A DNA stretch of 64,000 bases from contig NZ_CP046175.1 in NCBI RefSeq assembly GCF_009708215.1, positions 2,418,001 through 2,482,000 on the forward strand, read 5' to 3'. This stretch comes from Occultella kanbiaonis (lineage in GTDB: Bacteria > Actinomycetota > Actinomycetes > Actinomycetales > Beutenbergiaceae). Of the stretch, positions 1-64,000 are shown piece by piece; within the stretch, counting starts at the first letter, position 1, and every line of letters starts with the position of its first letter. The notes under the pieces are model-generated. The model did no database searches and was not told the DNA's origin. It saw only the letters and a program-made list of their open reading frames with translations. The position numbers and the translations under genes are program-made.

Positions 1-188
1 TCCCGGGTGACCGGATCCTCGCCTCCCGGTTCGGCTACGCCGCGGTGGAGGCCCTCGCCGAGGGCCGCAGCGCCGTCATGACCGCGCTGCGCGGGGACCG
101 GGTCGAACTGGTGCCGCTGAGCGAGGTCGCGGGCCGGTTGAAGCGGGTCCCGGACGAATTGATCGCGGTCGCGTCCGCGCTGGCGTGA
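1..188 (+). CDS. pfkA: 6-phosphofructokinase, C-terminal fragment (cut by window edge)
   Basis: Only the last 61 codons lie in the window, read in the frame starting at base 3. The residues PGDRILASRFGYAAVEAL match the conserved stretch of group A ATP- or PPi-dependent 6-phosphofructokinases that follows the fructose-6-phosphate site. The tail (VPLSEVAGRLKRVP) is typical of actinobacterial PfkA. The enzyme phosphorylates fructose 6-phosphate in cytosolic glycolysis. Its place beside other carbon-metabolism genes is consistent, but active-site residues are outside the window, so ATP versus PPi use cannot be judged. Confidence 0.8.
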   Translation, partial: PGDRILASRFGYAAVEALAEGRSAVMTALRGDRVELVPLSEVAGRLKRVPDELIAVASALA

Positions 189-396
189 GCCTCGGTGCCC
201 GGGTGTCGCGGCCGACATCGGGGCTGGTAGCGATGCCTGGCCGGACACGATAGACTAGTAGACGGCTTTTCGTGCCCTCCTGCGCCGCCCGGTGATCGGA
301 ACTCCGATGACCATGGGAACACACGGTTCGCGGGGGCTACGTGTGCCACCAGCCCCTGTCCGTACTATTCCTGTCCACATCGGAGTCCAACACTCT

Positions 397-1896
397 ATGA
401 CTATCACCACCCCCGCCACGACGAAGGTCCCGCAGGTCGCGATCAACGACATCGGCTCGGAAGAAGACTTCCTCGCAGCCGTCGATGCGACCATCAAGTA
501 CTTCAACGACGGAGACATCGTCGAGGGCACCGTCGTCAAGGTCGACCGGGACGAGGTCCTCCTCGACATCGGTTACAAGACCGAAGGCGTCATCCTTTCC
601 CGCGAGCTCTCCATCAAGCACGACGTCGACCCCGATGAGGTCGTCTCCGTGGGTGAGCGCGTCGAGGCCCTCGTCCTCCAGAAGGAGGACAAGGAGGGTC
701 GTCTGCTCCTGTCCAAGAAGCGCGCGCAGTACGAGCGGGCCTGGGGCACGATCGAGAAGATCAAGGAGGAGGACGGCGTCGTCACCGGCACCGTCATCGA
801 GGTCGTCAAGGGCGGCCTCATCCTCGACATCGGCCTGCGTGGCTTCCTGCCCGCCTCCCTCGTGGAGATGCGCCGGGTCCGCGACCTCCAGCCGTACATC
901 GGCCAGGAGATCGAGGCCAAGATCATCGAGCTGGACAAGAACCGCAACAACGTGGTCCTGTCCCGTCGCGCCTGGCTCGAGCAGACCCAGTCCGAGGTTC
1001 GTTCCACCTTCCTGCAGACGCTGCAGAAGGGTCAGGTCCGCCCCGGTGTGGTCTCCTCCATCGTCAACTTCGGTGCGTTCGTGGACCTCGGCGGCGTCGA
1101 CGGTCTCGTCCACGTCTCCGAACTGTCCTGGAAGCACATCGACCACCCGAACGAGATCGTGGAGGTCGGCCAGGAGGTCACCGTCGAGGTCCTCGACGTC
1201 GACTTCGACCGCGAGCGTGTCTCCCTGTCGCTGAAGGCGACCCAGGAGGACCCGTGGCAGGCCTTCGCCCGCACGCACGCCATCGGGCAGGTCGTGCCGG
1301 GTAAGGTCACCAAGCTCGTTCCGTTCGGTGCGTTCGTGCGCGTCGAGGACGGCATCGAGGGCCTGGTCCACATCTCCGAGCTGGCCCAGCGCCACGTGGA
1401 GCTGCCGGAGCAGGTCGCGAAGGTCGACGACGAGGTGTTCGTCAAGGTCATCGACATCGACCTCGAGCGTCGCCGGATCTCGCTGTCCCTCAAGCAGGCC
1501 AACGAGGGCGTCGACCCCAGCAGCGACGACTTCGACCCGTCCATGTACGGCATGGCGGCGGAGTACGACGAGCAGGGCAACTACAAGTACCCCGAGGGCT
1601 TCGACCCGGAGACGAACGAGTGGCTCGAGGGCTACGACACCCAGCGCGAGGCATGGGAGGCGCAGTACGCGCTGGCCCAGGCTCGCTGGGAGGCCCACAA
1701 GCAGCAGGTCGCGGCGGCCATCGAGGCCGACGCCGACCCGGGCACCTCCTCCAGCAGCTCCTCGTCGTCGTCGTCCTCCTCCTCGGACTCGGGCTCGGAC
1801 TCCTCGTCCTACAGCTCGGCTCCGGTCGAGGCGGCCGGCACGCTGGCCTCCGACGAGGCCCTCGCCGCACTGCGCGAGAAGCTGACCGGCGGCTGA
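397..1896 (+). CDS. rpsA: 30S ribosomal protein S1
   Basis: This 499-residue protein binds mRNA on the 30S subunit and helps initiate translation. Four S1/OB-fold RNA-binding domains lie at about residues 40-109, 127-192, 212-281 and 298-367. Domains 3 and 4 carry the motifs NFGAFVDLGGVDGLVH and PFGAFVRVEDGIEGLVH. Four domains is the usual actinobacterial form, against six in E. coli. I chose the ATG at 397 because MTITTPATT is a family-like start with GGAG 11 bases upstream; an in-frame start at 292 exists but looks like leader. The C-terminus is odd: thirteen consecutive serines (451-463) and then an Asp/Ser-rich tail. A possible -10 (TAGACT, 251-256) lies upstream without a convincing -35. 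Confidence 0.97.
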   Translation: MTITTPATTKVPQVAINDIGSEEDFLAAVDATIKYFNDGDIVEGTVVKVDRDEVLLDIGYKTEGVILSRELSIKHDVDPDEVVSVGERVEALVLQKEDKEGRLLLSKKRAQYERAWGTIEKIKEEDGVVTGTVIEVVKGGLILDIGLRGFLPASLVEMRRVRDLQPYIGQEIEAKIIELDKNRNNVVLSRRAWLEQTQSEVRSTFLQTLQKGQVRPGVVSSIVNFGAFVDLGGVDGLVHVSELSWKHIDHPNEIVEVGQEVTVEVLDVDFDRERVSLSLKATQEDPWQAFARTHAIGQVVPGKVTKLVPFGAFVRVEDGIEGLVHISELAQRHVELPEQVAKVDDEVFVKVIDIDLERRRISLSLKQANEGVDPSSDDFDPSMYGMAAEYDEQGNYKYPEGFDPETNEWLEGYDTQREAWEAQYALAQARWEAHKQQVAAAIEADADPGTSSSSSSSSSSSSSDSGSDSSSYSSAPVEAAGTLASDEALAALREKLTGG

Positions 1897-1916
1897 TCCA
1901 GCCCCACGCAGTACCT

Positions 1917-1955
1917 CGACGGCCCGTCACCCCGCACCGGGGTGGCGGGCCGTCG
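1917..1955 (+). terminator. Hairpin terminator after rpsA
   Basis: Bases 1917-1926 (CGACGGCCCG) pair with 1946-1955, and CACCCCG (1928-1934) pairs with CGGGGTG (1938-1944). This gives a stem of about 17 bp with one mismatch, 20 bases after the rpsA stop. There is no U-tract, which is common for actinobacterial terminators. Confidence 0.7.
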
Positions 1956-1980
1956 CCGTCGGCGCACGTAGGCTGCACGG

Positions 1981-2616
1981 GTGCCCGCCCTGAACCGCAC
2001 CGTGCTCCTCACCGGCTTCGAACCCTTCGACGGCGCCGGCCGCAACCCCTCGATCGAGGCGGTGCGCGTGGTCGAGCGCGACTGGGACCGTGCCGAGCTG
2101 CTCGTCGCCGCCGAGCTGCCGGTGGCCTATGACCGGATGGGCGCCGACCTGGACGCCCTGCTCGCCGAGCACCGGCCGGACGTCGTGATCGGCGTCGGCC
2201 TGGCCCCCGGGCGGGGCCGGGTCAGTCTCGAGCGGCTCGCCGTGAACCTGTGCGACGCCCGGATCCCCGACAACGACGGTGCCCAGCCCGCCGAGGCACC
2301 CGTGCTGGCCGGGCAGCCGACCGCGCTGTTCACCTCGCTGCCGGTCAAGGCCACCCGCGCCCTGCTCGCGGACGCCGGCATCGAGGCGGAACTGTCCATG
2401 ACCGCGGGCACGTTCGTGTGCAACGCGATGTTCTTCCGCGCGACGGCGTGGGCGGGCCTCGCGCAGGGCCGTCGCGCCGGCTTCGTGCACGTGCCGATGC
2501 CCGACGGCGTCGGCTCGCCCGGTCTGGCGACGCTCGCCCGGGCGGTGCGCGTCAGCGTCGACGCCGCGTTGGACGTTGCGGCGGACCTGCGGGTCGCCGC
2601 GGGCGAGACCGACTGA
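1981..2616 (+). CDS. pcp: Pyroglutamyl-peptidase I (pyrrolidone-carboxylate peptidase)
   Basis: This 211-residue cytosolic cysteine peptidase of family C15 removes N-terminal pyroglutamate from peptides. The N-terminal motif LLTGFEPFDGAGRNPS is diagnostic. The expected catalytic triad is visible: Glu in the GRGRVSLERLAVN segment, Cys in AGTFVCNAMFF and His in GFVHVPMP. Length is normal for the family (about 200-215). The GTG start follows a weak purine-rich stretch only, so transcription or translation signals are not obvious. It stands alone between the rpsA terminator and coaE, 35 bases before the next start. Confidence 0.93.
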   Translation: MPALNRTVLLTGFEPFDGAGRNPSIEAVRVVERDWDRAELLVAAELPVAYDRMGADLDALLAEHRPDVVIGVGLAPGRGRVSLERLAVNLCDARIPDNDGAQPAEAPVLAGQPTALFTSLPVKATRALLADAGIEAELSMTAGTFVCNAMFFRATAWAGLAQGRRAGFVHVPMPDGVGSPGLATLARAVRVSVDAALDVAADLRVAAGETD

Positions 2617-2651
2617 GGCCACACCCCGCCCCACCTCGTAGGGTGGTGCCC

Positions 2652-3857
2652 GTGCTACACATCGGCCTCACCGGGGGCATCGCCGCCGGCAAGTCCACGA
2701 TCGCCGCGGCTCTCACCGACCTGGGCGCGCACCTCATCGACGCGGACGTGATCGCTCGCGAGGTGGTCGAACCGGGCACCCCGGGTCTGCGGGCCGTGGT
2801 CGAGGCGTTCGGCGACGGCGTGCTGACGGCCGACGGCGCCCTGGACCGGCCCGCCCTCGGCCGGGTGATCTTCCGTGACGACGACGCCCGGGCGCGGCTG
2901 AACGCCATCGTGCACCCGCTCGTCGGCGAGGCCACGAAGGCCCGGGTGCGTGCGCTCCCGGCCGACGCGATCGCGGTGCACGACGTTCCGCTCATCGTCG
3001 AGAACGGACTGGCGGCCGGCTACCACCTGGTCCTGGTGGTCGGTGCGTCCGCCGACGTGCGGCTGGACCGGCTGGTCGCCGACCGTGGCATGACGCCCGA
3101 GGACGCCCTCGCCCGAATCGCGGCGCAGGCCGACGACGAGGCCCGGCGCCGGGTCGCCGACGTCTGGATCGACAACGAACGGCATCCGGACGAGGTGCGT
3201 GCCGCCGTCGGGCAGGTGTGGCGGAGCCGGATCGTGCCGTACGCGCGCAACCTCGAGGCGGGCGCCGTGGCGGCCCGATCCGGGCGGGCAGTGCTGGTCG
3301 AACCACCCGAGCCGCCACGTACCTGGGCCGTGCAGGCGGACCAGATCCTCGCCCGATTGCGCCGCGCCGGCGGGGAACGGGTCCGGTCGGCGGAGCACAT
3401 CGGGTCCACCGCCGTGCCGGGACTGGTGGCCAAGGACGTGCTCGACCTGCAGCTCGGCGTGGACACCCTCGCGGATGCGGACCGGATCGCCGAGGCGCTC
3501 GGCCGGGCCGGGTTCCCGGTGCGGGCCGGGGAGTGGGTCGACACCTCGAAGCCGAACGAACCCGATGCGCGCCGGTGGGACAAGCGCCTGCACGGCAACG
3601 CGGACCCGTGCCGTGCCGTGAACCTGCATGTGCGGGTGGTGGGCGGACTCGGCTGGACCTACGCTCTGGCCTTCCGGGACTGGCTCCGCGCCGACGATGC
3701 CGCCCGCGAGGAGTACGCGGCACTGAAGCGCCGTACCGCGTCGGCCACTGCCGACACCGGCGCCTACGCTGCGGCGAAGGAGCCCTGGTTCACCCAGGTC
3801 TGGCCCCGCCTGCAGGCGTGGGTCGACGCCGAACGGTGGCAGCCACCGACCCGGTGA
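2652..3857 (+). CDS. coaE: Dephospho-CoA kinase fused to a GrpB/UPF0157 domain
   Basis: The protein has 401 residues. Residues 1 to about 195 are dephospho-CoA kinase, the last step of coenzyme A synthesis, with P-loop GGIAAGKS (8-15), the CoaE motif DADVIAREVV and the lid/acceptor region. Residues about 215-395 form a GrpB-like (UPF0157, nucleotidyltransferase-fold) domain with EHIGSTAVPGL and KDVLDLQLGV. This two-domain form is known from actinobacteria, including the M. tuberculosis CoaE, where the second domain is thought to aid folding. I chose GTG 2652 because the P-loop must start within the first ten residues; the open frame further upstream overlaps pcp and is not coding. Confidence 0.94.
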   Translation: MLHIGLTGGIAAGKSTIAAALTDLGAHLIDADVIAREVVEPGTPGLRAVVEAFGDGVLTADGALDRPALGRVIFRDDDARARLNAIVHPLVGEATKARVRALPADAIAVHDVPLIVENGLAAGYHLVLVVGASADVRLDRLVADRGMTPEDALARIAAQADDEARRRVADVWIDNERHPDEVRAAVGQVWRSRIVPYARNLEAGAVAARSGRAVLVEPPEPPRTWAVQADQILARLRRAGGERVRSAEHIGSTAVPGLVAKDVLDLQLGVDTLADADRIAEALGRAGFPVRAGEWVDTSKPNEPDARRWDKRLHGNADPCRAVNLHVRVVGGLGWTYALAFRDWLRADDAAREEYAALKRRTASATADTGAYAAAKEPWFTQVWPRLQAWVDAERWQPPTR

Positions 3858-3872
3858 CGGACGGACGGGCGC

Positions 3873-3902
3873 TCCCGTGCCGACCGGCTGCTCGGCACGG
3901 GA
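3873..3902. terminator. Hairpin between convergent coaE and ABC permease
   Basis: TCCCGTGCCGA (3873-3883) and TCGGCACGGGA (3892-3902) form a perfect 11-bp stem with an 8-base loop. It sits between two convergent genes and could end transcription from both sides. Confidence 0.7.
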
Positions 3903-3913
3903 ACGCCGCGCGC

Positions 3914-4747
3914 TCAGACAGTCCTGCGGGTGCGGTGGATACCCACCCACAGCCCGACGGCGCAGGTGAGCGCGGCCGCCACCCAGCCCCACAGCACCTC
4001 GGCGGCTCCGAAGGACCCGCTGAGCAGGGCTCGCTCCGCCTCCACGATGTAGGTCAGCGGGTTGAACTGCGCCGCGACCTGCATCCAGCTCGGTGCGCTC
4101 TCCAGCGGCAGCATCATGCCGGAGAGGATGAGCAGCGGGAACAGGAGCGCCTGCTGCACACCCCAGAACAGCCACTCCCGGCTCTTCGCGGCCAGCGCCA
4201 GCGCCATCGACAGCGCTCCCACGCCGATCCCGAACAGGCCGAGCAGCGCCAGGCCGACGAGCAGGTGCAGTGGGTAGAGACGGAAGCCGAACGGCACGCA
4301 GATCAGCACGATGATCAGCCCCTGCACCACCAGCGGGGCGAACTCCTTGAGTGAGCGCCCGATCAGGATCGCGGACCGGTTCAGTGGCGTCGCCAGAACC
4401 CGCTCGTAGGACCCGGTCATCAGTTCGTACAGCAGGTTCGATCCGGTCATCGAGGTACCGAACAGGGAGATCATCACGATCACCCCGGGCACGAACCACT
4501 GCAGCGTCTCGGCCGTGGAACCACCGCCACCGCCGAGGCCGCCGACCGCACCGGTCAGCATCGGCGCGAACAGGCCGAGGAAGACCAGCGGCTGCAGCAA
4601 CGAGAAGATCAGCGTGAACGGGTCGCGGATGACGAGCAGGATCTCCCGCACGAACACGGCGCCGACGTCGCCGATGAACTTGCGGGCGCCGGTATGCAGC
4701 AGCACGGTACGTACCTCGCGCTCGGGCTCCTGGGTGAGCGTGGACAT
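3914..4747 (-). CDS. ABC-2 type exporter permease (DrrB-like)
   Basis: This 277-residue inner-membrane subunit of a drug or lipid exporter has about six hydrophobic segments. The ABC-2 signature region is present (MTGSYERVLATPLNRSAILIGR; LLILSGMMLPLESAP). A cytosolic N-terminal stretch precedes the first span, as in DrrB/NodJ-type permeases. The start is ATG 4747, reached by a TGATG junction with the upstream ATPase and preceded by AGGAGG; GTG 4750 is an alternative. It pairs with the ATPase as a half-transporter system in one operon. The substrate cannot be read from sequence. Confidence 0.88.
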   Translation of the reverse strand: MSTLTQEPEREVRTVLLHTGARKFIGDVGAVFVREILLVIRDPFTLIFSLLQPLVFLGLFAPMLTGAVGGLGGGGGSTAETLQWFVPGVIVMISLFGTSMTGSNLLYELMTGSYERVLATPLNRSAILIGRSLKEFAPLVVQGLIIVLICVPFGFRLYPLHLLVGLALLGLFGIGVGALSMALALAAKSREWLFWGVQQALLFPLLILSGMMLPLESAPSWMQVAAQFNPLTYIVEAERALLSGSFGAAEVLWGWVAAALTCAVGLWVGIHRTRRTV

Positions 4748-5712
4748 CACGCGGCCTCCTCTCGCAGGCTGCGCCCGGTCAGGTTGAGGAAGACGTCATC
4801 GAGGCTGGCCCGTCTGAGGTCGGCCGAGGTGACGGTGTGTCCCGCCAGCCGCAGCGCCTCGATCGCGGCCGGCAACCGGTCCGATCCGTGCGTCGTGGCG
4901 ATCACGACGACCAGTGCGGCGTCCGGTCCCGGTTCGGTGCGCACCTCGCCACCGGCTCCCGCGAGCAGCGTGGTGATCTCCTCAGCTCGGCCGCCGGCGG
5001 CGAGCGTCAGCGTGATCACGTCGTCGGCGTACTCGCGCTTGAGGACCGACGGCGGTGCATCCGCGATGATCGTGCCGTGGTCGATGACCACCACCCGTTC
5101 GGCCATGGTGTCCGCCTCGTCAAGGTAGTGCGTGGTGAGCACGATGGTCATTCCGTAGCGCTCTCGCATCGCGCCGATGTGCTCCCACAGGTTCGCCCGG
5201 CTGTGTGGGTCCAGCCCGGTGGTGGGTTCGTCGAGGAACAGCAGCGGCGGGTGGTTCATCAGTCCCATCGCCACGTCCAGACGGCGGCGCTGGCCCCCGG
5301 AGAGGCTCTGCACCGTGCGCTTCTCGAGCCCGGTGAGTTCGAGCGCCTCGAGCAGGCCGGAGGTGCGGCGGCGGTACTCCTCGGCGGGCAGCCCGTAGAA
5401 CCGGCCCTGGTTGTGCATCTCATCGAGCACCCGGTAGGAGTAGCCACCACCGTTCCCCTGTCCGATGTAGCCGATCCGGGCGCGCACCTGCGCCGGGTCG
5501 TCGGTGACGTTCCAGCCGGCCACCTCGGCGGTGCCGGAGGTGGGTTCGAGCAGGCTGGTGAGCATGCGCAGCGTGGTGGACTTCCCGGCCCCGTTCGGGC
5601 CGAGGAACGCCACGAGCTCACCCTCGTGGACGTCGACGTCGATGCTCTTGACCGCTTCGACGGTCTCCTTCTTGCGTTGGAAGGTCTTGGTCAGGCCTCG
5701 TGCACGGATCAC
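4747..5712 (-). CDS. ABC transporter ATPase (DrrA-like, daunorubicin-resistance family)
   Basis: This 321-residue ATP-binding subunit powers the adjacent permease. Walker A GPNGAGKSTT, signature SLSGGQRRRLDVAMGL, Walker [13 protein letters not shown] and H-loop TTHYLDEAD are all intact. The C-terminal 80 residues (after about 240) match the DrrA-type extension, ending in ASLDDVFLNLTGRSL. GTG 5712 is the start, with GAGGAAG upstream. Transcription begins in the intergenic region shared with the divergent TetR gene, which likely controls it. Confidence 0.93.
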   Translation of the reverse strand: MIRARGLTKTFQRKKETVEAVKSIDVDVHEGELVAFLGPNGAGKSTTLRMLTSLLEPTSGTAEVAGWNVTDDPAQVRARIGYIGQGNGGGYSYRVLDEMHNQGRFYGLPAEEYRRRTSGLLEALELTGLEKRTVQSLSGGQRRRLDVAMGLMNHPPLLFLDEPTTGLDPHSRANLWEHIGAMRERYGMTIVLTTHYLDEADTMAERVVVIDHGTIIADAPPSVLKREYADDVITLTLAAGGRAEEITTLLAGAGGEVRTEPGPDAALVVVIATTHGSDRLPAAIEALRLAGHTVTSADLRRASLDDVFLNLTGRSLREEAA

Positions 5713-5728
5713 CCGGGAGCTTCCTCTC

Positions 5729-5774
5729 GTACGGTGTACTGAAATTGGGATCCGAACGATAGCATACGCTGTAC
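5729..5774. promoter_or_regulatory. Paired near-palindromic operator in the ABC/TetR divergent promoter
   Basis: GTACGGTGTAC (5729-5739) is a palindrome around a 3-base centre. ATACGCTGTAC (5764-5774) is the same pattern with one arm mismatch. They are 35 bases apart, between the divergent exporter operon and the TetR gene. Spacing and position suit a TetR-family operator. Binding by the adjacent regulator is inferred. Confidence 0.5.
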
Positions 5775-5838
5775 GGGAAATGGGTGCCGGCGGATGTGGT
5801 CAGATTGCCTCGCACGTGACGGAGGAGGATGAGGGCCG

Positions 5839-6666
5839 GTGACGATCGACGATCAGGTTGCGGACGACGGTGACGGGCTGAAGCAGCTCGCCGCACAGAA
5901 GGCGATGGCCGACGGGTACCCGTTCGTCACGCGCACGCCCGAGGTGACCCGGCGGCTCGCACTGCTGTGGTCGCCGCCGGAGCCGTCGACGAAGGGCCGG
6001 CCGGCCAGCACGAGCCTCGCGGAGGTGATCTCGGCGGGGCTGGCGGTGGTGCGGGCCGAGGGCCTCGAGGCGCTGTCCATGCGCAAGGTGGCCAAGGAGC
6101 TCGGCGTCGGCGCGATGTCGCTGTACACCTACGTGCCCGGCCGCACCGAGCTCATCGACCTGATGATCGACAGCGTGTATGGCGGACTCGGGCTGCCCGA
6201 GGCGGGTGAACCCTGGCGGACGGCACTGGGGCAGTACTGCCGGGAGTTCTGGGAACTGTACGAGCGCGAGCCGTGGCTGCTCCAGACGAATATGTGGCGT
6301 GCCCCGCTGTCGCCGCGCGTGCTCGACGCCCAGGAGGCGGGTCTGCGCACCCTGATCCGCACGGCGCTGGCCCCTGTCCAGGTGGTGCAGACCATCGGCC
6401 TGGTGGACACGGTGCTGCAGGGCCTCGCGCGCAGCTCCATCGCCGAGTCCGTCGACAGCGACGCCAGTGGGGTCGGGCAGGACGACTACTGGGAGTCGAT
6501 GAGCAGCTTCTGGGAGGACTGGTTCGACGTCGATCGGTATCCGGTGATGACCGAGGTCTATCTCGCGGGGGCCTTCGACAACGATGTCGGTGGGTTCGAG
6601 ACGACCTTGGAACGGCTACTGGACGTGGTCGAGATGTCCATCGACGCAGCCGCGGAGGCCGGCTGA
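5839..6666 (+). CDS. TetR/AcrR-family transcriptional regulator
   Basis: This 275-residue DNA-binding repressor has its helix-turn-helix at about residues 60-105 (GLEALSMRKVAKELGVGAMSLYTYV); the remainder is the ligand-binding, dimerising C-terminal domain of the TetR_C type. An unusually long N-terminal arm of about 55 residues precedes the HTH. The start is GTG 5839 behind GGAGGAGG. It is divergent from the DrrAB-type exporter with two matching operator-like elements between, so it is probably the local repressor of that exporter. Confidence 0.9.
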   Translation: MTIDDQVADDGDGLKQLAAQKAMADGYPFVTRTPEVTRRLALLWSPPEPSTKGRPASTSLAEVISAGLAVVRAEGLEALSMRKVAKELGVGAMSLYTYVPGRTELIDLMIDSVYGGLGLPEAGEPWRTALGQYCREFWELYEREPWLLQTNMWRAPLSPRVLDAQEAGLRTLIRTALAPVQVVQTIGLVDTVLQGLARSSIAESVDSDASGVGQDDYWESMSSFWEDWFDVDRYPVMTEVYLAGAFDNDVGGFETTLERLLDVVEMSIDAAAEAG

Positions 6667-6700
6667 GCGGCCCCCGCGGCGCGAACCGGATCGAGCAGGA

Positions 6701-7138
6701 TCAGGCGAGCGACGCCGTCAGCGTGATCTCGGTGCCCGCGAGGGCCTTCGAGACCGGGCAGCCCTCCTTCGCCGCGAGGGCGAGCTTCTGGAAGTCCTCC
6801 TCCGAGAGGTTCTCGACCGTCGCCGAGACGGTCAGGTGGATGCCGGTGATCGCGGCGCCGCCCTCCGCGCCCGGGTCGAACGTGACCTTGGCGCCCGTGT
6901 TGATCTGCGTCGGCGGGGTGCCGTTGGAGTCGAGCACGTTCGAGAACGCCATCGAGTAGCACGCGGCGTGCGCGGCGCCGATGAGCTCCTCGGGGTTGGT
7001 GGTGCCGCCGTTCTCCTCGGTGCGCGCCTTCCAGTTGATGTCGAAGGTCGCGAGCTTGGAGCTGTCCAGGCTCGCTGAGCCCGACCCCTGGAACAGGTTC
7101 CCGGACCAGGATGCGCTTGCACGGCTGACGAGTGCCAT
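6701..7138 (-). CDS. OsmC-family peroxiredoxin
   Basis: This 145-residue cytosolic thiol peroxidase reduces organic hydroperoxides. The two redox cysteines are visible in AHAACYSMAFS and EGCPVSKAL, and the N-terminal part (ASASWSGNLFQGSG) matches the OsmC subgroup rather than Ohr. Length is normal. ATG 7138 follows AGGAGG (7 bases). It is convergent with the TetR gene and separated from it by about 34 bases. A second, more divergent OsmC-like protein lies at 31723-32211. Confidence 0.92.
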   Translation of the reverse strand: MALVSRASASWSGNLFQGSGSASLDSSKLATFDINWKARTEENGGTTNPEELIGAAHAACYSMAFSNVLDSNGTPPTQINTGAKVTFDPGAEGGAAITGIHLTVSATVENLSEEDFQKLALAAKEGCPVSKALAGTEITLTASLA

Positions 7139-7227
7139 CTGTCGATTCCTCCTTCGCCCGCCCGGACGTTCCGTGCGCGGCGTCGTGAGCCAGTCTGCCC
7201 CGCCGGCCGCCTTCGCGACAGCGCGGC

Positions 7228-7923
7228 TCAGGACCCGGGCGAACCGACGTGCTCGCGGAGGAATCGGGCGACGTCCTCGAGCTCGGCGGCGGCCACGCCG
7301 TGGCCGAGACCGGGGTACCGGCGCTCGGTGAGGTCGACGTGCGAGGCGAGGAACGCCGTCGTGCGTTCGACCGCGGCGGCCGTGATGACCGGATCGGCCT
7401 CGTCGCGGCCCCAGAACACCGGCGGGCGGATCTGCGAGAGGGCCTCGTCGCCGGCCACGAGCCCACCGGCGGTGAAGCCGGACAGGACCACGCCGCACGT
7501 GTAGTCCTCGGGGTTGTGGCGCAGCAGGTGGGTCACCATCGCGCCCCCCTGGGAGAACCCGAGCAGGGCAACGGGTCCCGGGGTCCGTACCCGTGCATGC
7601 GTGTGCTCCAGCCAGCGGCGGATGCCCCGCACACCGGCGTCGAGGTAGGCGGGGTCCGGGCGGCCGGGGTCGGTGATCGGGAACCAGGCGTAGCCGCGGC
7701 CGGCCCCGACGGCGACCGGCAGCGGTGCCCGCAGGCTCGCGATCACGAACTCCGCAGGCAGGTGCGGCATCAGGCCGGCGAGGTCGGCCTCGTTGGAGCC
7801 GAAGCCGTGCAGCAGGACGAGCAGCGGACGCTCGTCGAGCGCCGCGTTGACCCGGTTCGGCGGCACCGACCAGACGGTCGCCCCGGCGTCCAGCGGCAGG
7901 GTCTCGGGGCGAAGTGTCGACAT
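7228..7923 (-). CDS. Alpha/beta-hydrolase, phospholipase/carboxylesterase family
   Basis: The 231-residue protein has the serine-hydrolase fold: oxyanion motif [12 protein letters not shown], nucleophile elbow GFSQGGAM, and acid and base residues in EADPVI and GLGHGV. It matches the small carboxylesterase/phospholipase group (PF02230), which act in the cytosol on short-chain esters. No signal peptide is seen. It is divergent from uvrB across 83 bases. The natural substrate is unknown. Confidence 0.88.
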
Positions 7924-8006
7924 GGCCGAAGTCTGGCACGCCTCGTTCGGCCGACGGCGTACCGGCGCGATCGATGAATGTCACCGGTCCGACGTACCTT
8001 TGTGTC

Positions 8007-10097
8007 ATGCGCCCTGTCACCGATCTGCAGCGGACCGTCGCCCCGTTCGAGGTGATCTCCGAGTACACCCCCTCGGGGGACCAGCCGACCGCCATCGCCG
8101 ACCTCACGGAGCGGTTGAAGGCGGGGGAGAAGGACGTCGTGCTGCTCGGTGCGACCGGTACCGGGAAGTCGGCGACCACGGCCTGGCTGATCGAACAGGT
8201 GCAACGGCCCACCCTGGTGATGGCGCCGAACAAGACCCTGGCCGCGCAGTTGGCCACGGAGTTCCGTGAGCTCCTGCCGAACAACGCAGTCGAGTACTTC
8301 GTCTCCTATTACGACTACTACCAGCCCGAGGCGTACGTCCCGCAGTCGGACACCTACATCGAGAAGGACTCCTCGATCAACGACGAGGTCGAGCGGCTGC
8401 GGCACTCGGCCACGAACAACCTGCTCACCCGGCGCGACGTCATCGTGGTCGCGTCGGTGTCCTGCATCTACGGTCTCGGCACCCCGCAGGAGTACGTGGA
8501 CCGGATGGTGCCACTGCGGGTCGGGGACAGCATCGACCGCGACGACCTGCTCCGCCACTTCGTGACCATGCAGTACACGCGCAACGACATGGCCTTCACC
8601 CGGGGTACGTTCCGGGTCCGCGGAGACACCATCGAGATCATCCCCGTCTACGAGGAGCTCGCGATCCGGATCGAGATGTTCGGGGACGAGATCGAGTCCA
8701 TCCAGACGCTGAACCCGCTCACGGGTGAGGTGGTGCGCTCGGAGACCGAGACGCACCTGTTCCCGGCCACCCACTACGTGGCCGGGCCGGAGCGGATGGA
8801 ACGCGCGATCGGGACGATCGAGGTCGAGCTCGCCGAGCGGCTGGCCGAGTTCGAGGCACAGGGCAAGCTCCTGGAGGCGCAGCGGCTGCGGATGCGCACC
8901 ACGTACGACATCGAGATGATGCGCCAGATCGGGTCCTGCTCCGGGATCGAGAACTACTCGCGGCACATCGACGGGCGCGAGGCGGGCTCCGCCCCGCACA
9001 CGCTGCTGGACTACTTCCCCGAGGACTTCCTGCTCGTCATCGACGAGTCACACGTCACCGTGCCGCAGATCGGAGCCATGTTCGAGGGGGACTCCTCCCG
9101 CAAGCGCACCCTGGTCGAACACGGGTTCCGGCTGCCGAGCGCGATGGACAACCGCCCGCTGCGGTGGGAGGAGTTCCTGGACCGGATCGGGCAGACCGTG
9201 TACCTCTCCGCCACCCCGGGCTCCTACGAGCTGTCCCAGTCCGACGGCGTCGTCGAGCAGATCATCCGGCCCACCGGTCTGGTCGACCCGAAGGTGGTCG
9301 TCAAGCCGACCCAGGGCCAGATCGACGACCTGCTCGCCGAGATCCGGGAGCGCGCGGGCCGGGACGAGCGGGTGCTGGTCACCACGCTCACCAAGAAGAT
9401 GGCCGAGGACCTCACCGACTACTTCCTGGAACGGGACGTGCGGGTGCGCTACCTGCACTCCGAGGTGGACACGCTGCGCCGGGTGGAACTGCTCCGCGAG
9501 CTGCGCTCGGGTGTGTTCGACGTGCTCGTCGGCATCAACCTCCTCCGGGAGGGCCTCGACCTGCCCGAGGTGTCCCTGGTGAGCATCCTGGACGCGGACA
9601 AGGAGGGCTTCCTGCGCTCGTCCACGTCGCTGATCCAAACGATCGGGCGGGCCGCTCGGAACGTGTCCGGTGAGGTGCACATGTACGCGGACTCGATCAC
9701 GCCGTCCATGAAGCTGGCACTGGAGGAGACCGACCGGCGCAGGGAGAAGCAGGTCGCCTACAACACGGCGAACGGCATCGACCCGACGCCGCTGCGGAAG
9801 CGGATCGGGGACATCACCGAGATGCTCGCCCGCGAGGAGATCGACACGAAGGAGCTCCTGTCCGGTGGCTACCGCCAGCAGGGCAAGGGACGCGGTGGGA
9901 AGGCACCCACGCCCACGACCACGCGGGAGAAGCTCGCGGGGGCGGCCGCATCGGATCTCGCCGACCTCATCCAGGAGCTGAACGACCAGATGCACGCGGC
10001 GGCGGAGGAGCTGCAGTTCGAGCTCGCGGCCCGGCTGCGGGACGAGGTCTCCGACCTCAAGAAGGAACTGCGGCAGATGACGCAGGCGACGGCCTGA
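8007..10097 (+). CDS. uvrB: Excinuclease ABC subunit B
   Basis: This 696-residue DNA-damage recognition helicase of nucleotide excision repair loads onto lesions with UvrA and recruits UvrC. Walker A is GATGTGKS (48-55). The beta-hairpin region contains [12 protein letters not shown], the DEAD-like motif is VIDESHVT, and helicase motif VI is QTIGRAARN. The C-terminal UVR coiled coil (about 655-690) binds UvrC. ATG 8007 gives the family start; the frame is open further upstream but overlaps the divergent esterase. No LexA box was found directly upstream, unlike uvrA here. Confidence 0.98.
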
Positions 10098-10117
10098 GGC
10101 CGGGGCCCGCCTGCGTC
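10079..10117. terminator. Hairpin at the end of uvrB
   Basis: GACGCAGGCG (10079-10088) pairs exactly with CGCCTGCGTC (10108-10117), enclosing a smaller GGCC-TGA-GGCC hairpin (10091-10101). The 5' arm lies in the last uvrB codons. The caspase-like gene converges from the other side, so it may serve both. Confidence 0.65.
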
Positions 10118-10141
10118 GCGATGGGTGGGGGCACGCGACCG

Positions 10142-11953
10142 TCACGGCGCCAGGGTCGTGATCACCCACTCCGCCGCGGTCCAGTCCTGCGCTGATACCG
10201 CGGCGGCGTCCGCGACGAGGGCGGCGGGATCCAGGGTCAGCCCCCGGCTGGCGTCGGCGCCCAACTCGGCCTGCTGCATCTGCTGGGCATCGAACTCCAC
10301 CGTGCTGACGAACAGCTTGAGAACGTCCACGGCCCGGGACCGGCCCGGGGCCACCGTCATCCGGACCGTCGGCTCACCGGTGGCGTCGAGGACCCAGGCC
10401 TCCTCGCCGGCCCCGAGCCAGGCACCGCCACCGGGCAGCAGCGGCACCACGCCGTGGTCCTGGGTGAGTGCGAACAGGGCGCAGTACAGCCTGGGCCCGA
10501 GCCGGTTGACCACCCGGATCCGCGCTGGCGCCCACCGTTGCCCGGGTGGGCACCGCACCTCCACGGTGCCGTCCACGGGTAGCGGGGTGCCGTCGGGCTG
10601 CTCGACGGCGACATCGACGGTCCCCACCGGGATCGTGGTGCCCGGGTTGCGCCGGTCGAGCAGGTCGTGCCAGCGACCGATGTGCGCGGCCCGGCCCGGA
10701 TCCCCGCCTGCGTCACCGGGGAGGTCACCGGCCGGGCCACCGCCCACGCCGCCGGCGTTCGCGCGGCCACCGACCGCGCCGCCGTTCGCCGCGCCGCCGG
10801 CCGGGCCGCCCGGGGCGTGGCCGGCACGGCCGACGCTCGCACGATAGGTGCGCGCGGGATCGAGGGCGCCCTCGCCGTCGGTGATCCGGACGTCGCTCTC
10901 GCCGACCCGCACCTGCGTGAGGACACCCCGCGCGAGCGGCTCGGCCGAGGGTGGCGGCGCGCCGTCCTGCGGCGCGCCGATCGGGAACAGTGCGATCTCC
11001 GTGCTGCCGACGGAGACGTCCGGGAGACCGTGCACCGCCCCGCCGTCGAGCAGCCACCGACCACCGCGGATGCTCATCGTGAACGGGTGCGCAGCCAGCA
11101 CCGCCGCTCCGCCGAGGAACGGCCGGTCCAGGTCGCCCGGCTCGGAGACCTCGAGCTGCGGGCTCTGATCGGCGACGAGGTCAAGGGTGGCCGCGCTGCA
11201 CATCCGGTGGATGTCCCGGTAGGAGAGCGGCCCGATCGCACCCGTGAGGGCCCGCTCGAGGCCCGCCGAGAGCACCCCGCGGGTGACACCCCGCACCGGT
11301 CGTTCCTTGGCCTTCTGGTCCGAGCGGCAGGCGGACAGCGCCACCCAGCGAGCGGCCGGACCACCGCCGGGCCCGGGAGGTCTCGCCCCGCCCGGGCCCC
11401 TGGTGGCAGGCAGGGACAGGCTCGCCCCCGGCGGGCGGATCCGCTCGTCCGCCGGCGCCGCGCGGACACCGTCGGTGACGTCGTCGTCGATCGTGCGGGT
11501 CCCGCCCCCCGAGTGGCAGCAGTCGAGCACGGCGAACATATGACCGCCGCGCCCCGCGGCCAGGCCGAGCAGTTGCGCGAGCTCCTTGTCCGCCAGGTCG
11601 AATACGCCGGGAGTGCGGGCGTCGTAGGGGACCAGGGTCTCGATCAGTCGATCGGGCTCGGCGTGCCAGATGGACTCCGGCGCCTGCTCCTGGGAGCCGT
11701 GCCCGCTGTACCAGAACACGGCGACATCGTCCGGCCCGGTGCTGCCCAGGTGTTCGACGAACGCTGCGATCAGGGCCTCCCTGGTCGCCTCGGCGTCACG
11801 GAGGGTGCGCACCTCCAGGGTGGCCCCCGCGGACTCCGCGCGCACCCGCAGCACCTGCTCGGCCGCCGCGACGTCGTTGCCGCAGCCCGCGAGAGGCGTG
11901 ATCGCGAGGTAGTCGTCGATCCCCACGAGAAGTGCCCGTACGGTGCCGGCCAT
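10142..11953 (-). CDS. Caspase-family (peptidase C14, metacaspase-like) protein
   Basis: The protein has 603 residues. Residues 1 to about 290 form a caspase-like protease domain: the N-terminal strand RALLVGIDDY, catalytic His85 in FWYSGHGSQ and catalytic Cys146 in VLDCCHSGG, followed by a later core strand (VALSACRSDQKAKE). Between them is a Gly/Pro/Arg-rich loop (about 165-202), where processing of metacaspases usually occurs. A second Gly/Ala-rich linker (about 425-470) precedes a C-terminal region ending in KLFVSTVEFD, a motif often seen in bacterial caspase proteins. There is no signal peptide, so it is probably cytosolic. ATG 11953 is fixed by GGAGG five bases upstream. It is divergent from a CHAT protease. 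Metacaspases cut after Arg or Lys; the target here is unknown. Confidence 0.88.
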   Translation of the reverse strand: MAGTVRALLVGIDDYLAITPLAGCGNDVAAAEQVLRVRAESAGATLEVRTLRDAEATREALIAAFVEHLGSTGPDDVAVFWYSGHGSQEQAPESIWHAEPDRLIETLVPYDARTPGVFDLADKELAQLLGLAAGRGGHMFAVLDCCHSGGGTRTIDDDVTDGVRAAPADERIRPPGASLSLPATRGPGGARPPGPGGGPAARWVALSACRSDQKAKERPVRGVTRGVLSAGLERALTGAIGPLSYRDIHRMCSAATLDLVADQSPQLEVSEPGDLDRPFLGGAAVLAAHPFTMSIRGGRWLLDGGAVHGLPDVSVGSTEIALFPIGAPQDGAPPPSAEPLARGVLTQVRVGESDVRITDGEGALDPARTYRASVGRAGHAPGGPAGGAANGGAVGGRANAGGVGGGPAGDLPGDAGGDPGRAAHIGRWHDLLDRRNPGTTIPVGTVDVAVEQPDGTPLPVDGTVEVRCPPGQRWAPARIRVVNRLGPRLYCALFALTQDHGVVPLLPGGGAWLGAGEEAWVLDATGEPTVRMTVAPGRSRAVDVLKLFVSTVEFDAQQMQQAELGADASRGLTLDPAALVADAAAVSAQDWTAAEWVITTLAP

Positions 11954-12012
11954 GTGATCCTCCTTGTCGCCGGCCGTGTTGCTCAAGTCTCGCGCGGTCG
12001 GCCCTGCCGCGA

Positions 12013-12046
12013 CGGGTGATTCGGTGCCCGTCCCCGGGTGAATCGG
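12013..12046. repeat. Direct repeat in the caspase/CHAT intergenic region
   Basis: CGGGTGATTCGG (12013-12024) and CGGGTGAATCGG (12035-12046) differ at one base and start 22 bases apart, close to two helical turns. They lie in the 213-base region shared by the two divergent protease genes. This could be a shared binding site for an unidentified regulator. Confidence 0.45.
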
Positions 12047-12166
12047 CCGGTTCGCGGGAATCACACGGGAAATCGCTGTGCCGGGCTGCGCAGCGGTCGG
12101 ACAATGGAACCGAGCCGTCCTCGGCGTTCACCGATGAACGCGGTCCGCGGAGCGGAGGTGTTACTT

Positions 12167-14479
12167 GTGCGTGCGTATCTCGATCTGGATCTGGCCCTCG
12201 TCTCCGACCGCGGCGGCGCGGTACAGGCGCGGGTCACGAGTTCGCCGGCGGGCGTTGCAGAGGCCGCCTTCGAACTGCCCGTCACCCCGATGGAGCTGGC
12301 TCGATTCCTGGTCGCCACCGGCCCCGCACGCGCGCCGGCGAGAGGTATCTCGCTGAGCCCGGGCCCGATCGACCTCCAGGACATCGGCGGCCGGCTCAAC
12401 GACGCGATCTTCGCCGGTGACATCCGGGCCTGCTTCCAGCGCAGCCTCACGCTCGCTGAACGGCAGGGCAAGGGGCTGAGGATCCGGCTCAACCTGAGCG
12501 GCGCCCCGGACCTGGCCGGCGTGCCCTGGGAGTACCTGTACTCGCACGCGCTGAGCCGCTTCCTCACCCTGTCCACCGACACTCCGCTGGTGCGCTTCCT
12601 GGACACCCCGGCGCGGTCGACGCCGGCCGGGCTGGACCCGCCGCTGCGCGTCCTCGTGATGATCTCCAGCCCGAGCGACGCCGCCCGACTGGACGTGCAC
12701 CGCGAGGCCGAGCTGCTCCGCACGACGACGGCGGACCTGACCGCGGCCGGCTCGCTCGAACTGGTGTTCCTAGAGTCCGCGACCCTGACCGGGCTGCAGC
12801 ACGCGATCAATCAGCGCTTCCACGTCTTCCACTTCATCGGGCACGGCGGCTTCGACCGCGCCGCCGGCACCGGGGTCCTCGTCCTGGAGCGTGAGGACGG
12901 CACCTCCCACCTCGTCTCCGCCGCGAAGCTGGGCACGCTCCTGCACGATGCCAAGAGCTGCCAGCTCGCGGTGCTGAACGCGTGCGAGGGTGCGCAGACA
13001 TCGGGCCAGGACGTCTTCTCCGGCGTCGGGCAGACCTTGGTCCGGCAGGGGCTGCCGGCGGTGGTGGCGATGCAGTCGGAGATCTCCGACCGCGCCGCGG
13101 TGGCCTTCTCGCACGAGTTCTACTACGTGCTCGCAAGCGGCCGCTCGGTCGAGGAGGCTGTCGTCGAGGCGCGCAAGGCCATCTACCTCACCTACGAGGA
13201 CTCCGAGTGGGGCACCCCGGTGCTGTTGCGGTCCGCGGCCGAGGAGCAGCCGTTCCTGCTCACCCGGCCGGCTGCCCTGCCCACCCGGGACCAGCACTGG
13301 GCCGCGATGCGCGCCGCCGCCCAGGAGGCAGCCGCAGCAGGCTCCGACCGCGTCGCGGTGCCGTTGCTGCAGCAGTTGGTCGCCGAGAACCCCGCTGACG
13401 ACGGGGCGACGGCGTTGCTCGCCAGGGTGCAGACCGACGCACGCGCCGATACCACCGGTGACCCCACTCACCCGGTCCCGCCCGACGCGCGCGCGGACGT
13501 TCCGGTCCGGCCCGGACCGCAGCCGCGCCACCAGGCGCCCCAGCCCGCCCCGCCGGCACCGCCGGCGGCGTTCCCACCCGTCGGCCCGAGCACGCCGCAC
13601 CCAGACCCACGCCGACGGCGCAGGCTCACCACCGCCGTCGTGCTCACCGCGGCTCTCGTGTTCGCGGGCGTCGGTGGCTATGCGCTGTGGCGGTCGGTCC
13701 AGCCGGCCGACTCCGCGAGCGGTGCGAGTCCCAGCGTGGACCAGAACTACGTGGTCACAGCGTGCGGCGAGGAGGCCGAGCTGCCCGATCCGAGCCCGGA
13801 CCTCGTCAGCATCCCGTGTGCCCTGCAGGCGCCGGTGATGGACGGGGACATGTCGGACTGGGGGGATGTGCCCGCCTGGCACGCGAGCGAGACGGTGTAT
13901 GCGAACCCTGAGGACGCCGGCGCCACCGACTTCGCGAGCGCCTGGTACCTGGTGTGGACCAGGGACTTCCTGTTCGTCCACGTCGAGGTCCTGGACCCCG
14001 CCCATACGCCGGTCGACCCGTACTCACCGTCGGCGTTCTGGGAGGGGGACGGGGTCTCGTTCGAGTTCGGCCCGGACCCGCGCGCGCTCGCCGACACCGA
14101 GCAGCTGCGCCCCGATGACCTGCACGTGCTGCTCGGCGTCACCGCGGAGCGTGTGCTGACCGCCGCGAACGCCCCGGGCGGGCGGGGCACGTTCGAGGCC
14201 GCGATCGGAGATCTCGGCGTCGACACGGGGCTGCAGTTCACCGAGCAGGGGTACCTGATCGAGGCGGCGTTCCCCTGGAGCACCCTGAACGTGGCCTCGC
14301 CGCCTGCCCGGGGTGACGTGTTCGGGATGAACCTGAACGCGAGCAACGCACGCGTGAACGGGCCGGCCGCGCCCACGGATCTGGCCCGGATGGTCAGTTC
14401 GAACCCGATCCGGACCGCCGTGGAGCAGAACCTGCCCGGGCTCTGGCACACCGTGGTACTGGCCGGGCCGAGCGCCTGA
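12167..14479 (+). CDS. CHAT-domain protease with membrane anchor and CBM9/DOMON-like outer domain
   Basis: The protein has 770 residues. The N-terminal part (1 to about 400) is a CHAT domain, a caspase-clan cysteine protease, with His226 in HFIGHGGF and Cys273 in LNACEGAQ and the typical C-terminal core (VVAMQSEISDRAAVAFS). A Pro-rich linker leads to one membrane span (about 486-508) after a basic RRRR stretch, which predicts a cytosolic protease. Outside lies a 200-residue domain (about 555-770) opening with MDGDMSDWGDVPAW and resembling CBM9/DOMON-like sugar- or haem-binding domains, preceded by a Cys pair that could form a disulfide. I chose GTG 12167 (GGAGG eight bases upstream); ATG 12134 or GTG 12158 would add a rare TTA codon. 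Confidence 0.86.
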   Translation: MRAYLDLDLALVSDRGGAVQARVTSSPAGVAEAAFELPVTPMELARFLVATGPARAPARGISLSPGPIDLQDIGGRLNDAIFAGDIRACFQRSLTLAERQGKGLRIRLNLSGAPDLAGVPWEYLYSHALSRFLTLSTDTPLVRFLDTPARSTPAGLDPPLRVLVMISSPSDAARLDVHREAELLRTTTADLTAAGSLELVFLESATLTGLQHAINQRFHVFHFIGHGGFDRAAGTGVLVLEREDGTSHLVSAAKLGTLLHDAKSCQLAVLNACEGAQTSGQDVFSGVGQTLVRQGLPAVVAMQSEISDRAAVAFSHEFYYVLASGRSVEEAVVEARKAIYLTYEDSEWGTPVLLRSAAEEQPFLLTRPAALPTRDQHWAAMRAAAQEAAAAGSDRVAVPLLQQLVAENPADDGATALLARVQTDARADTTGDPTHPVPPDARADVPVRPGPQPRHQAPQPAPPAPPAAFPPVGPSTPHPDPRRRRRLTTAVVLTAALVFAGVGGYALWRSVQPADSASGASPSVDQNYVVTACGEEAELPDPSPDLVSIPCALQAPVMDGDMSDWGDVPAWHASETVYANPEDAGATDFASAWYLVWTRDFLFVHVEVLDPAHTPVDPYSPSAFWEGDGVSFEFGPDPRALADTEQLRPDDLHVLLGVTAERVLTAANAPGGRGTFEAAIGDLGVDTGLQFTEQGYLIEAAFPWSTLNVASPPARGDVFGMNLNASNARVNGPAAPTDLARMVSSNPIRTAVEQNLPGLWHTVVLAGPSA

Positions 14480-14533
14480 CGCGTCGTCCGCCGAGTCGTT
14501 ATCAAATCGGGACCTCATCGGGCCCGGAACGAC

Positions 14534-14562
14534 TTGACGTGCCCGGGTTGCGAGAATACCTT
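14534..14562 (+). promoter_or_regulatory. Possible promoter of the amino-sugar operon
   Basis: TTGACG (14534-14539) is followed after 17 bases by TACCTT (14557-14562), about 36 bases before the rpiR-type start. The -35 is good and the -10 weak. TTTCAG occurs at the -10 and again just before the start codon. Confidence 0.35.
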
Positions 14563-14598
14563 TCAGCGATACCCACGGCGTCGTGAGAGGAATTTTCA

Positions 14599-15528
14599 GT
14601 GGAACTGGATTCTGTCGAGACAGCGGACGGCACGCTCCGCATGGTCGAGCGCATCCAGGCCAATCTCCCACAGATGTCCGCGACGATGTCGAAGATCGGT
14701 GACCTGCTGCTCGCCGAGCCGGCCGCACCGCTCGAACTCTCCATCACCGAGCTCGCCGACCGGGCCGGCACCTCCGCGGCCACCGTGACCCGGTTCTGCC
14801 GCCAGCTCGGGTACCCCGGCTACGTCCAGTTCCGGGTCGCCGTCGCGGCGGACAGCGGCCGCGGTGAGGCCGACGACCAGTGGCGCGACGAGATCGGGCG
14901 GACACTCTCGCCGACCGACCCGCCGCAGGCCGTGCTGCGGACGCTGCTGAATGCCCACATCCGCTCGCTGCGCGCCACGGCCGGCACCGTCGACGTCGCC
15001 GAGTGCGCGGCCGTGGCAGAGCGCATCGCCAACTCCCGGCACCTGGACATCTACGGGACCGGCGGTAGCGCCGCGATGGCCGACGAGCTCGAGAACCGGC
15101 TCTACCGGATCGGCGTCAACGTGCACTCCTGGGGCGACGTGCACGCCGGCCTGGCGAGCGCTTCGATCCAGGACGAGCGCACCATCGCGATCGGCATTTC
15201 CAACAGTGGCCGCACCAAGGAGACGATCGAGATGCTCGCCCGCGCGAAGGCGTCCGGGGCGTTCACGGTGGCCATCACGAACCGGCACACCTCCCCGCTG
15301 GGGCAACTCGCGGACGTCTGCCTGACCGCGTCCGTGCCGGAGCAGTACCTGCACCCCGCCGACCTCTCCGCGAAGCACTCCCAGCTGTTCGTCCTGGACC
15401 TGATTTACCTCCTGGTAATCCAACAGGACTTCACTGACAGCGTGAACAAGATCGCGGCGTCCGCCCGCGCAGTTTCCGGGCACCGTCGGTTCGCCTCCGC
15501 GGACCGCAATGATCCGAGCGCGTCATGA
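14599..15528 (+). CDS. MurR/RpiR-family transcriptional regulator
   Basis: This 309-residue regulator of sugar-phosphate or amino-sugar use has an N-terminal RpiR winged HTH (about 1-85; LADRAGTSAATVTRFCRQLGY) and a C-terminal SIS domain (about 130-260; IYGTGGSAAMADELENRL; GISNSGRTKETIEM) that senses a phosphosugar. It overlaps the next gene, also a SIS protein, by the ATGA junction at 15525. It heads an operon with an NgcEFG-type transporter, so its ligand is likely an N-acetylglucosamine or chitobiose derivative (inference). Confidence 0.93.
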   Translation: MELDSVETADGTLRMVERIQANLPQMSATMSKIGDLLLAEPAAPLELSITELADRAGTSAATVTRFCRQLGYPGYVQFRVAVAADSGRGEADDQWRDEIGRTLSPTDPPQAVLRTLLNAHIRSLRATAGTVDVAECAAVAERIANSRHLDIYGTGGSAAMADELENRLYRIGVNVHSWGDVHAGLASASIQDERTIAIGISNSGRTKETIEMLARAKASGAFTVAITNRHTSPLGQLADVCLTASVPEQYLHPADLSAKHSQLFVLDLIYLLVIQQDFTDSVNKIAASARAVSGHRRFASADRNDPSAS

Positions 15529-16280
15529 TCGCCGGCGCACCCGATCTCCTCGCCGAGGCCACAGATCGCCTGGAGCGGCTCGCAGCCGCGGCCGCCCACG
15601 GGGCCTACGACCCCGCGATCGACCTCATGGTCGACGCGATCGATGCCGGCGGGGTGATCCAGGCGTTCGGGACCGGGCACTCCCAGGCGTTCGCCATGGA
15701 GATGGCGGGCCGAGCCGGCGGCCTGATCCCCACGAACGGCATCGCGCTCCGTGACGTCGTCCTGTTCGGGAACCGGGAGCCCGCCGCGTTGTTCGGAAGC
15801 GAGCTCGAGCGCGACCCGAACGTCGTCGGCGAACTGCTCCGGGTCACCCGGATCGGGGAGGAGGACGTCTTCCTGATCGCCTCGAACTCCGGTGTGAACG
15901 GGTCGATCGTGGGGCTCGCGCTCGCGGTCAAGGAGCGCGGCCACAAGGTGATCGCCGTGACCAGCCTCGAGCACACCAACAGCGTTGAGCCCCAGCACCC
16001 GAGCGGGGTCCGACTGGCCGAGGTCGCCGACGTCGTCGTCGACAACCTCGCTCCTCGTGGGGACACCACCCTGACCATCGCCGACGGCGTGGGCGTGGGT
16101 GCGGTCTCCTCGATCACCGGGGCGTTCGTCGCCCAACTGTTGACCCTCGGCGTGGCCCAGCGCCTCGCCGATGCGGGTGGCACGCCACCCGTCTACCTCT
16201 CCGCCAATGTCCCTGGCGGCGATGAGCACAACCGGGCACTGCAGCACCTGTACCGCGACAGGATCCGCTGGAGTGTCTGA
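15525..16280 (+). CDS. SIS-domain sugar-phosphate-binding protein (UPF0309-like)
   Basis: The protein has 251 residues and a single SIS domain. Phosphosugar-binding motifs FGTGHSQAFAMEMAGRAGG and IASNSGVNGSIVGLAL are clear. It resembles the UPF0309 family of sugar isomerase-like proteins found beside amino-sugar transport genes; an N-acetylglucosamine- or N-acetylmuramate-6-phosphate lyase/isomerase-like role is possible but not shown. It is translationally coupled to the regulator upstream and lies 54 bases before ngcE. Confidence 0.85.
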   Translation: MIAGAPDLLAEATDRLERLAAAAAHGAYDPAIDLMVDAIDAGGVIQAFGTGHSQAFAMEMAGRAGGLIPTNGIALRDVVLFGNREPAALFGSELERDPNVVGELLRVTRIGEEDVFLIASNSGVNGSIVGLALAVKERGHKVIAVTSLEHTNSVEPQHPSGVRLAEVADVVVDNLAPRGDTTLTIADGVGVGAVSSITGAFVAQLLTLGVAQRLADAGGTPPVYLSANVPGGDEHNRALQHLYRDRIRWSV

Positions 16281-16334
16281 CCCGCAGGCGTCTCGGTAAC
16301 CTCCGCCGCCTACCCCCCAAGAAAGGTAACCACC

Positions 16335-17756
16335 ATGACCGTCCAACACGTTCCAATGAACCGGCGCACCGTTCTGCGCGGCGCGTTCGCCGCCGCGATC
16401 GGAATCCCGACGGCGGGAGCACTCGCCTCCTGCGCCACCGGTGGCGCAGGCGACGACGACCCGACCGACGGTGGCAACACCGGCGAGGCGTCGGACACCA
16501 ATCCGTTCGGCATGGCGGAGAACACCGTCGTGGACGCCGTCATCTTCGACGGTGGTTACGGCATCGACTACGTCGAGTTCGCCGCTGCGATCCTCGCCGA
16601 GACCCACTCCGGCTCCAGCGTGGAGGTGCAGTCCTCGACCCAGATCGCCACCGAGTTGCAGCCGCGATTCGTCGGCGGCAACCCGCCCGACCTGATCGAC
16701 AACTCCGGCGCGCAGTCCATGGGCTTCAACACCATCCTGGACCAGCTCGAGGACCTCACCGACGTCATCGATGCGCCCAACCTCGAGGGCACCACGATCC
16801 GGGACACGCTGTACGGCGGCGTGCTCGCGCCGGGCACGTTCGACGGCAAGCTCGCCGCGATCAACTACGTCCTGACCGTGTACGCGCTCTGGTACTCCGC
16901 GAGCCTGTTCGAGGAGAACGGCTGGACCCCGCCCACCACGTGGGCGGAGGCGAAGGAGCTCGGTGCCGCGGCGGCGGAGCAGGGCAAGTATCTGTTCCTC
17001 TTCGGCACCGAGGCGGCCACCTACTACCAGACGCTCTGCATCGACTCCGCGATCATCGAGGGCGGGGACGAGGTGCGCCTTGCCCTGGAGAACCTGGAGG
17101 AGGGCTGCTGGTCGCACCCGGCGATCCAGTCGGTGTTCACGGCGTTCAAGGAGATCATCGACCTCGGCTACATGAAGCCCGGTGGCTCCGGCACCCAGTT
17201 CACCGCTGCGCAGGCACAGTGGAGCAACGGCCAGGAGGCGCTGCTGTACCCGTCGGGCTCCTGGATCGAGAACGAGATGAAGGATCAGACGGCGGAGGGC
17301 TTCGAGATGACGGGAACCAACACGTTCCCCGTCACCGCGGACTCGACGTTCCCGGCCACCGCGCTGCACTCCACGGCCGGTGAGCCGTTCATCGTGCCGT
17401 CCGACGCAGCCAGCGTCGAGGGCGGCAAGGAGCTGCTGCGCACGATGCTCTCGAAGGAGTCGGCGGAGAACTTCAGCAAGACGAAGCTCGCGCCGACCGT
17501 GATCAAGGACCTCGTGCCCGAGGACGGTTTCGGGTCCACCGCCCTGGTCTCGCAGACGGACATGCTCTCGGCCGCCGGCGACGACATCTTCACCTACAAC
17601 TTCGTCGCCACCTACGGCATGAACCAGGAGCAGCTCGTGTTCTGGAACTCCTTCCTGGACGGGCAGAGCACCGTGGAGAAGCTCACCGCCGATCTGCAGG
17701 GCCTCACCGACCGGATCCGGGAGGATGACTCGATCACCAAGATCGAGGTCCAATGA
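16335..17756 (+). CDS. ngcE: N-acetylglucosamine/diacetylchitobiose-binding lipoprotein
   Basis: This 473-residue solute-binding protein of a CUT1 sugar ABC transporter captures GlcNAc and chitobiose outside the membrane. A twin-arginine-like signal (NRRTVLRG) leads to a lipobox ending at Cys33 (GALASC), so it is a lipid-anchored protein. Segments such as ELQPRFVGGNPPDLIDNSGA and GSGTQFTAAQAQWSN match the NgcE family as I know it. It sits before two permease genes in one operon with ATGA coupling to the first. The start is ATG 16335; the internal Met at residue 8 is also plausible and would leave the signal intact. Confidence 0.92.
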   Translation: MTVQHVPMNRRTVLRGAFAAAIGIPTAGALASCATGGAGDDDPTDGGNTGEASDTNPFGMAENTVVDAVIFDGGYGIDYVEFAAAILAETHSGSSVEVQSSTQIATELQPRFVGGNPPDLIDNSGAQSMGFNTILDQLEDLTDVIDAPNLEGTTIRDTLYGGVLAPGTFDGKLAAINYVLTVYALWYSASLFEENGWTPPTTWAEAKELGAAAAEQGKYLFLFGTEAATYYQTLCIDSAIIEGGDEVRLALENLEEGCWSHPAIQSVFTAFKEIIDLGYMKPGGSGTQFTAAQAQWSNGQEALLYPSGSWIENEMKDQTAEGFEMTGTNTFPVTADSTFPATALHSTAGEPFIVPSDAASVEGGKELLRTMLSKESAENFSKTKLAPTVIKDLVPEDGFGSTALVSQTDMLSAAGDDIFTYNFVATYGMNQEQLVFWNSFLDGQSTVEKLTADLQGLTDRIREDDSITKIEVQ

Positions 17757-18769
17757 CCACGACCGATGCCGCGGACGCGCTCGGCGTCCAGGTGGGTCCC
17801 CGGCGGCGGCGCATGCCGTCCCGGGGGCCCCGGCGGCGCAAGCTGTCCTTCGACTACGTCAGTTTCATGCTGGTGTTCCTCGGGCTGCCGCTGGCGATCT
17901 TCCTGATCTTCGTCATCTGGCCGTTCATCCAGGCCGTGTTCTACTCGATGACGGACTGGACCGGCTTCACGGCCGAGTTCAACGTGATCGGTCTGGGCAA
18001 CTTCGAGAAGCTGATCAACGATCCGATCTTCATGCGGGCAATGGGCAACAGCATCAAGATCGCGATCGTGGTGCCGCTCGTGACGATCGTGATCGCACTG
18101 ACGTTCGCGACCCTGATCACCGTGGGCGGCTCCAGCCGGGGCCAGATCCGAGGCATCCGCAACTCCAGCTTCTACCGGGTCGTCTCGTTCTTCCCGTACG
18201 TGATCCCCGCCATCGTGATCGCCCTGATCTGGCGGCAGATGTTCGACCCCTCCGCCGGGCTGCTGAACGGCATCCTGACCGGGCTCGGCTTCGAACAGTT
18301 CGAGTCCTACGCCTGGCTGGGCAAGATGAGCACGGCGCTGCCGGTGACCATGTTCGTGATCGTCTGGGGTGCGGTGGGCTTCTACATGCTGCTGTTCATC
18401 GCCGCGATCAAGGGCGTGCCGGCGGAGACGCTCGAGGCCGCCCGGATCGACGGTGCCGGACGGTTCCGTTCCGCGGTCTCGATCGTCATCCCGCTGATCC
18501 GGGACAACGTGCAGACGGCGTTCATCTACCTCGGCATCATGGCGCTCGACGCGTTCGTGTTCGTGCAGGCCCTGAATCCGAGCGGCGGGCCGGACAACTC
18601 CACCCTGGTGATGTCCCAGCAACTGTTCCGGACCGCGTTCACGCAAGGGCAGTTCGGGTACGCGAGTGCGATGGGTGTGGTGCTGGCCATCATCACCCTG
18701 CTCTTCGCCGCCCTGGTGTTCGTCATCAACTGGGCGACCGGCGGCCGCGACGAAGGAGGACGAGCATGA
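17753..18769 (+). CDS. ngcF: Sugar ABC transporter permease (NgcF-like)
   Basis: This 338-residue inner-membrane permease has six predicted spans; the cytosolic EAA loop contains ETLEAARIDGAGRFRSAVSIVIPL, which contacts the ATPase. A basic N-terminal tail (RRRRMPSRGPRRRK) precedes the first span. It starts by ATGA overlap with ngcE and ends by ATGA overlap with the next permease, so the three genes are co-translated. Specificity is inferred from the NgcE partner. Confidence 0.91.
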   Translation: MTTTDAADALGVQVGPRRRRMPSRGPRRRKLSFDYVSFMLVFLGLPLAIFLIFVIWPFIQAVFYSMTDWTGFTAEFNVIGLGNFEKLINDPIFMRAMGNSIKIAIVVPLVTIVIALTFATLITVGGSSRGQIRGIRNSSFYRVVSFFPYVIPAIVIALIWRQMFDPSAGLLNGILTGLGFEQFESYAWLGKMSTALPVTMFVIVWGAVGFYMLLFIAAIKGVPAETLEAARIDGAGRFRSAVSIVIPLIRDNVQTAFIYLGIMALDAFVFVQALNPSGGPDNSTLVMSQQLFRTAFTQGQFGYASAMGVVLAIITLLFAALVFVINWATGGRDEGGRA

Positions 18770-19665
18770 CCACGCTCACCCGGACCAGTACCCCTGGCCC
18801 GCCCGTGGTGGTTCCAGCCAGGAAGGGCGACACTGCAGGTGGGGACCGCGCGGTCGCCACGGTCTCGCACACCGTGCTGATCATCTGGTCGATCATCGTC
18901 ATCCTGCCGCTGTTGTGGACCCTGCTGTCCTCGTTCAAGACCTCCTCGGAGATCTTCGCGTCCCCGTTCGCTCTGCCGGCGGAGTGGAGTTTCGACAACT
19001 ACGTCTCGGCGTGGTCCGAGGCCGGTATCGGCGGGATGTTCCTGAACACGGTCATCGTGGTCGGGTTCGCGCTCGTGCTCGTGATGCTGCTCGGCGGCAT
19101 GTGCGCGTACGTGCTGGCTCGGTTCGCGTTCCCCGGCCGGCGGGCGATCTACTACCTGATGTTGGCCGGGCTCACTTTTCCGGTGTTCCTGGCGATCGTG
19201 CCGCTGTTCTTCGTGCTGCGGAACATCGGCATGCTGAACACGCTGCCCGGCCTGATCCTCACCTACGTTGCGTTCGCGCTGCCGTTCACGGTGTTCTTCC
19301 TCTACTCGTTCTTCCGAGGGCTCCCGGAGGAGATCTCCGAGGCGGCTGCCGTCGACGGGGCGGGGGAGTGGCGCACGTTCTTCCAGGTGATGTTGCCCAT
19401 GGCCAGGCCAGGCATGGCGTCCGTCGCGATCTTCAACTTCCTCGGGCTCTGGAACCAGTTCCTGCTCCCAGTTGCCTTGAACACGAACCAGGACAACTAC
19501 GTGTTGTCCCAGGGGATGGCGGGATTCGCGTCGTCGGCTGGTTACGCCGTCGACTTCGGCTCGTTGTTCGCCGCAGTGGTGATCACCGTGGTTCCGGTGC
19601 TCATCGTGTACGTCGTCTTCCAGCGTCAGCTCCAGGGCTCGGTGTCCCAGGGCACCATGAAGTAG
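18766..19665 (+). CDS. ngcG: Sugar ABC transporter permease (NgcG-like)
   Basis: This is the 299-residue second permease of the same importer. It has six spans, and the EAA motif EISEAAAVDGAGEWRTFFQVMLP is intact. ATG 18766 overlaps the stop of ngcF and has AAGGAGG upstream. No ATPase gene follows. In actinobacteria such importers commonly borrow the shared MsiK/MalK-type ATPase encoded elsewhere, so its absence is expected rather than a defect. A hairpin closes the operon. Confidence 0.91.
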   Translation: MTTLTRTSTPGPPVVVPARKGDTAGGDRAVATVSHTVLIIWSIIVILPLLWTLLSSFKTSSEIFASPFALPAEWSFDNYVSAWSEAGIGGMFLNTVIVVGFALVLVMLLGGMCAYVLARFAFPGRRAIYYLMLAGLTFPVFLAIVPLFFVLRNIGMLNTLPGLILTYVAFALPFTVFFLYSFFRGLPEEISEAAAVDGAGEWRTFFQVMLPMARPGMASVAIFNFLGLWNQFLLPVALNTNQDNYVLSQGMAGFASSAGYAVDFGSLFAAVVITVVPVLIVYVVFQRQLQGSVSQGTMK

Positions 19666-19679
19666 CAGTTCTGGCGGGC

Positions 19680-19713
19680 AAGGGCCGGTGCCGCTGGGGC
19701 GGCGCCGACCCTT
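19680..19713. terminator. Hairpin between ngcG and the convergent YbdK-like gene
   Basis: AAGGGCCGGTGCCGC (19680-19694) pairs with GCGGCGCCGACCCTT (19699-19713) with one C-A mismatch and one G-U pair. It sits between two convergent stops. Confidence 0.65.
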
Positions 19714-19714
19714 C

Positions 19715-20908
19715 CTAAAGACTGATCGGAGTACGGTGGCTATCGCCGCGGGCAGCGCCGGCCCCACGGTCCGACACGAGAAGCCGTTCCACCCGACGGG
19801 CGTCTTCGGCGGGTAGCCCGTGGGTGATGGCGATGGCCTCGCTGACGACGTCGGCCAGGAGGCCGCGGCGTTCGTAGGCCCGCCGCTGGCGGCTCGCCCC
19901 CGTCCCGTCTCGGAGGATCCGCTGCAGGGACTCCTCGACGTGCGTCGCGTCACCGGCGTCGTCCAGGGCAGCCCGGACATGGTTCTGCAGTGCCGTGATC
20001 GCACGCCTCGCGGGGACCGGCCGATGGGTCTCCGGGTGGAGCAGGTCACCGGCCAGGCCCCATCGGCTGGCCTGCCACGCCGCCTGACGCAGGACGATGG
20101 CCGGAACCGGGTCCGGCTCCGTTCCGGCCCTCCACTCCCGGGCAGCGGTCTCTGCCAGCGCCCGCACCAGGGCCGCGATCAGCACGGTGTCGCGGGGATC
20201 CAGGCACACGTCGGAGACCCGGATCTCAACGGTCGGGTGCCGGGCAGACAGGCGTGCATCGAAGTCCGGGCTGACGACCACGCCGGTGCCCGAGAGGTCC
20301 GCGATCAGTGCATGGTAGGCCTGCGCCGAGCCGAAGACCTCTGTGGGACCTGCGGTGGACCACCGGTTCCAGGCCTGCGTGCGGAAGCTGGCGTAGCCGC
20401 TGTCGGCGCCGTGCCAGAACGGGGAGTTCGAGCTCAGGGCGATCAGCGGCGGCAGCCACGCCCTGATGCGGTCCAGGATCGCGACGCCCTCCTCGTCCGC
20501 GCCGACGCTGACATGGACGTGCAAGCCGCAGGTCAGTTGCTCACGGGCGGTCAGGGCGTACTTCACCAGCAGCGCATCGTAGCGGTCGGTGCTGGTGGGG
20601 TGGGGCACGAGGGCCAGCGGCGATGTGGCGAGCGCCACGATCCGCGCGCCCGCGCTTCGGGCGAGGGAGTCGGCGAACGCGCGTCCGGCCACGATCTCGT
20701 CCGCGAGTCCGCTCAGGCTGCTGTGCGGGCGGGTGATGACCTCGAGCTGCTCCTGGTGCAGCTCGGCCGTGAGCGTGGGGTGAGCGGTGGCGTCGACGGG
20801 CTCGCGGCCCGGGTCCTCCAGGCGCAGCAGGTCCGCGGCCAGGGGCAGGGGAGCGCCGTTGTAGGGATCTACGATCAGGAATTCTTCCTCGACACCAAGG
20901 GTACGCAC
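19715..20908 (-). CDS. Carboxylate-amine ligase of the YbdK / glutamate-cysteine ligase 2 family
   Basis: The protein has 397 residues. The start TLGVEEEFLIVDP and the motifs GLHVHVSVG, SSNSPFWHGADSGYASFRTQ and PTVEIRVSDVC are hallmarks of the GCS2/YbdK family of ATP-dependent carboxylate-amine ligases, which can make gamma-glutamylcysteine weakly. The physiological substrate in actinobacteria is uncertain, as they use mycothiol rather than glutathione. The GTG 20908 start has no clear ribosome-binding site. It stands alone, divergent from the Mn2+ riboswitch and terC. Confidence 0.9.
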   Translation of the reverse strand: MRTLGVEEEFLIVDPYNGAPLPLAADLLRLEDPGREPVDATAHPTLTAELHQEQLEVITRPHSSLSGLADEIVAGRAFADSLARSAGARIVALATSPLALVPHPTSTDRYDALLVKYALTAREQLTCGLHVHVSVGADEEGVAILDRIRAWLPPLIALSSNSPFWHGADSGYASFRTQAWNRWSTAGPTEVFGSAQAYHALIADLSGTGVVVSPDFDARLSARHPTVEIRVSDVCLDPRDTVLIAALVRALAETAAREWRAGTEPDPVPAIVLRQAAWQASRWGLAGDLLHPETHRPVPARRAITALQNHVRAALDDAGDATHVEESLQRILRDGTGASRQRRAYERRGLLADVVSEAIAITHGLPAEDARRVERLLVSDRGAGAARGDSHRTPISL

Positions 20909-21030
20909 CCGCTAAGTGTCACCGACGAAACCGGCGCCGGACGTCGTTCGGAGTACGCCTGGGGCGAAGCCGCGGCAACACGCCGCAACGGGTGGGGCGC
21001 CGGCCCTGCGATGGCGTAAGGTGTCCGGTG

Positions 21031-21161
21031 TTGGAGGGGAGTACCTCGCAAGCGGTGGTGTCGTCATCACAGTCGATCTCGGATCGACTCGGTGCCACCG
21101 GCCCGATTCTCGGGTGAGGGAGACCTCCGGTGTCCAGTACCGCTCACCGGAGGTTGAATAA
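21031..21161 (+). promoter_or_regulatory. yybP-ykoY (Mn2+) riboswitch upstream of terC
   Basis: Conserved elements occur in order: GGGGAGTA (21036-21043), GTCGTCA (21060-21066), CACCGGCCC (21096-21104) and GAGGGAGAC (21116-21124). These match the yybP-ykoY manganese aptamer. P1 can form from GGAGG (21033-21037) with CCTCC (21124-21128). The same CCTCC also belongs to ACCTCCGGTG (21123-21132), which pairs perfectly with CACCGGAGGT (21145-21154) and buries the terC Shine-Dalgarno GGAGG (21149-21153). The two pairings exclude each other, predicting translation ON when Mn2+ is bound. Confidence 0.85.
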
Positions 21162-22181
21162 GTGGATGTCCACCCCTGGGCCTGGGGCGTAACCCTCGGC
21201 CTGATCGTCATCATGCTCACCGTCGACTTCGTCGGCCACGTACGCAAGCCACACGCCCCCAGTCTCAAGGAGGCGGCACTCTGGTCCGCCGGCTATGTCG
21301 GAATCGCGCTGTTGTTCGGCGTGTACGTCTGGATGGTCTGGGGCGGCGACTTCGGCAACCAGTACTTCGCCGGCTACATCACCGAGAAGTCACTCTCGGT
21401 CGACAACCTGTTCGTGTTCGTCCTGATCATGGCCAGCTTCCGGGTACCCCGGGAGTATCAGCAGAAGGTGCTGCTGATCGGCATCGTGATCGCGCTCGCG
21501 CTGCGCACCGTCTTCATCTTCCTGGGCGCCGCGATCGTGAACGAGTTCGCCTGGGTCTTCTACATCTTCGGCGCGTTCCTGCTCTACACGGCGTACACGC
21601 AGATCAAGGCCAAGGACTCCGACGACGAGGAGTTCAAGGAGAACGCCGTCCTGCGTCTGGTCCGTCGGATCTTCCCCACCACGGATGGCTTCGTGGGGGA
21701 CAAGATGCTCGTGGTCCAGGACGGACGGCGTCACATCACGCCGATGCTGATCGTGATGCTGGCGATCGGCAGCGCGGACATCCTCTTCGCCGTCGACTCG
21801 ATCCCGGCGATCTTCGGGCTTACCCAGGAGACCTACCTGATCTTCGCAGCGAACGCGTTCTCCCTGCTCGGCCTGCGGCAGCTGTTCTTCCTCATCGACG
21901 GGCTCCTCGACAAGCTCGTCTACCTCAACTACGGGCTGGCCGCGATCCTGGCCTTCATCGGTGCCAAGCTGGTGATCCACGCCATGCACGAGAACGAGGT
22001 GCCGTTCATCAACGGGGGCGAGCCGATCCACGCCATCCCGGAGATCAGTACGAACGTCTCGCTGGTCGTGATCGTCGGCATCCTCGCCGTCACGACGGTC
22101 GCCTCGCTCACCTTCGGCAAGAAGCGCGCCGAAGCGGCGGCCACAACAAAGGAGCAGGAGCGCGAGCTCGACCCTCGCTGA
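21162..22181 (+). CDS. TerC-family integral membrane protein (probable Mn2+ exporter)
   Basis: The 339-residue protein has about nine membrane spans of the TerC/Alx family. Family motifs include EKSLSVDNLFVFVLIM (acidic metal-ligand residues in the membrane), GSADILFAVDSIPAIFGLT and GLRQLFFLIDGLLDKLVYL. TerC/Alx/MeeF proteins export manganese and metallate secreted enzymes. GTG 21162 is placed eight bases after GGAGG, which lies in a riboswitch-controlled hairpin. Control by a yybP-ykoY element supports a role in Mn2+ homeostasis rather than tellurite resistance. Confidence 0.93.
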   Translation: MDVHPWAWGVTLGLIVIMLTVDFVGHVRKPHAPSLKEAALWSAGYVGIALLFGVYVWMVWGGDFGNQYFAGYITEKSLSVDNLFVFVLIMASFRVPREYQQKVLLIGIVIALALRTVFIFLGAAIVNEFAWVFYIFGAFLLYTAYTQIKAKDSDDEEFKENAVLRLVRRIFPTTDGFVGDKMLVVQDGRRHITPMLIVMLAIGSADILFAVDSIPAIFGLTQETYLIFAANAFSLLGLRQLFFLIDGLLDKLVYLNYGLAAILAFIGAKLVIHAMHENEVPFINGGEPIHAIPEISTNVSLVVIVGILAVTTVASLTFGKKRAEAAATTKEQERELDPR

Positions 22182-22196
22182 CCCGATCCTCAGTCA

Positions 22197-22243
22197 CGAC
22201 ACACGAATGCCGGCGGGCCCTGCCCGCCGGCATTCGTGTGTCG
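22197..22243. terminator. 21-bp perfect hairpin between terC and yciI
   Basis: Bases 22197-22217 and 22223-22243 are exactly complementary (core GAATGCCGGCGGG) with a 5-base loop. It lies between convergent genes and probably stops both transcripts. Confidence 0.85.
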
Positions 22244-22250
22244 TCGCGGA

Positions 22251-22553
22251 TCAGTCGTTCTGCGCCGTGAACGGCCCGATCACGGGGTTCCAGGCGCGCA
22301 CCGTCCGGTGCGTGATGAACTTCGCCCGCTGGAACGGGTCCTGGTCGAGGATCCGGCGCGCCGCGTCCGCGTCGTCGGCCACGACGAGCAGCAGCGCACC
22401 GGGCGTGGCGCTGTCGAGCCAGGGACCGGACGCCAGCAGCGTGCCGTTCTCGAGGAGGTCGCGCAGGTAGGCGCGGTGGTCCGGGCGGAGTTCGTCCATC
22501 TCGGCGGTGCGGGTGATGTCGTAGGTGTACTCGACGGCGAAGGTAGTCAGCAT
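22251..22553 (-). CDS. YciI-family protein
   Basis: This 100-residue single-domain protein is of the YCII/dimeric alpha-beta barrel type. The pattern RPDHRAYLRDLLENGTLLASGP followed by a hydrophobic strand and DPFQRAKFITHRTVRAWNPVIG is characteristic; the His of RPDHRAYL is the conserved polar residue. Members are small cytosolic enzymes or enzyme-like proteins of mostly unknown function. It is followed on the same strand by the terC/yciI hairpin and lies just downstream of the AraC regulator gene. Confidence 0.88.
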   Translation of the reverse strand: MLTTFAVEYTYDITRTAEMDELRPDHRAYLRDLLENGTLLASGPWLDSATPGALLLVVADDADAARRILDQDPFQRAKFITHRTVRAWNPVIGPFTAQND

Positions 22554-22563
22554 GCCTGCGACA

Positions 22564-23496
22564 TTACTGGCCCAACCGGCTTCGCGGCGCGCTCGTCAGG
22601 CTCTGCCGGTACCGCAGCGGTGACAGTCCTACCTGCCGTTTGAACGCGGTGCTGAACGCGCTCTCGGAGCCGTACCCGAGCCGCGCGGCGAGGTCGCCGA
22701 CGCGGACCTCGTCATCGCGCAGCGCCCGCTGGGCGAGCAGCATCCGCCACCGAGCGAGGTAGGTCAGTGGCGGAACGCCTGCCACGGTCCGGAAGTGCTC
22801 GGCGAACGACGTGCGTGACATCGCGGCCGCCCCGGCCAGGTCCGCAAGGCTCCAGGGCTCGCCGGGATCGGCGTGCATCATGGCGACGGCCGGCCGCAGC
22901 CGCTCGTCCGTGAGCACCCGGAGCCAGCCCGGCGGCAGATCGGCCTGCTCGACGTGGGCGCGAACCATCTCCAGCACCAGGAGCTGGACGTGCTGCCGGA
23001 TCGCGAACTCGGCGCCGATCCGGCGCAGCCGTACCTCCTCGAACAGGCGGTGGAGCGTTCCGCGCAGATTCGTGGCGCTCGAGCCCGATCCGCGCAGGTG
23101 CCCCACCGGTGGCAGCGCCTGCATCAGTAGCGTCCGGCCGGCCGGGTTCAGGTCGATCCGACCGCCAACGATGGCGTCGGCTGTGTGGTGGTCGATGACG
23201 GCGAGCGGGCCGTTCTCCTCGGGCCGGATCTCGCGAGGTGGCCCATCGCCGCTGCCACCCTCCAGCTCGAGCCAGGCCCGGTTGTTCAGCATGGCGACGT
23301 CGCCCGCCTCGAGCTCGAGCGGAGCGTCGATGCCGTCTGTCGTCAGTCGGGCCCGCCCGCTCACGACGGCGAAGAACTTGAGAGGCGACTGGAGCGGTCC
23401 TCGCGAGACCCACCGGTCGCGGGCCACGAACCCGCCAGAGAGCACCCCGCGGACGTCGACCAGGTCGAACACCTCGGACACCTGGTCTGTGCTCAT
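22564..23496 (-). CDS. AraC-family transcriptional regulator with cupin sensor domain
   Basis: The protein has 310 residues. The N-terminal half is a cupin_6-type ligand domain (FFAVVSGRARLTTDG; LEAGDVAMLNN), common in AraC regulators beside oxidoreductases. The C-terminal 100 residues hold two HTH motifs (WSLADLAGAAAMSRTSFAEH; LGYGSESAFSTAFKRQVGLSP). I chose ATG 23496 (MSTDQVSEVFDL); an in-frame start at 23535 would bring it within 34 bases of the divergent SDR gene. The divergent layout suggests it controls that SDR. Confidence 0.92.
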   Translation of the reverse strand: MSTDQVSEVFDLVDVRGVLSGGFVARDRWVSRGPLQSPLKFFAVVSGRARLTTDGIDAPLELEAGDVAMLNNRAWLELEGGSGDGPPREIRPEENGPLAVIDHHTADAIVGGRIDLNPAGRTLLMQALPPVGHLRGSGSSATNLRGTLHRLFEEVRLRRIGAEFAIRQHVQLLVLEMVRAHVEQADLPPGWLRVLTDERLRPAVAMMHADPGEPWSLADLAGAAAMSRTSFAEHFRTVAGVPPLTYLARWRMLLAQRALRDDEVRVGDLAARLGYGSESAFSTAFKRQVGLSPLRYRQSLTSAPRSRLGQ

Positions 23497-23569
23497 GTTC
23501 GTACTATTGCGAAGAAAATACGGATCCACAAGCATTCAGAGTCCGACGATGGTGGGCGAGGATCGAGCC

Positions 23570-24601
23570 ATGACCTACATCACCGCGCACCGGCAGCACC
23601 CGATCGGATCCGGCTTCACCCCCAGCTCGACGGCGGACGACGTGCTCGCGGGCATCGACCTGACCGGCCACAACGTGATCATCACCGGGGGCCACTCCGG
23701 GCTCGGCCTCGTGGCCACCCGCGCGCTGGCCCGAGCCGGCGCCTCGGTCACCGTCGGATCCCGTGACACCGAGCGAGCGGCCGAGGCGGTCGCCGGGATC
23801 GAGCGTGTCGAGGTCGGCCGGCTGGACCTGCTGGACCCGGACTCGATCGACGACTTCGCCACGCGCTTCCTCGACACCGGGCGTCCGCTGCACGTCCTGA
23901 TCAACAACGCGGGCTTCCCCGGCTCGGCCGAGATCGTCCGGGACGCGCGTGGCTATGAGGCGCAGTTCGCGGTGAACCACCTCGGCCACTTCCAGCTGGC
24001 GCTCGCGTTGTATCCCGCCCTTCGAGCCGCACGCGGGGCCCGGGTCGTGACCACCACCTCCGGCGCCCAGCGGGCCTCCGACATCCTGTGGGACGACCCG
24101 AACTTCACCACCGGCGCCCACGACTTCGGCCTCTCCTATGCGCAGTCGAAGACCGCGAACGTGCTGTTCACCGTCGAGCTGGACCGCCGTTGGGCCGCCG
24201 ACGGCATCCGCGGGTACGCCCCGCACCCGGGCATCGTGCCGGCCACCTCGTTCAACCGGTCGGTCGGCGAGGACGCGCAACGCGCCATGCACCTCATCGA
24301 CGGTGCCGGCCGGCCGATCATCGAGCCGGACCGCGGCAAGAAGACCCCCGAGCAGGGAGCCGCGACGATCGTGTTCGCAGCCACCAGCCCGCTGCTCGAC
24401 GGCATCGGCGGGGTCTACCTGAACAACTCCGACATCGCACCCGTCGACCCGGACCTGCGGCCCGTCGACCTCACCGATCCTGGCGTCGACGTCCCGGTCG
24501 ACGTGGCACCGCACGCCATCGATCCCGGATCCGCACGGCGCCTCTGGGTCATGAGTGAGCGGATGATCGGCCGCGAGGCACCCGGTGGACAGGTCGGCTA
24601 G
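23570..24601 (+). CDS. Short-chain dehydrogenase/reductase
   Basis: The protein has 343 residues and an NAD(P)-binding Rossmann fold with TGGHSGLGLVATRALARAG near residue 40, the NNAG motif (LINNAGFPG), and active-site SGAQ...YAQSK supplying Tyr and Lys. The sequence resembles the retinol-dehydrogenase/WW-oxidoreductase-like subgroup. A 40-residue N-terminal extension precedes the cofactor domain. It is divergent from an AraC regulator. Substrate unknown. Confidence 0.9.
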   Translation: MTYITAHRQHPIGSGFTPSSTADDVLAGIDLTGHNVIITGGHSGLGLVATRALARAGASVTVGSRDTERAAEAVAGIERVEVGRLDLLDPDSIDDFATRFLDTGRPLHVLINNAGFPGSAEIVRDARGYEAQFAVNHLGHFQLALALYPALRAARGARVVTTTSGAQRASDILWDDPNFTTGAHDFGLSYAQSKTANVLFTVELDRRWAADGIRGYAPHPGIVPATSFNRSVGEDAQRAMHLIDGAGRPIIEPDRGKKTPEQGAATIVFAATSPLLDGIGGVYLNNSDIAPVDPDLRPVDLTDPGVDVPVDVAPHAIDPGSARRLWVMSERMIGREAPGGQVG

Positions 24602-24605
24602 CGCG

Positions 24606-25292
24606 TCACCAGCCCCGCTCGCGCCACTGCGCCAGCTGTCCGCGTTCGGCGCCCAGCGTCGTGTTGTCGCCGTGGCCGGGGTGGACCACCGCGTCGTCGT
24701 CGTACACGCCGAAGAGCCGGTCCTCGACGTCGTCGATGAGCGAGGCGAACTCGGCGGGCGAGCCGGTCCTGCCCACCCCACCGGGGAACAGCGAGTCGCC
24801 GGTGAACAGATGGACCCGACCTCCGCCGTCACCCCGGTTCTCGCGCAGGGCGAGTGCCACCGAACCCGGCGTGTGTCCGCGCAGGCCGACCACCGCGAGG
24901 TCCATCCCACCCAGGGTGAGCGTGTCGCCGTGGGTGAGTTCGCCGTCGGCCGGGATCGGCAGCTCGCCGGCGTCGGCCGTGCCGGCGAGCACCCGCGCGC
25001 CGGTCGCGGCGGCCACCTCGGCCAGCGCACGGTGGTGGTCGGCGTGTCGGTGGGTGGTGACGATGGCCGTGACCGGCCCACCGCCCGCTTCGGCGACGAG
25101 CGCCAGCACCCGTGCGGCGTCGTCGGCGGCGTCGATGATCAGGTGCGTGCCGCCGTCGGCCTCGGTGAGCACGTAACAGTTGTTGTCCTGCGCGGACACG
25201 CTGGCCTTGCGGATCTCCAGGCCCGGCACGGCCCAGTGGACGGACGGACCGCCCGGACTGACATGTCCGGGCACGAAAGCTGCGCTGTTCAC
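24606..25292 (-). CDS. Metallo-beta-lactamase-fold hydrolase (glyoxalase II-like)
   Basis: This 228-residue protein has the binuclear-metal motif TTHRHADHH and further ligands in LRGHTPGSVAL (His), FTGDSLFPGGVGR (Asp) and VHPGHGDNT (His). The layout matches glyoxalase II-like MBL enzymes that cleave thioesters. GTG 25292 overlaps the stop of the GH15 gene by GTGA, so the two are translated together. It is convergent with the SDR gene with only four bases between the stops. Confidence 0.9.
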   Translation of the reverse strand: MNSAAFVPGHVSPGGPSVHWAVPGLEIRKASVSAQDNNCYVLTEADGGTHLIIDAADDAARVLALVAEAGGGPVTAIVTTHRHADHHRALAEVAAATGARVLAGTADAGELPIPADGELTHGDTLTLGGMDLAVVGLRGHTPGSVALALRENRGDGGGRVHLFTGDSLFPGGVGRTGSPAEFASLIDDVEDRLFGVYDDDAVVHPGHGDNTTLGAERGQLAQWRERGW

Positions 25293-27097
25293 TCGATGGC
25301 CTCCAGGGTGTGGGCGGCGCGCACCAGGGCGAGGTGGGAGAGCGCCTGTGGGAAGTTGCCCGCGAACCGGGCGTTGGCCGGGTCGTATTCCTCGGCGAGC
25401 AGCCCGAGGTCGTTGACCGTGGCGACGAGCTCGGACATCCGCCGGGCGGCCTCGTCCGTGCGCCCGATCCGCGCGAGCGCGTCCACCAGCCAGAACGAGC
25501 ACGCATAGAAGTGATGCTCGCCCGCGGGCAGCCCGTCCACGCCCGTGGCGGTGTGGTAGCGCAGCACGTGCGGCCCGTGCGCGAGTTCGGCGTCGATCCG
25601 GGTCACGGTACCGACGATCCGCGGGTCGTCGGGTGGCAGGAAGTCCACCTGGAGCAACTGCAGGAGCGACGCGTCCACCTCGGTGGACCCGTAGTGCTGC
25701 GTGAAGCTGTTGGTCGCGGGGTCGTAGCCGTGGGCGAGGACGTCCGCGCGGATCTCGTCGCGCGCGGCGCGCCACATCCGCACCGGGCCGGGCAGGCCGT
25801 GGGCCTCGACGCCGTGGATCGCCCGGTCGACGGCGGCCCAGCACATCACCTTCGACTGGGTGAAGTGCTGCCTGTCGCCGCGGATCTCCCAGATGCCGTG
25901 GTCGGGCTCGCGCCACCGCTCGAGCATGTCCTCGACCAGGTGGACCTGCAGCGACCAGGAGTCCTCGCTCTCCGCGAGGCCGGCCTCGCGGGCCTGGTCG
26001 AGGGCGACCATCACCTCGCCGAGGACGTCGTTCTGGACCTGCCCGACGGCGCCGTTCCCGATCCGTACCGGGGCGGAGGCCGCGTAGCCGGGCAGGTGGG
26101 GCAACTCCCGCTCGGGCAGGTCGCGACCGCCGTCCATGCGGTACATGATCTGCAGGTCCTCGTAGTCGCCGGCGACCGCGCGCAGCAGCCACGACCGCCA
26201 GCCGGCGGCCTCCTCGCGGTACCCGAAGTCGAGCAGTGCCTCGAGCGTGAGTGAGGCGTCGCGCAGCCAGCAGTAGCGGTAGTCCCAGTTGCGCACGCCA
26301 CCGAACTCCTCCGGCAGTGAGGTGGTGACCGCGGCCGCGATCCCTCCGGTCTCGTCGTTGGTGAGGAGCCGCAGCACGAGCAGCGACCGTTTGACGGCGT
26401 CCGGGTGCGACCCGCCGTACGCACCCGCCGATGCCCAGGCGTCCCAGATCCCGGTGGTGGCGCCGAGGTAGTCGTCGGCCGGCAGCGCCTCCGGGACGTC
26501 CGCCCACGAGGGGGTCCAGGTCAGGCTGAACTGGAGCCGCCCGCCGGCCGGCACGTCGAATTCGTCCTCGTGGCGCTTGTCCGTGGCACGGGGGAGCCGG
26601 TCACCGTGCAGGGTGAGCGCGTCCGGTCCGGCGACCGCCCTGATCACCGGCCTCCCGTTCGGGTCCTCGGTGCGGCGCACCCACGGCACGATGGCGCCGT
26701 ACCCGAACCGGATGGCCAGTTCGTGGCGGAACGACACCGTGCCCTCGAGGCCCTCGACGCGGCGCAGCACGTCGGCGCGCTCGTCCTCCATGGGCATCCA
26801 CTCGGTCACCCGGGCCCGACCGGTCGCGGTGGTGTACACGGTGGTCAGCACGAACGACCCGCCGTCGTAGGTGCGTCGCACGTCGGTCGCGTCCGGGGCG
26901 GTGAGGAGCCACCGGCCGTTCTCGGGGGTGCCGAGGAGGTTCGCGAAGCACGCCGGCGAGTCCAGGGCGGGCAGACACAGCCAGTCGATGGAGCCGGTCC
27001 GGCTGACGAGGGCGGCGGTGCGGGAGTCGCCGAGGACGGCGTAATCCTCGATCGGCGTGCGCGATGCGGCTGTGCTTGGGCTGCTCATCCCAGCCAT
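25289..27097 (-). CDS. Glycoside hydrolase family 15 protein (glucoamylase/trehalase-like)
   Basis: The protein has 602 residues. An N-terminal beta-sandwich ([28 protein letters not shown]) is followed by an (alpha/alpha)6 barrel with [18 protein letters not shown] and a C-terminal [20 protein letters not shown], all family hallmarks. Related cytosolic actinobacterial enzymes hydrolyse trehalose or alpha-glucans; which applies is not decidable from sequence. No signal peptide. ATG 27097 has AGGGG upstream; ATG 27088 is an alternative. It diverges from uvrA across a region with a LexA-type box. Confidence 0.9.
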
Positions 27098-27158
27098 TGT
27101 TGCCCCTGCCGGTGGACCACGCAGGCGCACGGCGCGCCGAGGCGGCGCCGACACGCCG

Positions 27159-27174
27159 TCGAACGGTTGTACGA
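27159..27174. promoter_or_regulatory. LexA (SOS) box overlapping the uvrA promoter
   Basis: TCGAAC-GGTT-GTACGA differs at one base from the actinobacterial/Gram-positive SOS consensus TCGAAC-N4-GTTCGA. It overlaps a -10-like TACGAT (27170-27175) that is 20-29 bases before the uvrA start candidates. This is the expected place for LexA repression. It also lies 62 bases from the divergent GH15 gene. Confidence 0.7.
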
Positions 27175-27203
27175 TGTCCGAGATTCGACTTACCATGTTG
27201 GGC

Positions 27204-30140
<2,937 letters not shown>

Positions 30141-30142
30141 GA

Positions 30143-30179
30143 CGGCCCGCCACACCTCGGCCCGGGGTGTGGCGGGCCG
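30143..30179. terminator. Hairpin terminator after uvrA
   Basis: CGGCCCGCCACACC (30143-30156) and GGTGTGGCGGGCCG (30166-30179) form a perfect 14-bp stem with a 9-base loop, directly after the uvrA stop and before the convergent small ORF. Confidence 0.8.
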
Positions 30180-30182
30180 GCC

Positions 30183-30299
30183 TCAGCCGCCCACGGTCGC
30201 GGTCGCGAGCGAACCCAACCGGGAGTCGGCGCCGAGCCACACGCCGTCGGCCGCGGTGTGCCGCTCGTCGGAGAGGTGGGGCAGGAGGATGAACTTCAT
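30183..30299 (-). CDS. Possible small coupled ORF, 38 residues, unknown
   Basis: An ATG overlaps the stop of the FMN reductase gene (ATGA, 30296-30299) with AGGAGG-free context. The product starts MKFILLPHLSDERH and ends just before the uvrA terminator. No family is recognised. The coupled start is the only support; it may be a chance frame or the remnant of a longer gene. Confidence 0.3.
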   Translation of the reverse strand: MKFILLPHLSDERHTAADGVWLGADSRLGSLATATVGG

Positions 30300-30865
30300 G
30301 CGACGGCGGCCACCGATCGCACGGGTGCCAGGGCGTCGCTCCACAGCTCGAGCTGGCCGAACAGCCGCTCCAGGGCAGCGGCCCGGGACGGGGCCGGGCT
30401 GAAGCCGGGGTAGCTCGGGAAGTCCACCTCGATGGGCAGCGTCACCTGCGCCGCCACGGTGGCCAGTTGCACCTCGGCCGCGATCAGCCGGATCTGTTCC
30501 ACCGCGCGGACGCCGCCGGCGGCGCCGTAACTGACGAAGGCGGCCGCCTTGTGGTTCCACTCGGCGTAGAGGAAGTCGATCGCGTTCTTGAGGGCACTCG
30601 GGACCCCGTGGTTGTACTCCGGGGTGACGAAGACGAAGCCGTCGTAGGCGTCGATCACCTCGGCCCAGCGCCGGGTGTGCTCCTTCTCGTAGATCCCGAG
30701 CGCGGCCGGGTTGGGCTCGTCGTAGACGGGCAGGGCGAAGTCCGCGAGATCCACCAGTTCGTAGGTGGCGGTGCGGTTCGCGGTCTGGGTCAGCACCCAG
30801 TCCGCGACGGCGGGGCCGACGCGGCCCGGGCGGGTGCTGCCGATGATGATGGCGATCCTGGACAT
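30296..30865 (-). CDS. NADPH-dependent FMN reductase / NAD(P)H:quinone oxidoreductase
   Basis: This 189-residue flavodoxin-fold flavoenzyme uses NADPH to reduce FMN, quinones or azo compounds in the cytosol. The phosphate-binding loop IIIGSTRPGRVG and the flavin-contact motif FVTPEYNHGVPSALKNAIDF are clear. ATG 30865 follows AGGAGC. It diverges from a MarR regulator, with three palindromic elements between them, suggesting induction by quinones or electrophiles as in other MarR/quinone-reductase pairs (inference). Confidence 0.93.
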   Translation of the reverse strand: MSRIAIIIGSTRPGRVGPAVADWVLTQTANRTATYELVDLADFALPVYDEPNPAALGIYEKEHTRRWAEVIDAYDGFVFVTPEYNHGVPSALKNAIDFLYAEWNHKAAAFVSYGAAGGVRAVEQIRLIAAEVQLATVAAQVTLPIEVDFPSYPGFSPAPSRAAALERLFGQLELWSDALAPVRSVAAVA

Positions 30866-30912
30866 TGCTGCTCCTGTCGATGGCGGTCTTGGGACCCTTG
30901 GCTGCGATGGTG

Positions 30913-30970
30913 TGACACGATGTTGTCGTGTCAACTTGACGCTAGGAGCGCTCAGGTTGACATGTCAACC
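30913..30970. promoter_or_regulatory. Cluster of palindromic operators between FMN reductase and MarR
   Basis: Three symmetric elements are present: TGACACGA-N5-TCGTGTCA (30913-30933), GTCAACTTGAC (30930-30940) and the perfect 16-bp palindrome GGTTGACATGTCAACC (30955-30970). All share a TGTCAA/TTGACA core. The layout fits autoregulated MarR control of both divergent genes. Confidence 0.65.
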
Positions 30971-31026
30971 ATGAGGTGGCTGTCTCGATGTCTGAGACGC
31001 GGACTGCGCAAGGAGGAAGATCGCGA

Positions 31027-31680
31027 ATGGATCGGTCAGGACGGCCGGGGACCGTGACCGGCGAGCTGGAGGCGGCGGGTGCCGACCCGGAGGCGGAGAC
31101 CGGTGAGGTCGAGTCCGCGGCTGGTGACCACGGGGCCGAGGTGCTGACGGCGGCCGCAGGCGGCGGGTCCGATGTGCTGACGCCGGCGGGTGCGTCCGCC
31201 GGGTCCGGTGGGCTGACGCCCGCGGAGGAGCGGCTCTGGCTGCCCTTCTACACGATGCAGGTGGAACTCTGGCGGCGGCTCTCCCGGAAGCTGCAGACCG
31301 AGGCCGGTCTGTCCGAGCCGGACCTGACGGTGCTCTCCGCGCTCCACGGCGCCCCGGAGCAGCGGCTGCGGCCCAGCCAGCTCGGAGAGTTCATCGACTA
31401 CGAGAAGAGTCGGCTCTCCCGGCACGTGGACCGGATGGCGGCCAGAGGGCTCGTTCGGCGTGAACCGCAGCCCGGGGCGCGCGGCGGCGTCGTCGTGCTC
31501 ACCGACGCCGGCCGGGGCGCACTGGACCGCGCGCTGCCGATCCGGGCCGCCCATCTTCGCAGCGTGCTTTTCGACGCGCTCAGCGCGGAGCAGACGGCCC
31601 AGCTGGAGCAGATCTCGACCACAGTCTCGGCGCACCTCGGACTGGTGCCGAGCCCGGCGAGGGTGCCCGACTGCGGCTGA
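31027..31680 (+). CDS. MarR-family transcriptional regulator
   Basis: The protein has 217 residues. A poorly conserved Gly/Ala/Glu-rich N-terminal arm (1 to about 62) precedes a MarR winged helix domain (about 65-205) with LRPSQLGEFIDYEKSRLSRH as recognition region and RGGVVVLTDAGRGAL as the wing. MarR dimers repress and are released by phenolics, quinones or oxidants. ATG 31027 has AGGAGG ten bases upstream; ATG 30988 would add 13 residues. It is likely the regulator of the divergent flavin reductase. Confidence 0.92.
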   Translation: MDRSGRPGTVTGELEAAGADPEAETGEVESAAGDHGAEVLTAAAGGGSDVLTPAGASAGSGGLTPAEERLWLPFYTMQVELWRRLSRKLQTEAGLSEPDLTVLSALHGAPEQRLRPSQLGEFIDYEKSRLSRHVDRMAARGLVRREPQPGARGGVVVLTDAGRGALDRALPIRAAHLRSVLFDALSAEQTAQLEQISTTVSAHLGLVPSPARVPDCG

Positions 31681-31722
31681 CCGGCTCCGGCGACGTCCGC
31701 AACCCGATCGCCCGGTCGCTCC

Positions 31723-32211
31723 TCACACGCCCTGGGGTGCTCCGACCTCGGTCGCCAGCGGCGCGTGCCGCACGGGGAAGTTCACGGACCGCGCGATGAA
31801 GCAGTGGTCGTGCGCCTCCTGGTGCAGCGTGGCGATCTGCTCCTCGGAGACCTCCGCCGCCACGGTCACCCCGGGGTGCAGCACCACCTCGGTGAACTGC
31901 CCGGCGCCCGCGGTCTCCACGCGCATCGTCCCGGTGGCCCGGTCCGTGTAGCCGACCACCACCACGCCCGCCATCGCCGCTCGGTGCAGGAACCACAGCA
32001 TGTGGCACTGGCTCAGCGAGGCGACGAACAGCTCCTCCGGCGAGTACCGCGAGGGGTCCCCGCGGAACGCAGCGTCCGAGGATCCCGGCAGTGGCGGCTT
32101 CTCGCCGATCTGCACCACGTGATCTCGGGTGTAAGAGGTGTAGGTCTCGGTGCCGTGCTCTCCGGCGCCGGTCCAGTCCACGTTGACCGTGTACATGTGC
32201 AGCGGGCCCAT
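31723..32211 (-). CDS. OsmC-family protein
   Basis: The 162-residue protein has the OsmC fold, with cysteines in SLSQCHMLWF and HDHCFIARSV at the expected peroxidatic and resolving positions. The loop RYSPEELFVASLSQCH is typical of the OsmC/YhfA-like branch. It differs clearly from the OsmC protein at 6701-7138, so the genome has at least two paralogous branches. ATG 32211 is a family-like start without a clear Shine-Dalgarno; ATG 32196 is the alternative. It diverges from uvrC across 33 bases. Confidence 0.88.
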   Translation of the reverse strand: MGPLHMYTVNVDWTGAGEHGTETYTSYTRDHVVQIGEKPPLPGSSDAAFRGDPSRYSPEELFVASLSQCHMLWFLHRAAMAGVVVVGYTDRATGTMRVETAGAGQFTEVVLHPGVTVAAEVSEEQIATLHQEAHDHCFIARSVNFPVRHAPLATEVGAPQGV

Positions 32212-32244
32212 TGACACACGCTAGCGCGAACTAGTCTTGAGGGC

Positions 32245-34320
32245 ATGGCTGATCCCTCCACGTACCGACCCAAGCCGGGGGAGATCCCCGAGTCGCCCGG
32301 CGTCTACCGGTTCCGGGACCCGCACGGACGGGTCATCTACGTGGGCAAGGCGATCAACCTCCGCTCCCGGCTGAGCAGCTACTTCCAGAACATCACCGCG
32401 CTGCACCCCCGCACCCAGCAGATGGTCACCACCGCGAGCTCGGTCGAGTGGACCGTCGTAGCGAACGAGGTCGAGTCACTGGCGCTGGAGTACTCCTGGA
32501 TCAAGGAGTACGACCCCCGGTTCAACGTCAAGTACCGCGATGACAAGTCCTACCCGTACCTTGCCGTCACGATGGGCGAGGAGGTGCCGCGGGTACAGGT
32601 GATGCGCGGCGCGAAGCGCAAGGGCACCCGCTACTTCGGCCCCTACTCGCACGCCTGGGCGATCCGCGAGACCGTCGACCTGTTGCTGCGGGTCTTCCCG
32701 ATCCGCAGCTGCTCACCCGGGGTCTACAAGCGCGCCGCGCAGTCCGGTCGGCCGTGCCTGCTCGGCTACATCGACAAGTGCGCCGCGCCCTGCGTCGGCC
32801 GGATCTCGGTCGAGGACCACCGCGACCTGGCCGACGACTTCTGCGACTTCATGGCCGGCAACACCGGGTCCGCGGTGAGCCGCCTCGAGGCGCAGATGAA
32901 GGCCGCCGCGGCGGAGCTCGACTTCGAGCGGGCCGCCCGCTTGCGCGACGATCTCGGAGCGCTGCGCAAGGTGGTTGAGAAGAACGCCGTCGTGCTCCCG
33001 GACGGCACCGACGTGGACGTGTTCGCGATGGCCAGCGACGACCTCGAGGCCTCCGTGCAGGTGTTCCACGTGCGCGGCGGCCGGGTCCGCGGTCAGCGCG
33101 GCTGGGTGACCGAGCGGGTCGAGGACCTCCGGCCCGGGGAACTCGTCGAGCGTCTGCTCGAGCAGGTCTACGGCGACATCGCCGCGAGCCCGGACGCCGA
33201 GGGCACCGAGCGGGCCGTGCCGCGGGAGATCATCGTGCCGACCGTCCCGGACAACGTGGCCCAGATCGAGCTGTGGCTCAGCGAGATCCGCGGTGCGAAG
33301 GTCCGCGTGCGGATGGCCCAGCGTGGGGACAAGCGCGCCCTCGCCGAGACCGTCGAGAGCAACGCCAAGGCGGCGCTCGCCCTGCACAAGACCCGCCGGG
33401 CCGGCGACCTCACCGCCCGGTCGCACGCGCTCGCCGACCTCCAGGAGCACCTCGGCCTGAGCGAGTCACCGCTGCGGATCGAGTGCTACGACATCTCCCA
33501 CACCCAGGGCACCGAGCAGGTCGGCTCGATGGTCGTGTTCGAGGACGGGCTGCCCCGCAAGAGCGAGTACCGGCACTTCGTGGTGCGCGGCCCGGACGGC
33601 ACCGGGGCCCGCGACGACACCGAGGCCATGAACGAGGTCCTCACCCGCCGGTTCCGGCGCTACCTCGCCGAGCCGGCCGGTTCGCCGACCCAGGAGGAGG
33701 TCGACGGCGTTGCCCCGCTCGGCGTCGACGGCACGGCCGAGTCCGTGGCCGTAGACGAGACCGCGGTCGACGGCGCAGCCCGGGTGACGCCGTCGGGTCC
33801 CCTCGATCTGTCCCCGGGTGAGGCCGGCGCGGGCGCACCGAAGAAGCGGTTCGCCTATCCGCCGAACCTCGTGGTGGTCGACGGCGGTGCACCGCAGGTC
33901 GCGGCTGCCCAGTCCGCGCTGGATGCGCTGGGCATCGTGGATGTGGCGCTGGTCGGCCTGGCCAAGCGGCTCGAGGAGGTCTGGGTGCCGGGGGAGGAGT
34001 TCCCGCTCGTGCTGCCCCGTACCAGCGACGGGCTGTTCCTGCTGCAACGCCTGCGTGACGAGGCCCACAGGTTCGCGATCACCCACCACCGCAAGCGCCG
34101 CGCCAACGGCATGACCCGTTCCGCGCTCGACTCGGTGCCCGGCCTGGGCCCGACGCGTCAGGCCGCGCTGCTCAAGGCATTCGGATCCGTCCGCGCGATC
34201 CGCGGGGCGTCCGAGGCCGAGATCGCGCAGGTGCCCGGGATCGGGCCGAAGATGGCCGCGACCGTCGCGGAAGCGCTCGCTCCGGAGGTGGACCGGCGGG
34301 CCGACGTTGCCCGAACGTGA
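32245..34320 (+). CDS. uvrC: Excinuclease ABC subunit C
   Basis: This 691-residue endonuclease makes the 3' and 5' cuts in nucleotide excision repair. The N-terminal GIY-YIG nuclease is [19 protein letters not shown], a Cys cluster lies near [28 protein letters not shown] (in parts), the UVR motif is [17 protein letters not shown], and the RNase H-like nuclease carries [11 protein letters not shown] and VVVDGG. C-terminal tandem HhH motifs are [18 protein letters not shown] and [13 protein letters not shown]. An acidic, Pro-rich insertion of about 55 residues (475-530) interrupts the nuclease domain. It leads an operon into rapZ, 13 bases downstream. Confidence 0.97.
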
Positions 34321-34333
34321 CATTCTGAGACCC

Positions 34334-35284
34334 ATGACCGAGGCGACCGATCCTGCGCTGCCCCCGACCGTCCCGGAAGGTATCCCGCTGCTCGAGCGCG
34401 ACACCCCGCCGGCCGAGGATGCCCGCCCCGAGGTGCTCATCATCACCGGCATGTCGGGCGCCGGGCGGAGCCGCACGGCGGCCGTGCTGGAGGATCTCGA
34501 CTGGTACGTGGTGGACAACCTGCCGCCCAAGATGCTGCTCGCGCTGTCCGGGATGATGACCCAGGCCGACGGCGGCGTGCGCCGCCTCGCCGCCGTCGTG
34601 GACGTGCGCAGCCGCGAGTTCTTCTCCGACCTGGTCCAGGTGCTCGCCGACCTGCGCACCCGGCAGGTGGACTACCGGATCGTGTTCCTTGACGCGGCCG
34701 ACGAGGTGCTGGTCCGCCGGTTCGAACAGGTTCGCCGCCCGCACCCGCTGCAGGGCGACGGCCGGATGCTCGACGGCATCGCGGAGGAGCGCCGGCTCCT
34801 GGACCATCTGCGCTCGCGCGCCGACGTCGTGATCGACACCAGCGACCTGTCCGTGCACGATCTCGCGCGGCAGGTCCGGGACGTCGTCGCGGGGGAGGCC
34901 GGGGACCGCAGGATCCGGATCACCACCGTCTCGTTCGGGTTCAAGTACGGCCTGCCGCTGGACGCCGACCACGTCGTCGACGTGCGATTCCTCTCGAACC
35001 CCTACTGGGTCACCGAGCTTCGGCACCTGAACGGCAAGGACGAACCGGTGCGGGACTACGTCCTCGGCCTGCCCGGGGCGGAGGAGTTCGTCGAGCGGTA
35101 CGTCGCAGCGATCGAGCCGGTGCTCCAGGGGTACCTCACCGAGCAGAAGCCGTACGTCACGATCGCCGTGGGCTGCACGGGCGGCAAGCACCGCTCCGTC
35201 GCCATCAGCGAGGCGATCGCCGCCCTGCTGCGCGAGGGCGGACAGAGCGTGCGCACCGTCCATCGTGATCTGGGTCGCGAATGA
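34334..35284 (+). CDS. rapZ: RapZ/YvcJ-family nucleotide-binding protein
   Basis: This 316-residue P-loop protein has Walker A-like GMSGAGRS, where Arg replaces the usual Lys as is normal in actinobacterial members, then EDLDWYVVDNLPP, and the C-terminal GCTGGKHRSVAISEAI motif. In E. coli RapZ senses GlcN-6-phosphate and guides RNase E to GlmZ; in Gram-positives YvcJ affects competence and cell-wall supply. ATG 34334 is chosen over an in-frame start at 34307 inside uvrC. It overlaps yvcK by ATGA. The uvrC-rapZ-yvcK-whiA order is conserved in actinobacteria. Confidence 0.95.
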   Translation: MTEATDPALPPTVPEGIPLLERDTPPAEDARPEVLIITGMSGAGRSRTAAVLEDLDWYVVDNLPPKMLLALSGMMTQADGGVRRLAAVVDVRSREFFSDLVQVLADLRTRQVDYRIVFLDAADEVLVRRFEQVRRPHPLQGDGRMLDGIAEERRLLDHLRSRADVVIDTSDLSVHDLARQVRDVVAGEAGDRRIRITTVSFGFKYGLPLDADHVVDVRFLSNPYWVTELRHLNGKDEPVRDYVLGLPGAEEFVERYVAAIEPVLQGYLTEQKPYVTIAVGCTGGKHRSVAISEAIAALLREGGQSVRTVHRDLGRE

Positions 35285-36288
35285 GGGCGACCGCTCCCGC
35301 CTGGCTGGGTGCCGCCCGCCCCGACGCCCTGCGTGTGGTTGCCCTCGGCGGCGGGCACGGCCTCGCCGCGACCCTCGCCGCCGTGCGGCACGTGACCCGC
35401 GACGTGACCGCCGTGGTGACCGTGGCCGACGACGGTGGATCCTCCGGGAGGCTGCGCCAGGAGCTCGGCGTGCTTCCACCCGGGGACCTGCGGATGGCAC
35501 TGTCGGCGCTGTGTGACGAGTCCGAGTGGGGCCACATCTGGCGCGACGTCCTGCAGCACCGGTTCTCCTCCGACGGGCCCCTCAACGGGCACGCGGTCGG
35601 GAACCTGCTGATCGTGGCCCTGTGGGAACTGCTCGGGGACTCCGTGGCCGGCCTGGACCTGATCGGGCAACTGCTCGGTTCGCGCGGCCGGGTGCTGCCG
35701 ATGGCCTCCGTGCCGCTGGAGATCGAGGCGGACGTCGAGCTGCCGAACGGGCCGGCCGACCAGGCGACGCTCGTGCGCGGACAGAGCCGGGTCGCGGTGA
35801 CCTCGGGCCGGGTCACGAAGGTCCGGCTGCTGCCAGAGGAACCGCCCGCGTGCACCGAGGCCGTCGCCTCGATCATGGGGGCCGACTGGGTGATCCTCGG
35901 ACCCGGCTCCTGGTACACCTCGGTGATGCCGCACCTGCTCGTGCCCGGGATCGCCCGAGCTCTGCACGAGACCTCGGCGCGGCTCGCGCTGACCCTCAAC
36001 CTCTCCCCCCAGCAGGGCGAGACGGACGGCTTCAGTGCCGCGGACCACCTGCGGTCGCTGCGTGAGTACGCCCCCGACCTGCTGGTCGACGTCGTGATCG
36101 CCGATCCGGGTGCCGTCGAGGACCTCGACGACCTCAGCGCCGCCGCCGAGGCCGTCGGCGGCGCCATGCTGCTGCGCCAGGTCTCCGCGGGCGACGGCAC
36201 CCCGCACCATGACACGTTGCGGCTCGCGGCCGCCTACCGTGATGCCTTCGACCGCTTCCTCTCAGACGTGGGGGAGCGGTCGCGATGA
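35281..36288 (+). CDS. yvcK: YvcK/CofD-family gluconeogenesis factor (UDP-GlcNAc-binding)
   Basis: The 335-residue Rossmann-like protein has [25 protein letters not shown] and [12 protein letters not shown], the conserved CofD/YvcK signatures, and [20 protein letters not shown] near residue 200. In B. subtilis and mycobacteria (CuvA) it binds UDP-GlcNAc and couples carbon source to peptidoglycan synthesis. ATG 35281 overlaps rapZ by four bases; whiA begins 17 bases after the stop. Several kinases in the window are worth noting because YvcK is a PknB-type substrate in other species. Confidence 0.95.
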
Positions 36289-36305
36289 GTGGGAGGATGA
36301 CCCTC

Positions 36306-37286
36306 ATGTCCCTGACGGCCGAGGTGAAGGATGAGCTGGCCCGGCTCCGCGTGGACAAGATGTCCGCGCGCAAGGCCGAAGTGGCGGCGACCCTGCGGTT
36401 CGCCGGCGGTCTGCACATCATCTCCGGGCGGATCGTGATCGAGGCCGAGCTGGACACCGGCATTGCCGCACGCCGGCTCCGGCAGGCCATCCACGAGGTC
36501 TTCGGGCACACCAGCGAGGTGATCGTCGTCTCCGGCGGAGCGCTCCGGCGCGGGAACCGGTACGTGGTCCGCGTGGTCAAGGACGGCGAGGCACTCGCCC
36601 GGCAGACCGGCCTGCTCGACTCCAGGGGACGACCGGTGCGCGGTCTCCCGCCGCACGTCGTCAACGCGAGTCTCGGCGACGCCGTCGCCGCCTGGCGGGG
36701 CGCGTTCCTCGCCCACGGCTCCCTCACCGAGCCCGGCCGTTCCTCGGCCCTCGAGGTGACCTGCCCCGGCCCGGAGGCCGCGCTCGCACTCGTCGGCGCC
36801 GCCCGGCGCCTCGGCATCGGCGCGAAGGCCCGGGAGGTCCGCGGCGTTGACCGCGTCGTGATCCGCGACGGGGACGCGATCGGCGCCATGCTCACCCGGA
36901 TGGGAGCCCATGACGCGGTGATGGCCTGGGAGGAACGGCGGATGCGCCGGGAGGTGCGCGGCACCGCGAACCGGCTCGCCAACTTCGACGACGCGAACCT
37001 GCGCCGCTCCGCACAGGCCGCCGTCGCCGCCGGTGCGCGCGTGGAGCGGGCCTTCGAGATCCTCGGTGAGGACGTCCCCGGGCACCTGCTCAAGGCCGGC
37101 CGGCTGCGGCTGGAGCACAAGGAGGCGAGCCTGGAGGAACTCGGGCAGATCTCCGACCCGCCGCTGACGAAGGACGCCGTCGCCGGGCGGATCCGCCGGC
37201 TCCTGGCGATGGCCGACAAGAAGGCCGCGGAGCAGGGCATCCCGGACACCGAGAGCAACCTGACGCAGGACATGCTCGACATGTGA
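36306..37286 (+). CDS. whiA: DNA-binding protein WhiA
   Basis: The protein has 326 residues. An N-terminal LAGLIDADG-like homing-endonuclease fold (no longer catalytic) is followed by a C-terminal HTH ([24 protein letters not shown]). The start [13 protein letters not shown] is the family N-terminus. ATG 36306 has GGGAGG nine bases upstream; ATG 36285 is a weaker option. WhiA drives sporulation division genes in Streptomyces but occurs in nearly all Gram-positives, where it affects division and chromosome segregation. It ends the uvrC-rapZ-yvcK-whiA run. Confidence 0.96.
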
Positions 37287-37357
37287 ACACCCACCCTCGT
37301 TCCGACCTTCGGCACGGGAGCGGTGCCCTGGAGCGGGTGTACCTTTGGATCTGGTGA

Positions 37358-37391
37358 ATGACCCACCATGAAGCAACAATCGAAGGGTCAT
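37358..37391. promoter_or_regulatory. Inverted repeat in the gap upstream region
   Basis: ATGACCC (37358-37364) and GGGTCAT (37385-37391) form 7-base arms 20 bases apart in the 183-base region before gap. Further down, two similar GCGCG-rich near-palindromes (around 37411-37424 and 37442-37459) could fold in the leader. Function is not established. Confidence 0.3.
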
Positions 37392-37451
37392 CACACTCCC
37401 CACAAACTCGCGCGTGAGCGCGAAGACCGACAGACGCTATGCGCGCAGTGA

Positions 37452-38477
<1,026 letters not shown>

Positions 38478-38498
38478 CCCTCGCTCCGCTCATGATGG

Positions 38499-38526
38499 CG
38501 CCCGCGTACCGGTGTGTACGCGGGCG
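38499..38526 (+). terminator. Hairpin between gap and pgk
   Basis: CGCCCGCGTAC (38499-38509) and GTACGCGGGCG (38516-38526) form a perfect 11-bp stem with a 6-base loop, about 20 bases after the gap stop and 58 before pgk. It may partly terminate or stabilise the gap transcript. Confidence 0.6.
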
Positions 38527-38583
38527 TCGTCATGTCCCGAACCGAACCACTCCCAGAAGGGATCCACGGGAACCGTGGCAACC

Positions 38584-39780
38584 ATGAAGACCATCTCCGA
38601 CCTCGGCGACCTGCGCGGCAAGCGCGTGCTCGTCCGCTCCGACTTCAACGTGCCGCTGGACGGCACCACGATCACCGACGACGGCCGCATCCGCGCCGCC
38701 CTGCCCACCATCAAGACCCTGGTCGACGGCGGAGCGAAGGTCGTCGTGACGGCTCACCTCGGTCGCCCGAAGGGTGCGCCGGAGGACAAGTACTCCCTCG
38801 CGCCCGTGGCGACCCGCCTCGGTGAGCTGCTCGGCCAGGAGGTCGTCCTCGCGTCCGACACGATCGGCCCGGGCGCGCAGGCCGCCGTCGCAGCCGCCTC
38901 CGACGGTGACGTCGTGCTTCTCGAGAACATCCGGTTCGACGCCCGCGAGACCTCCAAGGACGACGCCGAGCGCGGCGCCCTCGCGGACGACCTCGCCGCG
39001 CTGGCGGACGCGTACGTCTCCGACGGGTTCGGCGTGGTGCACCGCAAGCAGGCCAGCGTCTACGACGTCGCGACCAAGCTGCCCGCCGCCGTCGGCGGTC
39101 TCGTGCAGACCGAGATCGAGGCACTGCGGCGCGCGACCGACGACCCGGAGCGGCCCTACGTCGTCGTCCTCGGCGGGTCCAAGGTCTCCGACAAGCTCGG
39201 CGTGATCGCGAACCTGCTCGGCAAGGCGGACCGCCTCCTCATCGGCGGCGGCATGGTCTTCACCTTCCTCGCCGCCCAGGGGTACAGCGTCGGCAAGTCG
39301 CTGCTCGAGGAGGACCAGATCGAAACGGTCAAGGGCTACCTCGCCACGGCCGCCGAGAAGGGCGTGGACATCGTGCTGCCCACGGACATCATCGTGGCGC
39401 CCGAGTTCAAGGCGGACTCCCCGGCGACCGTGGTGCCCGCGAGCGAGATCCCCGACGACCAGATCGGTCTGGACATCGGACCCGAGTCCGGTGCCGCGTT
39501 CGCCGCGGCGATCGCGTCGGCGAGGACCGTCGTCTGGAACGGCCCGATGGGCGTCTTCGAGTTCCCGGCGTTCGCCGGCGGCACGAAGGCCGTCGCACAG
39601 GGCCTCGTCGACGCGACCGCGGCCGGCGCGTTCACGATCGTCGGCGGCGGTGACTCGGCGGCGGCGGTGCGTCAGCTGGACTTCGACGAGGCCGGCTTCA
39701 GCCACATCTCCACCGGTGGCGGAGCCTCCCTCGAGTTCCTCGAGGGCAAGGTCCTGCCCGGCATCGACGTTCTCAACTGA
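38584..39780 (+). CDS. pgk: Phosphoglycerate kinase
   Basis: The protein has 398 residues and transfers phosphate from 1,3-bisphosphoglycerate to ADP. The substrate loop [14 protein letters not shown], the arginine motif [20 protein letters not shown] and the nucleotide site [14 protein letters not shown] and [12 protein letters not shown] are intact. ATG 38584 gives the usual start [14 protein letters not shown]; the frame is open further upstream through the gap-pgk hairpin and that part is not coding. It is followed 35 bases later by tpiA. Confidence 0.97.
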
Positions 39781-39815
39781 CCCCGACCGGACGAAGCAGG
39801 AAGGCACCACCGAAG

Positions 39816-40613
<798 letters not shown>

Positions 40614-40626
40614 ACAGGTGTCCGCG

Positions 40627-40662
40627 TCGGCGCGGGGGCAACGCGTGAAGTCCCCGCGCCGA
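40627..40662 (+). terminator. Hairpin after tpiA
   Basis: TCGGCGCGGGG (40627-40637) and CCCCGCGCCGA (40652-40662) pair perfectly over 11 bp with a 14-base loop, 14 bases after the tpiA stop. A possible secG -10 (TAAACT, 40667-40672) follows at once, so secG may have its own promoter. Confidence 0.65.
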
Positions 40663-40739
40663 TCGCGTAAACTCACCGAGGGTTCCAAGGTTGTGCGCCG
40701 TCCGCGCATGCCCATAAGACGTGAGGAAGTACTGACGAC

Positions 40740-40985
40740 GTGACGGTAATGACCATCATCCTGCAGGTCCTGCTGGTGATGACCAGCGGCGTGCTGATCA
40801 TGACGATCCTCATGCACAAGGGCAAGGGCGGTGGCCTCTCCGACATGTTCGGCGGTGGCATGTCCTCCAGCCTCGGTTCGTCCGGAGTGGCCGAGCGCAA
40901 CCTCAATCGGATCACGATCGGCTCCGCCGTGATCTGGGGCGTTGTGGTCGTGCTGTTGGGTCTCATCCAGAAGTTCACGATCTGA
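40740..40985 (+). CDS. secG: Protein translocase subunit SecG
   Basis: This 81-residue inner-membrane subunit of the SecYEG channel has two spans (about 5-25 and 58-78) around the conserved cytosolic loop MHKGKGGGLSDMFGGG, the SecG signature. GTG 40740 is chosen because GAGGAAG lies about 12 bases upstream; ATG 40749 would give a nearly identical protein. It is co-directional with tpiA upstream and rbpA 15 bases downstream. Confidence 0.93.
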   Translation: MTVMTIILQVLLVMTSGVLIMTILMHKGKGGGLSDMFGGGMSSSLGSSGVAERNLNRITIGSAVIWGVVVVLLGLIQKFTI

Positions 40986-41000
40986 GCAGGGAGTCTTCAC

Positions 41001-41348
41001 GTGGCTGGTGGTAGTGCAATTCGAGGTTCGCGCGTCGGCGCCGGACCGATGGGCGAGGCTGAGCGTGGGGACGCCGCACCGCGGGTGTGGATCTCCTACT
41101 GGTGCGCGTCGGGTCACGAGACCCGGCCGAGTTTCGCGCAGGAGCCCGGCATGGTGGTCCCGGAGACCTGGGACTGCCCACGCTGCGGGCTGCCCGCCGG
41201 TCAGGACCAGGCGAACCCGCCCTCGGCTCCCAAGAACGAGCCGTACAAGACGCACCTCGCGTACGTGAAGGAGCGTCGGACCGACTCCGACGGCGCCGCG
41301 CTCCTCGACGAGGCCCTCGCGGCCCTGCGGGCCCGGCGCGGCGGCTGA
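41001..41348 (+). CDS. rbpA: RNA polymerase-binding protein RbpA
   Basis: The 115-residue actinobacteria-specific transcription factor binds RNA polymerase and group 1 sigma factor and stabilises the open complex. Typical parts are the N-terminal tail GGSAIRGSRVGAGPMGEAERG, a zinc-core-like Cys set (WCASGH; CPRCGLPAG) and the sigma-interaction helix TDSDGAALLDEALAALRARR. GTG 41001 follows GCAGGGAG. Its presence is one of the strongest lineage markers in the window. Confidence 0.96.
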   Translation: MAGGSAIRGSRVGAGPMGEAERGDAAPRVWISYWCASGHETRPSFAQEPGMVVPETWDCPRCGLPAGQDQANPPSAPKNEPYKTHLAYVKERRTDSDGAALLDEALAALRARRGG

Positions 41349-41503
41349 CCCACGCGGGCGGCCTGTTCGGGCCGGGCTGCCCTTGCGGGCCTGACTGGGC
41401 CGGTTCGGAGGTCGGGCCTGCGACCAGCCCCGTTCCGGTGCGATTGCGATGTACCTGGTACGTCGGAACCACACCGCTCCCGCGACTGTGGCCGCCGGCC
41501 CGC

Positions 41504-43087
41504 CTAGTCCCCACGGGCGCCGACACCCTCCGTGTCGGCGCCCATCGGTTCAGCCGACATCAGGAACGGTCGCAGCAGCCCCGGCACGGCCTCGTCGGCG
41601 AGGCCGAGACCGGTGGCCGACCCGACATCCACGACGGAGTACCTGCCGCGGCTCGCGGCCGTGGTGGCCGTCACCGTGAGCACGCCCAGCCGGCGCTGGA
41701 ACACGGACTGCCGGATCCGCCAGCCGATGATCCCCGGCCGGGACAGCGCCGCCGTGCTCCGTCGGATGCTGCCGTGCCGGGCCACCAGGTGGTCTGGCGT
41801 GAGCGCGTGCCCGAGGCTGCGGGCGCCGTCCACGGCGACTGCGACCGCGATCACCGAGCCGACCACGGCGGCGACGATCAGGACCGACGTCCAGAACGCC
41901 GTCGGGCGTACCGCGACGACCAGCACGCAGACCACGGCGACGAGCCCGACGATCACCAGGGCGGCCCGGAACAGGCGGCGGTTGCGTGCCGCGCGCGGGT
42001 GCGGGCGCAGGTCCGCCGGCAACGGCACGCCGAGGATTCGTTCGGCCACCGCGAGGGGAACCTCCCGCGGCGATCCCGGCACCAGCGTGGCCGCGTCCTG
42101 CTTCTCCGCGTCCGCGCGCAGGCCGGTCGCCAGCACGTCCAGGCGGGCCGCGCCCGCGAGGCGGATGCCGAGCGGCTCGACCAGCTCAACGCCTCGGACC
42201 CGGGACTCCTCGAAGCTGGTCGAGCGGGAGGTGAGCAGGCCGCGTCGGACCCGGAGCGCGCCGTCGGCCCGTTCCAGCCGGTAGTTCCACCAGGACTCCA
42301 CCCCGAGCGCGGTCAGGCCGACCGCGCCGGCCACGACGAACACCACGATGGCACCCAGGAGCGCGGGCCAGGCGCCGAACCGGTCCGCGAGCGAACGCGC
42401 CCACGCCACCGGCAGCTCGGGTGCGCCGAACCACTCCGCGACCTGGAACACGGCGCCCGCCGCGCCGGCGGCGATCAGCAAGGTGAAGACGGACATCGGG
42501 ACGTACCGGATCCACCGCGGGGACCAGACGGCCAGCGCCGTCTCGTCGGCCGGATCGGCGGCGGGCCCGGCGCGGCGGAGCAGGTCCGTGCGCAGGCGCT
42601 CGCCCTCGGCCCTGGCGACCGGGTCGAGCACGATCGACTGACCCTCGCTCTCGCTGACCTTCTCCCCGGTGCCGATGGACAGGCGCACCAGCCCGAACGC
42701 CCGCAGCAGGATGTTGGCGGTCAGGTCCACGTTCCGGATCCGCTCCCGGGCCAGGGACCGGCGCCGCTTGAACAGGATGCCGCTGTGCATCTCCAGGCGG
42801 GTGTCCGTGAGGCGGTACCGGGTGGTGCGCCAGCGCAGGTGGTCGGCGACGGCGGAACCCGCCGTGATCAGCACGGTGCCGGCCACGCACCAGGCGAGCG
42901 CGGCCGGGCCAGCGTCACTCTGTGCCCAGATCGGGATGACGATGAGCACCGAGCTTCCCGCGAAGATCGCGAACAGCAGGATCGCCGTGACGAGCGCGGT
43001 CCGGCGGTCGAGCGGGTGCCAGTCCTCAGGGTTCGGGCCGCCGTCGTCCCCCGGCGGCGTGGGGGACTCCTCCTCGGGTGCGCTCAC
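41504..43087 (-). CDS. Membrane protein with bacterial PH (YdbT-type) domains
   Basis: The protein has 527 residues. Paired hydrophobic spans near residues 30-80, about 200-290 and about 385-435 alternate with bPH2 domains (for example TTRYRLTDTRLEMHSGILFKRRR followed by the conserved RIRNVDLTANILLRAFGLVRL). The layout matches YdbT-like proteins, which in Bacillus protect against class II bacteriocins together with YdbS. GTG 43087 overlaps the stop of the smaller PH protein by GTGA, mirroring ydbS-ydbT. Its last codons contain a strong hairpin. Confidence 0.88.
   Translation of the reverse strand: MSAPEEESPTPPGDDGGPNPEDWHPLDRRTALVTAILLFAIFAGSSVLIVIPIWAQSDAGPAALAWCVAGTVLITAGSAVADHLRWRTTRYRLTDTRLEMHSGILFKRRRSLARERIRNVDLTANILLRAFGLVRLSIGTGEKVSESEGQSIVLDPVARAEGERLRTDLLRRAGPAADPADETALAVWSPRWIRYVPMSVFTLLIAAGAAGAVFQVAEWFGAPELPVAWARSLADRFGAWPALLGAIVVFVVAGAVGLTALGVESWWNYRLERADGALRVRRGLLTSRSTSFEESRVRGVELVEPLGIRLAGAARLDVLATGLRADAEKQDAATLVPGSPREVPLAVAERILGVPLPADLRPHPRAARNRRLFRAALVIVGLVAVVCVLVVAVRPTAFWTSVLIVAAVVGSVIAVAVAVDGARSLGHALTPDHLVARHGSIRRSTAALSRPGIIGWRIRQSVFQRRLGVLTVTATTAASRGRYSVVDVGSATGLGLADEAVPGLLRPFLMSAEPMGADTEGVGARGD
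41515..41543. terminator. Hairpin in the last codons of the YdbT-like gene
   Basis: GGGCGCCGACAC (41515-41526) and GTGTCGGCGCCC (41532-41543) form a perfect 12-bp stem with a 5-base loop. It lies inside the C-terminal codons of the minus-strand gene and downstream of rbpA, so it could serve both transcripts. Confidence 0.6.
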
Positions 43088-43590
43088 GTCGCGTCGCCCG
43101 GGGTCGCGTCGGTGACGATCGTCAGCTCGTGCGCGATCTCGGTCGCCTGCTCGTCGTCGAGCCCGGCGATCGACACCGGGCCGGCCGCGGACGCCGTCGT
43201 CACCACCACGGTGGCGAGCCCGAACGCCCGCTGCAGCGGCCCGCGGGTGGTGTCCACCGTCTGGATCCGGCTCATCGGCGCGACCCGCCAGGTCTGCCAG
43301 AAGTAGCCGGTGCGGGTGTAGACGGCGTGCTCGGTCACCTCCCACCGGTGCTTGGCGTACCACCACTGGGGCAGCGCCACCGCGAGGGCTGCGCCGATCA
43401 CGATCACGACGGCGGCCGGCCCGAGCAGCCAGGTGCGGGCCGGAGCGATGATGATGCCGAGGATCACGAGGGGGAGTGCGACCACCGCGGTCCAGCAGAT
43501 CGCGCTCCAGCGCCACCAGGCGACGACGCGGTGGTCGTACCTGTTCCGTGGTGGCCGCAGCGCCAGCACGGTCGTCCGTGGATCCGACAT
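43084..43590 (-). CDS. Membrane protein with one bacterial PH (YdbS-type) domain
   Basis: The protein has 168 residues. Two adjacent spans (about 25-50 and 56-80) precede a bPH2 domain with KHRWEVTEHAVYTRTGYFWQ and RVAPMSRIQTVDTTRGPLQRAFGLATV, the family signature. It is the usual partner of the larger YdbT-type protein downstream, coupled by GTGA. It begins one base inside the stop of the O-methyltransferase gene (TGATG). Function in actinobacteria is unknown; bacteriocin defence is known only in Bacillus. Confidence 0.88.
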   Translation of the reverse strand: MSDPRTTVLALRPPRNRYDHRVVAWWRWSAICWTAVVALPLVILGIIIAPARTWLLGPAAVVIVIGAALAVALPQWWYAKHRWEVTEHAVYTRTGYFWQTWRVAPMSRIQTVDTTRGPLQRAFGLATVVVTTASAAGPVSIAGLDDEQATEIAHELTIVTDATPGDAT

Positions 43591-44258
43591 CAGCGCACGT
43601 AGGCGAGCAGGATGCCGTCGTATCCCTTGCTCCCGACGGTCTGCAATGCGGTTGCGTCGAGGCGCTGCTCGGCGACCGCCGTCGCGACGGCATCGACCAT
43701 GGTGCGCGTGCCCCGGACATCCGGGCGGTCACTGTCGGGGTCGGCGACGGCGCCGCCGCGGACCACGTTGTCCACGATGATCAGCCCGCCGGGCCGGGTC
43801 AGGCGCAACGCCCAATCGAGGTAGCCCGGGTTGTTCTGCTTGTCGGCGTCGATGAAGACCAGGTCGAACGGTGCGTCGATGTCCGCGGCGACGCCCGGCA
43901 GCGTGTCCAACGCGGCCCCGACCCGCACCTCGACCAGGTCCTGCAGGCCGGCCCGCTCGATGTTCTCCCGGGCGATCCGGGCGTGCTCGGCGGAGTACTC
44001 CAGCGAGATGAGCCTGCCGTCCAGGGGAAGCGCCCGGGCCAGGTGGATCGCGGAGAATCCGAACAGGGTCCCGACCTCAAGGACGCGCCGGGCCGAGACG
44101 GTCCGGGCCAACACGCCGAGCAGTCCGCCGAGCAGGTCGGAGACCTGGATCTGCGGGAGCTCGGAGCCGGCGGCGACGGCCTCGGTGAGGGCGTGGTCGC
44201 GAGGGCGCAGGCGGTCGGCGAAGTAGCGGTCGACTTCTGTCCATCCTTCTATGTCCAT
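43590..44258 (-). CDS. SAM-dependent O-methyltransferase (catechol/caffeoyl-CoA type)
   Basis: The protein has 222 residues. The SAM-binding motif is VLEVGTLFGFSAIHLARALP, the metal-binding FDLVFIDADKQNNPGYLDW carries the Asp ligands, and IIVDNVVRGGAV is the conserved third element of family 3 methyltransferases (PF01596). These enzymes methylate phenolic or similar hydroxyls in the cytosol. ATG 44258 is the start. It heads a three-gene minus-strand run with the two PH proteins, though no functional link is obvious. Confidence 0.93.
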   Translation of the reverse strand: MDIEGWTEVDRYFADRLRPRDHALTEAVAAGSELPQIQVSDLLGGLLGVLARTVSARRVLEVGTLFGFSAIHLARALPLDGRLISLEYSAEHARIARENIERAGLQDLVEVRVGAALDTLPGVAADIDAPFDLVFIDADKQNNPGYLDWALRLTRPGGLIIVDNVVRGGAVADPDSDRPDVRGTRTMVDAVATAVAEQRLDATALQTVGSKGYDGILLAYVR

Positions 44259-44269
44259 GCCTCGATCCT

Positions 44270-44465
44270 GACAAACGGCGCGGGCGCTGACTAGGGGTGA
44301 GGACGCATCCGCTACGGTGACCGTCGAGGGGAGTCGATGGGGCGATCTGCCCGCGCGGACCGCCGGAAAGCGGCGGCATCGGTTGCGTGGAGTCGATAGC
44401 GTGCTTCCTGCGGGCGATCCTCGCCCTGCGTGAACAGAGAACACGTTGCATCGAAGGGAGAACGG
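44270..44465 (+). other. Possible structured leader of the flavoprotein operon
   Basis: The 207-base gap before the flavoprotein gene holds GGGC-N5-GCCC (44340-44352), GGGCGA-TCC-TCGCCC (44412-44426) and two copies of GAGTCGAT (44331-44338, 44390-44397). TACGGT (44313-44318) could be a -10. These suggest a folded leader but match no riboswitch class I can identify. Confidence 0.3.
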
Positions 44466-46034
44466 ATGAGCGGCGATCAGCCACTCCCGCAATCCGCAGC
44501 ACCGACGACCGAACCGGGTGACCTCACCCCGGAACTCATCGACACCGACATCTGGACGGACGAGATGGTCGCGCGCGCGGGCATCCCCGTGGTGCCGGTG
44601 CCGTTCGTGACGGTGGGCGGCGGCATCGGTTCCTTCGTGACCGTGGACTATCTGCGGATCTACGGGGTGCCGGCGCAGCAGATCGTGGTCCTGACCGGTC
44701 TTGACGTGCCGTGGCAGAGCTACGAGTACCTGACGCGGGTCTCCCAGATCCCGCGCAACGAGCGGCTGCGCTCGGACTCCCAGTCGCGGCCGGACAACAT
44801 CTGGGGCTTCCCGTCCTATGCGCTCTCCGAGGCGTTCGCGGCGAAGAACCTCAAGGAGTTCGTGTGGCCGCTCTGGAACGTGTTCACGGAGCCGATCCTG
44901 ACGAACTACTTCACCCCGAGGGCCGGCCAGGCGTTCTCCGCGATGGAGAAGGAGATGAACCGGATCGGCTACCTCCAGTCGGTGCGCAAGGGGCAGGTCC
45001 GGATGGTCCGCCGGCGTGCGGGCGGCGGGTACTACACGATCCTGACCCCGCCCGCGGGGGCCGCCCAGACCAAGCGGATCGCCTACCAGAGCCAGTACGT
45101 GCACATCGCGATCGGGTACCCCGGTCTGAGGCTGCTCAAGGACCTGCAGGACTACCGGGAGCGCTACCGCGACCCCACGAAGGTGGTCAACGCCTACGAG
45201 CCGCACGAGCAGGTCTACGACCAGCTCCGGATCCGCCCGGGCAAGGTGATCGTGCGCGGTGGCGGCATCGTCGCCTCGCGGGTGCTGCAGCGGCTCATCG
45301 ACGACCGGGACAAGTACAACCTGCAGACGGAGATCCTCCAGGTGTTCCGCACGTTCTACACCGGACCGCACGGGAAGAACGTCTTCAACCGGCGCCCCGG
45401 CGGCCATGGCTGGGCCTATCAGGGCTTCAACTACCCGAAGTCGGTCTGGGGCGGTCAGCTCAAGGAGAAGATGGCCAAGCTCGAGGGCGACGCCCGCGCG
45501 CAGGCCTATGAGGAGATGGGCGGCACGAACACGCCGTTCCGGAAGAACTGGCTCGAGCAGCTCAAGCGCGGCCGGTCACAGGGTTGGTACCGCGAGATGC
45601 AGGGCGCGTTCGACTCGCTCCGCCCGGGACCGAACGGCTCCGGCGTGGTGGTCGCGATGAGCACGCAGCACGGCGCGCTCGAGGAGTACGCGGACTTCGT
45701 GGTCGACTGCACCGGTCTGGAGGCGGACATCCGGGAGAGCCGCGTGCTCGCCGACCTGCTCGACCACAGCGGTGCCGGGCGGAACCCGAAGGGCCGCCTC
45801 GACGTGAGCACGCAGTTCGAGGTGATCGGCACCCGGAGCCGCCCGGGGCGTCTGTACGCCTCCGGGAGCTCGACCCTCGGTGGCCCCTTCCCCGGCGTGG
45901 ACACGTTCCTCGGTCTGCAGATCTCAGCGCAGGAGATCGCGGACGACCTCGCCCGACTGGGCTTCGTGAAGAAACTGGGTCCGGGTCGATCCATCGCCCA
46001 GTGGTGGCGCTGGGCCCGGAACCGGCCGATCTAG
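44466..46034 (+). CDS. FAD/NAD(P)-binding protein of unknown function
   Basis: The protein has 522 residues. A Rossmann dinucleotide motif (VTVGGGIGSFVTVDYLRI, about 49-66) and a second one (VIVRGGGIVASRVLQRLI) indicate FAD and possibly NAD(P) binding, and VVDCTGLEADIRES with GGPFPGVDTFLGLQ resemble the closing parts of flavoprotein oxidoreductases. No signal peptide. ATG 44466 has AAGGGAG upstream. It is followed 11 bases later by a small membrane protein and then an FHA protein, so its redox role is probably tied to membrane signalling. Substrate unknown. Confidence 0.8.
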   Translation: MSGDQPLPQSAAPTTEPGDLTPELIDTDIWTDEMVARAGIPVVPVPFVTVGGGIGSFVTVDYLRIYGVPAQQIVVLTGLDVPWQSYEYLTRVSQIPRNERLRSDSQSRPDNIWGFPSYALSEAFAAKNLKEFVWPLWNVFTEPILTNYFTPRAGQAFSAMEKEMNRIGYLQSVRKGQVRMVRRRAGGGYYTILTPPAGAAQTKRIAYQSQYVHIAIGYPGLRLLKDLQDYRERYRDPTKVVNAYEPHEQVYDQLRIRPGKVIVRGGGIVASRVLQRLIDDRDKYNLQTEILQVFRTFYTGPHGKNVFNRRPGGHGWAYQGFNYPKSVWGGQLKEKMAKLEGDARAQAYEEMGGTNTPFRKNWLEQLKRGRSQGWYREMQGAFDSLRPGPNGSGVVVAMSTQHGALEEYADFVVDCTGLEADIRESRVLADLLDHSGAGRNPKGRLDVSTQFEVIGTRSRPGRLYASGSSTLGGPFPGVDTFLGLQISAQEIADDLARLGFVKKLGPGRSIAQWWRWARNRPI

Positions 46035-46045
46035 GAAGGCGAACC

Positions 46046-46480
46046 GTGCTACCCACCCTCAACGGGCGACTCCAATCACGGATTCTCGTCACCGCCGTCC
46101 TGGGCGGGATCTGGACGCTGATCATCACCCCGGTGCTGCCGACCGGCGCACCACTGGGCGAGAGCTACCGGACGACGTTCATCATCCTGCTCACGGTCAT
46201 CGTGCTCGGCGTGCTCTGGGAGTTCCTCTACCACTTCCTCCAGCAGTTCCGGTGGGAGAAGGACTGGCCCACGAGCTGGGGTCTGTTCACGGGGATCAAC
46301 GAGGGCCTGCTGATCTGGCTGCTGATCAACCTCGGTTGGATCCCCGGCGTCGGGCAGGTGCCGGGCTGGGCGTTCGTGATCCAGTTCTGCACCACGTGGT
46401 TCCTCATCTGGGCGGTCCAGAATGGACCCCTGCGGGTCCCGTTCATCCGCTGGCGCTTCAATGGAGGTCGTTTCCTGTGA
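46046..46480 (+). CDS. Small multi-span membrane protein, unknown family
   Basis: This 144-residue protein has about four hydrophobic segments (roughly 14-32, 40-62, 88-104 and 108-128) with a short cytosolic loop containing FLQQFRWEKDWPTSWG. No catalytic motif is visible. GTG 46046 has AGGAAGG six bases upstream. It overlaps the FHA gene by GTGA, so the two are likely made together, perhaps as a membrane docking site for the FHA protein or flavoprotein (inference). Confidence 0.78.
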   Translation: MLPTLNGRLQSRILVTAVLGGIWTLIITPVLPTGAPLGESYRTTFIILLTVIVLGVLWEFLYHFLQQFRWEKDWPTSWGLFTGINEGLLIWLLINLGWIPGVGQVPGWAFVIQFCTTWFLIWAVQNGPLRVPFIRWRFNGGRFL

Positions 46481-48222
46481 AGGTGAACTTCGACGATGTC
46501 CCGGCACGGGTCCACCCGGGCCGCCATCACCTGGTGCGTCTGCCGGGGGTGGTCGCGATCATCCGCACCGACCCCGGGACCGACCCGGACGCCGCCAACG
46601 ACCTGCTCGAGCGCATCCAGACGTCCTCCCGGACCGCGCCGACGGCGCCGGGGCGCGACCTTGCCCGGCAGCTGTCGATCTGGCTGAGCCGGTTCGAGGA
46701 GACGAACGGGGTCGCCCCGGGGTTCGGGGCCATCTCCGCCAGCGAGAACGGCGTCGCGATCTTCCTGTACGGCGACATCAGCGTCACCGAGCGCGGCGCT
46801 GATGCCGCGACGTCGCCCGAGGACCGGGTCGCGCTGTTCGGCAAGGATGCGGCGTTCACCGTGGACCGGCTGCTGCCGTGGCCCGCGGGTGCTCTGCAGC
46901 TGATCGCCGACGACGATGCCGACGGCGAGCTGGACATCCCCGAGCACGCCGCCGACGCGCTCGCGTCCGCCGATGGCCCGATGCCGGCCTGGGCCGGCTT
47001 CCACCGCGGCGTGACGCCCGGCGGCGGGCTGCTGTTCGGGCCGGTCACCGACCACATGAGCGAGCCGGCCGTCGCCGACGTCCCGGCCGCGTCCGGGAGC
47101 CACCTGGCCGGGCCCGAGGTGCCGGTGCCGTCCGGCCCGGGCGCCCACGGGCCCGTGCCCGGCTCGTCCGCGACCCTCTCGTCGGCCGCCTACGACGCCG
47201 AGGCGATGTCCGACGGCGAGGCGATGGCTGCCGAGCCCGCGTCCGGTGAGGCGGTGGCTGGCGGCGAGGCCCCGGCTGACGGCGAGCCGATGGCTGAGGG
47301 TGCGGGCGGTCCGCCGCCGCCGTCCGGCGCTCCGGTGTCGGCCGGTGCTCAGGTGCCGCCGCCCCCGGCGGCCGGGTCCGTACCGGCGCCGCCCTCGGTA
47401 CGGTCCGTGCCGCCGCCGCCGCCCTCGGTGAGCTCTGTGGTGCCGCCGGCGCCGTCCGCCGGTACTCCGGTGGTGCCGCCGGCGCCCTCCGCCGGCACCC
47501 CGGTCGTGCCGCCGCCGCCGTCCGGTACCCCCGTGCCGCCGCCGTCCGGTGCTCCCGTGGTGCCACCGCCTCCGTCAGCGGGCACTCCCGCGGCCGCACT
47601 CGCGCCGCCACGGTTGTCCGAACTGATCCAGGACGGCCCCGCCGAGCCCCCGCGAGCGCCGCTCCCGCCGGCCGCGCCGGCTCCGCGCCAGACCGCGCAG
47701 CAGAGGGCGGCGGAGAAGGCCGCCGGCGTGAAGGAGCGCCCACAGGACTACGTCCAGGGTTTCCGATGCTCCCGCAAGCACCTCAACGACCCGCGGGTCT
47801 CGTTCTGCCGCGTCTGCGGCATCAGGATGGACCAGATGACCGGCGTGCTCGTCGAGGAGCGGCGCCCGCCGCTCGGTCTGCTGGTGCTCGACGTCGGCGC
47901 GACGTTCGTGCTGGACGACAACTACGTGCTCGGCCGCAACCCCGAGTCGGACGCCGCGGTCCGCGAGGGCACGCTTCGCCCGGTCCGGCTCGATGACACC
48001 TCGGGCGCGCTCTCCCGGGTGCACGCGGAGATCCGGCTCTCCGGCTGGGACGTCGTGCTGATCGACCGCGGTTCGGCGAACGGGACCTACGTGGCGGCCA
48101 CGGACGAGCAGTCCTGGCAGCGGTTGGCACCGAACCAGCACTTCGTGCTCACCCCGGGCACGCACGTGCGGGTGGGGCAGCGGACGTTCACGTTCGAGTC
48201 TTCGGCGGCGCGCCTGCGTTGA
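46477..48222 (+). CDS. FHA-domain protein with zinc ribbon and long Pro-rich linker
   Basis: The protein has 581 residues. Residues 1 to about 190 are a globular N-terminal domain of unknown family. A disordered, repetitive linker (about 190-410) is rich in PPAPSAGTP-type repeats. A zinc-ribbon-like module follows (CSRKH near 431 and CRVCG near 449), then a C-terminal FHA domain (about 470-575) with YVLGRNPESD, LSRVHAEI and IDRGSANGTYV, the phosphothreonine-binding residues. GTG 46477 has GGAGG nine bases upstream. FHA domains read Ser/Thr-kinase output, and two such kinases lie within 5.6 kb downstream. Confidence 0.87.
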   Translation: MKVNFDDVPARVHPGRHHLVRLPGVVAIIRTDPGTDPDAANDLLERIQTSSRTAPTAPGRDLARQLSIWLSRFEETNGVAPGFGAISASENGVAIFLYGDISVTERGADAATSPEDRVALFGKDAAFTVDRLLPWPAGALQLIADDDADGELDIPEHAADALASADGPMPAWAGFHRGVTPGGGLLFGPVTDHMSEPAVADVPAASGSHLAGPEVPVPSGPGAHGPVPGSSATLSSAAYDAEAMSDGEAMAAEPASGEAVAGGEAPADGEPMAEGAGGPPPPSGAPVSAGAQVPPPPAAGSVPAPPSVRSVPPPPPSVSSVVPPAPSAGTPVVPPAPSAGTPVVPPPPSGTPVPPPSGAPVVPPPPSAGTPAAALAPPRLSELIQDGPAEPPRAPLPPAAPAPRQTAQQRAAEKAAGVKERPQDYVQGFRCSRKHLNDPRVSFCRVCGIRMDQMTGVLVEERRPPLGLLVLDVGATFVLDDNYVLGRNPESDAAVREGTLRPVRLDDTSGALSRVHAEIRLSGWDVVLIDRGSANGTYVAATDEQSWQRLAPNQHFVLTPGTHVRVGQRTFTFESSAARLR

Positions 48223-48268
48223 CGCTGCGTGCGGCCGGGTTCCGGAGGGCTGTGTTCCGGATGGAACC

Positions 48269-50374
48269 TCAGGTCCTCGGCGCCCCGGTGGTCTCCTCGT
48301 CCTCGGTGACGAGCGCGCCGAGGGCCTCGGTGAGTTCGGCGTCCGCCACGTCCTGACCCGCCCACAGCGTGACCGCAGCGGTACCCGGCGAGGACGCTGC
48401 GCCGTCGGCCAGGCCTGCTGCCACCACCCGGATCGCCGCGCCCGCGGCGTCCGCCTCGCTGCGCTCGACCATGCGGTAGCCGAGGCCGTCCGCGTGCAGC
48501 GCCGCCAGGGCGGCGCCGAAGCGCCGGGCGAGCCGGGCCCCGTCGGGCAGGTGCAGGAGCAGTTCCGTCCCACGGGCGCGGGCGGCCGCGGCTCCTGCGA
48601 GCACCGCGCCACGCCCGTCGGGGTCGCCGCCGGCGATGACGACGACGGGTGCGTCGTCCGCGGCATCCGCCTCGGGCAGGCGCACGGCGGCCACGCTGAA
48701 CCGGTGCCCGGACAGGTCGGTGCCGGTTCCGTCGCCGGAGGGTGCGTTGGCGGCGAACCAGTCCGCGTCCACCAGCAGCACGGCGGCCTCGGCCGTGTCA
48801 GCCTGGCCCAGGAGATCGGACCAGGGATCCGCGGTGAACCGCGACAGCACCGTCGCCGGAACCCCGGTGGCCTGCACACGGGAGGCGAGGGCGTTGAGGT
48901 CGTCGACGGTGGCGGCCATCAGGGTGAGGTTCGTGGACAGGCCGGCGCCGAGCTCAACCGGTGAGGCCTCGCGGGCCACGAACCGGCTGAGCACGACCTT
49001 GCCGGCGCGGCCGGTGCCGAGCAGGGCGCCGGCGATCGCAGCCATCCGGTCCGCCCTGGCGGGGTCGTCGACCAGGACCAGCACCCGGTAGGACTCGTCC
49101 ACGCCGAGCGCGGCCCGCTCGGCGGCGGCGATGTCCTTGGCGATCGCCCGGTCCGGGTAGACGCGGCGCAGCAGCGGGCCGGTCATCATCGTGGTCAGGA
49201 TCGCCATCAGCACGAGCAGGGTGAACAGTTCCCCGTCGAGGACGCCGAGCTGGCGGCCGATCTGCAGGATCACCAGCTCGGTGAGCCCGCGGGTGTTCAT
49301 CAGGACACCGAGCGCGGTGGCCTGCCGGCTCGGCACCTTCATGAGGCGGGCCGCGACGAACGCGCCGCCGAACTTGCCGCCGACCGCCACCAGCATGATC
49401 AGCGCCAGCTGCCAGAACCCGGCGCCGGTGATGCCGCCGATGTCCGTGCTGAGACCGGTGACCACGAAGAACAGCGGGAGCAGGAGCAGGACGCTCACCT
49501 GTTCGAGCCGTTCGAGGATCTCCCGGGTGAGGTCCGCGGCGCCCTGGCGCGGCATGATCGCGCCGAAGATGAACGCACCGAAGATCGCGTGGATGCCGAT
49601 GACATCGGTCATGACCGACGAGGCCAGCACGCCGATCAGGACGATCGCGAGGATGTTGGGGGTGAGGCGGCCGGCCCGCCGGTAGGCGTCGACCAGCCGC
49701 TTCAGCAGCGGCCGCACGATGCCGAACATCAGTGCCGCGAACGCGGCGGTGAGGACGACGATCCGGATCACGTCGGCCGGCCCCTCGCCCTGGACCACCG
49801 CCACCACGAACGCCAGCAGGGTCCAGGCGAGGATGTCGTCCACGGCGGCGCAGGCCAGTGCGAGCACGCCGGTGGTGGTGCGGTGCATTCCCCGGTCGGT
49901 GAGGATCCGGGCGAGGACCGGGAAGGCCGTGATGGCCATCGCGATCCCGAGGAACAGGGCCAGGCCCAGGAATGGCACCGGGCCCGCGTCCGTCTCGTTG
50001 TGGAACGGGTACAGCACGAACGTGAGTCCGAAGCCCATTGCGAACGGCAGGATGACCGAGCTCAACGAGATCGTGCCGGCCAACTTCTCCCGACCTCGGA
50101 CCAGGGTCATGTCGAGCTCGAGGCCGACGATGAACATGAACAGCACCAGGCCGAGCTGGGCGAGCATGTCCAGGTACGGGAGGATCTCCGGGGGGAACAG
50201 CTTCGTGTCGAGGTCACCCGGCAGCAGTCCGAGGACACTTGGCCCGAGCGCGATCCCGGCGATGATCTCACCCACCACGGGGGGCTGGTGGATCTTGCCG
50301 GCGAGCCGCGCGAAGACCCGCGCGACGAGCATGATGACGGCGATCGCCAGGAATACGTGCGCCGCGATATGCAT
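48269..50374 (-). CDS. CPA2-family cation:proton antiporter with cytosolic C-terminal domain
   Basis: The protein has 701 residues. Residues 1 to about 400 form a Na+/H+ or K+/H+ exchanger membrane domain (12 or so spans; KIHQPPVVGEIIAGIALGPS and ALACAAVDDILAWTLLAF with the paired Asp residues of the transport site). The C-terminal 300 residues are soluble and look like UspA/nucleotide-binding-type folds (RVLVLVDDPARADRMAAIAG). ATG 50374 (MHIAAHVFLAIAV) is chosen; the in-frame 50464 start would add a charged, unlikely leader. It is divergent from a kinase gene. Confidence 0.9.
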   Translation of the reverse strand: MHIAAHVFLAIAVIMLVARVFARLAGKIHQPPVVGEIIAGIALGPSVLGLLPGDLDTKLFPPEILPYLDMLAQLGLVLFMFIVGLELDMTLVRGREKLAGTISLSSVILPFAMGFGLTFVLYPFHNETDAGPVPFLGLALFLGIAMAITAFPVLARILTDRGMHRTTTGVLALACAAVDDILAWTLLAFVVAVVQGEGPADVIRIVVLTAAFAALMFGIVRPLLKRLVDAYRRAGRLTPNILAIVLIGVLASSVMTDVIGIHAIFGAFIFGAIMPRQGAADLTREILERLEQVSVLLLLPLFFVVTGLSTDIGGITGAGFWQLALIMLVAVGGKFGGAFVAARLMKVPSRQATALGVLMNTRGLTELVILQIGRQLGVLDGELFTLLVLMAILTTMMTGPLLRRVYPDRAIAKDIAAAERAALGVDESYRVLVLVDDPARADRMAAIAGALLGTGRAGKVVLSRFVAREASPVELGAGLSTNLTLMAATVDDLNALASRVQATGVPATVLSRFTADPWSDLLGQADTAEAAVLLVDADWFAANAPSGDGTGTDLSGHRFSVAAVRLPEADAADDAPVVVIAGGDPDGRGAVLAGAAAARARGTELLLHLPDGARLARRFGAALAALHADGLGYRMVERSEADAAGAAIRVVAAGLADGAASSPGTAAVTLWAGQDVADAELTEALGALVTEDEETTGAPRT

Positions 50375-50513
50375 GACCGTTCGGACCCCTTGTGGCTGTC
50401 GGATGGGGACGATTCCCCTCGTGGGGGAGGAACGCGCCCGATAGACTTTCAGATGATCTGCCACGAATGATATTGGGTCCGTGACCCACCGAGTCCACGT
50501 TTGGGGAAGTCAC

Positions 50514-51338
50514 ATGTCGTTGCGCGATCAGCGTGTCCGCGACCTGCCTGTTCTGGCCGACTTCGAGGTGGTGCGGCCGATCGGGGACGGCAATCACGGC
50601 CAGTTCTTCCTGGCTCGGCCACCGGCGCGGCTCGGGATCGCCGACGAGTACGTCGCGGTCAAGGTCTTCGCCGGTCAGGTCACAGAGGACGCCTACCGAC
50701 GCGGCGCCAGGGAGCTGCGTGCGTTCGCCGCCGTCGACTCGCCGTACCTGGCGACCGTCTACGACGCGGTGCTGGACGACCGGTTCTTCTACGCCATGGA
50801 GTACTTCCCGCTGGGTTCGCTGGCCAACCCGGAACGGCCGTTGGAACGGGCGCAGGCGCTCACCGTGTTGGAGCATGCCGCCCTCGCGATCGACGCCCTG
50901 CACGAGGCCGGGCTGGCGCACGGCGACGTCAAGCCCGCGAACGTGATGATCACCCCGACCGGGGGCAAGGTGTCCGACCTCGGCCTGGCTCGGGTGTTCG
51001 CAGCCGGTGCCGCGCTGACGGGCATGGCACCGGAGACGTCCGTCGAGTTCGTCGATCCCGAGCTGCTGCTGGGGGAGCCACCCTCGCGCGCCACGGACAT
51101 CTGGGGCCTTGGCGCCACCGCGCACCGCGTCCTGACGGGTGTCGGTCTGTACGGCGACCTGCCGGAGCACCAGCCGCTGCTGGCCATCCGCACGGTGTTG
51201 AAGGCCGACGGTCCGACGTTGTCCGAGCGACTGTCACCGGCCGAGGCCGACGTGGTCGGTCGCTGCCTCGCGCCGCTCGGGCAGCGCTACGAGACGGCGC
51301 AGGCCGTCGCGCAGGCGATCGCCGGCCTGCGCGCCTGA
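50514..51338 (+). CDS. Short serine/threonine protein kinase (kinase domain only)
   Basis: This 274-residue cytosolic kinase consists of the catalytic domain alone. Gly-loop GDGNHGQ (24-30), Lys50 in VAVKVF, catalytic loop HGDVKPANV (Asp138, Asn143) with HGD in place of HRD, and metal Asp155 in SDLGLAR (DLG for DFG) are all visible, so activity is likely despite the altered motifs. There is no transmembrane segment or sensor domain. ATG 50514 has GGGGAAG upstream. It converges on the large kinase gene with 15 bases between stops. Confidence 0.9.
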   Translation: MSLRDQRVRDLPVLADFEVVRPIGDGNHGQFFLARPPARLGIADEYVAVKVFAGQVTEDAYRRGARELRAFAAVDSPYLATVYDAVLDDRFFYAMEYFPLGSLANPERPLERAQALTVLEHAALAIDALHEAGLAHGDVKPANVMITPTGGKVSDLGLARVFAAGAALTGMAPETSVEFVDPELLLGEPPSRATDIWGLGATAHRVLTGVGLYGDLPEHQPLLAIRTVLKADGPTLSERLSPAEADVVGRCLAPLGQRYETAQAVAQAIAGLRA

Positions 51339-51353
51339 TCGGCCGCCGGACCG

Positions 51354-53798
51354 TCAGAACGGGGCGCCGACCCACCAGTCCCGGCGGATGTCGAGCCGCT
51401 CGTGGTCGGGCCACCACACGGCCACCATGTACTGGGCGCGGTCGGGGTGGACGAACGTGGTGTAGATGAAGCCCGGGTCGGTCACGCCGTCCTGGCTGCC
51501 GTACTCGGTCCCGGCCGGGTCGTCCGGAGCGGAGTCGTAGAACCACTCCTGGCTGAACCAGCCCTCGTTGGCCACACCATCGGAGCCGAACGTGGCCAAC
51601 GCGTCCGCCGAGGTGAAGTGCAGCAGGGTGAACACCAGGCCGTCCGACTGGGTGCAGGTGATCGCGGCGTCGACCGTGTCCGGCTGTGGCAGCTGCTCGG
51701 AACTGCCGAGCGCGCAGGTGGCGTCGTTGTGACCGGGCAGGTTCGGGCCGTCGGGCACCAGGCTCGGGAACGCCGTCCGCATGAACTCGGCATCACCCCA
51801 GCTGCCGGGGTCCAGCGACGCTTCGGCGACGGCGGGGGTGCTGTCGTCCGAGGTCTCACCGTCCGGCCCGATGGCACGCACCGTGTACTCCTGCCCGCTG
51901 GGGGCCGTGTCGACGAACTGACGCGCGGTGCCCTCGTAGACGAGCTCACCGTCCCGGTCCAGCTCGTAACCGGTGGCGTCCGGCACGGAGCTCCAGTTGA
52001 CGACCGTCTCGCCGTCGCCGTTCACGGTGATCGTGAGTTCGGCCGGCGCCTCGATCCCGTCGGGATCGTCGTTCGCGCCGCCGAACCCGCCGTTGGCGGC
52101 GATCACGATGAGCACGATGATGGCGACCAGCGCCACCGCGAACCCCGTGATCATCGCCGGGTTCGGTCCGCGGCGGACGGGCGCCTTGTGACCCACGGCG
52201 TGGATGCCGCTGTGCTGGGCGTTCGGCATCGCTGGCGCGGAGAGGTAGCTCGGCATGCCGCCGGTGCTCCGGGTCGGCGCCGCGCCGGTCGGTATCGGCC
52301 CGGTCGGCATCGAGCCGGTCTGCATCGGACTGGCCGGGATCGGTCCGGTCGGCATCGGCACGGGTGGGACCTGGCCGGTCGCGTTCGGGCCGGTGTCGCG
52401 GCCGCCCTGGCCGATCGGGCCGATGGTGGCGTTCGGTGACCAGCTGCGGTTGCCCGGTGCGTTGTTCGCGCGCAGGTACGCGGCCGGTGCCGCCGAGGTG
52501 ACGTGCCAGGGTGCGATGCGGGCCAGGCGCGGTGCGATCTGGTCCAGCACGAGTGGGTGTCTCGACCCCTGGTGCTCGTAGGCGACCGTCCAGGTGCGCT
52601 CGCCGGCGCCGACGGTGATCTCCTCGAGGTAGTCGCCGGTGATCTGGCGCTCGAGCGGCAGGCGCGGCGGCAGGTCGAAGAATCGGGCCTCGTGCAGGAG
52701 CGCCTCGAGTGCGGTGCGGTCCGCCATCGGCACGTTCCGGGTGTCGACCGGGCCGACCTCCTGGCTCTGGCGGCCGTCGGCGAAGTAGCGGCGGACCTTC
52801 AGCGTGAACGGAGGCCGTGGGCCGGTGTGTGCCCGGCTCGGCGTGGGCGTCGGGTGCGGGCTGCCGGGCTGCTCGCCGGGGGCGGCCGCCGGCGTCCGGG
52901 CGGGCTGCAGCACCGTGGCGGTCTCGGACTGTTCGGTCAGTGTCTTCAGCGCGGCGGCCGCTGCCCGGCTCAGCGCCCGGCAGCTCTGGTACCGGTCCTC
53001 GGGCTTCTTGGCCATCGCCTTCGCGACGACCGCATCGAAGCTCGTGCCCAGACCGGGCTGGGCCTCGGACGGCTTCGGCGGGTCCTGGGTGAGGTGGGCC
53101 GTCATCTTGGCGAACGGTGAGTCGGCGACGAACGGCACGCTACCGGTGAGGAGTTCGTACAGCACGCAGCCGAGCGCGTAGACGTCGACCTCGTGGCCGA
53201 GGGGGCGGGCCTCGATCTGCTCGGGAGCGGCGTACGCCAACGTGGCGAGCATGTTGCCGGTGCCGGTGAGGTTGTTGTCGCGATCGTCGATGGCCTTGGC
53301 GATCCCGAAGTCGGTCAGCAGGACCTGTTCCGGCTCCTCGGGATCGTCCGGGTCCAGACCGGGGGCGAGCAGGATGTTGGCGGGCTTGACGTCCCGGTGC
53401 AACAGCCCGGCCCGGTGGGCGAAGTCGAGTCCGTTGCCGACCTCGGTGACGATGTGCACGACCCGCGCCGGGTCGAGACCGCCGCCGGCGTCGGCGATCG
53501 CGTGCGAGGCGTCGGTGCCCTCGACGTACTGCATCGCGATCCAGAGCTGACCCTCGAACTCACCGCGGTCGTAGACGGCGACGATGTTCCGGTGGAAGAG
53601 CTGTGCGGCGAGGTCGGCCTCGCGCTCGAACCGGGTCCGGAAGCTCTCGTCCGACGACAGGGACGTGCTGAGCATCTTGAGTGCGTCGCGGCGGGGGAGC
53701 CGTGGGTGCTTGGCCAGATATACCGAACCCATGCCGCCACGCCCGAGCTCGCGCTCGATGGTGTAGCCAGCAAAGACCTGGCCCGGCTCGAAGTCCAC
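51354..53798 (-). CDS. Transmembrane Ser/Thr protein kinase with emfourin-like and FN3 domains
   Basis: The protein has 814 residues. The PknB-type kinase domain (about 11-280) has GRGGMGSVY, Lys41, HRDVKPANI (Asp136) and TDFGIAK (Asp163). A region at 331-430 (ARFFDLPPRLPLERQITGDY core, 371-390) resembles emfourin, a small inhibitor of protealysin-like metalloproteases. A Met/Pro/Thr-Gly repeat linker (about 480-510) leads to one membrane span (548-568), then an outer FN3-like domain (about 584-660) and a 150-residue domain of unknown type. It lies downstream of pgl on the same strand. Phosphorylation targets are unknown; the nearby FHA protein is a candidate partner. Confidence 0.9.
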   Translation of the reverse strand: MDFEPGQVFAGYTIERELGRGGMGSVYLAKHPRLPRRDALKMLSTSLSSDESFRTRFEREADLAAQLFHRNIVAVYDRGEFEGQLWIAMQYVEGTDASHAIADAGGGLDPARVVHIVTEVGNGLDFAHRAGLLHRDVKPANILLAPGLDPDDPEEPEQVLLTDFGIAKAIDDRDNNLTGTGNMLATLAYAAPEQIEARPLGHEVDVYALGCVLYELLTGSVPFVADSPFAKMTAHLTQDPPKPSEAQPGLGTSFDAVVAKAMAKKPEDRYQSCRALSRAAAAALKTLTEQSETATVLQPARTPAAAPGEQPGSPHPTPTPSRAHTGPRPPFTLKVRRYFADGRQSQEVGPVDTRNVPMADRTALEALLHEARFFDLPPRLPLERQITGDYLEEITVGAGERTWTVAYEHQGSRHPLVLDQIAPRLARIAPWHVTSAAPAAYLRANNAPGNRSWSPNATIGPIGQGGRDTGPNATGQVPPVPMPTGPIPASPMQTGSMPTGPIPTGAAPTRSTGGMPSYLSAPAMPNAQHSGIHAVGHKAPVRRGPNPAMITGFAVALVAIIVLIVIAANGGFGGANDDPDGIEAPAELTITVNGDGETVVNWSSVPDATGYELDRDGELVYEGTARQFVDTAPSGQEYTVRAIGPDGETSDDSTPAVAEASLDPGSWGDAEFMRTAFPSLVPDGPNLPGHNDATCALGSSEQLPQPDTVDAAITCTQSDGLVFTLLHFTSADALATFGSDGVANEGWFSQEWFYDSAPDDPAGTEYGSQDGVTDPGFIYTTFVHPDRAQYMVAVWWPDHERLDIRRDWWVGAPF

Positions 53799-53865
53799 CC
53801 TGTTCCATCCCCTTGATGTCGTGAGGCAAATGCCCGGCTCACCTTATCGGAGAGCAGGGCGATCG

Positions 53866-54654
53866 TCAGACGAGCCCGGGGTCGGCTCCGGCCGCTTCGG
53901 TGTCCAGCAGCCATAGCGTCACGTCTCGTCCGGCCACGACGGCGGAGGGCGTCTCCTGCGCGTCGGTGGCACCGCCGAGGGCGCGGCGCACCGCGCCCGA
54001 CTTCTCCGCGCCCGCGACGACGAGCCATACCTGGCGGGCCGACTCGAGTGCCTCGAAGGTCAGCGAGATCCGGTCCGGCGGCGGTTTGGGCGAGTCGTGG
54101 ACGGCGACGGCGGTCGTGCCGGTCGCGCGCAGCGCGGGGTGGCCAGGGAACAGCGAGGCGACGTGGGCGTCCGGGCCCATGCCCAGCAGGATCACGTCGA
54201 ACACGAGAGGCCCGTCGGTGCCCCCGAACGCGGCCAGTTCCGCCGCGTAGGCGGTGGCGCCCTCCTCCGCCGTGGCGACGTCCTCGGTCGCCGCCATCGG
54301 GTGGACGTTCTGCGCCGGGATCGGTAGGTGGTCGATCAGGGCCGCTCGGGCCAGACCTTCGTTGCGCTCGGGGTCGGCGCGCGGCACGAACCGTTCGTCG
54401 CCCCACCACAGGTGTACCCCGGTCCAGTCGACGGCGTCGGCCAACGGCGTCTGCCGGGCCCGCTCGAGGAGCCGGATCCCGACCGTGCCGCCGGTGAGCG
54501 CGACGTGGACGGGGTGGCGCACGGACTGGGCGTCGAGGATGGCCAGGAGCAGCCGAGCGGCGGTGGCCTCGGCCAGGGCGTCGGCCGACGGGTGCACCAC
54601 CACGGCGCGCGCTGGCCCGTGGTGGGCCGGGCCGTCGACGTCCACCGGACTCAC
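53866..54654 (-). CDS. pgl: 6-phosphogluconolactonase
   Basis: This 262-residue cytosolic enzyme hydrolyses 6-phosphogluconolactone, the second step of the oxidative pentose-phosphate pathway. Family motifs are VALTGGTVGIRLL, HLWWGDERFVPRADPERN and FDVILLGMGPDAHVASLFPGHPAL. GTG 54654 overlaps the opcA stop by GTGA. The order zwf-opcA-pgl is standard in actinobacteria. Length is normal. Confidence 0.95.
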   Translation of the reverse strand: MSPVDVDGPAHHGPARAVVVHPSADALAEATAARLLLAILDAQSVRHPVHVALTGGTVGIRLLERARQTPLADAVDWTGVHLWWGDERFVPRADPERNEGLARAALIDHLPIPAQNVHPMAATEDVATAEEGATAYAAELAAFGGTDGPLVFDVILLGMGPDAHVASLFPGHPALRATGTTAVAVHDSPKPPPDRISLTFEALESARQVWLVVAGAEKSGAVRRALGGATDAQETPSAVVAGRDVTLWLLDTEAAGADPGLV

Positions 54655-55574
54655 TCCCCGGCCACCTTCGGCAGGCCCTTGAGCAGGCTGCGGGCGTAGG
54701 TCTCGTCCGGGTCGAGCCGGCGCAGATCCTCCATCAGACAGTCGGCGATCGGTCGCTTGGCCATGGCGATCTGCTGCGTCGGTGTGCCGTCCTGGGTGAC
54801 GGTCACCACCGCGCTGCCCTCCGGGCGGCGCATCGTGATCGACCCGGTGCGCCGTTCCAGGTCGAGCCCGGTGATCGCGGACGCCTCCGGGTCGTGTTCG
54901 ATGGTGACCGGGGCCTTCAGGTTCGCCGCGAGCCACGCCGCGAACAGGTGCGTCGACGGGCGGTCCCGGCTGCCGATGACCCGCACGGCCCGGACCGTCT
55001 CGTAGGGCGGCTCGTCCAGCGCCGCGGCGGCGAGGCCACGCCACAACGTGGTGCGGGCCCAGGACAGGTCGGTGTCGCCCGGGGCGTAGGTGTCGGCAAG
55101 CCCGCCGAGGTGCTCGATCGGCTTGCCACAGGTGCCCACGTCGCTGATCCGGCGCTGGGCCATCGCCCCGAGCGGGTCGGCCGCCATGTTCTCGGGCGGT
55201 TCGTGCGGCCACCACACCACGATGGGCGCATCGGGCAGCAGCAGTGGGACCACGAGCGTGTCCACCTGGTCGCGGGCGGCACCCAACGGGCGCAACACGA
55301 TGACCTCGCTGGCCCCGGCGTCGCCGCCGATCCGGATCTCGGCGTCCAGCCCGGCGGCCCTGCGTCCGTCGCCCGGGTCGACCACGATCACCCGGCACGG
55401 GTGCTCCCGGCTGGCGTCGTTGGCGGCCGCCACGGCCGACTCGACGTCGTCGCCGGTCGCCACGATGACCAGCGTCAGCACCCGGCCGAGGGCCACGGCG
55501 CCACCCTCCTCACGCAGCGCCACGAGCCTGGCACCGATGGCGGAGCTGGTGGTGTCCTCGAGGGTGATGATCAT
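54651..55574 (-). CDS. opcA: Glucose-6-phosphate dehydrogenase assembly protein OpcA
   Basis: This 307-residue protein is an allosteric activator and assembly partner of glucose-6-phosphate dehydrogenase, found in actinobacteria and cyanobacteria. Features are an alpha/beta N-terminal half with VVPLLLPDAPIVVWWPHEPP and a C-terminal half with GSRDRPSTHLFAAWLA, both family hallmarks. I chose ATG 55574 (MIITLEDTT) because it overlaps the zwf stop by ATGA and has GGAGG six bases upstream. It lies between zwf and pgl, coupled to both. Confidence 0.95.
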   Translation of the reverse strand: MIITLEDTTSSAIGARLVALREEGGAVALGRVLTLVIVATGDDVESAVAAANDASREHPCRVIVVDPGDGRRAAGLDAEIRIGGDAGASEVIVLRPLGAARDQVDTLVVPLLLPDAPIVVWWPHEPPENMAADPLGAMAQRRISDVGTCGKPIEHLGGLADTYAPGDTDLSWARTTLWRGLAAAALDEPPYETVRAVRVIGSRDRPSTHLFAAWLAANLKAPVTIEHDPEASAITGLDLERRTGSITMRRPEGSAVVTVTQDGTPTQQIAMAKRPIADCLMEDLRRLDPDETYARSLLKGLPKVAGE

Positions 55575-57112
55575 GGTCGCCTCCACGTGCGTCCGTCGCG
55601 GGCCAGCATGGCGTCGGCCGAGGGTGGGCCCCAGGTGCCCGGACGGTACTGCTCCGGCTTCCCGTGCTTCGCCCAGTGGTCGATGATCGGGTCGAGGATC
55701 TGCCAGGAGAGCTCGACCTCCCGCTGGCGCGGGAACAACGGCGGGTCGCCAAGGAGCATGTCCAGGATGAGCCGTTCGTACGCCTCGGGGGAGGACTCGG
55801 TGAACGCGTGCCCGTAGCCGAAGTCCATGGTGACGTCGCGGACCTCCATGGCCGTGCCGGGCACCTTCGAGCCGAACCGGATCGTCACGCCCTCGTCCGG
55901 CTGCACGCGGATCACGATGGCGTTCTGGCCGAGCTCCTGGGTCTCGTTCAGGTCGAACGGCAGGTGTGGCGCCCGCTTGAAGACGATGGCGATCTCGGTG
56001 ACGCGGCGGCCGAGGCGCTTGCCGGCGCGCAGGTAGAACGGCACCCCGGCCCAGCGTCGGGTGTCGACATCGAGGCGGATGGCCGCGTAGGTCTCGGTGA
56101 TCGAGCCGGTGCTCATGCCCTGTTCCTGCAGGTAGCCGAGGACCTCCTCGCCGCCCTGCCAGCCCGCCTCGTACTGACCGCGGGCGGTGTGCCGTCCGAT
56201 GTCCCGTGGGATGGTGACGGCGGAGAGCACCTTCTCCTTCTCGGCGCGCAGCTCGTCGGCCTCGAAGGAGACCGGCTCCTCCATGGCGGTCAGTGCGAGC
56301 AGTTGGAGCAGGTGGTTCTGGATGACGTCCCGAGCCGCGCCGATGCCGTCGTAGTACCCGGCCCGCGAACCGATGCCGATGTCCTCGGCCATCGTGATCT
56401 GGACGTGATCGACGTAGTTGGCGTTCCAGATCGGCTCGAACATCTGGTTCGCGAACCTCAGCGCCAGCAGGTTCTGGACCGTCTCCTTGCCGAGGTAGTG
56501 GTCGATGCGGAAGACCGACTCCGGTGGGAAGACCTGCTCCACCACGTCGTTCAGCTCCCGGGCGCTGGTGAGGTCGTGGCCGAAGGGCTTCTCCACGACG
56601 ACCCGCCGCCAGGTGCCCTCGGCGGGCGTGGACAGGCCCACCTTCGCGAGCTGCTGGAGCACCAGCGGGAACTGCCCGGGCGGCACGGACAGGTAGAAGG
56701 CGTGGTTGCCCCGCGTGCCGCGCTCGTCATCGAGACGCTGCACGGTCTGTGCGAGCCGCTCGAAGGCGGAGTCGTCGGAGAACTCCCCGGAGACGAACCG
56801 GAAGCCCTTGGACAACTGCTCCCAGACACCCTCGTCGAACGGGGTGCGCGAGTGTTTCGAGATCGCGTCGTGCGCGATCTTGCGGAAGTCCTGGTCCTCC
56901 CAGTCCCGCCGGGCGAACCCGGTGAGGCCGAAGGCCGGGGGCAGGAGCCCCCGGTTCGCCAGGTCGTAGACCGCCGGCAGCAGCTTCTTCTGCGCCAGGT
57001 CGCCGGTGACGCCGAAGATCACCAGGCCGCTGGGCCCGGCGATCTTCGGCAGTCGCCGATCGGATGGGTCACGGAGCGGGTTGTGCCCGTTCGTCACCTT
57101 CGCCGGTGCCAT
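55571..57112 (-). CDS. zwf: Glucose-6-phosphate 1-dehydrogenase
   Basis: This 513-residue cytosolic enzyme makes NADPH from glucose 6-phosphate. The nucleotide motif is VIFGVTGDLAQKKLLPAV, the substrate-binding signature is RIDHYLGKE with the catalytic His region (NANYVDHVQI), and FYLRAGKRLGRRVTEIAI is conserved. Length fits the family. ATG 57112 follows GAAGGGTGG; an internal GTG six codons later is a weaker option. OpcA, encoded next, activates it. Confidence 0.97.
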   Translation of the reverse strand: MAPAKVTNGHNPLRDPSDRRLPKIAGPSGLVIFGVTGDLAQKKLLPAVYDLANRGLLPPAFGLTGFARRDWEDQDFRKIAHDAISKHSRTPFDEGVWEQLSKGFRFVSGEFSDDSAFERLAQTVQRLDDERGTRGNHAFYLSVPPGQFPLVLQQLAKVGLSTPAEGTWRRVVVEKPFGHDLTSARELNDVVEQVFPPESVFRIDHYLGKETVQNLLALRFANQMFEPIWNANYVDHVQITMAEDIGIGSRAGYYDGIGAARDVIQNHLLQLLALTAMEEPVSFEADELRAEKEKVLSAVTIPRDIGRHTARGQYEAGWQGGEEVLGYLQEQGMSTGSITETYAAIRLDVDTRRWAGVPFYLRAGKRLGRRVTEIAIVFKRAPHLPFDLNETQELGQNAIVIRVQPDEGVTIRFGSKVPGTAMEVRDVTMDFGYGHAFTESSPEAYERLILDMLLGDPPLFPRQREVELSWQILDPIIDHWAKHGKPEQYRPGTWGPPSADAMLARDGRTWRRP

Positions 57113-57152
57113 CCGGTGGTACCACCCTTCGTTGCTGTCTCGCCTGGTCAGG

Positions 57153-58286
57153 TCAGGAGCCGGCGGCCGCGAGGCCGTCGGTGACGTCCCCCAGCAGCTC
57201 CGCCCAGCTCTTCTCGAACGAGTCGACGCCGGAGTCCTCCAGACCCTCCAGGATCTTGCCGTACGGGACACCGAGACGCTCGATGGTGTCCAGTATCTGG
57301 CGGGATTCCTCGAACGTGCCGTGCACGGTGTCGGTGCCGTCGGCCGGTGAGTGGTCGGCGACCGCCTCGAGGGTCTTGGCGGGCATCGTGTTCACGACGT
57401 CGGCCACGACGAGCTCGTCGACGTACATCGTGTCCGGGTACGCGGGGTCCTTGGTGCCGGTGGAGGCCCACAGCGGGCGCTGGGTGTGCGCACCCGCGGC
57501 CGCCAGCGCCTCGTACCTGGGGGTGGAGAACACCTCCTCGTACACCTCGTAGGCCAGTCGGGCGTTCGCGATCGCGGCCTTGCCCCGGAGCGCGAGCGCC
57601 TCCTCGGTGCCGATCTCGGCGAGCGCCTTGTCGACCTGCGTGTCGATGCGGGACAGGAACAGCGAGGAGACCGAGCGGATGGCGGACAGGTCCTTGCCCG
57701 CCTGGTGCGCCAGCTCCAGCCCGTCGATGTAGGCCTGCGCCACGGCACGGAACCGGTCCAGGCTGAACACCAGGGTGACGTTGACGCTGATGCCGGCCGC
57801 GATCGCAGCGGTGATGGCCGGCAGACCCTCCACCGTCGCGGGGATCTTGACGAACAGGTTCGGCCGGTCGACGGTGTCCCACAGCGTGTGCGCGGAGGCG
57901 ATGGTGGCCTCCGTCTGGCGGGCCAGGCGCGGGTCGACCTCGATCGAGACGCGCCCGTCCTGGCCGCCGGTGGCGGCGTGGATGCCGGCGAAGAGGTCAC
58001 ACGCGTTGCGCACGTCGTCGGTGGTCAGGGTCAGGACCGCGTCATCGAGGGACGTGCCGGCGGCGGCGAGCTCGCGCAGCTGCTCGTCGTAGGCGTTCCC
58101 CTCGGCGATGGCCTTGGCGAAGATCGTCGGGTTCGTGGTGACGCCCACCACGGACCGGGTGTCGATGAGGTTCTGCAGCGCGCCGGAGGTCAGGGCCTCG
58201 CGGGACAGGTCGTCGAGCCAGACGGACACCCCGGCCTCGCTGATGGCGGTCAGGGCGTTGGCGGTGGTCGCGGACGGTTGGGTCAT
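57153..58286 (-). CDS. tal: Transaldolase
   Basis: The protein has 377 residues, long-form actinobacterial transaldolase. It moves a dihydroxyacetone unit between sugar phosphates. The motifs GVTTNPTIF and NLFVKIPATVEGLPAI (catalytic Lys in VKIPAT) and SVNVTLVFSLDRF are present. ATG 58286 has GAGGGAGAC upstream. Encoded between tkt and zwf, 40 bases from the latter. A hairpin lies before it, after tkt. Confidence 0.97.
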   Translation of the reverse strand: MTQPSATTANALTAISEAGVSVWLDDLSREALTSGALQNLIDTRSVVGVTTNPTIFAKAIAEGNAYDEQLRELAAAGTSLDDAVLTLTTDDVRNACDLFAGIHAATGGQDGRVSIEVDPRLARQTEATIASAHTLWDTVDRPNLFVKIPATVEGLPAITAAIAAGISVNVTLVFSLDRFRAVAQAYIDGLELAHQAGKDLSAIRSVSSLFLSRIDTQVDKALAEIGTEEALALRGKAAIANARLAYEVYEEVFSTPRYEALAAAGAHTQRPLWASTGTKDPAYPDTMYVDELVVADVVNTMPAKTLEAVADHSPADGTDTVHGTFEESRQILDTIERLGVPYGKILEGLEDSGVDSFEKSWAELLGDVTDGLAAAGS

Positions 58287-58314
58287 CGTGGTCTCCCTCG
58301 TTGCGGTCGATGGT

Positions 58315-58343
58315 GCCGACGGCGGCACGCGGCCGCCGTCGGC
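58315..58343 (-). terminator. Hairpin between tkt and tal
   Basis: GCCGACGGCGGC (58315-58326) and GCCGCCGTCGGC (58332-58343) form a perfect 12-bp stem with a 5-base loop, directly after the tkt stop and 28 bases before tal. It may attenuate read-through or set the tkt/tal mRNA ratio. Confidence 0.65.
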
Positions 58344-58351
58344 ATCCAGGC

Positions 58352-60460
58352 TCAGGCCGTGGCTGCGGCGATCGATTCCTCGGCCGCGGCGACGGTCGCC
58401 TCCGCGGTGATGCCGAACTCGGCGAACAGGACCTTGTAGTCGGCGGAGGCGCCGTAGTGCTCGAGGGACACGGCGCGTCCGGCGTCGCCCAGGTACTTGT
58501 ACCAGGACAGCGCGATGCCGGCCTCGACGCTGACCCGGGCCCGCACCGCGCGGGGCAGCACGGACTCCCGGTAGTCGGCGTCCTGCTCCTCGAACCACTC
58601 GAGGCTCGGCGCGGACACCACCCGGGTGCCCACCCCCTTCGCCTCGAGCTGCTCCCGGGCGGTCACGGCGATCTGCACCTCGGAGCCGGTCGCGATCAGG
58701 ATGACCTCCGGCGTGTCCGTGGAGGACTCCAGCAGTACGTACGCACCCTTCGCGACGCCGTCGGCCTCGGCGAAGCCGTCGGTGCCACGCGGGAAGGTGG
58801 GCACGTTCTGCCGGGTCAGGACGATCCCGGCCGGGCCGTCGCGGCGCTCCAGGATGGCCTTCCAGGCCTGCGCGGTCTCGTTGGCGTCGGCGGGGCGGAC
58901 CAGGGCAAGGCCCGGGATCGCGCGCACCGCGGCGAGGTGCTCCACCGGCTGGTGCGTGGGACCGTCCTCACCGAGGCCGATCGAGTCGTGCGTCCACACG
59001 TAGATCGACGGCGCCTTCATCAGGGCGGCGAGGCGGACCGCGCCGCGCATGTAGTCGCTGAAGGTGAAGAACGTGCCGCCGTAGGCACGGGTCAGGCCGT
59101 CGACGGCGATGCCGTTGACGATCGCGCCCATCGCGTGCTCGCGGATCCCGAAGTGCAGCGTGCGCCCGTACGGCGTGCCGGAGAACTCCTCGGTCGAGCG
59201 TTCGACCGGAATGAAGGACGGCTCGCCCTTCATCGTGGTGTTGTTGGAACCGGCCAGGTCGGCGCTGCCGCCCCACAGCTCTGGCAGCACGGGGGCGAGG
59301 GCGCTGAGGACGCTTCCGGACGCGGCGCGGGTGGCCACGTCCTTGCCGGCCTCGAACGTGGGCAGGGCCTGCGCCCAGCCGTCCGGTAGCTCGCGCGCCT
59401 GGAGTCGGGCCAGCAGGGCGGCCCGCTCGGGGTTCGCGGCCGACCAGGTGGCCAGTGCCGCATCCCACTCGGCGTGCGCCTTGGCGCCGCGCTCGACGAC
59501 CTCACGGGTGTGCGCGAGCACCTCCGCGTCCACGTCGAAGGACTTCTCCGGGTCGAACCCGACGATCTCCTTGAGCGCCTTGACCTCGTCGCCGCCCAGC
59601 TTGGAGCCGTGTGCGGAGTGCGAGCCCTGCTTGCCGGGGGAGGGCCACGCGATGATGGTACGCAGCGCGATGAACGTCGGCCTGTCGGTGACCGTGCGCG
59701 CCTGCGCGAGCGCGGCGTTCAGGGCATCGACGTCCTCGCGGTAGCTGCCGTCGGCCTGGGTCCAGTCGACCCGGATCGTGTTCCACCCGTAGGCGTCGTA
59801 GCGGGCCACGACGTCCTCGGTGAACGCGATGTCGGTGTCGCCCTCGATCGAGATGTGGTTGTCGTCCCAGACGACCACGAGGTTGCCGAGGTTCTGGGTG
59901 CCGGCCAGCGAGGAGGCCTCGCCGCTGACGCCCTCCTGCAGGTCGCCGTCGGAGGCGATGACATACACGCGGTGGTCGAAGGGCGACTCACCGGGAGCGG
60001 CGTCCGGGTCCAGCAGGCCGCGGACGCGGCGCTGTGCCATGGCGATCCCGACGGCGGTCGCGACACCCTGGCCGAGCGGGCCGGTGGTGGTCTCGACGCC
60101 CTTGGTGTGACCCCACTCGGGGTGCCCGGGGGTCAGCGATCCCCAGGTACGCAGCGACTCGAGGTCCTCGAGCTCGAGGCCGTATCCGGACAGGTAGAGC
60201 TGGATGTACTGGGTGATCGAGGAGTGTCCGGCGGACAGCACGAACCGGTCCCGGCCCAGCCAGTCCGGGTCGCTCGGGTCGATCGTCATCTCGTTCTGGT
60301 ACAGCAGGTACGCCAGCGGGGCGAGGCTGATCGCGGTGCCGGGGTGACCGTTGCCGACCTTCTCGACGGCGTCAGCGGCGAGGACTCGGACGGTGTCGAC
60401 GGCCTTGTGGTCGAGTTCGTTCCAACCGACGGTGTCCGACTTCGGGGCTTGCGCGTTCAC
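58352..60460 (-). CDS. tkt: Transketolase
   Basis: This 702-residue thiamine-diphosphate enzyme transfers two-carbon units between sugars. Motifs include [18 protein letters not shown], the ThDP-binding GDG region in [20 protein letters not shown] and the C-terminal [13 protein letters not shown] 60460 ([17 protein letters not shown]) gives the usual start; the ORF is open upstream but the added residues are not conserved-looking. It heads the tkt-tal-zwf-opcA-pgl operon and is divergent from ctaB. Confidence 0.97.
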
Positions 60461-60693
60461 TGAGCCTTCTCTTCCTGCGTCCGCGTGCGTGCGGGCGCGA
60501 ATGGGATCTGTTGCGGGTTCGGGAGGCGGTCCGCGCACAGCGGTCCGACGCTGGTCCCGACCCTACTCATATTCGGCCGGAGGGCACGTGGTTGCCCGCA
60601 TTTGCCTCACCGCGCCCTACACTGGCGAAGGCGGGTCGTGCCCGCCCGATGGCGCCGTCGTTCGGCGCATGATGATCCGGAGATGTTGACCCA

Positions 60694-61701
60694 GTGGCTG
60701 ACCACCGCCCCGTGACCGTGCCAGATCGGCCTGACCGGACCGTGCCGAACGACCGGTCCGACGGCGCCTCCTCCTCGTTCCATGGTGGGCCGGCCCTCGC
60801 CGGATCCGCGCGGTCGGGATGGCGAGCGAAGGTCGGGGCCTACATCGCGCTCACCAAGCCACGGATCATCGAGCTGCTCCTGATCACCACCGTGCCGACC
60901 ATGATCCTGGCCCAGGGCGGGTTCCCGTCCTGGTGGCTGATCATCGCGACCCTCGTCGGCGGCACCGCGGCGGCCGGCTCCGCGAACACGCTGAACATGT
61001 ACTACGACCGCGACATCGACGCGCTGATGAACCGCACGAAGAAGCGGCCGCTGGTCACCGGCGCGGTGAGCCCGACGGGCGCGCTGATCTTCGGGATCGC
61101 CCTCGGGGTGTTCTCGGTCCTGTGGCTCGGCCTCGCCGTGAACTGGGTGGCCGCCGGCCTCGCGTTCGCCGCGAACCTCATGTACTCGGTCGGATACACG
61201 ATCCTGCTGAAGCGACACACCTCCCAGAACATCGTCTGGGGTGGGGCCGCGGGTTGCATGCCGGTCCTGATCGGCTGGGCCGCGGTCACCGGTTCCCTGG
61301 ACTGGGCGCCGTTCCTGCTGTTCGGGATCATCTTCTTCTGGACGCCGCCGCACTACTGGCCGCTGTCGATGAAGTTCAAGAAGGACTACGCCGCGGCCGG
61401 GGTGCCGATGCTGCCCGTGGTCAGCGCGGACACCCGGGTGGCCCGTCAGATGATCGGCTACACGGTCGCGATGATCGCCTGCTCCCTCGCGCTGATCCCG
61501 GTCGCCCAGATGGGCCTGCTCTACACGGTGGCCGCGGTCGCCGCCGGAGGCTGGTTCCTGATCCTGTGCATCAACCTGTACCGCCGGGCGGTTGCCGGCA
61601 CCACTCGCAAGCTGGGCGCCATGAAGGTGTTCCACGGCTCGATCACGTACCTGACCCTCGTGTTCGTGGCGCTCTCGATCGACCCGTTCCTGCCGTTCTG
61701 A
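60694..61701 (+). CDS. ctaB: Protoheme IX farnesyltransferase (haem O synthase)
   Basis: The protein has 335 residues and transfers farnesyl to haem B to make haem O for cytochrome oxidase. It is an inner-membrane UbiA-type protein with about nine spans. The two aspartate-rich motifs are [12 protein letters not shown] and the more distal [22 protein letters not shown]; the loop [10 protein letters not shown] follows the first. GTG 60694 gives a long basic/Ser-rich N-terminal tail (about 45 residues) before the first span; a later start is possible. ctaB beside tkt is the usual actinobacterial order. Confidence 0.95.
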
Positions 61702-61705
61702 CCCG

Positions 61706-62650
61706 ATGCCGGCCGACGAGTCTGCTCCCTACGGCGGGCAACTGCGCGAGTACCTCGCGCACCTCGGCATCGAACGCGGCCTCTCCGTGCACACCCTCGC
61801 CGCCTACCGGCGGGACCTGCTGAGGTACGCGGCGTTCCTGGGCTCGCTCGGGCGGACCTCGTTCGCCGAGGTCACCGAGGCGGACGTCGGCGCGTACGTC
61901 GAGGCGCTGCGCGCCGGGTCCGACGGCGGCAGCTCGCTCTCGGCGTCATCGACGTCCCGGGCGGTGGTGGCGGTGCGCGGCTGGCACCGCTTCGAGGCCC
62001 TCGAGGGACGTACCGACCATGACCCGGCAGCGGCCGTCCGCCCGCCGAGCGGCGCGAAGCGCCTGCCGAAGGCGATCTCCACCGACGAGGTGGACCGGCT
62101 CCTGACCGGGGCCTCGGCCGCGGAGGGCGTGCTCGGTCTGCGGGACCGGGCCCTGGTGGAGGTGCTCTACGGCACCGGCGCCCGGATCAGCGAGGCCGTC
62201 GGACTGGCCATCGACGATCTGGACCTGGACCACGCGGCACCGTCGGTGCGGCTGTTCGGCAAGGGTCGCAAGGAGCGGATCGTCCCGATGGGACGGTTCG
62301 CCGTCGAGGCGCTGGAGGCCTACCTGGTGCGGGCCAGGCCGGTGCTCGCCCAGTCCGGGCGGGGCACGCCGACGGCGTTCCTGAACCAGCGGGGCAACCC
62401 GCTCAGCAGGCAGAGCGCGTGGGCGGTGCTGCAGACCGCGGCCGAGCGCGGGGGAGTCACCGCGCACATCTCCCCGCACACCCTGCGCCACTCCTACGCC
62501 ACCCACCTGCTCGCCGGCGGGGCCGACGTCCGGGTGGTGCAGGAGCTGCTCGGGCATGCCTCGGTGACGACCACGCAGATCTACACCCTGGTCACCCCGG
62601 ACACGCTGCGCGAGGTGTACGCCGCAGCGCACCCGCGCGCTCGGGGCTGA
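61706..62650 (+). CDS. xerD: Tyrosine recombinase XerD
   Basis: This 314-residue recombinase resolves chromosome dimers at dif with XerC. The N-terminal SAM-like domain (about 10-100; [23 protein letters not shown]) is followed by a catalytic domain with [10 protein letters not shown] (Arg), [15 protein letters not shown] (His-x-x-Arg) and [15 protein letters not shown] (His and nucleophile Tyr). Length and termini match XerD rather than phage integrases. ATG 61706 lies four bases after the ctaB stop. No dif-like site was found in the window. Confidence 0.94.
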
Positions 62651-62678
62651 TACCCCGGCCCTCGCCGGCGCAGGTTCG

Positions 62679-62846
62679 TCAGCCGACGGATCGGGTCCGC
62701 ACCGCGGGGGCGCCCTCGTAGCGCTCACGGGCATCGATCAGGTCCTCGAAGTGAGCGGCGGTCCAGTCGCAGACGGCGGCCAGGGGTACCAGGATGCTGC
62801 GGCCCAGGCCCGTCAACGGGTACGTGACGCGCGTCGGGCCGGGCTC
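62679..62846 (-). pseudogene. Remnant of an HxlR-type transcriptional regulator (C-terminal 55 residues)
   Basis: The frame ending at 62679 encodes TRVTYPLTGLGRSILVPLAA followed by VCDWTAAHFEDLIDARERYE, the hallmark C-terminal wing and helix of HxlR winged-helix repressors. Upstream of this, where about 60 residues including the HTH should lie, the frame turns into low-complexity Arg/Gly-rich sequence. The gene has lost its N-terminal half. It is probably a decayed fragment rather than an active protein. Confidence 0.6.
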
Positions 62847-63100
62847 GTGTCCCTGGACCGCGCCGCGGCAGCGGCCGCGCTCGCGACCTGCCGGACCCGC
62901 CGCCGGACCACCTGCTCGAGGCGATGTGGTGCCTGACCGCCCACGCCGCGATCGCCGTCGGGGACCGGCCCGCGATGCGGCGTGCCCAGGCGGCCCTCGG
63001 CCCTGCATGCCACGAGCAGGCCGGAGCCGGAACGGGCCTGTTCACCCTCGGCCCGGTGTCGGCGTTCCTGGACGGCCTGGAGCACGCGCTCGGGCGTTGA
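62847..63100 (+). pseudogene. Remnant of a plus-strand gene, frame-shifted, with alpha-helical C-terminus
   Basis: A protein-like sequence begins in one frame (RAGLVSLDRAAAAAALA) and continues after a one-base shift near 62893-62900 in another (DLPDPPPDHLLEAMWCLTAH), ending in LDGLEHALGR at 63100. It resembles the helical C-terminal part of SARP/BTAD-type or similar regulators; the assignment is weak. No start codon with a good ribosome site is seen and the N-terminus is missing. Confidence 0.4.
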
Positions 63101-63120
63101 CGACCGCGCTGCGGGTCCGG

Positions 63121-63981
63121 TCAGCGCAGTGCCGTGACCCGGAGCGGGGCATCGGGGTGGAACGGGTCGGCCGTGTGGATCTCGGTCCCCGGGTGCAGCA
63201 GGGTCTCGGTGCGGTACAGCTCCTCCAGCTCGACGGCCGCCGGTCCACCGTGTACGCCGTTCGCCTCTTCTTCGTCGGCCGCCACGAGCAGCGAGGCCAC
63301 CCGGTCGATCCGGTCGAGGAAGGGCGCGAGACCATCGACATCGCCGGGCGGCGGACCCTCGCTGAGGAGCCCCCAGATGTCCCACAGGAGCAGCTCGTCG
63401 CGGTGCCGGTGGGCCGCCTCGAAGACCACGTACTCGGCCACGAACACCGGGCCACGGAGCGGGAGCGTCGGGTCCACGCCGTAGGTGTCCGCGTCGATCG
63501 TGCCGGCGCGGTGGGCGAGCCACACCTGGGCGGCCGTCTCGAACGGGGTACCCAGGCCGGTCGGGATGTCGGTGACGTCGAAGGTGGGGCGGAACCCGGG
63601 CGCGTAACCGACGTCCAACTCGGGGTCGAAGCGGACCCAGCGTCCGCCGTCGAACACCTCGACGACCACGTGATCGTGGTGGAACCCGGCCCGGAAGTAG
63701 TCGGCGAACCCGATCCGGGTCCGGGCCGGCACGCCGTGCTCGCGCAGCACCCCGACGCTGAACAGGGAGTGGTCCCGGCAGCAGCCCTGGAGCCGCTCGG
63801 GCAGGGCCCGGGGTGCGCTCAGCGGCAGGCCGTGCCGGGCCTGGTCGGTGGCGAGCTGGTCGGCGAGCCAGCGCAGGTCGATGTCACCGCGGGTGGACTC
63901 GGGCAGCTGGGCCTGTTCACCCCGGTAGTGCGCGATCAGGTTCCGCGCGGCCGCGGAGACGTCGGCGATGGTCGGGTTCAC
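63121..63981 (-). CDS. Transglutaminase-like domain protein (possibly cut by window edge)
   Basis: The protein has at least 286 residues. A transglutaminase/protease-like core is visible: Cys in GCCRDHSLFSVGVLREHGVP, His in FHHDHVVVEVFDGG and Asp in RWVRFDPELDVG, giving a Cys-His-Asp triad. Such proteins act as cysteine peptidases or amidases, or are uncharacterised. GTG 63981 is used here, but the frame stays open to base 64000, so the true start may be outside the window. No signal peptide is seen. Its C-terminal 120 residues have no clear family. Confidence 0.85.
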   Translation of the reverse strand: MNPTIADVSAAARNLIAHYRGEQAQLPESTRGDIDLRWLADQLATDQARHGLPLSAPRALPERLQGCCRDHSLFSVGVLREHGVPARTRIGFADYFRAGFHHDHVVVEVFDGGRWVRFDPELDVGYAPGFRPTFDVTDIPTGLGTPFETAAQVWLAHRAGTIDADTYGVDPTLPLRGPVFVAEYVVFEAAHRHRDELLLWDIWGLLSEGPPPGDVDGLAPFLDRIDRVASLLVAADEEEANGVHGGPAAVELEELYRTETLLHPGTEIHTADPFHPDAPLRVTALR

Positions 63982-64000
63982 GGCCCGCAGCAGGTCGGCG

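Follow-up and report, generated by a model that had tools for sequence, protein, structure and literature searches.

Does a pair of adjacent protease genes in Occultella kanbiaonis (genome 5.65 Mb) encode a two-enzyme module, or do two genes with no common function happen to lie side by side? Caspase-clan proteolytic cascades form the core of animal cell death, and a CHAT-led cascade in bacteria has been described from CRISPR. An initial annotation of the DNA stretch analysed here (64,000 nucleotides, referred to as the window) had named two back-to-back caspase-clan cysteine proteases and proposed that one activates the other. The locus, its products, and their relatives were examined with this proposal in mind.

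Locus and intergenic region

Both genes were found as annotated, with matches to PF00656 and PF12770 and with conserved catalytic dyads. They are divergent, lie 213 bp apart, and are flanked by uvrB on one side and by an rpiR-SIS-ABC sugar operon on the other. The features are as follows (window positions):

10142..11953, minus strand: metacaspase-like protease, 603 aa, soluble; p20 with H85 and C146, linker, p10, and beta-rich C-terminal half
11303..11938, minus strand: Peptidase_C14 match (Pfam), residues 6-217
11954..12166, no strand: intergenic region between the caspase and CHAT genes, 213 bp, conserved across four Occultella species
12013..12044, minus strand: GAWTCACCCG in two copies with a start-to-start distance of 22 bp, conserved in 4/4 Occultella species
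12126..12139, no strand: inverted repeat GTTC-N6-GAAC, arms kept in 4/4 Occultella species
12167..14479, plus strand: CHAT protease, 770 aa; N-terminal region, CHAT domain (H226, C273), helices, Pro-rich linker, membrane helix, and outer domain
12434..13306, plus strand: CHAT domain match PF12770 (Pfam, E 4.4e-29)
13631..13687, plus strand: predicted membrane helix (hydrophobicity), residues 489-507, after RRRRR
13862..14341, plus strand: CBM9_1 (carbohydrate-binding family 9-like) match (Pfam), predicted to lie outside the cell

The caspase starts at ATG 11953 behind AAGGAGGA and stops at 10142. GTG 12167, behind GGAGG, is the most likely start of the CHAT gene; the upstream ATG is replaced by ACG in O. 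glacieicola, and the residue numbers given originally (His85/Cys146 and His226/Cys273) agree with ours, those of the CHAT fitting the GTG start. Because Shine-Dalgarno stretches precede both start codons, the intergenic gap amounts to 213 bp, and this stretch aligns well across the four species. No sigma-70-type promoter was found in 9900-14900, so that the "one promoter region" which the genes had been said to share stands in a positional sense only, as a conserved gap between divergent genes. The GAWTCACCCG copies and the GTTC-N6-GAAC repeat, both picked after looking, are possible candidate sites for a regulator. CRISPR-like direct repeats were not found in window positions 1-30000, in agreement with the original remark that no CRISPR is adjacent.

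The caspase

The match to PF00656 (Pfam, E 3.2e-12) was accompanied by conservation of the H85/C146 dyad in 32/32 aligned relatives. When compared with solved structures, the caspase profile matched metacaspases (best Metacaspase-1, E 6.4e-32), and a fair structure model (mean pLDDT 77) retrieved GSU0716 (E 1.7e-12), plant metacaspase 9 (E 1.2e-11), Yca1 (E 1.2e-8), and MALT1 (E 1.5e-8) in Foldseek. With a His-Cys dyad in p20 and a caspase fold, the protein is a metacaspase-like Peptidase_C14 member. Its C-terminal half gave no Pfam match even at E 10, and it carries no hydrolase domain; a DUF7379 (hydrolase-like) domain was present in all three caspases of its family from other phyla that were run through Pfam. 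No caspase relative was found in viral contigs. A second caspase of the O. kanbiaonis genome (3596765-3597307, a 365-aa open frame) lies far from the genome's three CHAT places.

Processing of the caspase had originally been placed in a Gly/Pro/Arg-rich loop. Two stretches could fit this description, 180-203, which falls within the p20-p10 linker, and 378-416; the model has low confidence in both, and their sequences vary, part of the first being missing in O. gossypii and most of the second in O. glacieicola. R164, near the start of the linker, falls in a column with a basic residue in 31/32 aligned caspases and appears to be the better candidate cut site. The gene is under purifying selection (dN/dS 0.18-0.21 between Occultella species), at values above those of uvrB (0.03-0.07) and rpiR (0-0.13) throughout; some neighbour genes reach values like those of the pair, as does the esterase (0.14-0.21). 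The linker (161-200) evolves fast (dN/dS 0.29-0.44), and a strictly conserved cut site within it is therefore not favoured.

The CHAT protein

The second protein classifies as a PF12770 CHAT protease by its family match and its His-Cys dyad (H226 and C273), which is kept in 35/35 aligned CHATs. Both proteases thus look active, their dyads being intact and conserved in relatives. Hydrophobicity is highest in a segment that begins at residue 489, after RRRRR, and the single helix predicted there bears out the membrane anchor named in the initial annotation; by the positive-inside rule, the protease domain would face the cytoplasm and the C-terminal domain the outside. The outer CBM9-like domain that had been claimed was recovered marginally (CBM9_1, E 3.2e-5; with a cut-off of 23.4 bits, the protein scored 24.3 and its isolated C-terminal piece 27.9), and its outer position is a prediction. 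The structure model was poor outside the core (mean pLDDT 47), and the outer domain did not fold. Purifying selection was observed here too (dN/dS 0.12 and 0.16 in the closer Occultella species, 0.40 against O. glacieicola), the linker being the fastest part (0.31-0.64).

Among solved structures, the only chain matched by the CHAT profile at E 0.01 was 8tl0 (E 7.1e-25), a SAVED-CHAT structure (PMC11417357). The PADLOC SAVED_CHAT model also matched (E 8.8e-17), in a region that overlaps the CHAT domain match; no SAVED family was found among Pfam matches up to E 1, at which level a very divergent sensor is still possible.

HetF is a CHAT protein that functions in cyanobacteria, and the NCBIfam HetF model matched the Occultella CHAT with E 2.8e-24. 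Together with the CBM9-like outer domain and a site that is constant in four species beside the RpiR/SIS/ABC sugar operon, this match would suit a role in envelope or developmental control, the membrane CHAT acting like HetF-type CHATs and the caspase serving as a maintenance protease, with no cell death. The score of 85.5 bits falls far below the cut-off of 1200, by which HetF equivalog identity was rejected, and we consider such a role rather unlikely.

Occurrence in Occultella and its close relatives

Both proteins were searched at E 1e-5 in the genomes of 39 relatives (4 Occultella and 35 others), which yielded the caspase in 4 and a CHAT in 8. The exact divergent pair of caspase and membrane CHAT was present in 4/4 Occultella genomes, always at the same site between uvrB and the sugar operon, and in 0/35 of the others. 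CHATs with no caspase relative were found in G035 (a genome 89% complete) and G037, and weak CHAT matches with no caspase in G015 and G020. The CHAT of G035 (L085:2062-4497) has a hydrophobic stretch followed by a different C-terminal part with no Pfam match, and that of G037 (L086:9133-11349) a hydrophobic, multi-helix-looking tail; to judge from these differing ends, the outer part of the membrane CHAT looks exchangeable. Contig L086 also carries a large convergent gene, NACHT-like by eye.

A uvrB match was obtained in 19 non-Occultella genomes of the family, and 12 of these stretches were examined. The same rpiR-SIS-ABC genes come after uvrB in 8/12; in the other 4/12, no rpiR operon was seen there. 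Neither caspase nor CHAT was detected at E 1e-8 in any of the 12. Since both genes are missing from the same uvrB-rpiR site in relatives, they were gained or lost together. As a separate observation, the interval that holds the protease pair in Occultella (window 10097-14599) is occupied in other Ruaniaceae by a minus-strand kinase-like gene, which was seen in all six of the eight uvrB-rpiR intervals that were translated (L110, L112, L113, L115, L117, and L120). The interval measures about 1.1 kb in five of them and 3.6 kb, with other ORFs, in L117; the gene of L112, the sole one run through Pfam, is of BadF type.

Caspase-CHAT pairing in other bacteria

The wider scan was made from the caspase side only and covered 64 caspase-family loci, several of which are short contigs or distant members. 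To find CHAT ORFs in the flanks, local profiles were used whose training drew in part on these very loci; Pfam confirmed 14 of the CHATs. A CHAT was found in the available flanks of 26/64 loci and within 300 bp in 20/64 (23/61 and 17/61 when the three Occultella loci are left aside). Of the 28 CHAT ORFs, 20 fall within the first 500 bp of flank. The 20 close CHATs are convergent with the caspase in 11 cases, on the same strand in five, and divergent in four. A CHAT or a second caspase stands within 300 bp at 35/64 loci, and neither at 24/64. The pairing spans several phyla in all orientations. A flanking CHAT accompanies each of the 14 Streptomyces loci, which are related and do not count as 14 independent events. 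A second caspase ORF takes the neighbouring place at six cyanobacterial loci, and the one run through Pfam proved to be a caspase-nSTAND1-WD40 protein.

Whole-genome CHAT counts were made for 10 chosen genomes, nine of them with a CHAT at the caspase locus and hence not a blind sample; they ranged from 1 to 15 per genome, with 77 in Calothrix. A hand calculation from these densities gave about 0.002-0.05 expected CHATs per locus (0.11 in Calothrix), well below the 26/64 observed, so that the co-occurrence exceeds chance, one of two outcomes on which the original proposal had been made to depend. In Streptomyces buecherae, the one CHAT in 8.4 Mb is the neighbour of the caspase. The other outcome, a pairing that reaches beyond the closest relatives, was obtained for the wider families across phyla; the divergent version with a membrane CHAT was confined to Occultella (4/39 genomes).

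On plasmids (PLSDB), 23 records matched the caspase, 16 of them from S. clavuligerus. Among the eight that were opened, four have a CHAT nearby (S. clavuligerus, Anabaena, Embleya, and, with two intervening genes, Rhizobium) and three a second caspase (Deinococcus and two Nostoc); the last, with a gene for a giant Nostoc protein that the end of the record truncates, shows no separate partner. A giant caspase-family protein is encoded on Nostoc plasmid pNLP1, typed as conjugative (L126, 3491-10630; gene of 9174 bp). In a Cytophagales (L033) and an Aminicenantes (L045) locus, the caspase is divergent from a caspase-FGE-sulfatase-type fusion, another kind of second-protease partner. Among the matches listed in the open PMC literature, caspase-CHAT gene pairing was not recognisable from titles and the starts of abstracts.

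In the caspase tree, Occultella groups with Actinotalea, Calidithermus, Catenulispora, and Streptomyces in a clade of 20 rows (support 94/93, below the star threshold), 19 of which have a CHAT in the flank, in all three orientations. The CHATs paired with Streptomyces caspases belong to a lineage different from that of the Occultella CHAT, so either such pairs formed repeatedly or a change of partners took place.

That the two genes are neighbours with no common function would fit with the CHAT relatives that occur apart from a caspase and with the restriction of the exact divergent pair to one genus. Adjacency that recurs in several lineages while orientation changes, and joint presence or absence at one site, argue against it, and mere neighbourhood appears highly improbable. 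Because protease pairs of the same kind turn up in distant bacteria with other gene orientations, the Occultella genes look like a real two-enzyme module.

Partner architectures

Seventeen partner proteins were run through Pfam. Parts of nSTAND1-WD40, AAA/NPHP3_N, or TPR type were found above cut-off in six and an FGE lectin-fold-type domain in two; nine had no extra domain above cut-off, and the Streptomyces partners in this set have long N-termini with no match. In the Occultella CHAT, a membrane helix and the outer domain stand in place of an NTPase. These architectures suggest that the partner acts as sensor and the caspase as executor, a division that rests on part of the set, since nine of the 17 partners have no extra domain.

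The same architectures bear on a reversed hierarchy, in which the caspase would be the sensor or the first enzyme to be activated and would process the CHAT, for example by a cut in the Pro/Arg-rich linker (about residues 430-488) that would free it from the membrane. That linker is long and evolves fast, and prokaryotic caspase homologs cleave after basic residues (PMC6426788). NTPase, WD40, and TPR parts, where Pfam finds any, are located on the partner and not on the caspase, which makes this order improbable.

Phage defence by abortive infection, with a CHAT that would sense the attacking phage at the envelope and a caspase that would kill the cell, agrees with the matches of the PADLOC 'caspase' model (E 5.3e-27) and SAVED_CHAT model, with dN values of both protease genes above those of uvrB and rpiR, and with two relatives' partners that join nSTAND1 and WD40, both of them parts of proposed conflict systems (PMC7159879, PMC8195603). 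It is weakened by the fixed site beside a sugar-uptake operon in all four Occultella genomes examined, by the lack of defence genes among the immediate neighbours of the pair that were looked at, and by the fact that the SAVED_CHAT match coincides with the CHAT domain. On balance, we see phage defence as possible, though doubtful.

Proposed sensor-executor mechanism

Our preferred reading, to which we assign a probability of about 45%, is that the two genes form a two-protease module with the CHAT as sensor and the caspase as executor. It is suggested by recurrent pairing beyond chance, seen again on plasmids, conserved dyads in both enzymes, sensor parts on partners, the SAVED-CHAT match, and joint presence or absence; membrane CHATs with no caspase, the 24/64 loci with no partner, the nine partners with no extra domain, the separate lineage of the Streptomyces CHATs, the fast linker, and the failure of the outer domain to fold in the model count against it. 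The ligand, the direction of activation, the cleavage site, and the outcome we infer as follows. The CHAT would sense through its outer CBM9-like domain, which would gate the cytoplasmic protease domain, anchored by one membrane helix, and would probably read glycan or envelope state. Once triggered, the CHAT domain would activate the soluble metacaspase-like protein by cleaving it, the most plausible place being close to R164 in the p20-p10 linker; the active caspase would then cut cell proteins, leading to growth stop or cell death.

The two-protease cascade of the initial annotation is accordingly retained as regards intact dyads, pairing, and the SAVED-CHAT precedent, its direction and substrate being conditional. 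A step from CHAT to caspase is plausible because 8tl0 is the only solved match and SAVED-CHAT offers a precedent for a cascade. The module might even be a bacterial counterpart of a death receptor: in a single-pass membrane protein, the caspase-clan protease on the inside would be gated by a sugar-binding-like domain on the outside and would in turn fire a soluble metacaspase; outside-in proteolytic signalling from two caspase-clan enzymes is the content of this tentative and on the whole unlikely reading. Since caspase-CHAT pairs recur in Streptomyces and other bacteria with no evident tie to CRISPR, such cascades may be common, and the Occultella pair provides a testable two-gene example with a membrane sensor.

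Comparison with known systems

The target of SAVED-CHAT is reportedly a prokaryotic caspase, a result ascribed to Steens et al. in 2024. SAVED-CHAT works through a cascade of proteolytic activity (PMC11229360). The Occultella CHAT shares with this protein of type III CRISPR and CBASS the CHAT protease domain and the profile match to 8tl0; it differs in having no SAVED family by Pfam and no CRISPR-like repeats in window 1-30000, and in carrying a membrane helix and an outer CBM9-like domain instead. With no SAVED cyclic-nucleotide sensor found (Pfam up to E 1), it was not assigned to the SAVED-CHAT effectors of CRISPR or CBASS.

In Craspase (Cas7-11-Csx29), a TPR-CHAT is gated by an RNA-guided effector, and its substrate is a sigma-factor inhibitor (PMC10028731). 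The likeness to our proposal is that a CHAT protease acts on a partner protein; the gating by an RNA-guided effector and a substrate other than a caspase set Craspase apart. A link to Craspase or CRISPR appears unlikely, no CRISPR-like repeats having been found in window 1-30000. In the Canu caspase-nuclease system, a caspase-clan protease activates a paired second enzyme (PMC12799240), which resembles the arrangement here, except that its partner is a nuclease and its prototype has three genes.

Kaur et al. described caspase conflict systems in which caspases occur with alpha/beta hydrolase, STAND NTPases, and lectin-like sensor folds, together with a membrane-associated two-gene EACC1-caspase system (PMC7159879, PMC8195603). 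Caspases with hydrolase, STAND NTPase, and lectin-like parts recur in the present set, as does a membrane-associated two-gene caspase system. Unlike in the EACC1-caspase system, the neighbour of the Occultella caspase is a CHAT gene and not an EACC1 gene; the EACC1 caspase model gave 33.9 bits for the Occultella caspase (cut-off 140), and membership was rejected. The word "CHAT" occurs 0 times in these two papers. What is new in the Occultella pair, against these systems, is that the caspase has as its partner a CHAT bearing both a membrane helix and, on the outer side, a sugar-binding-like domain.
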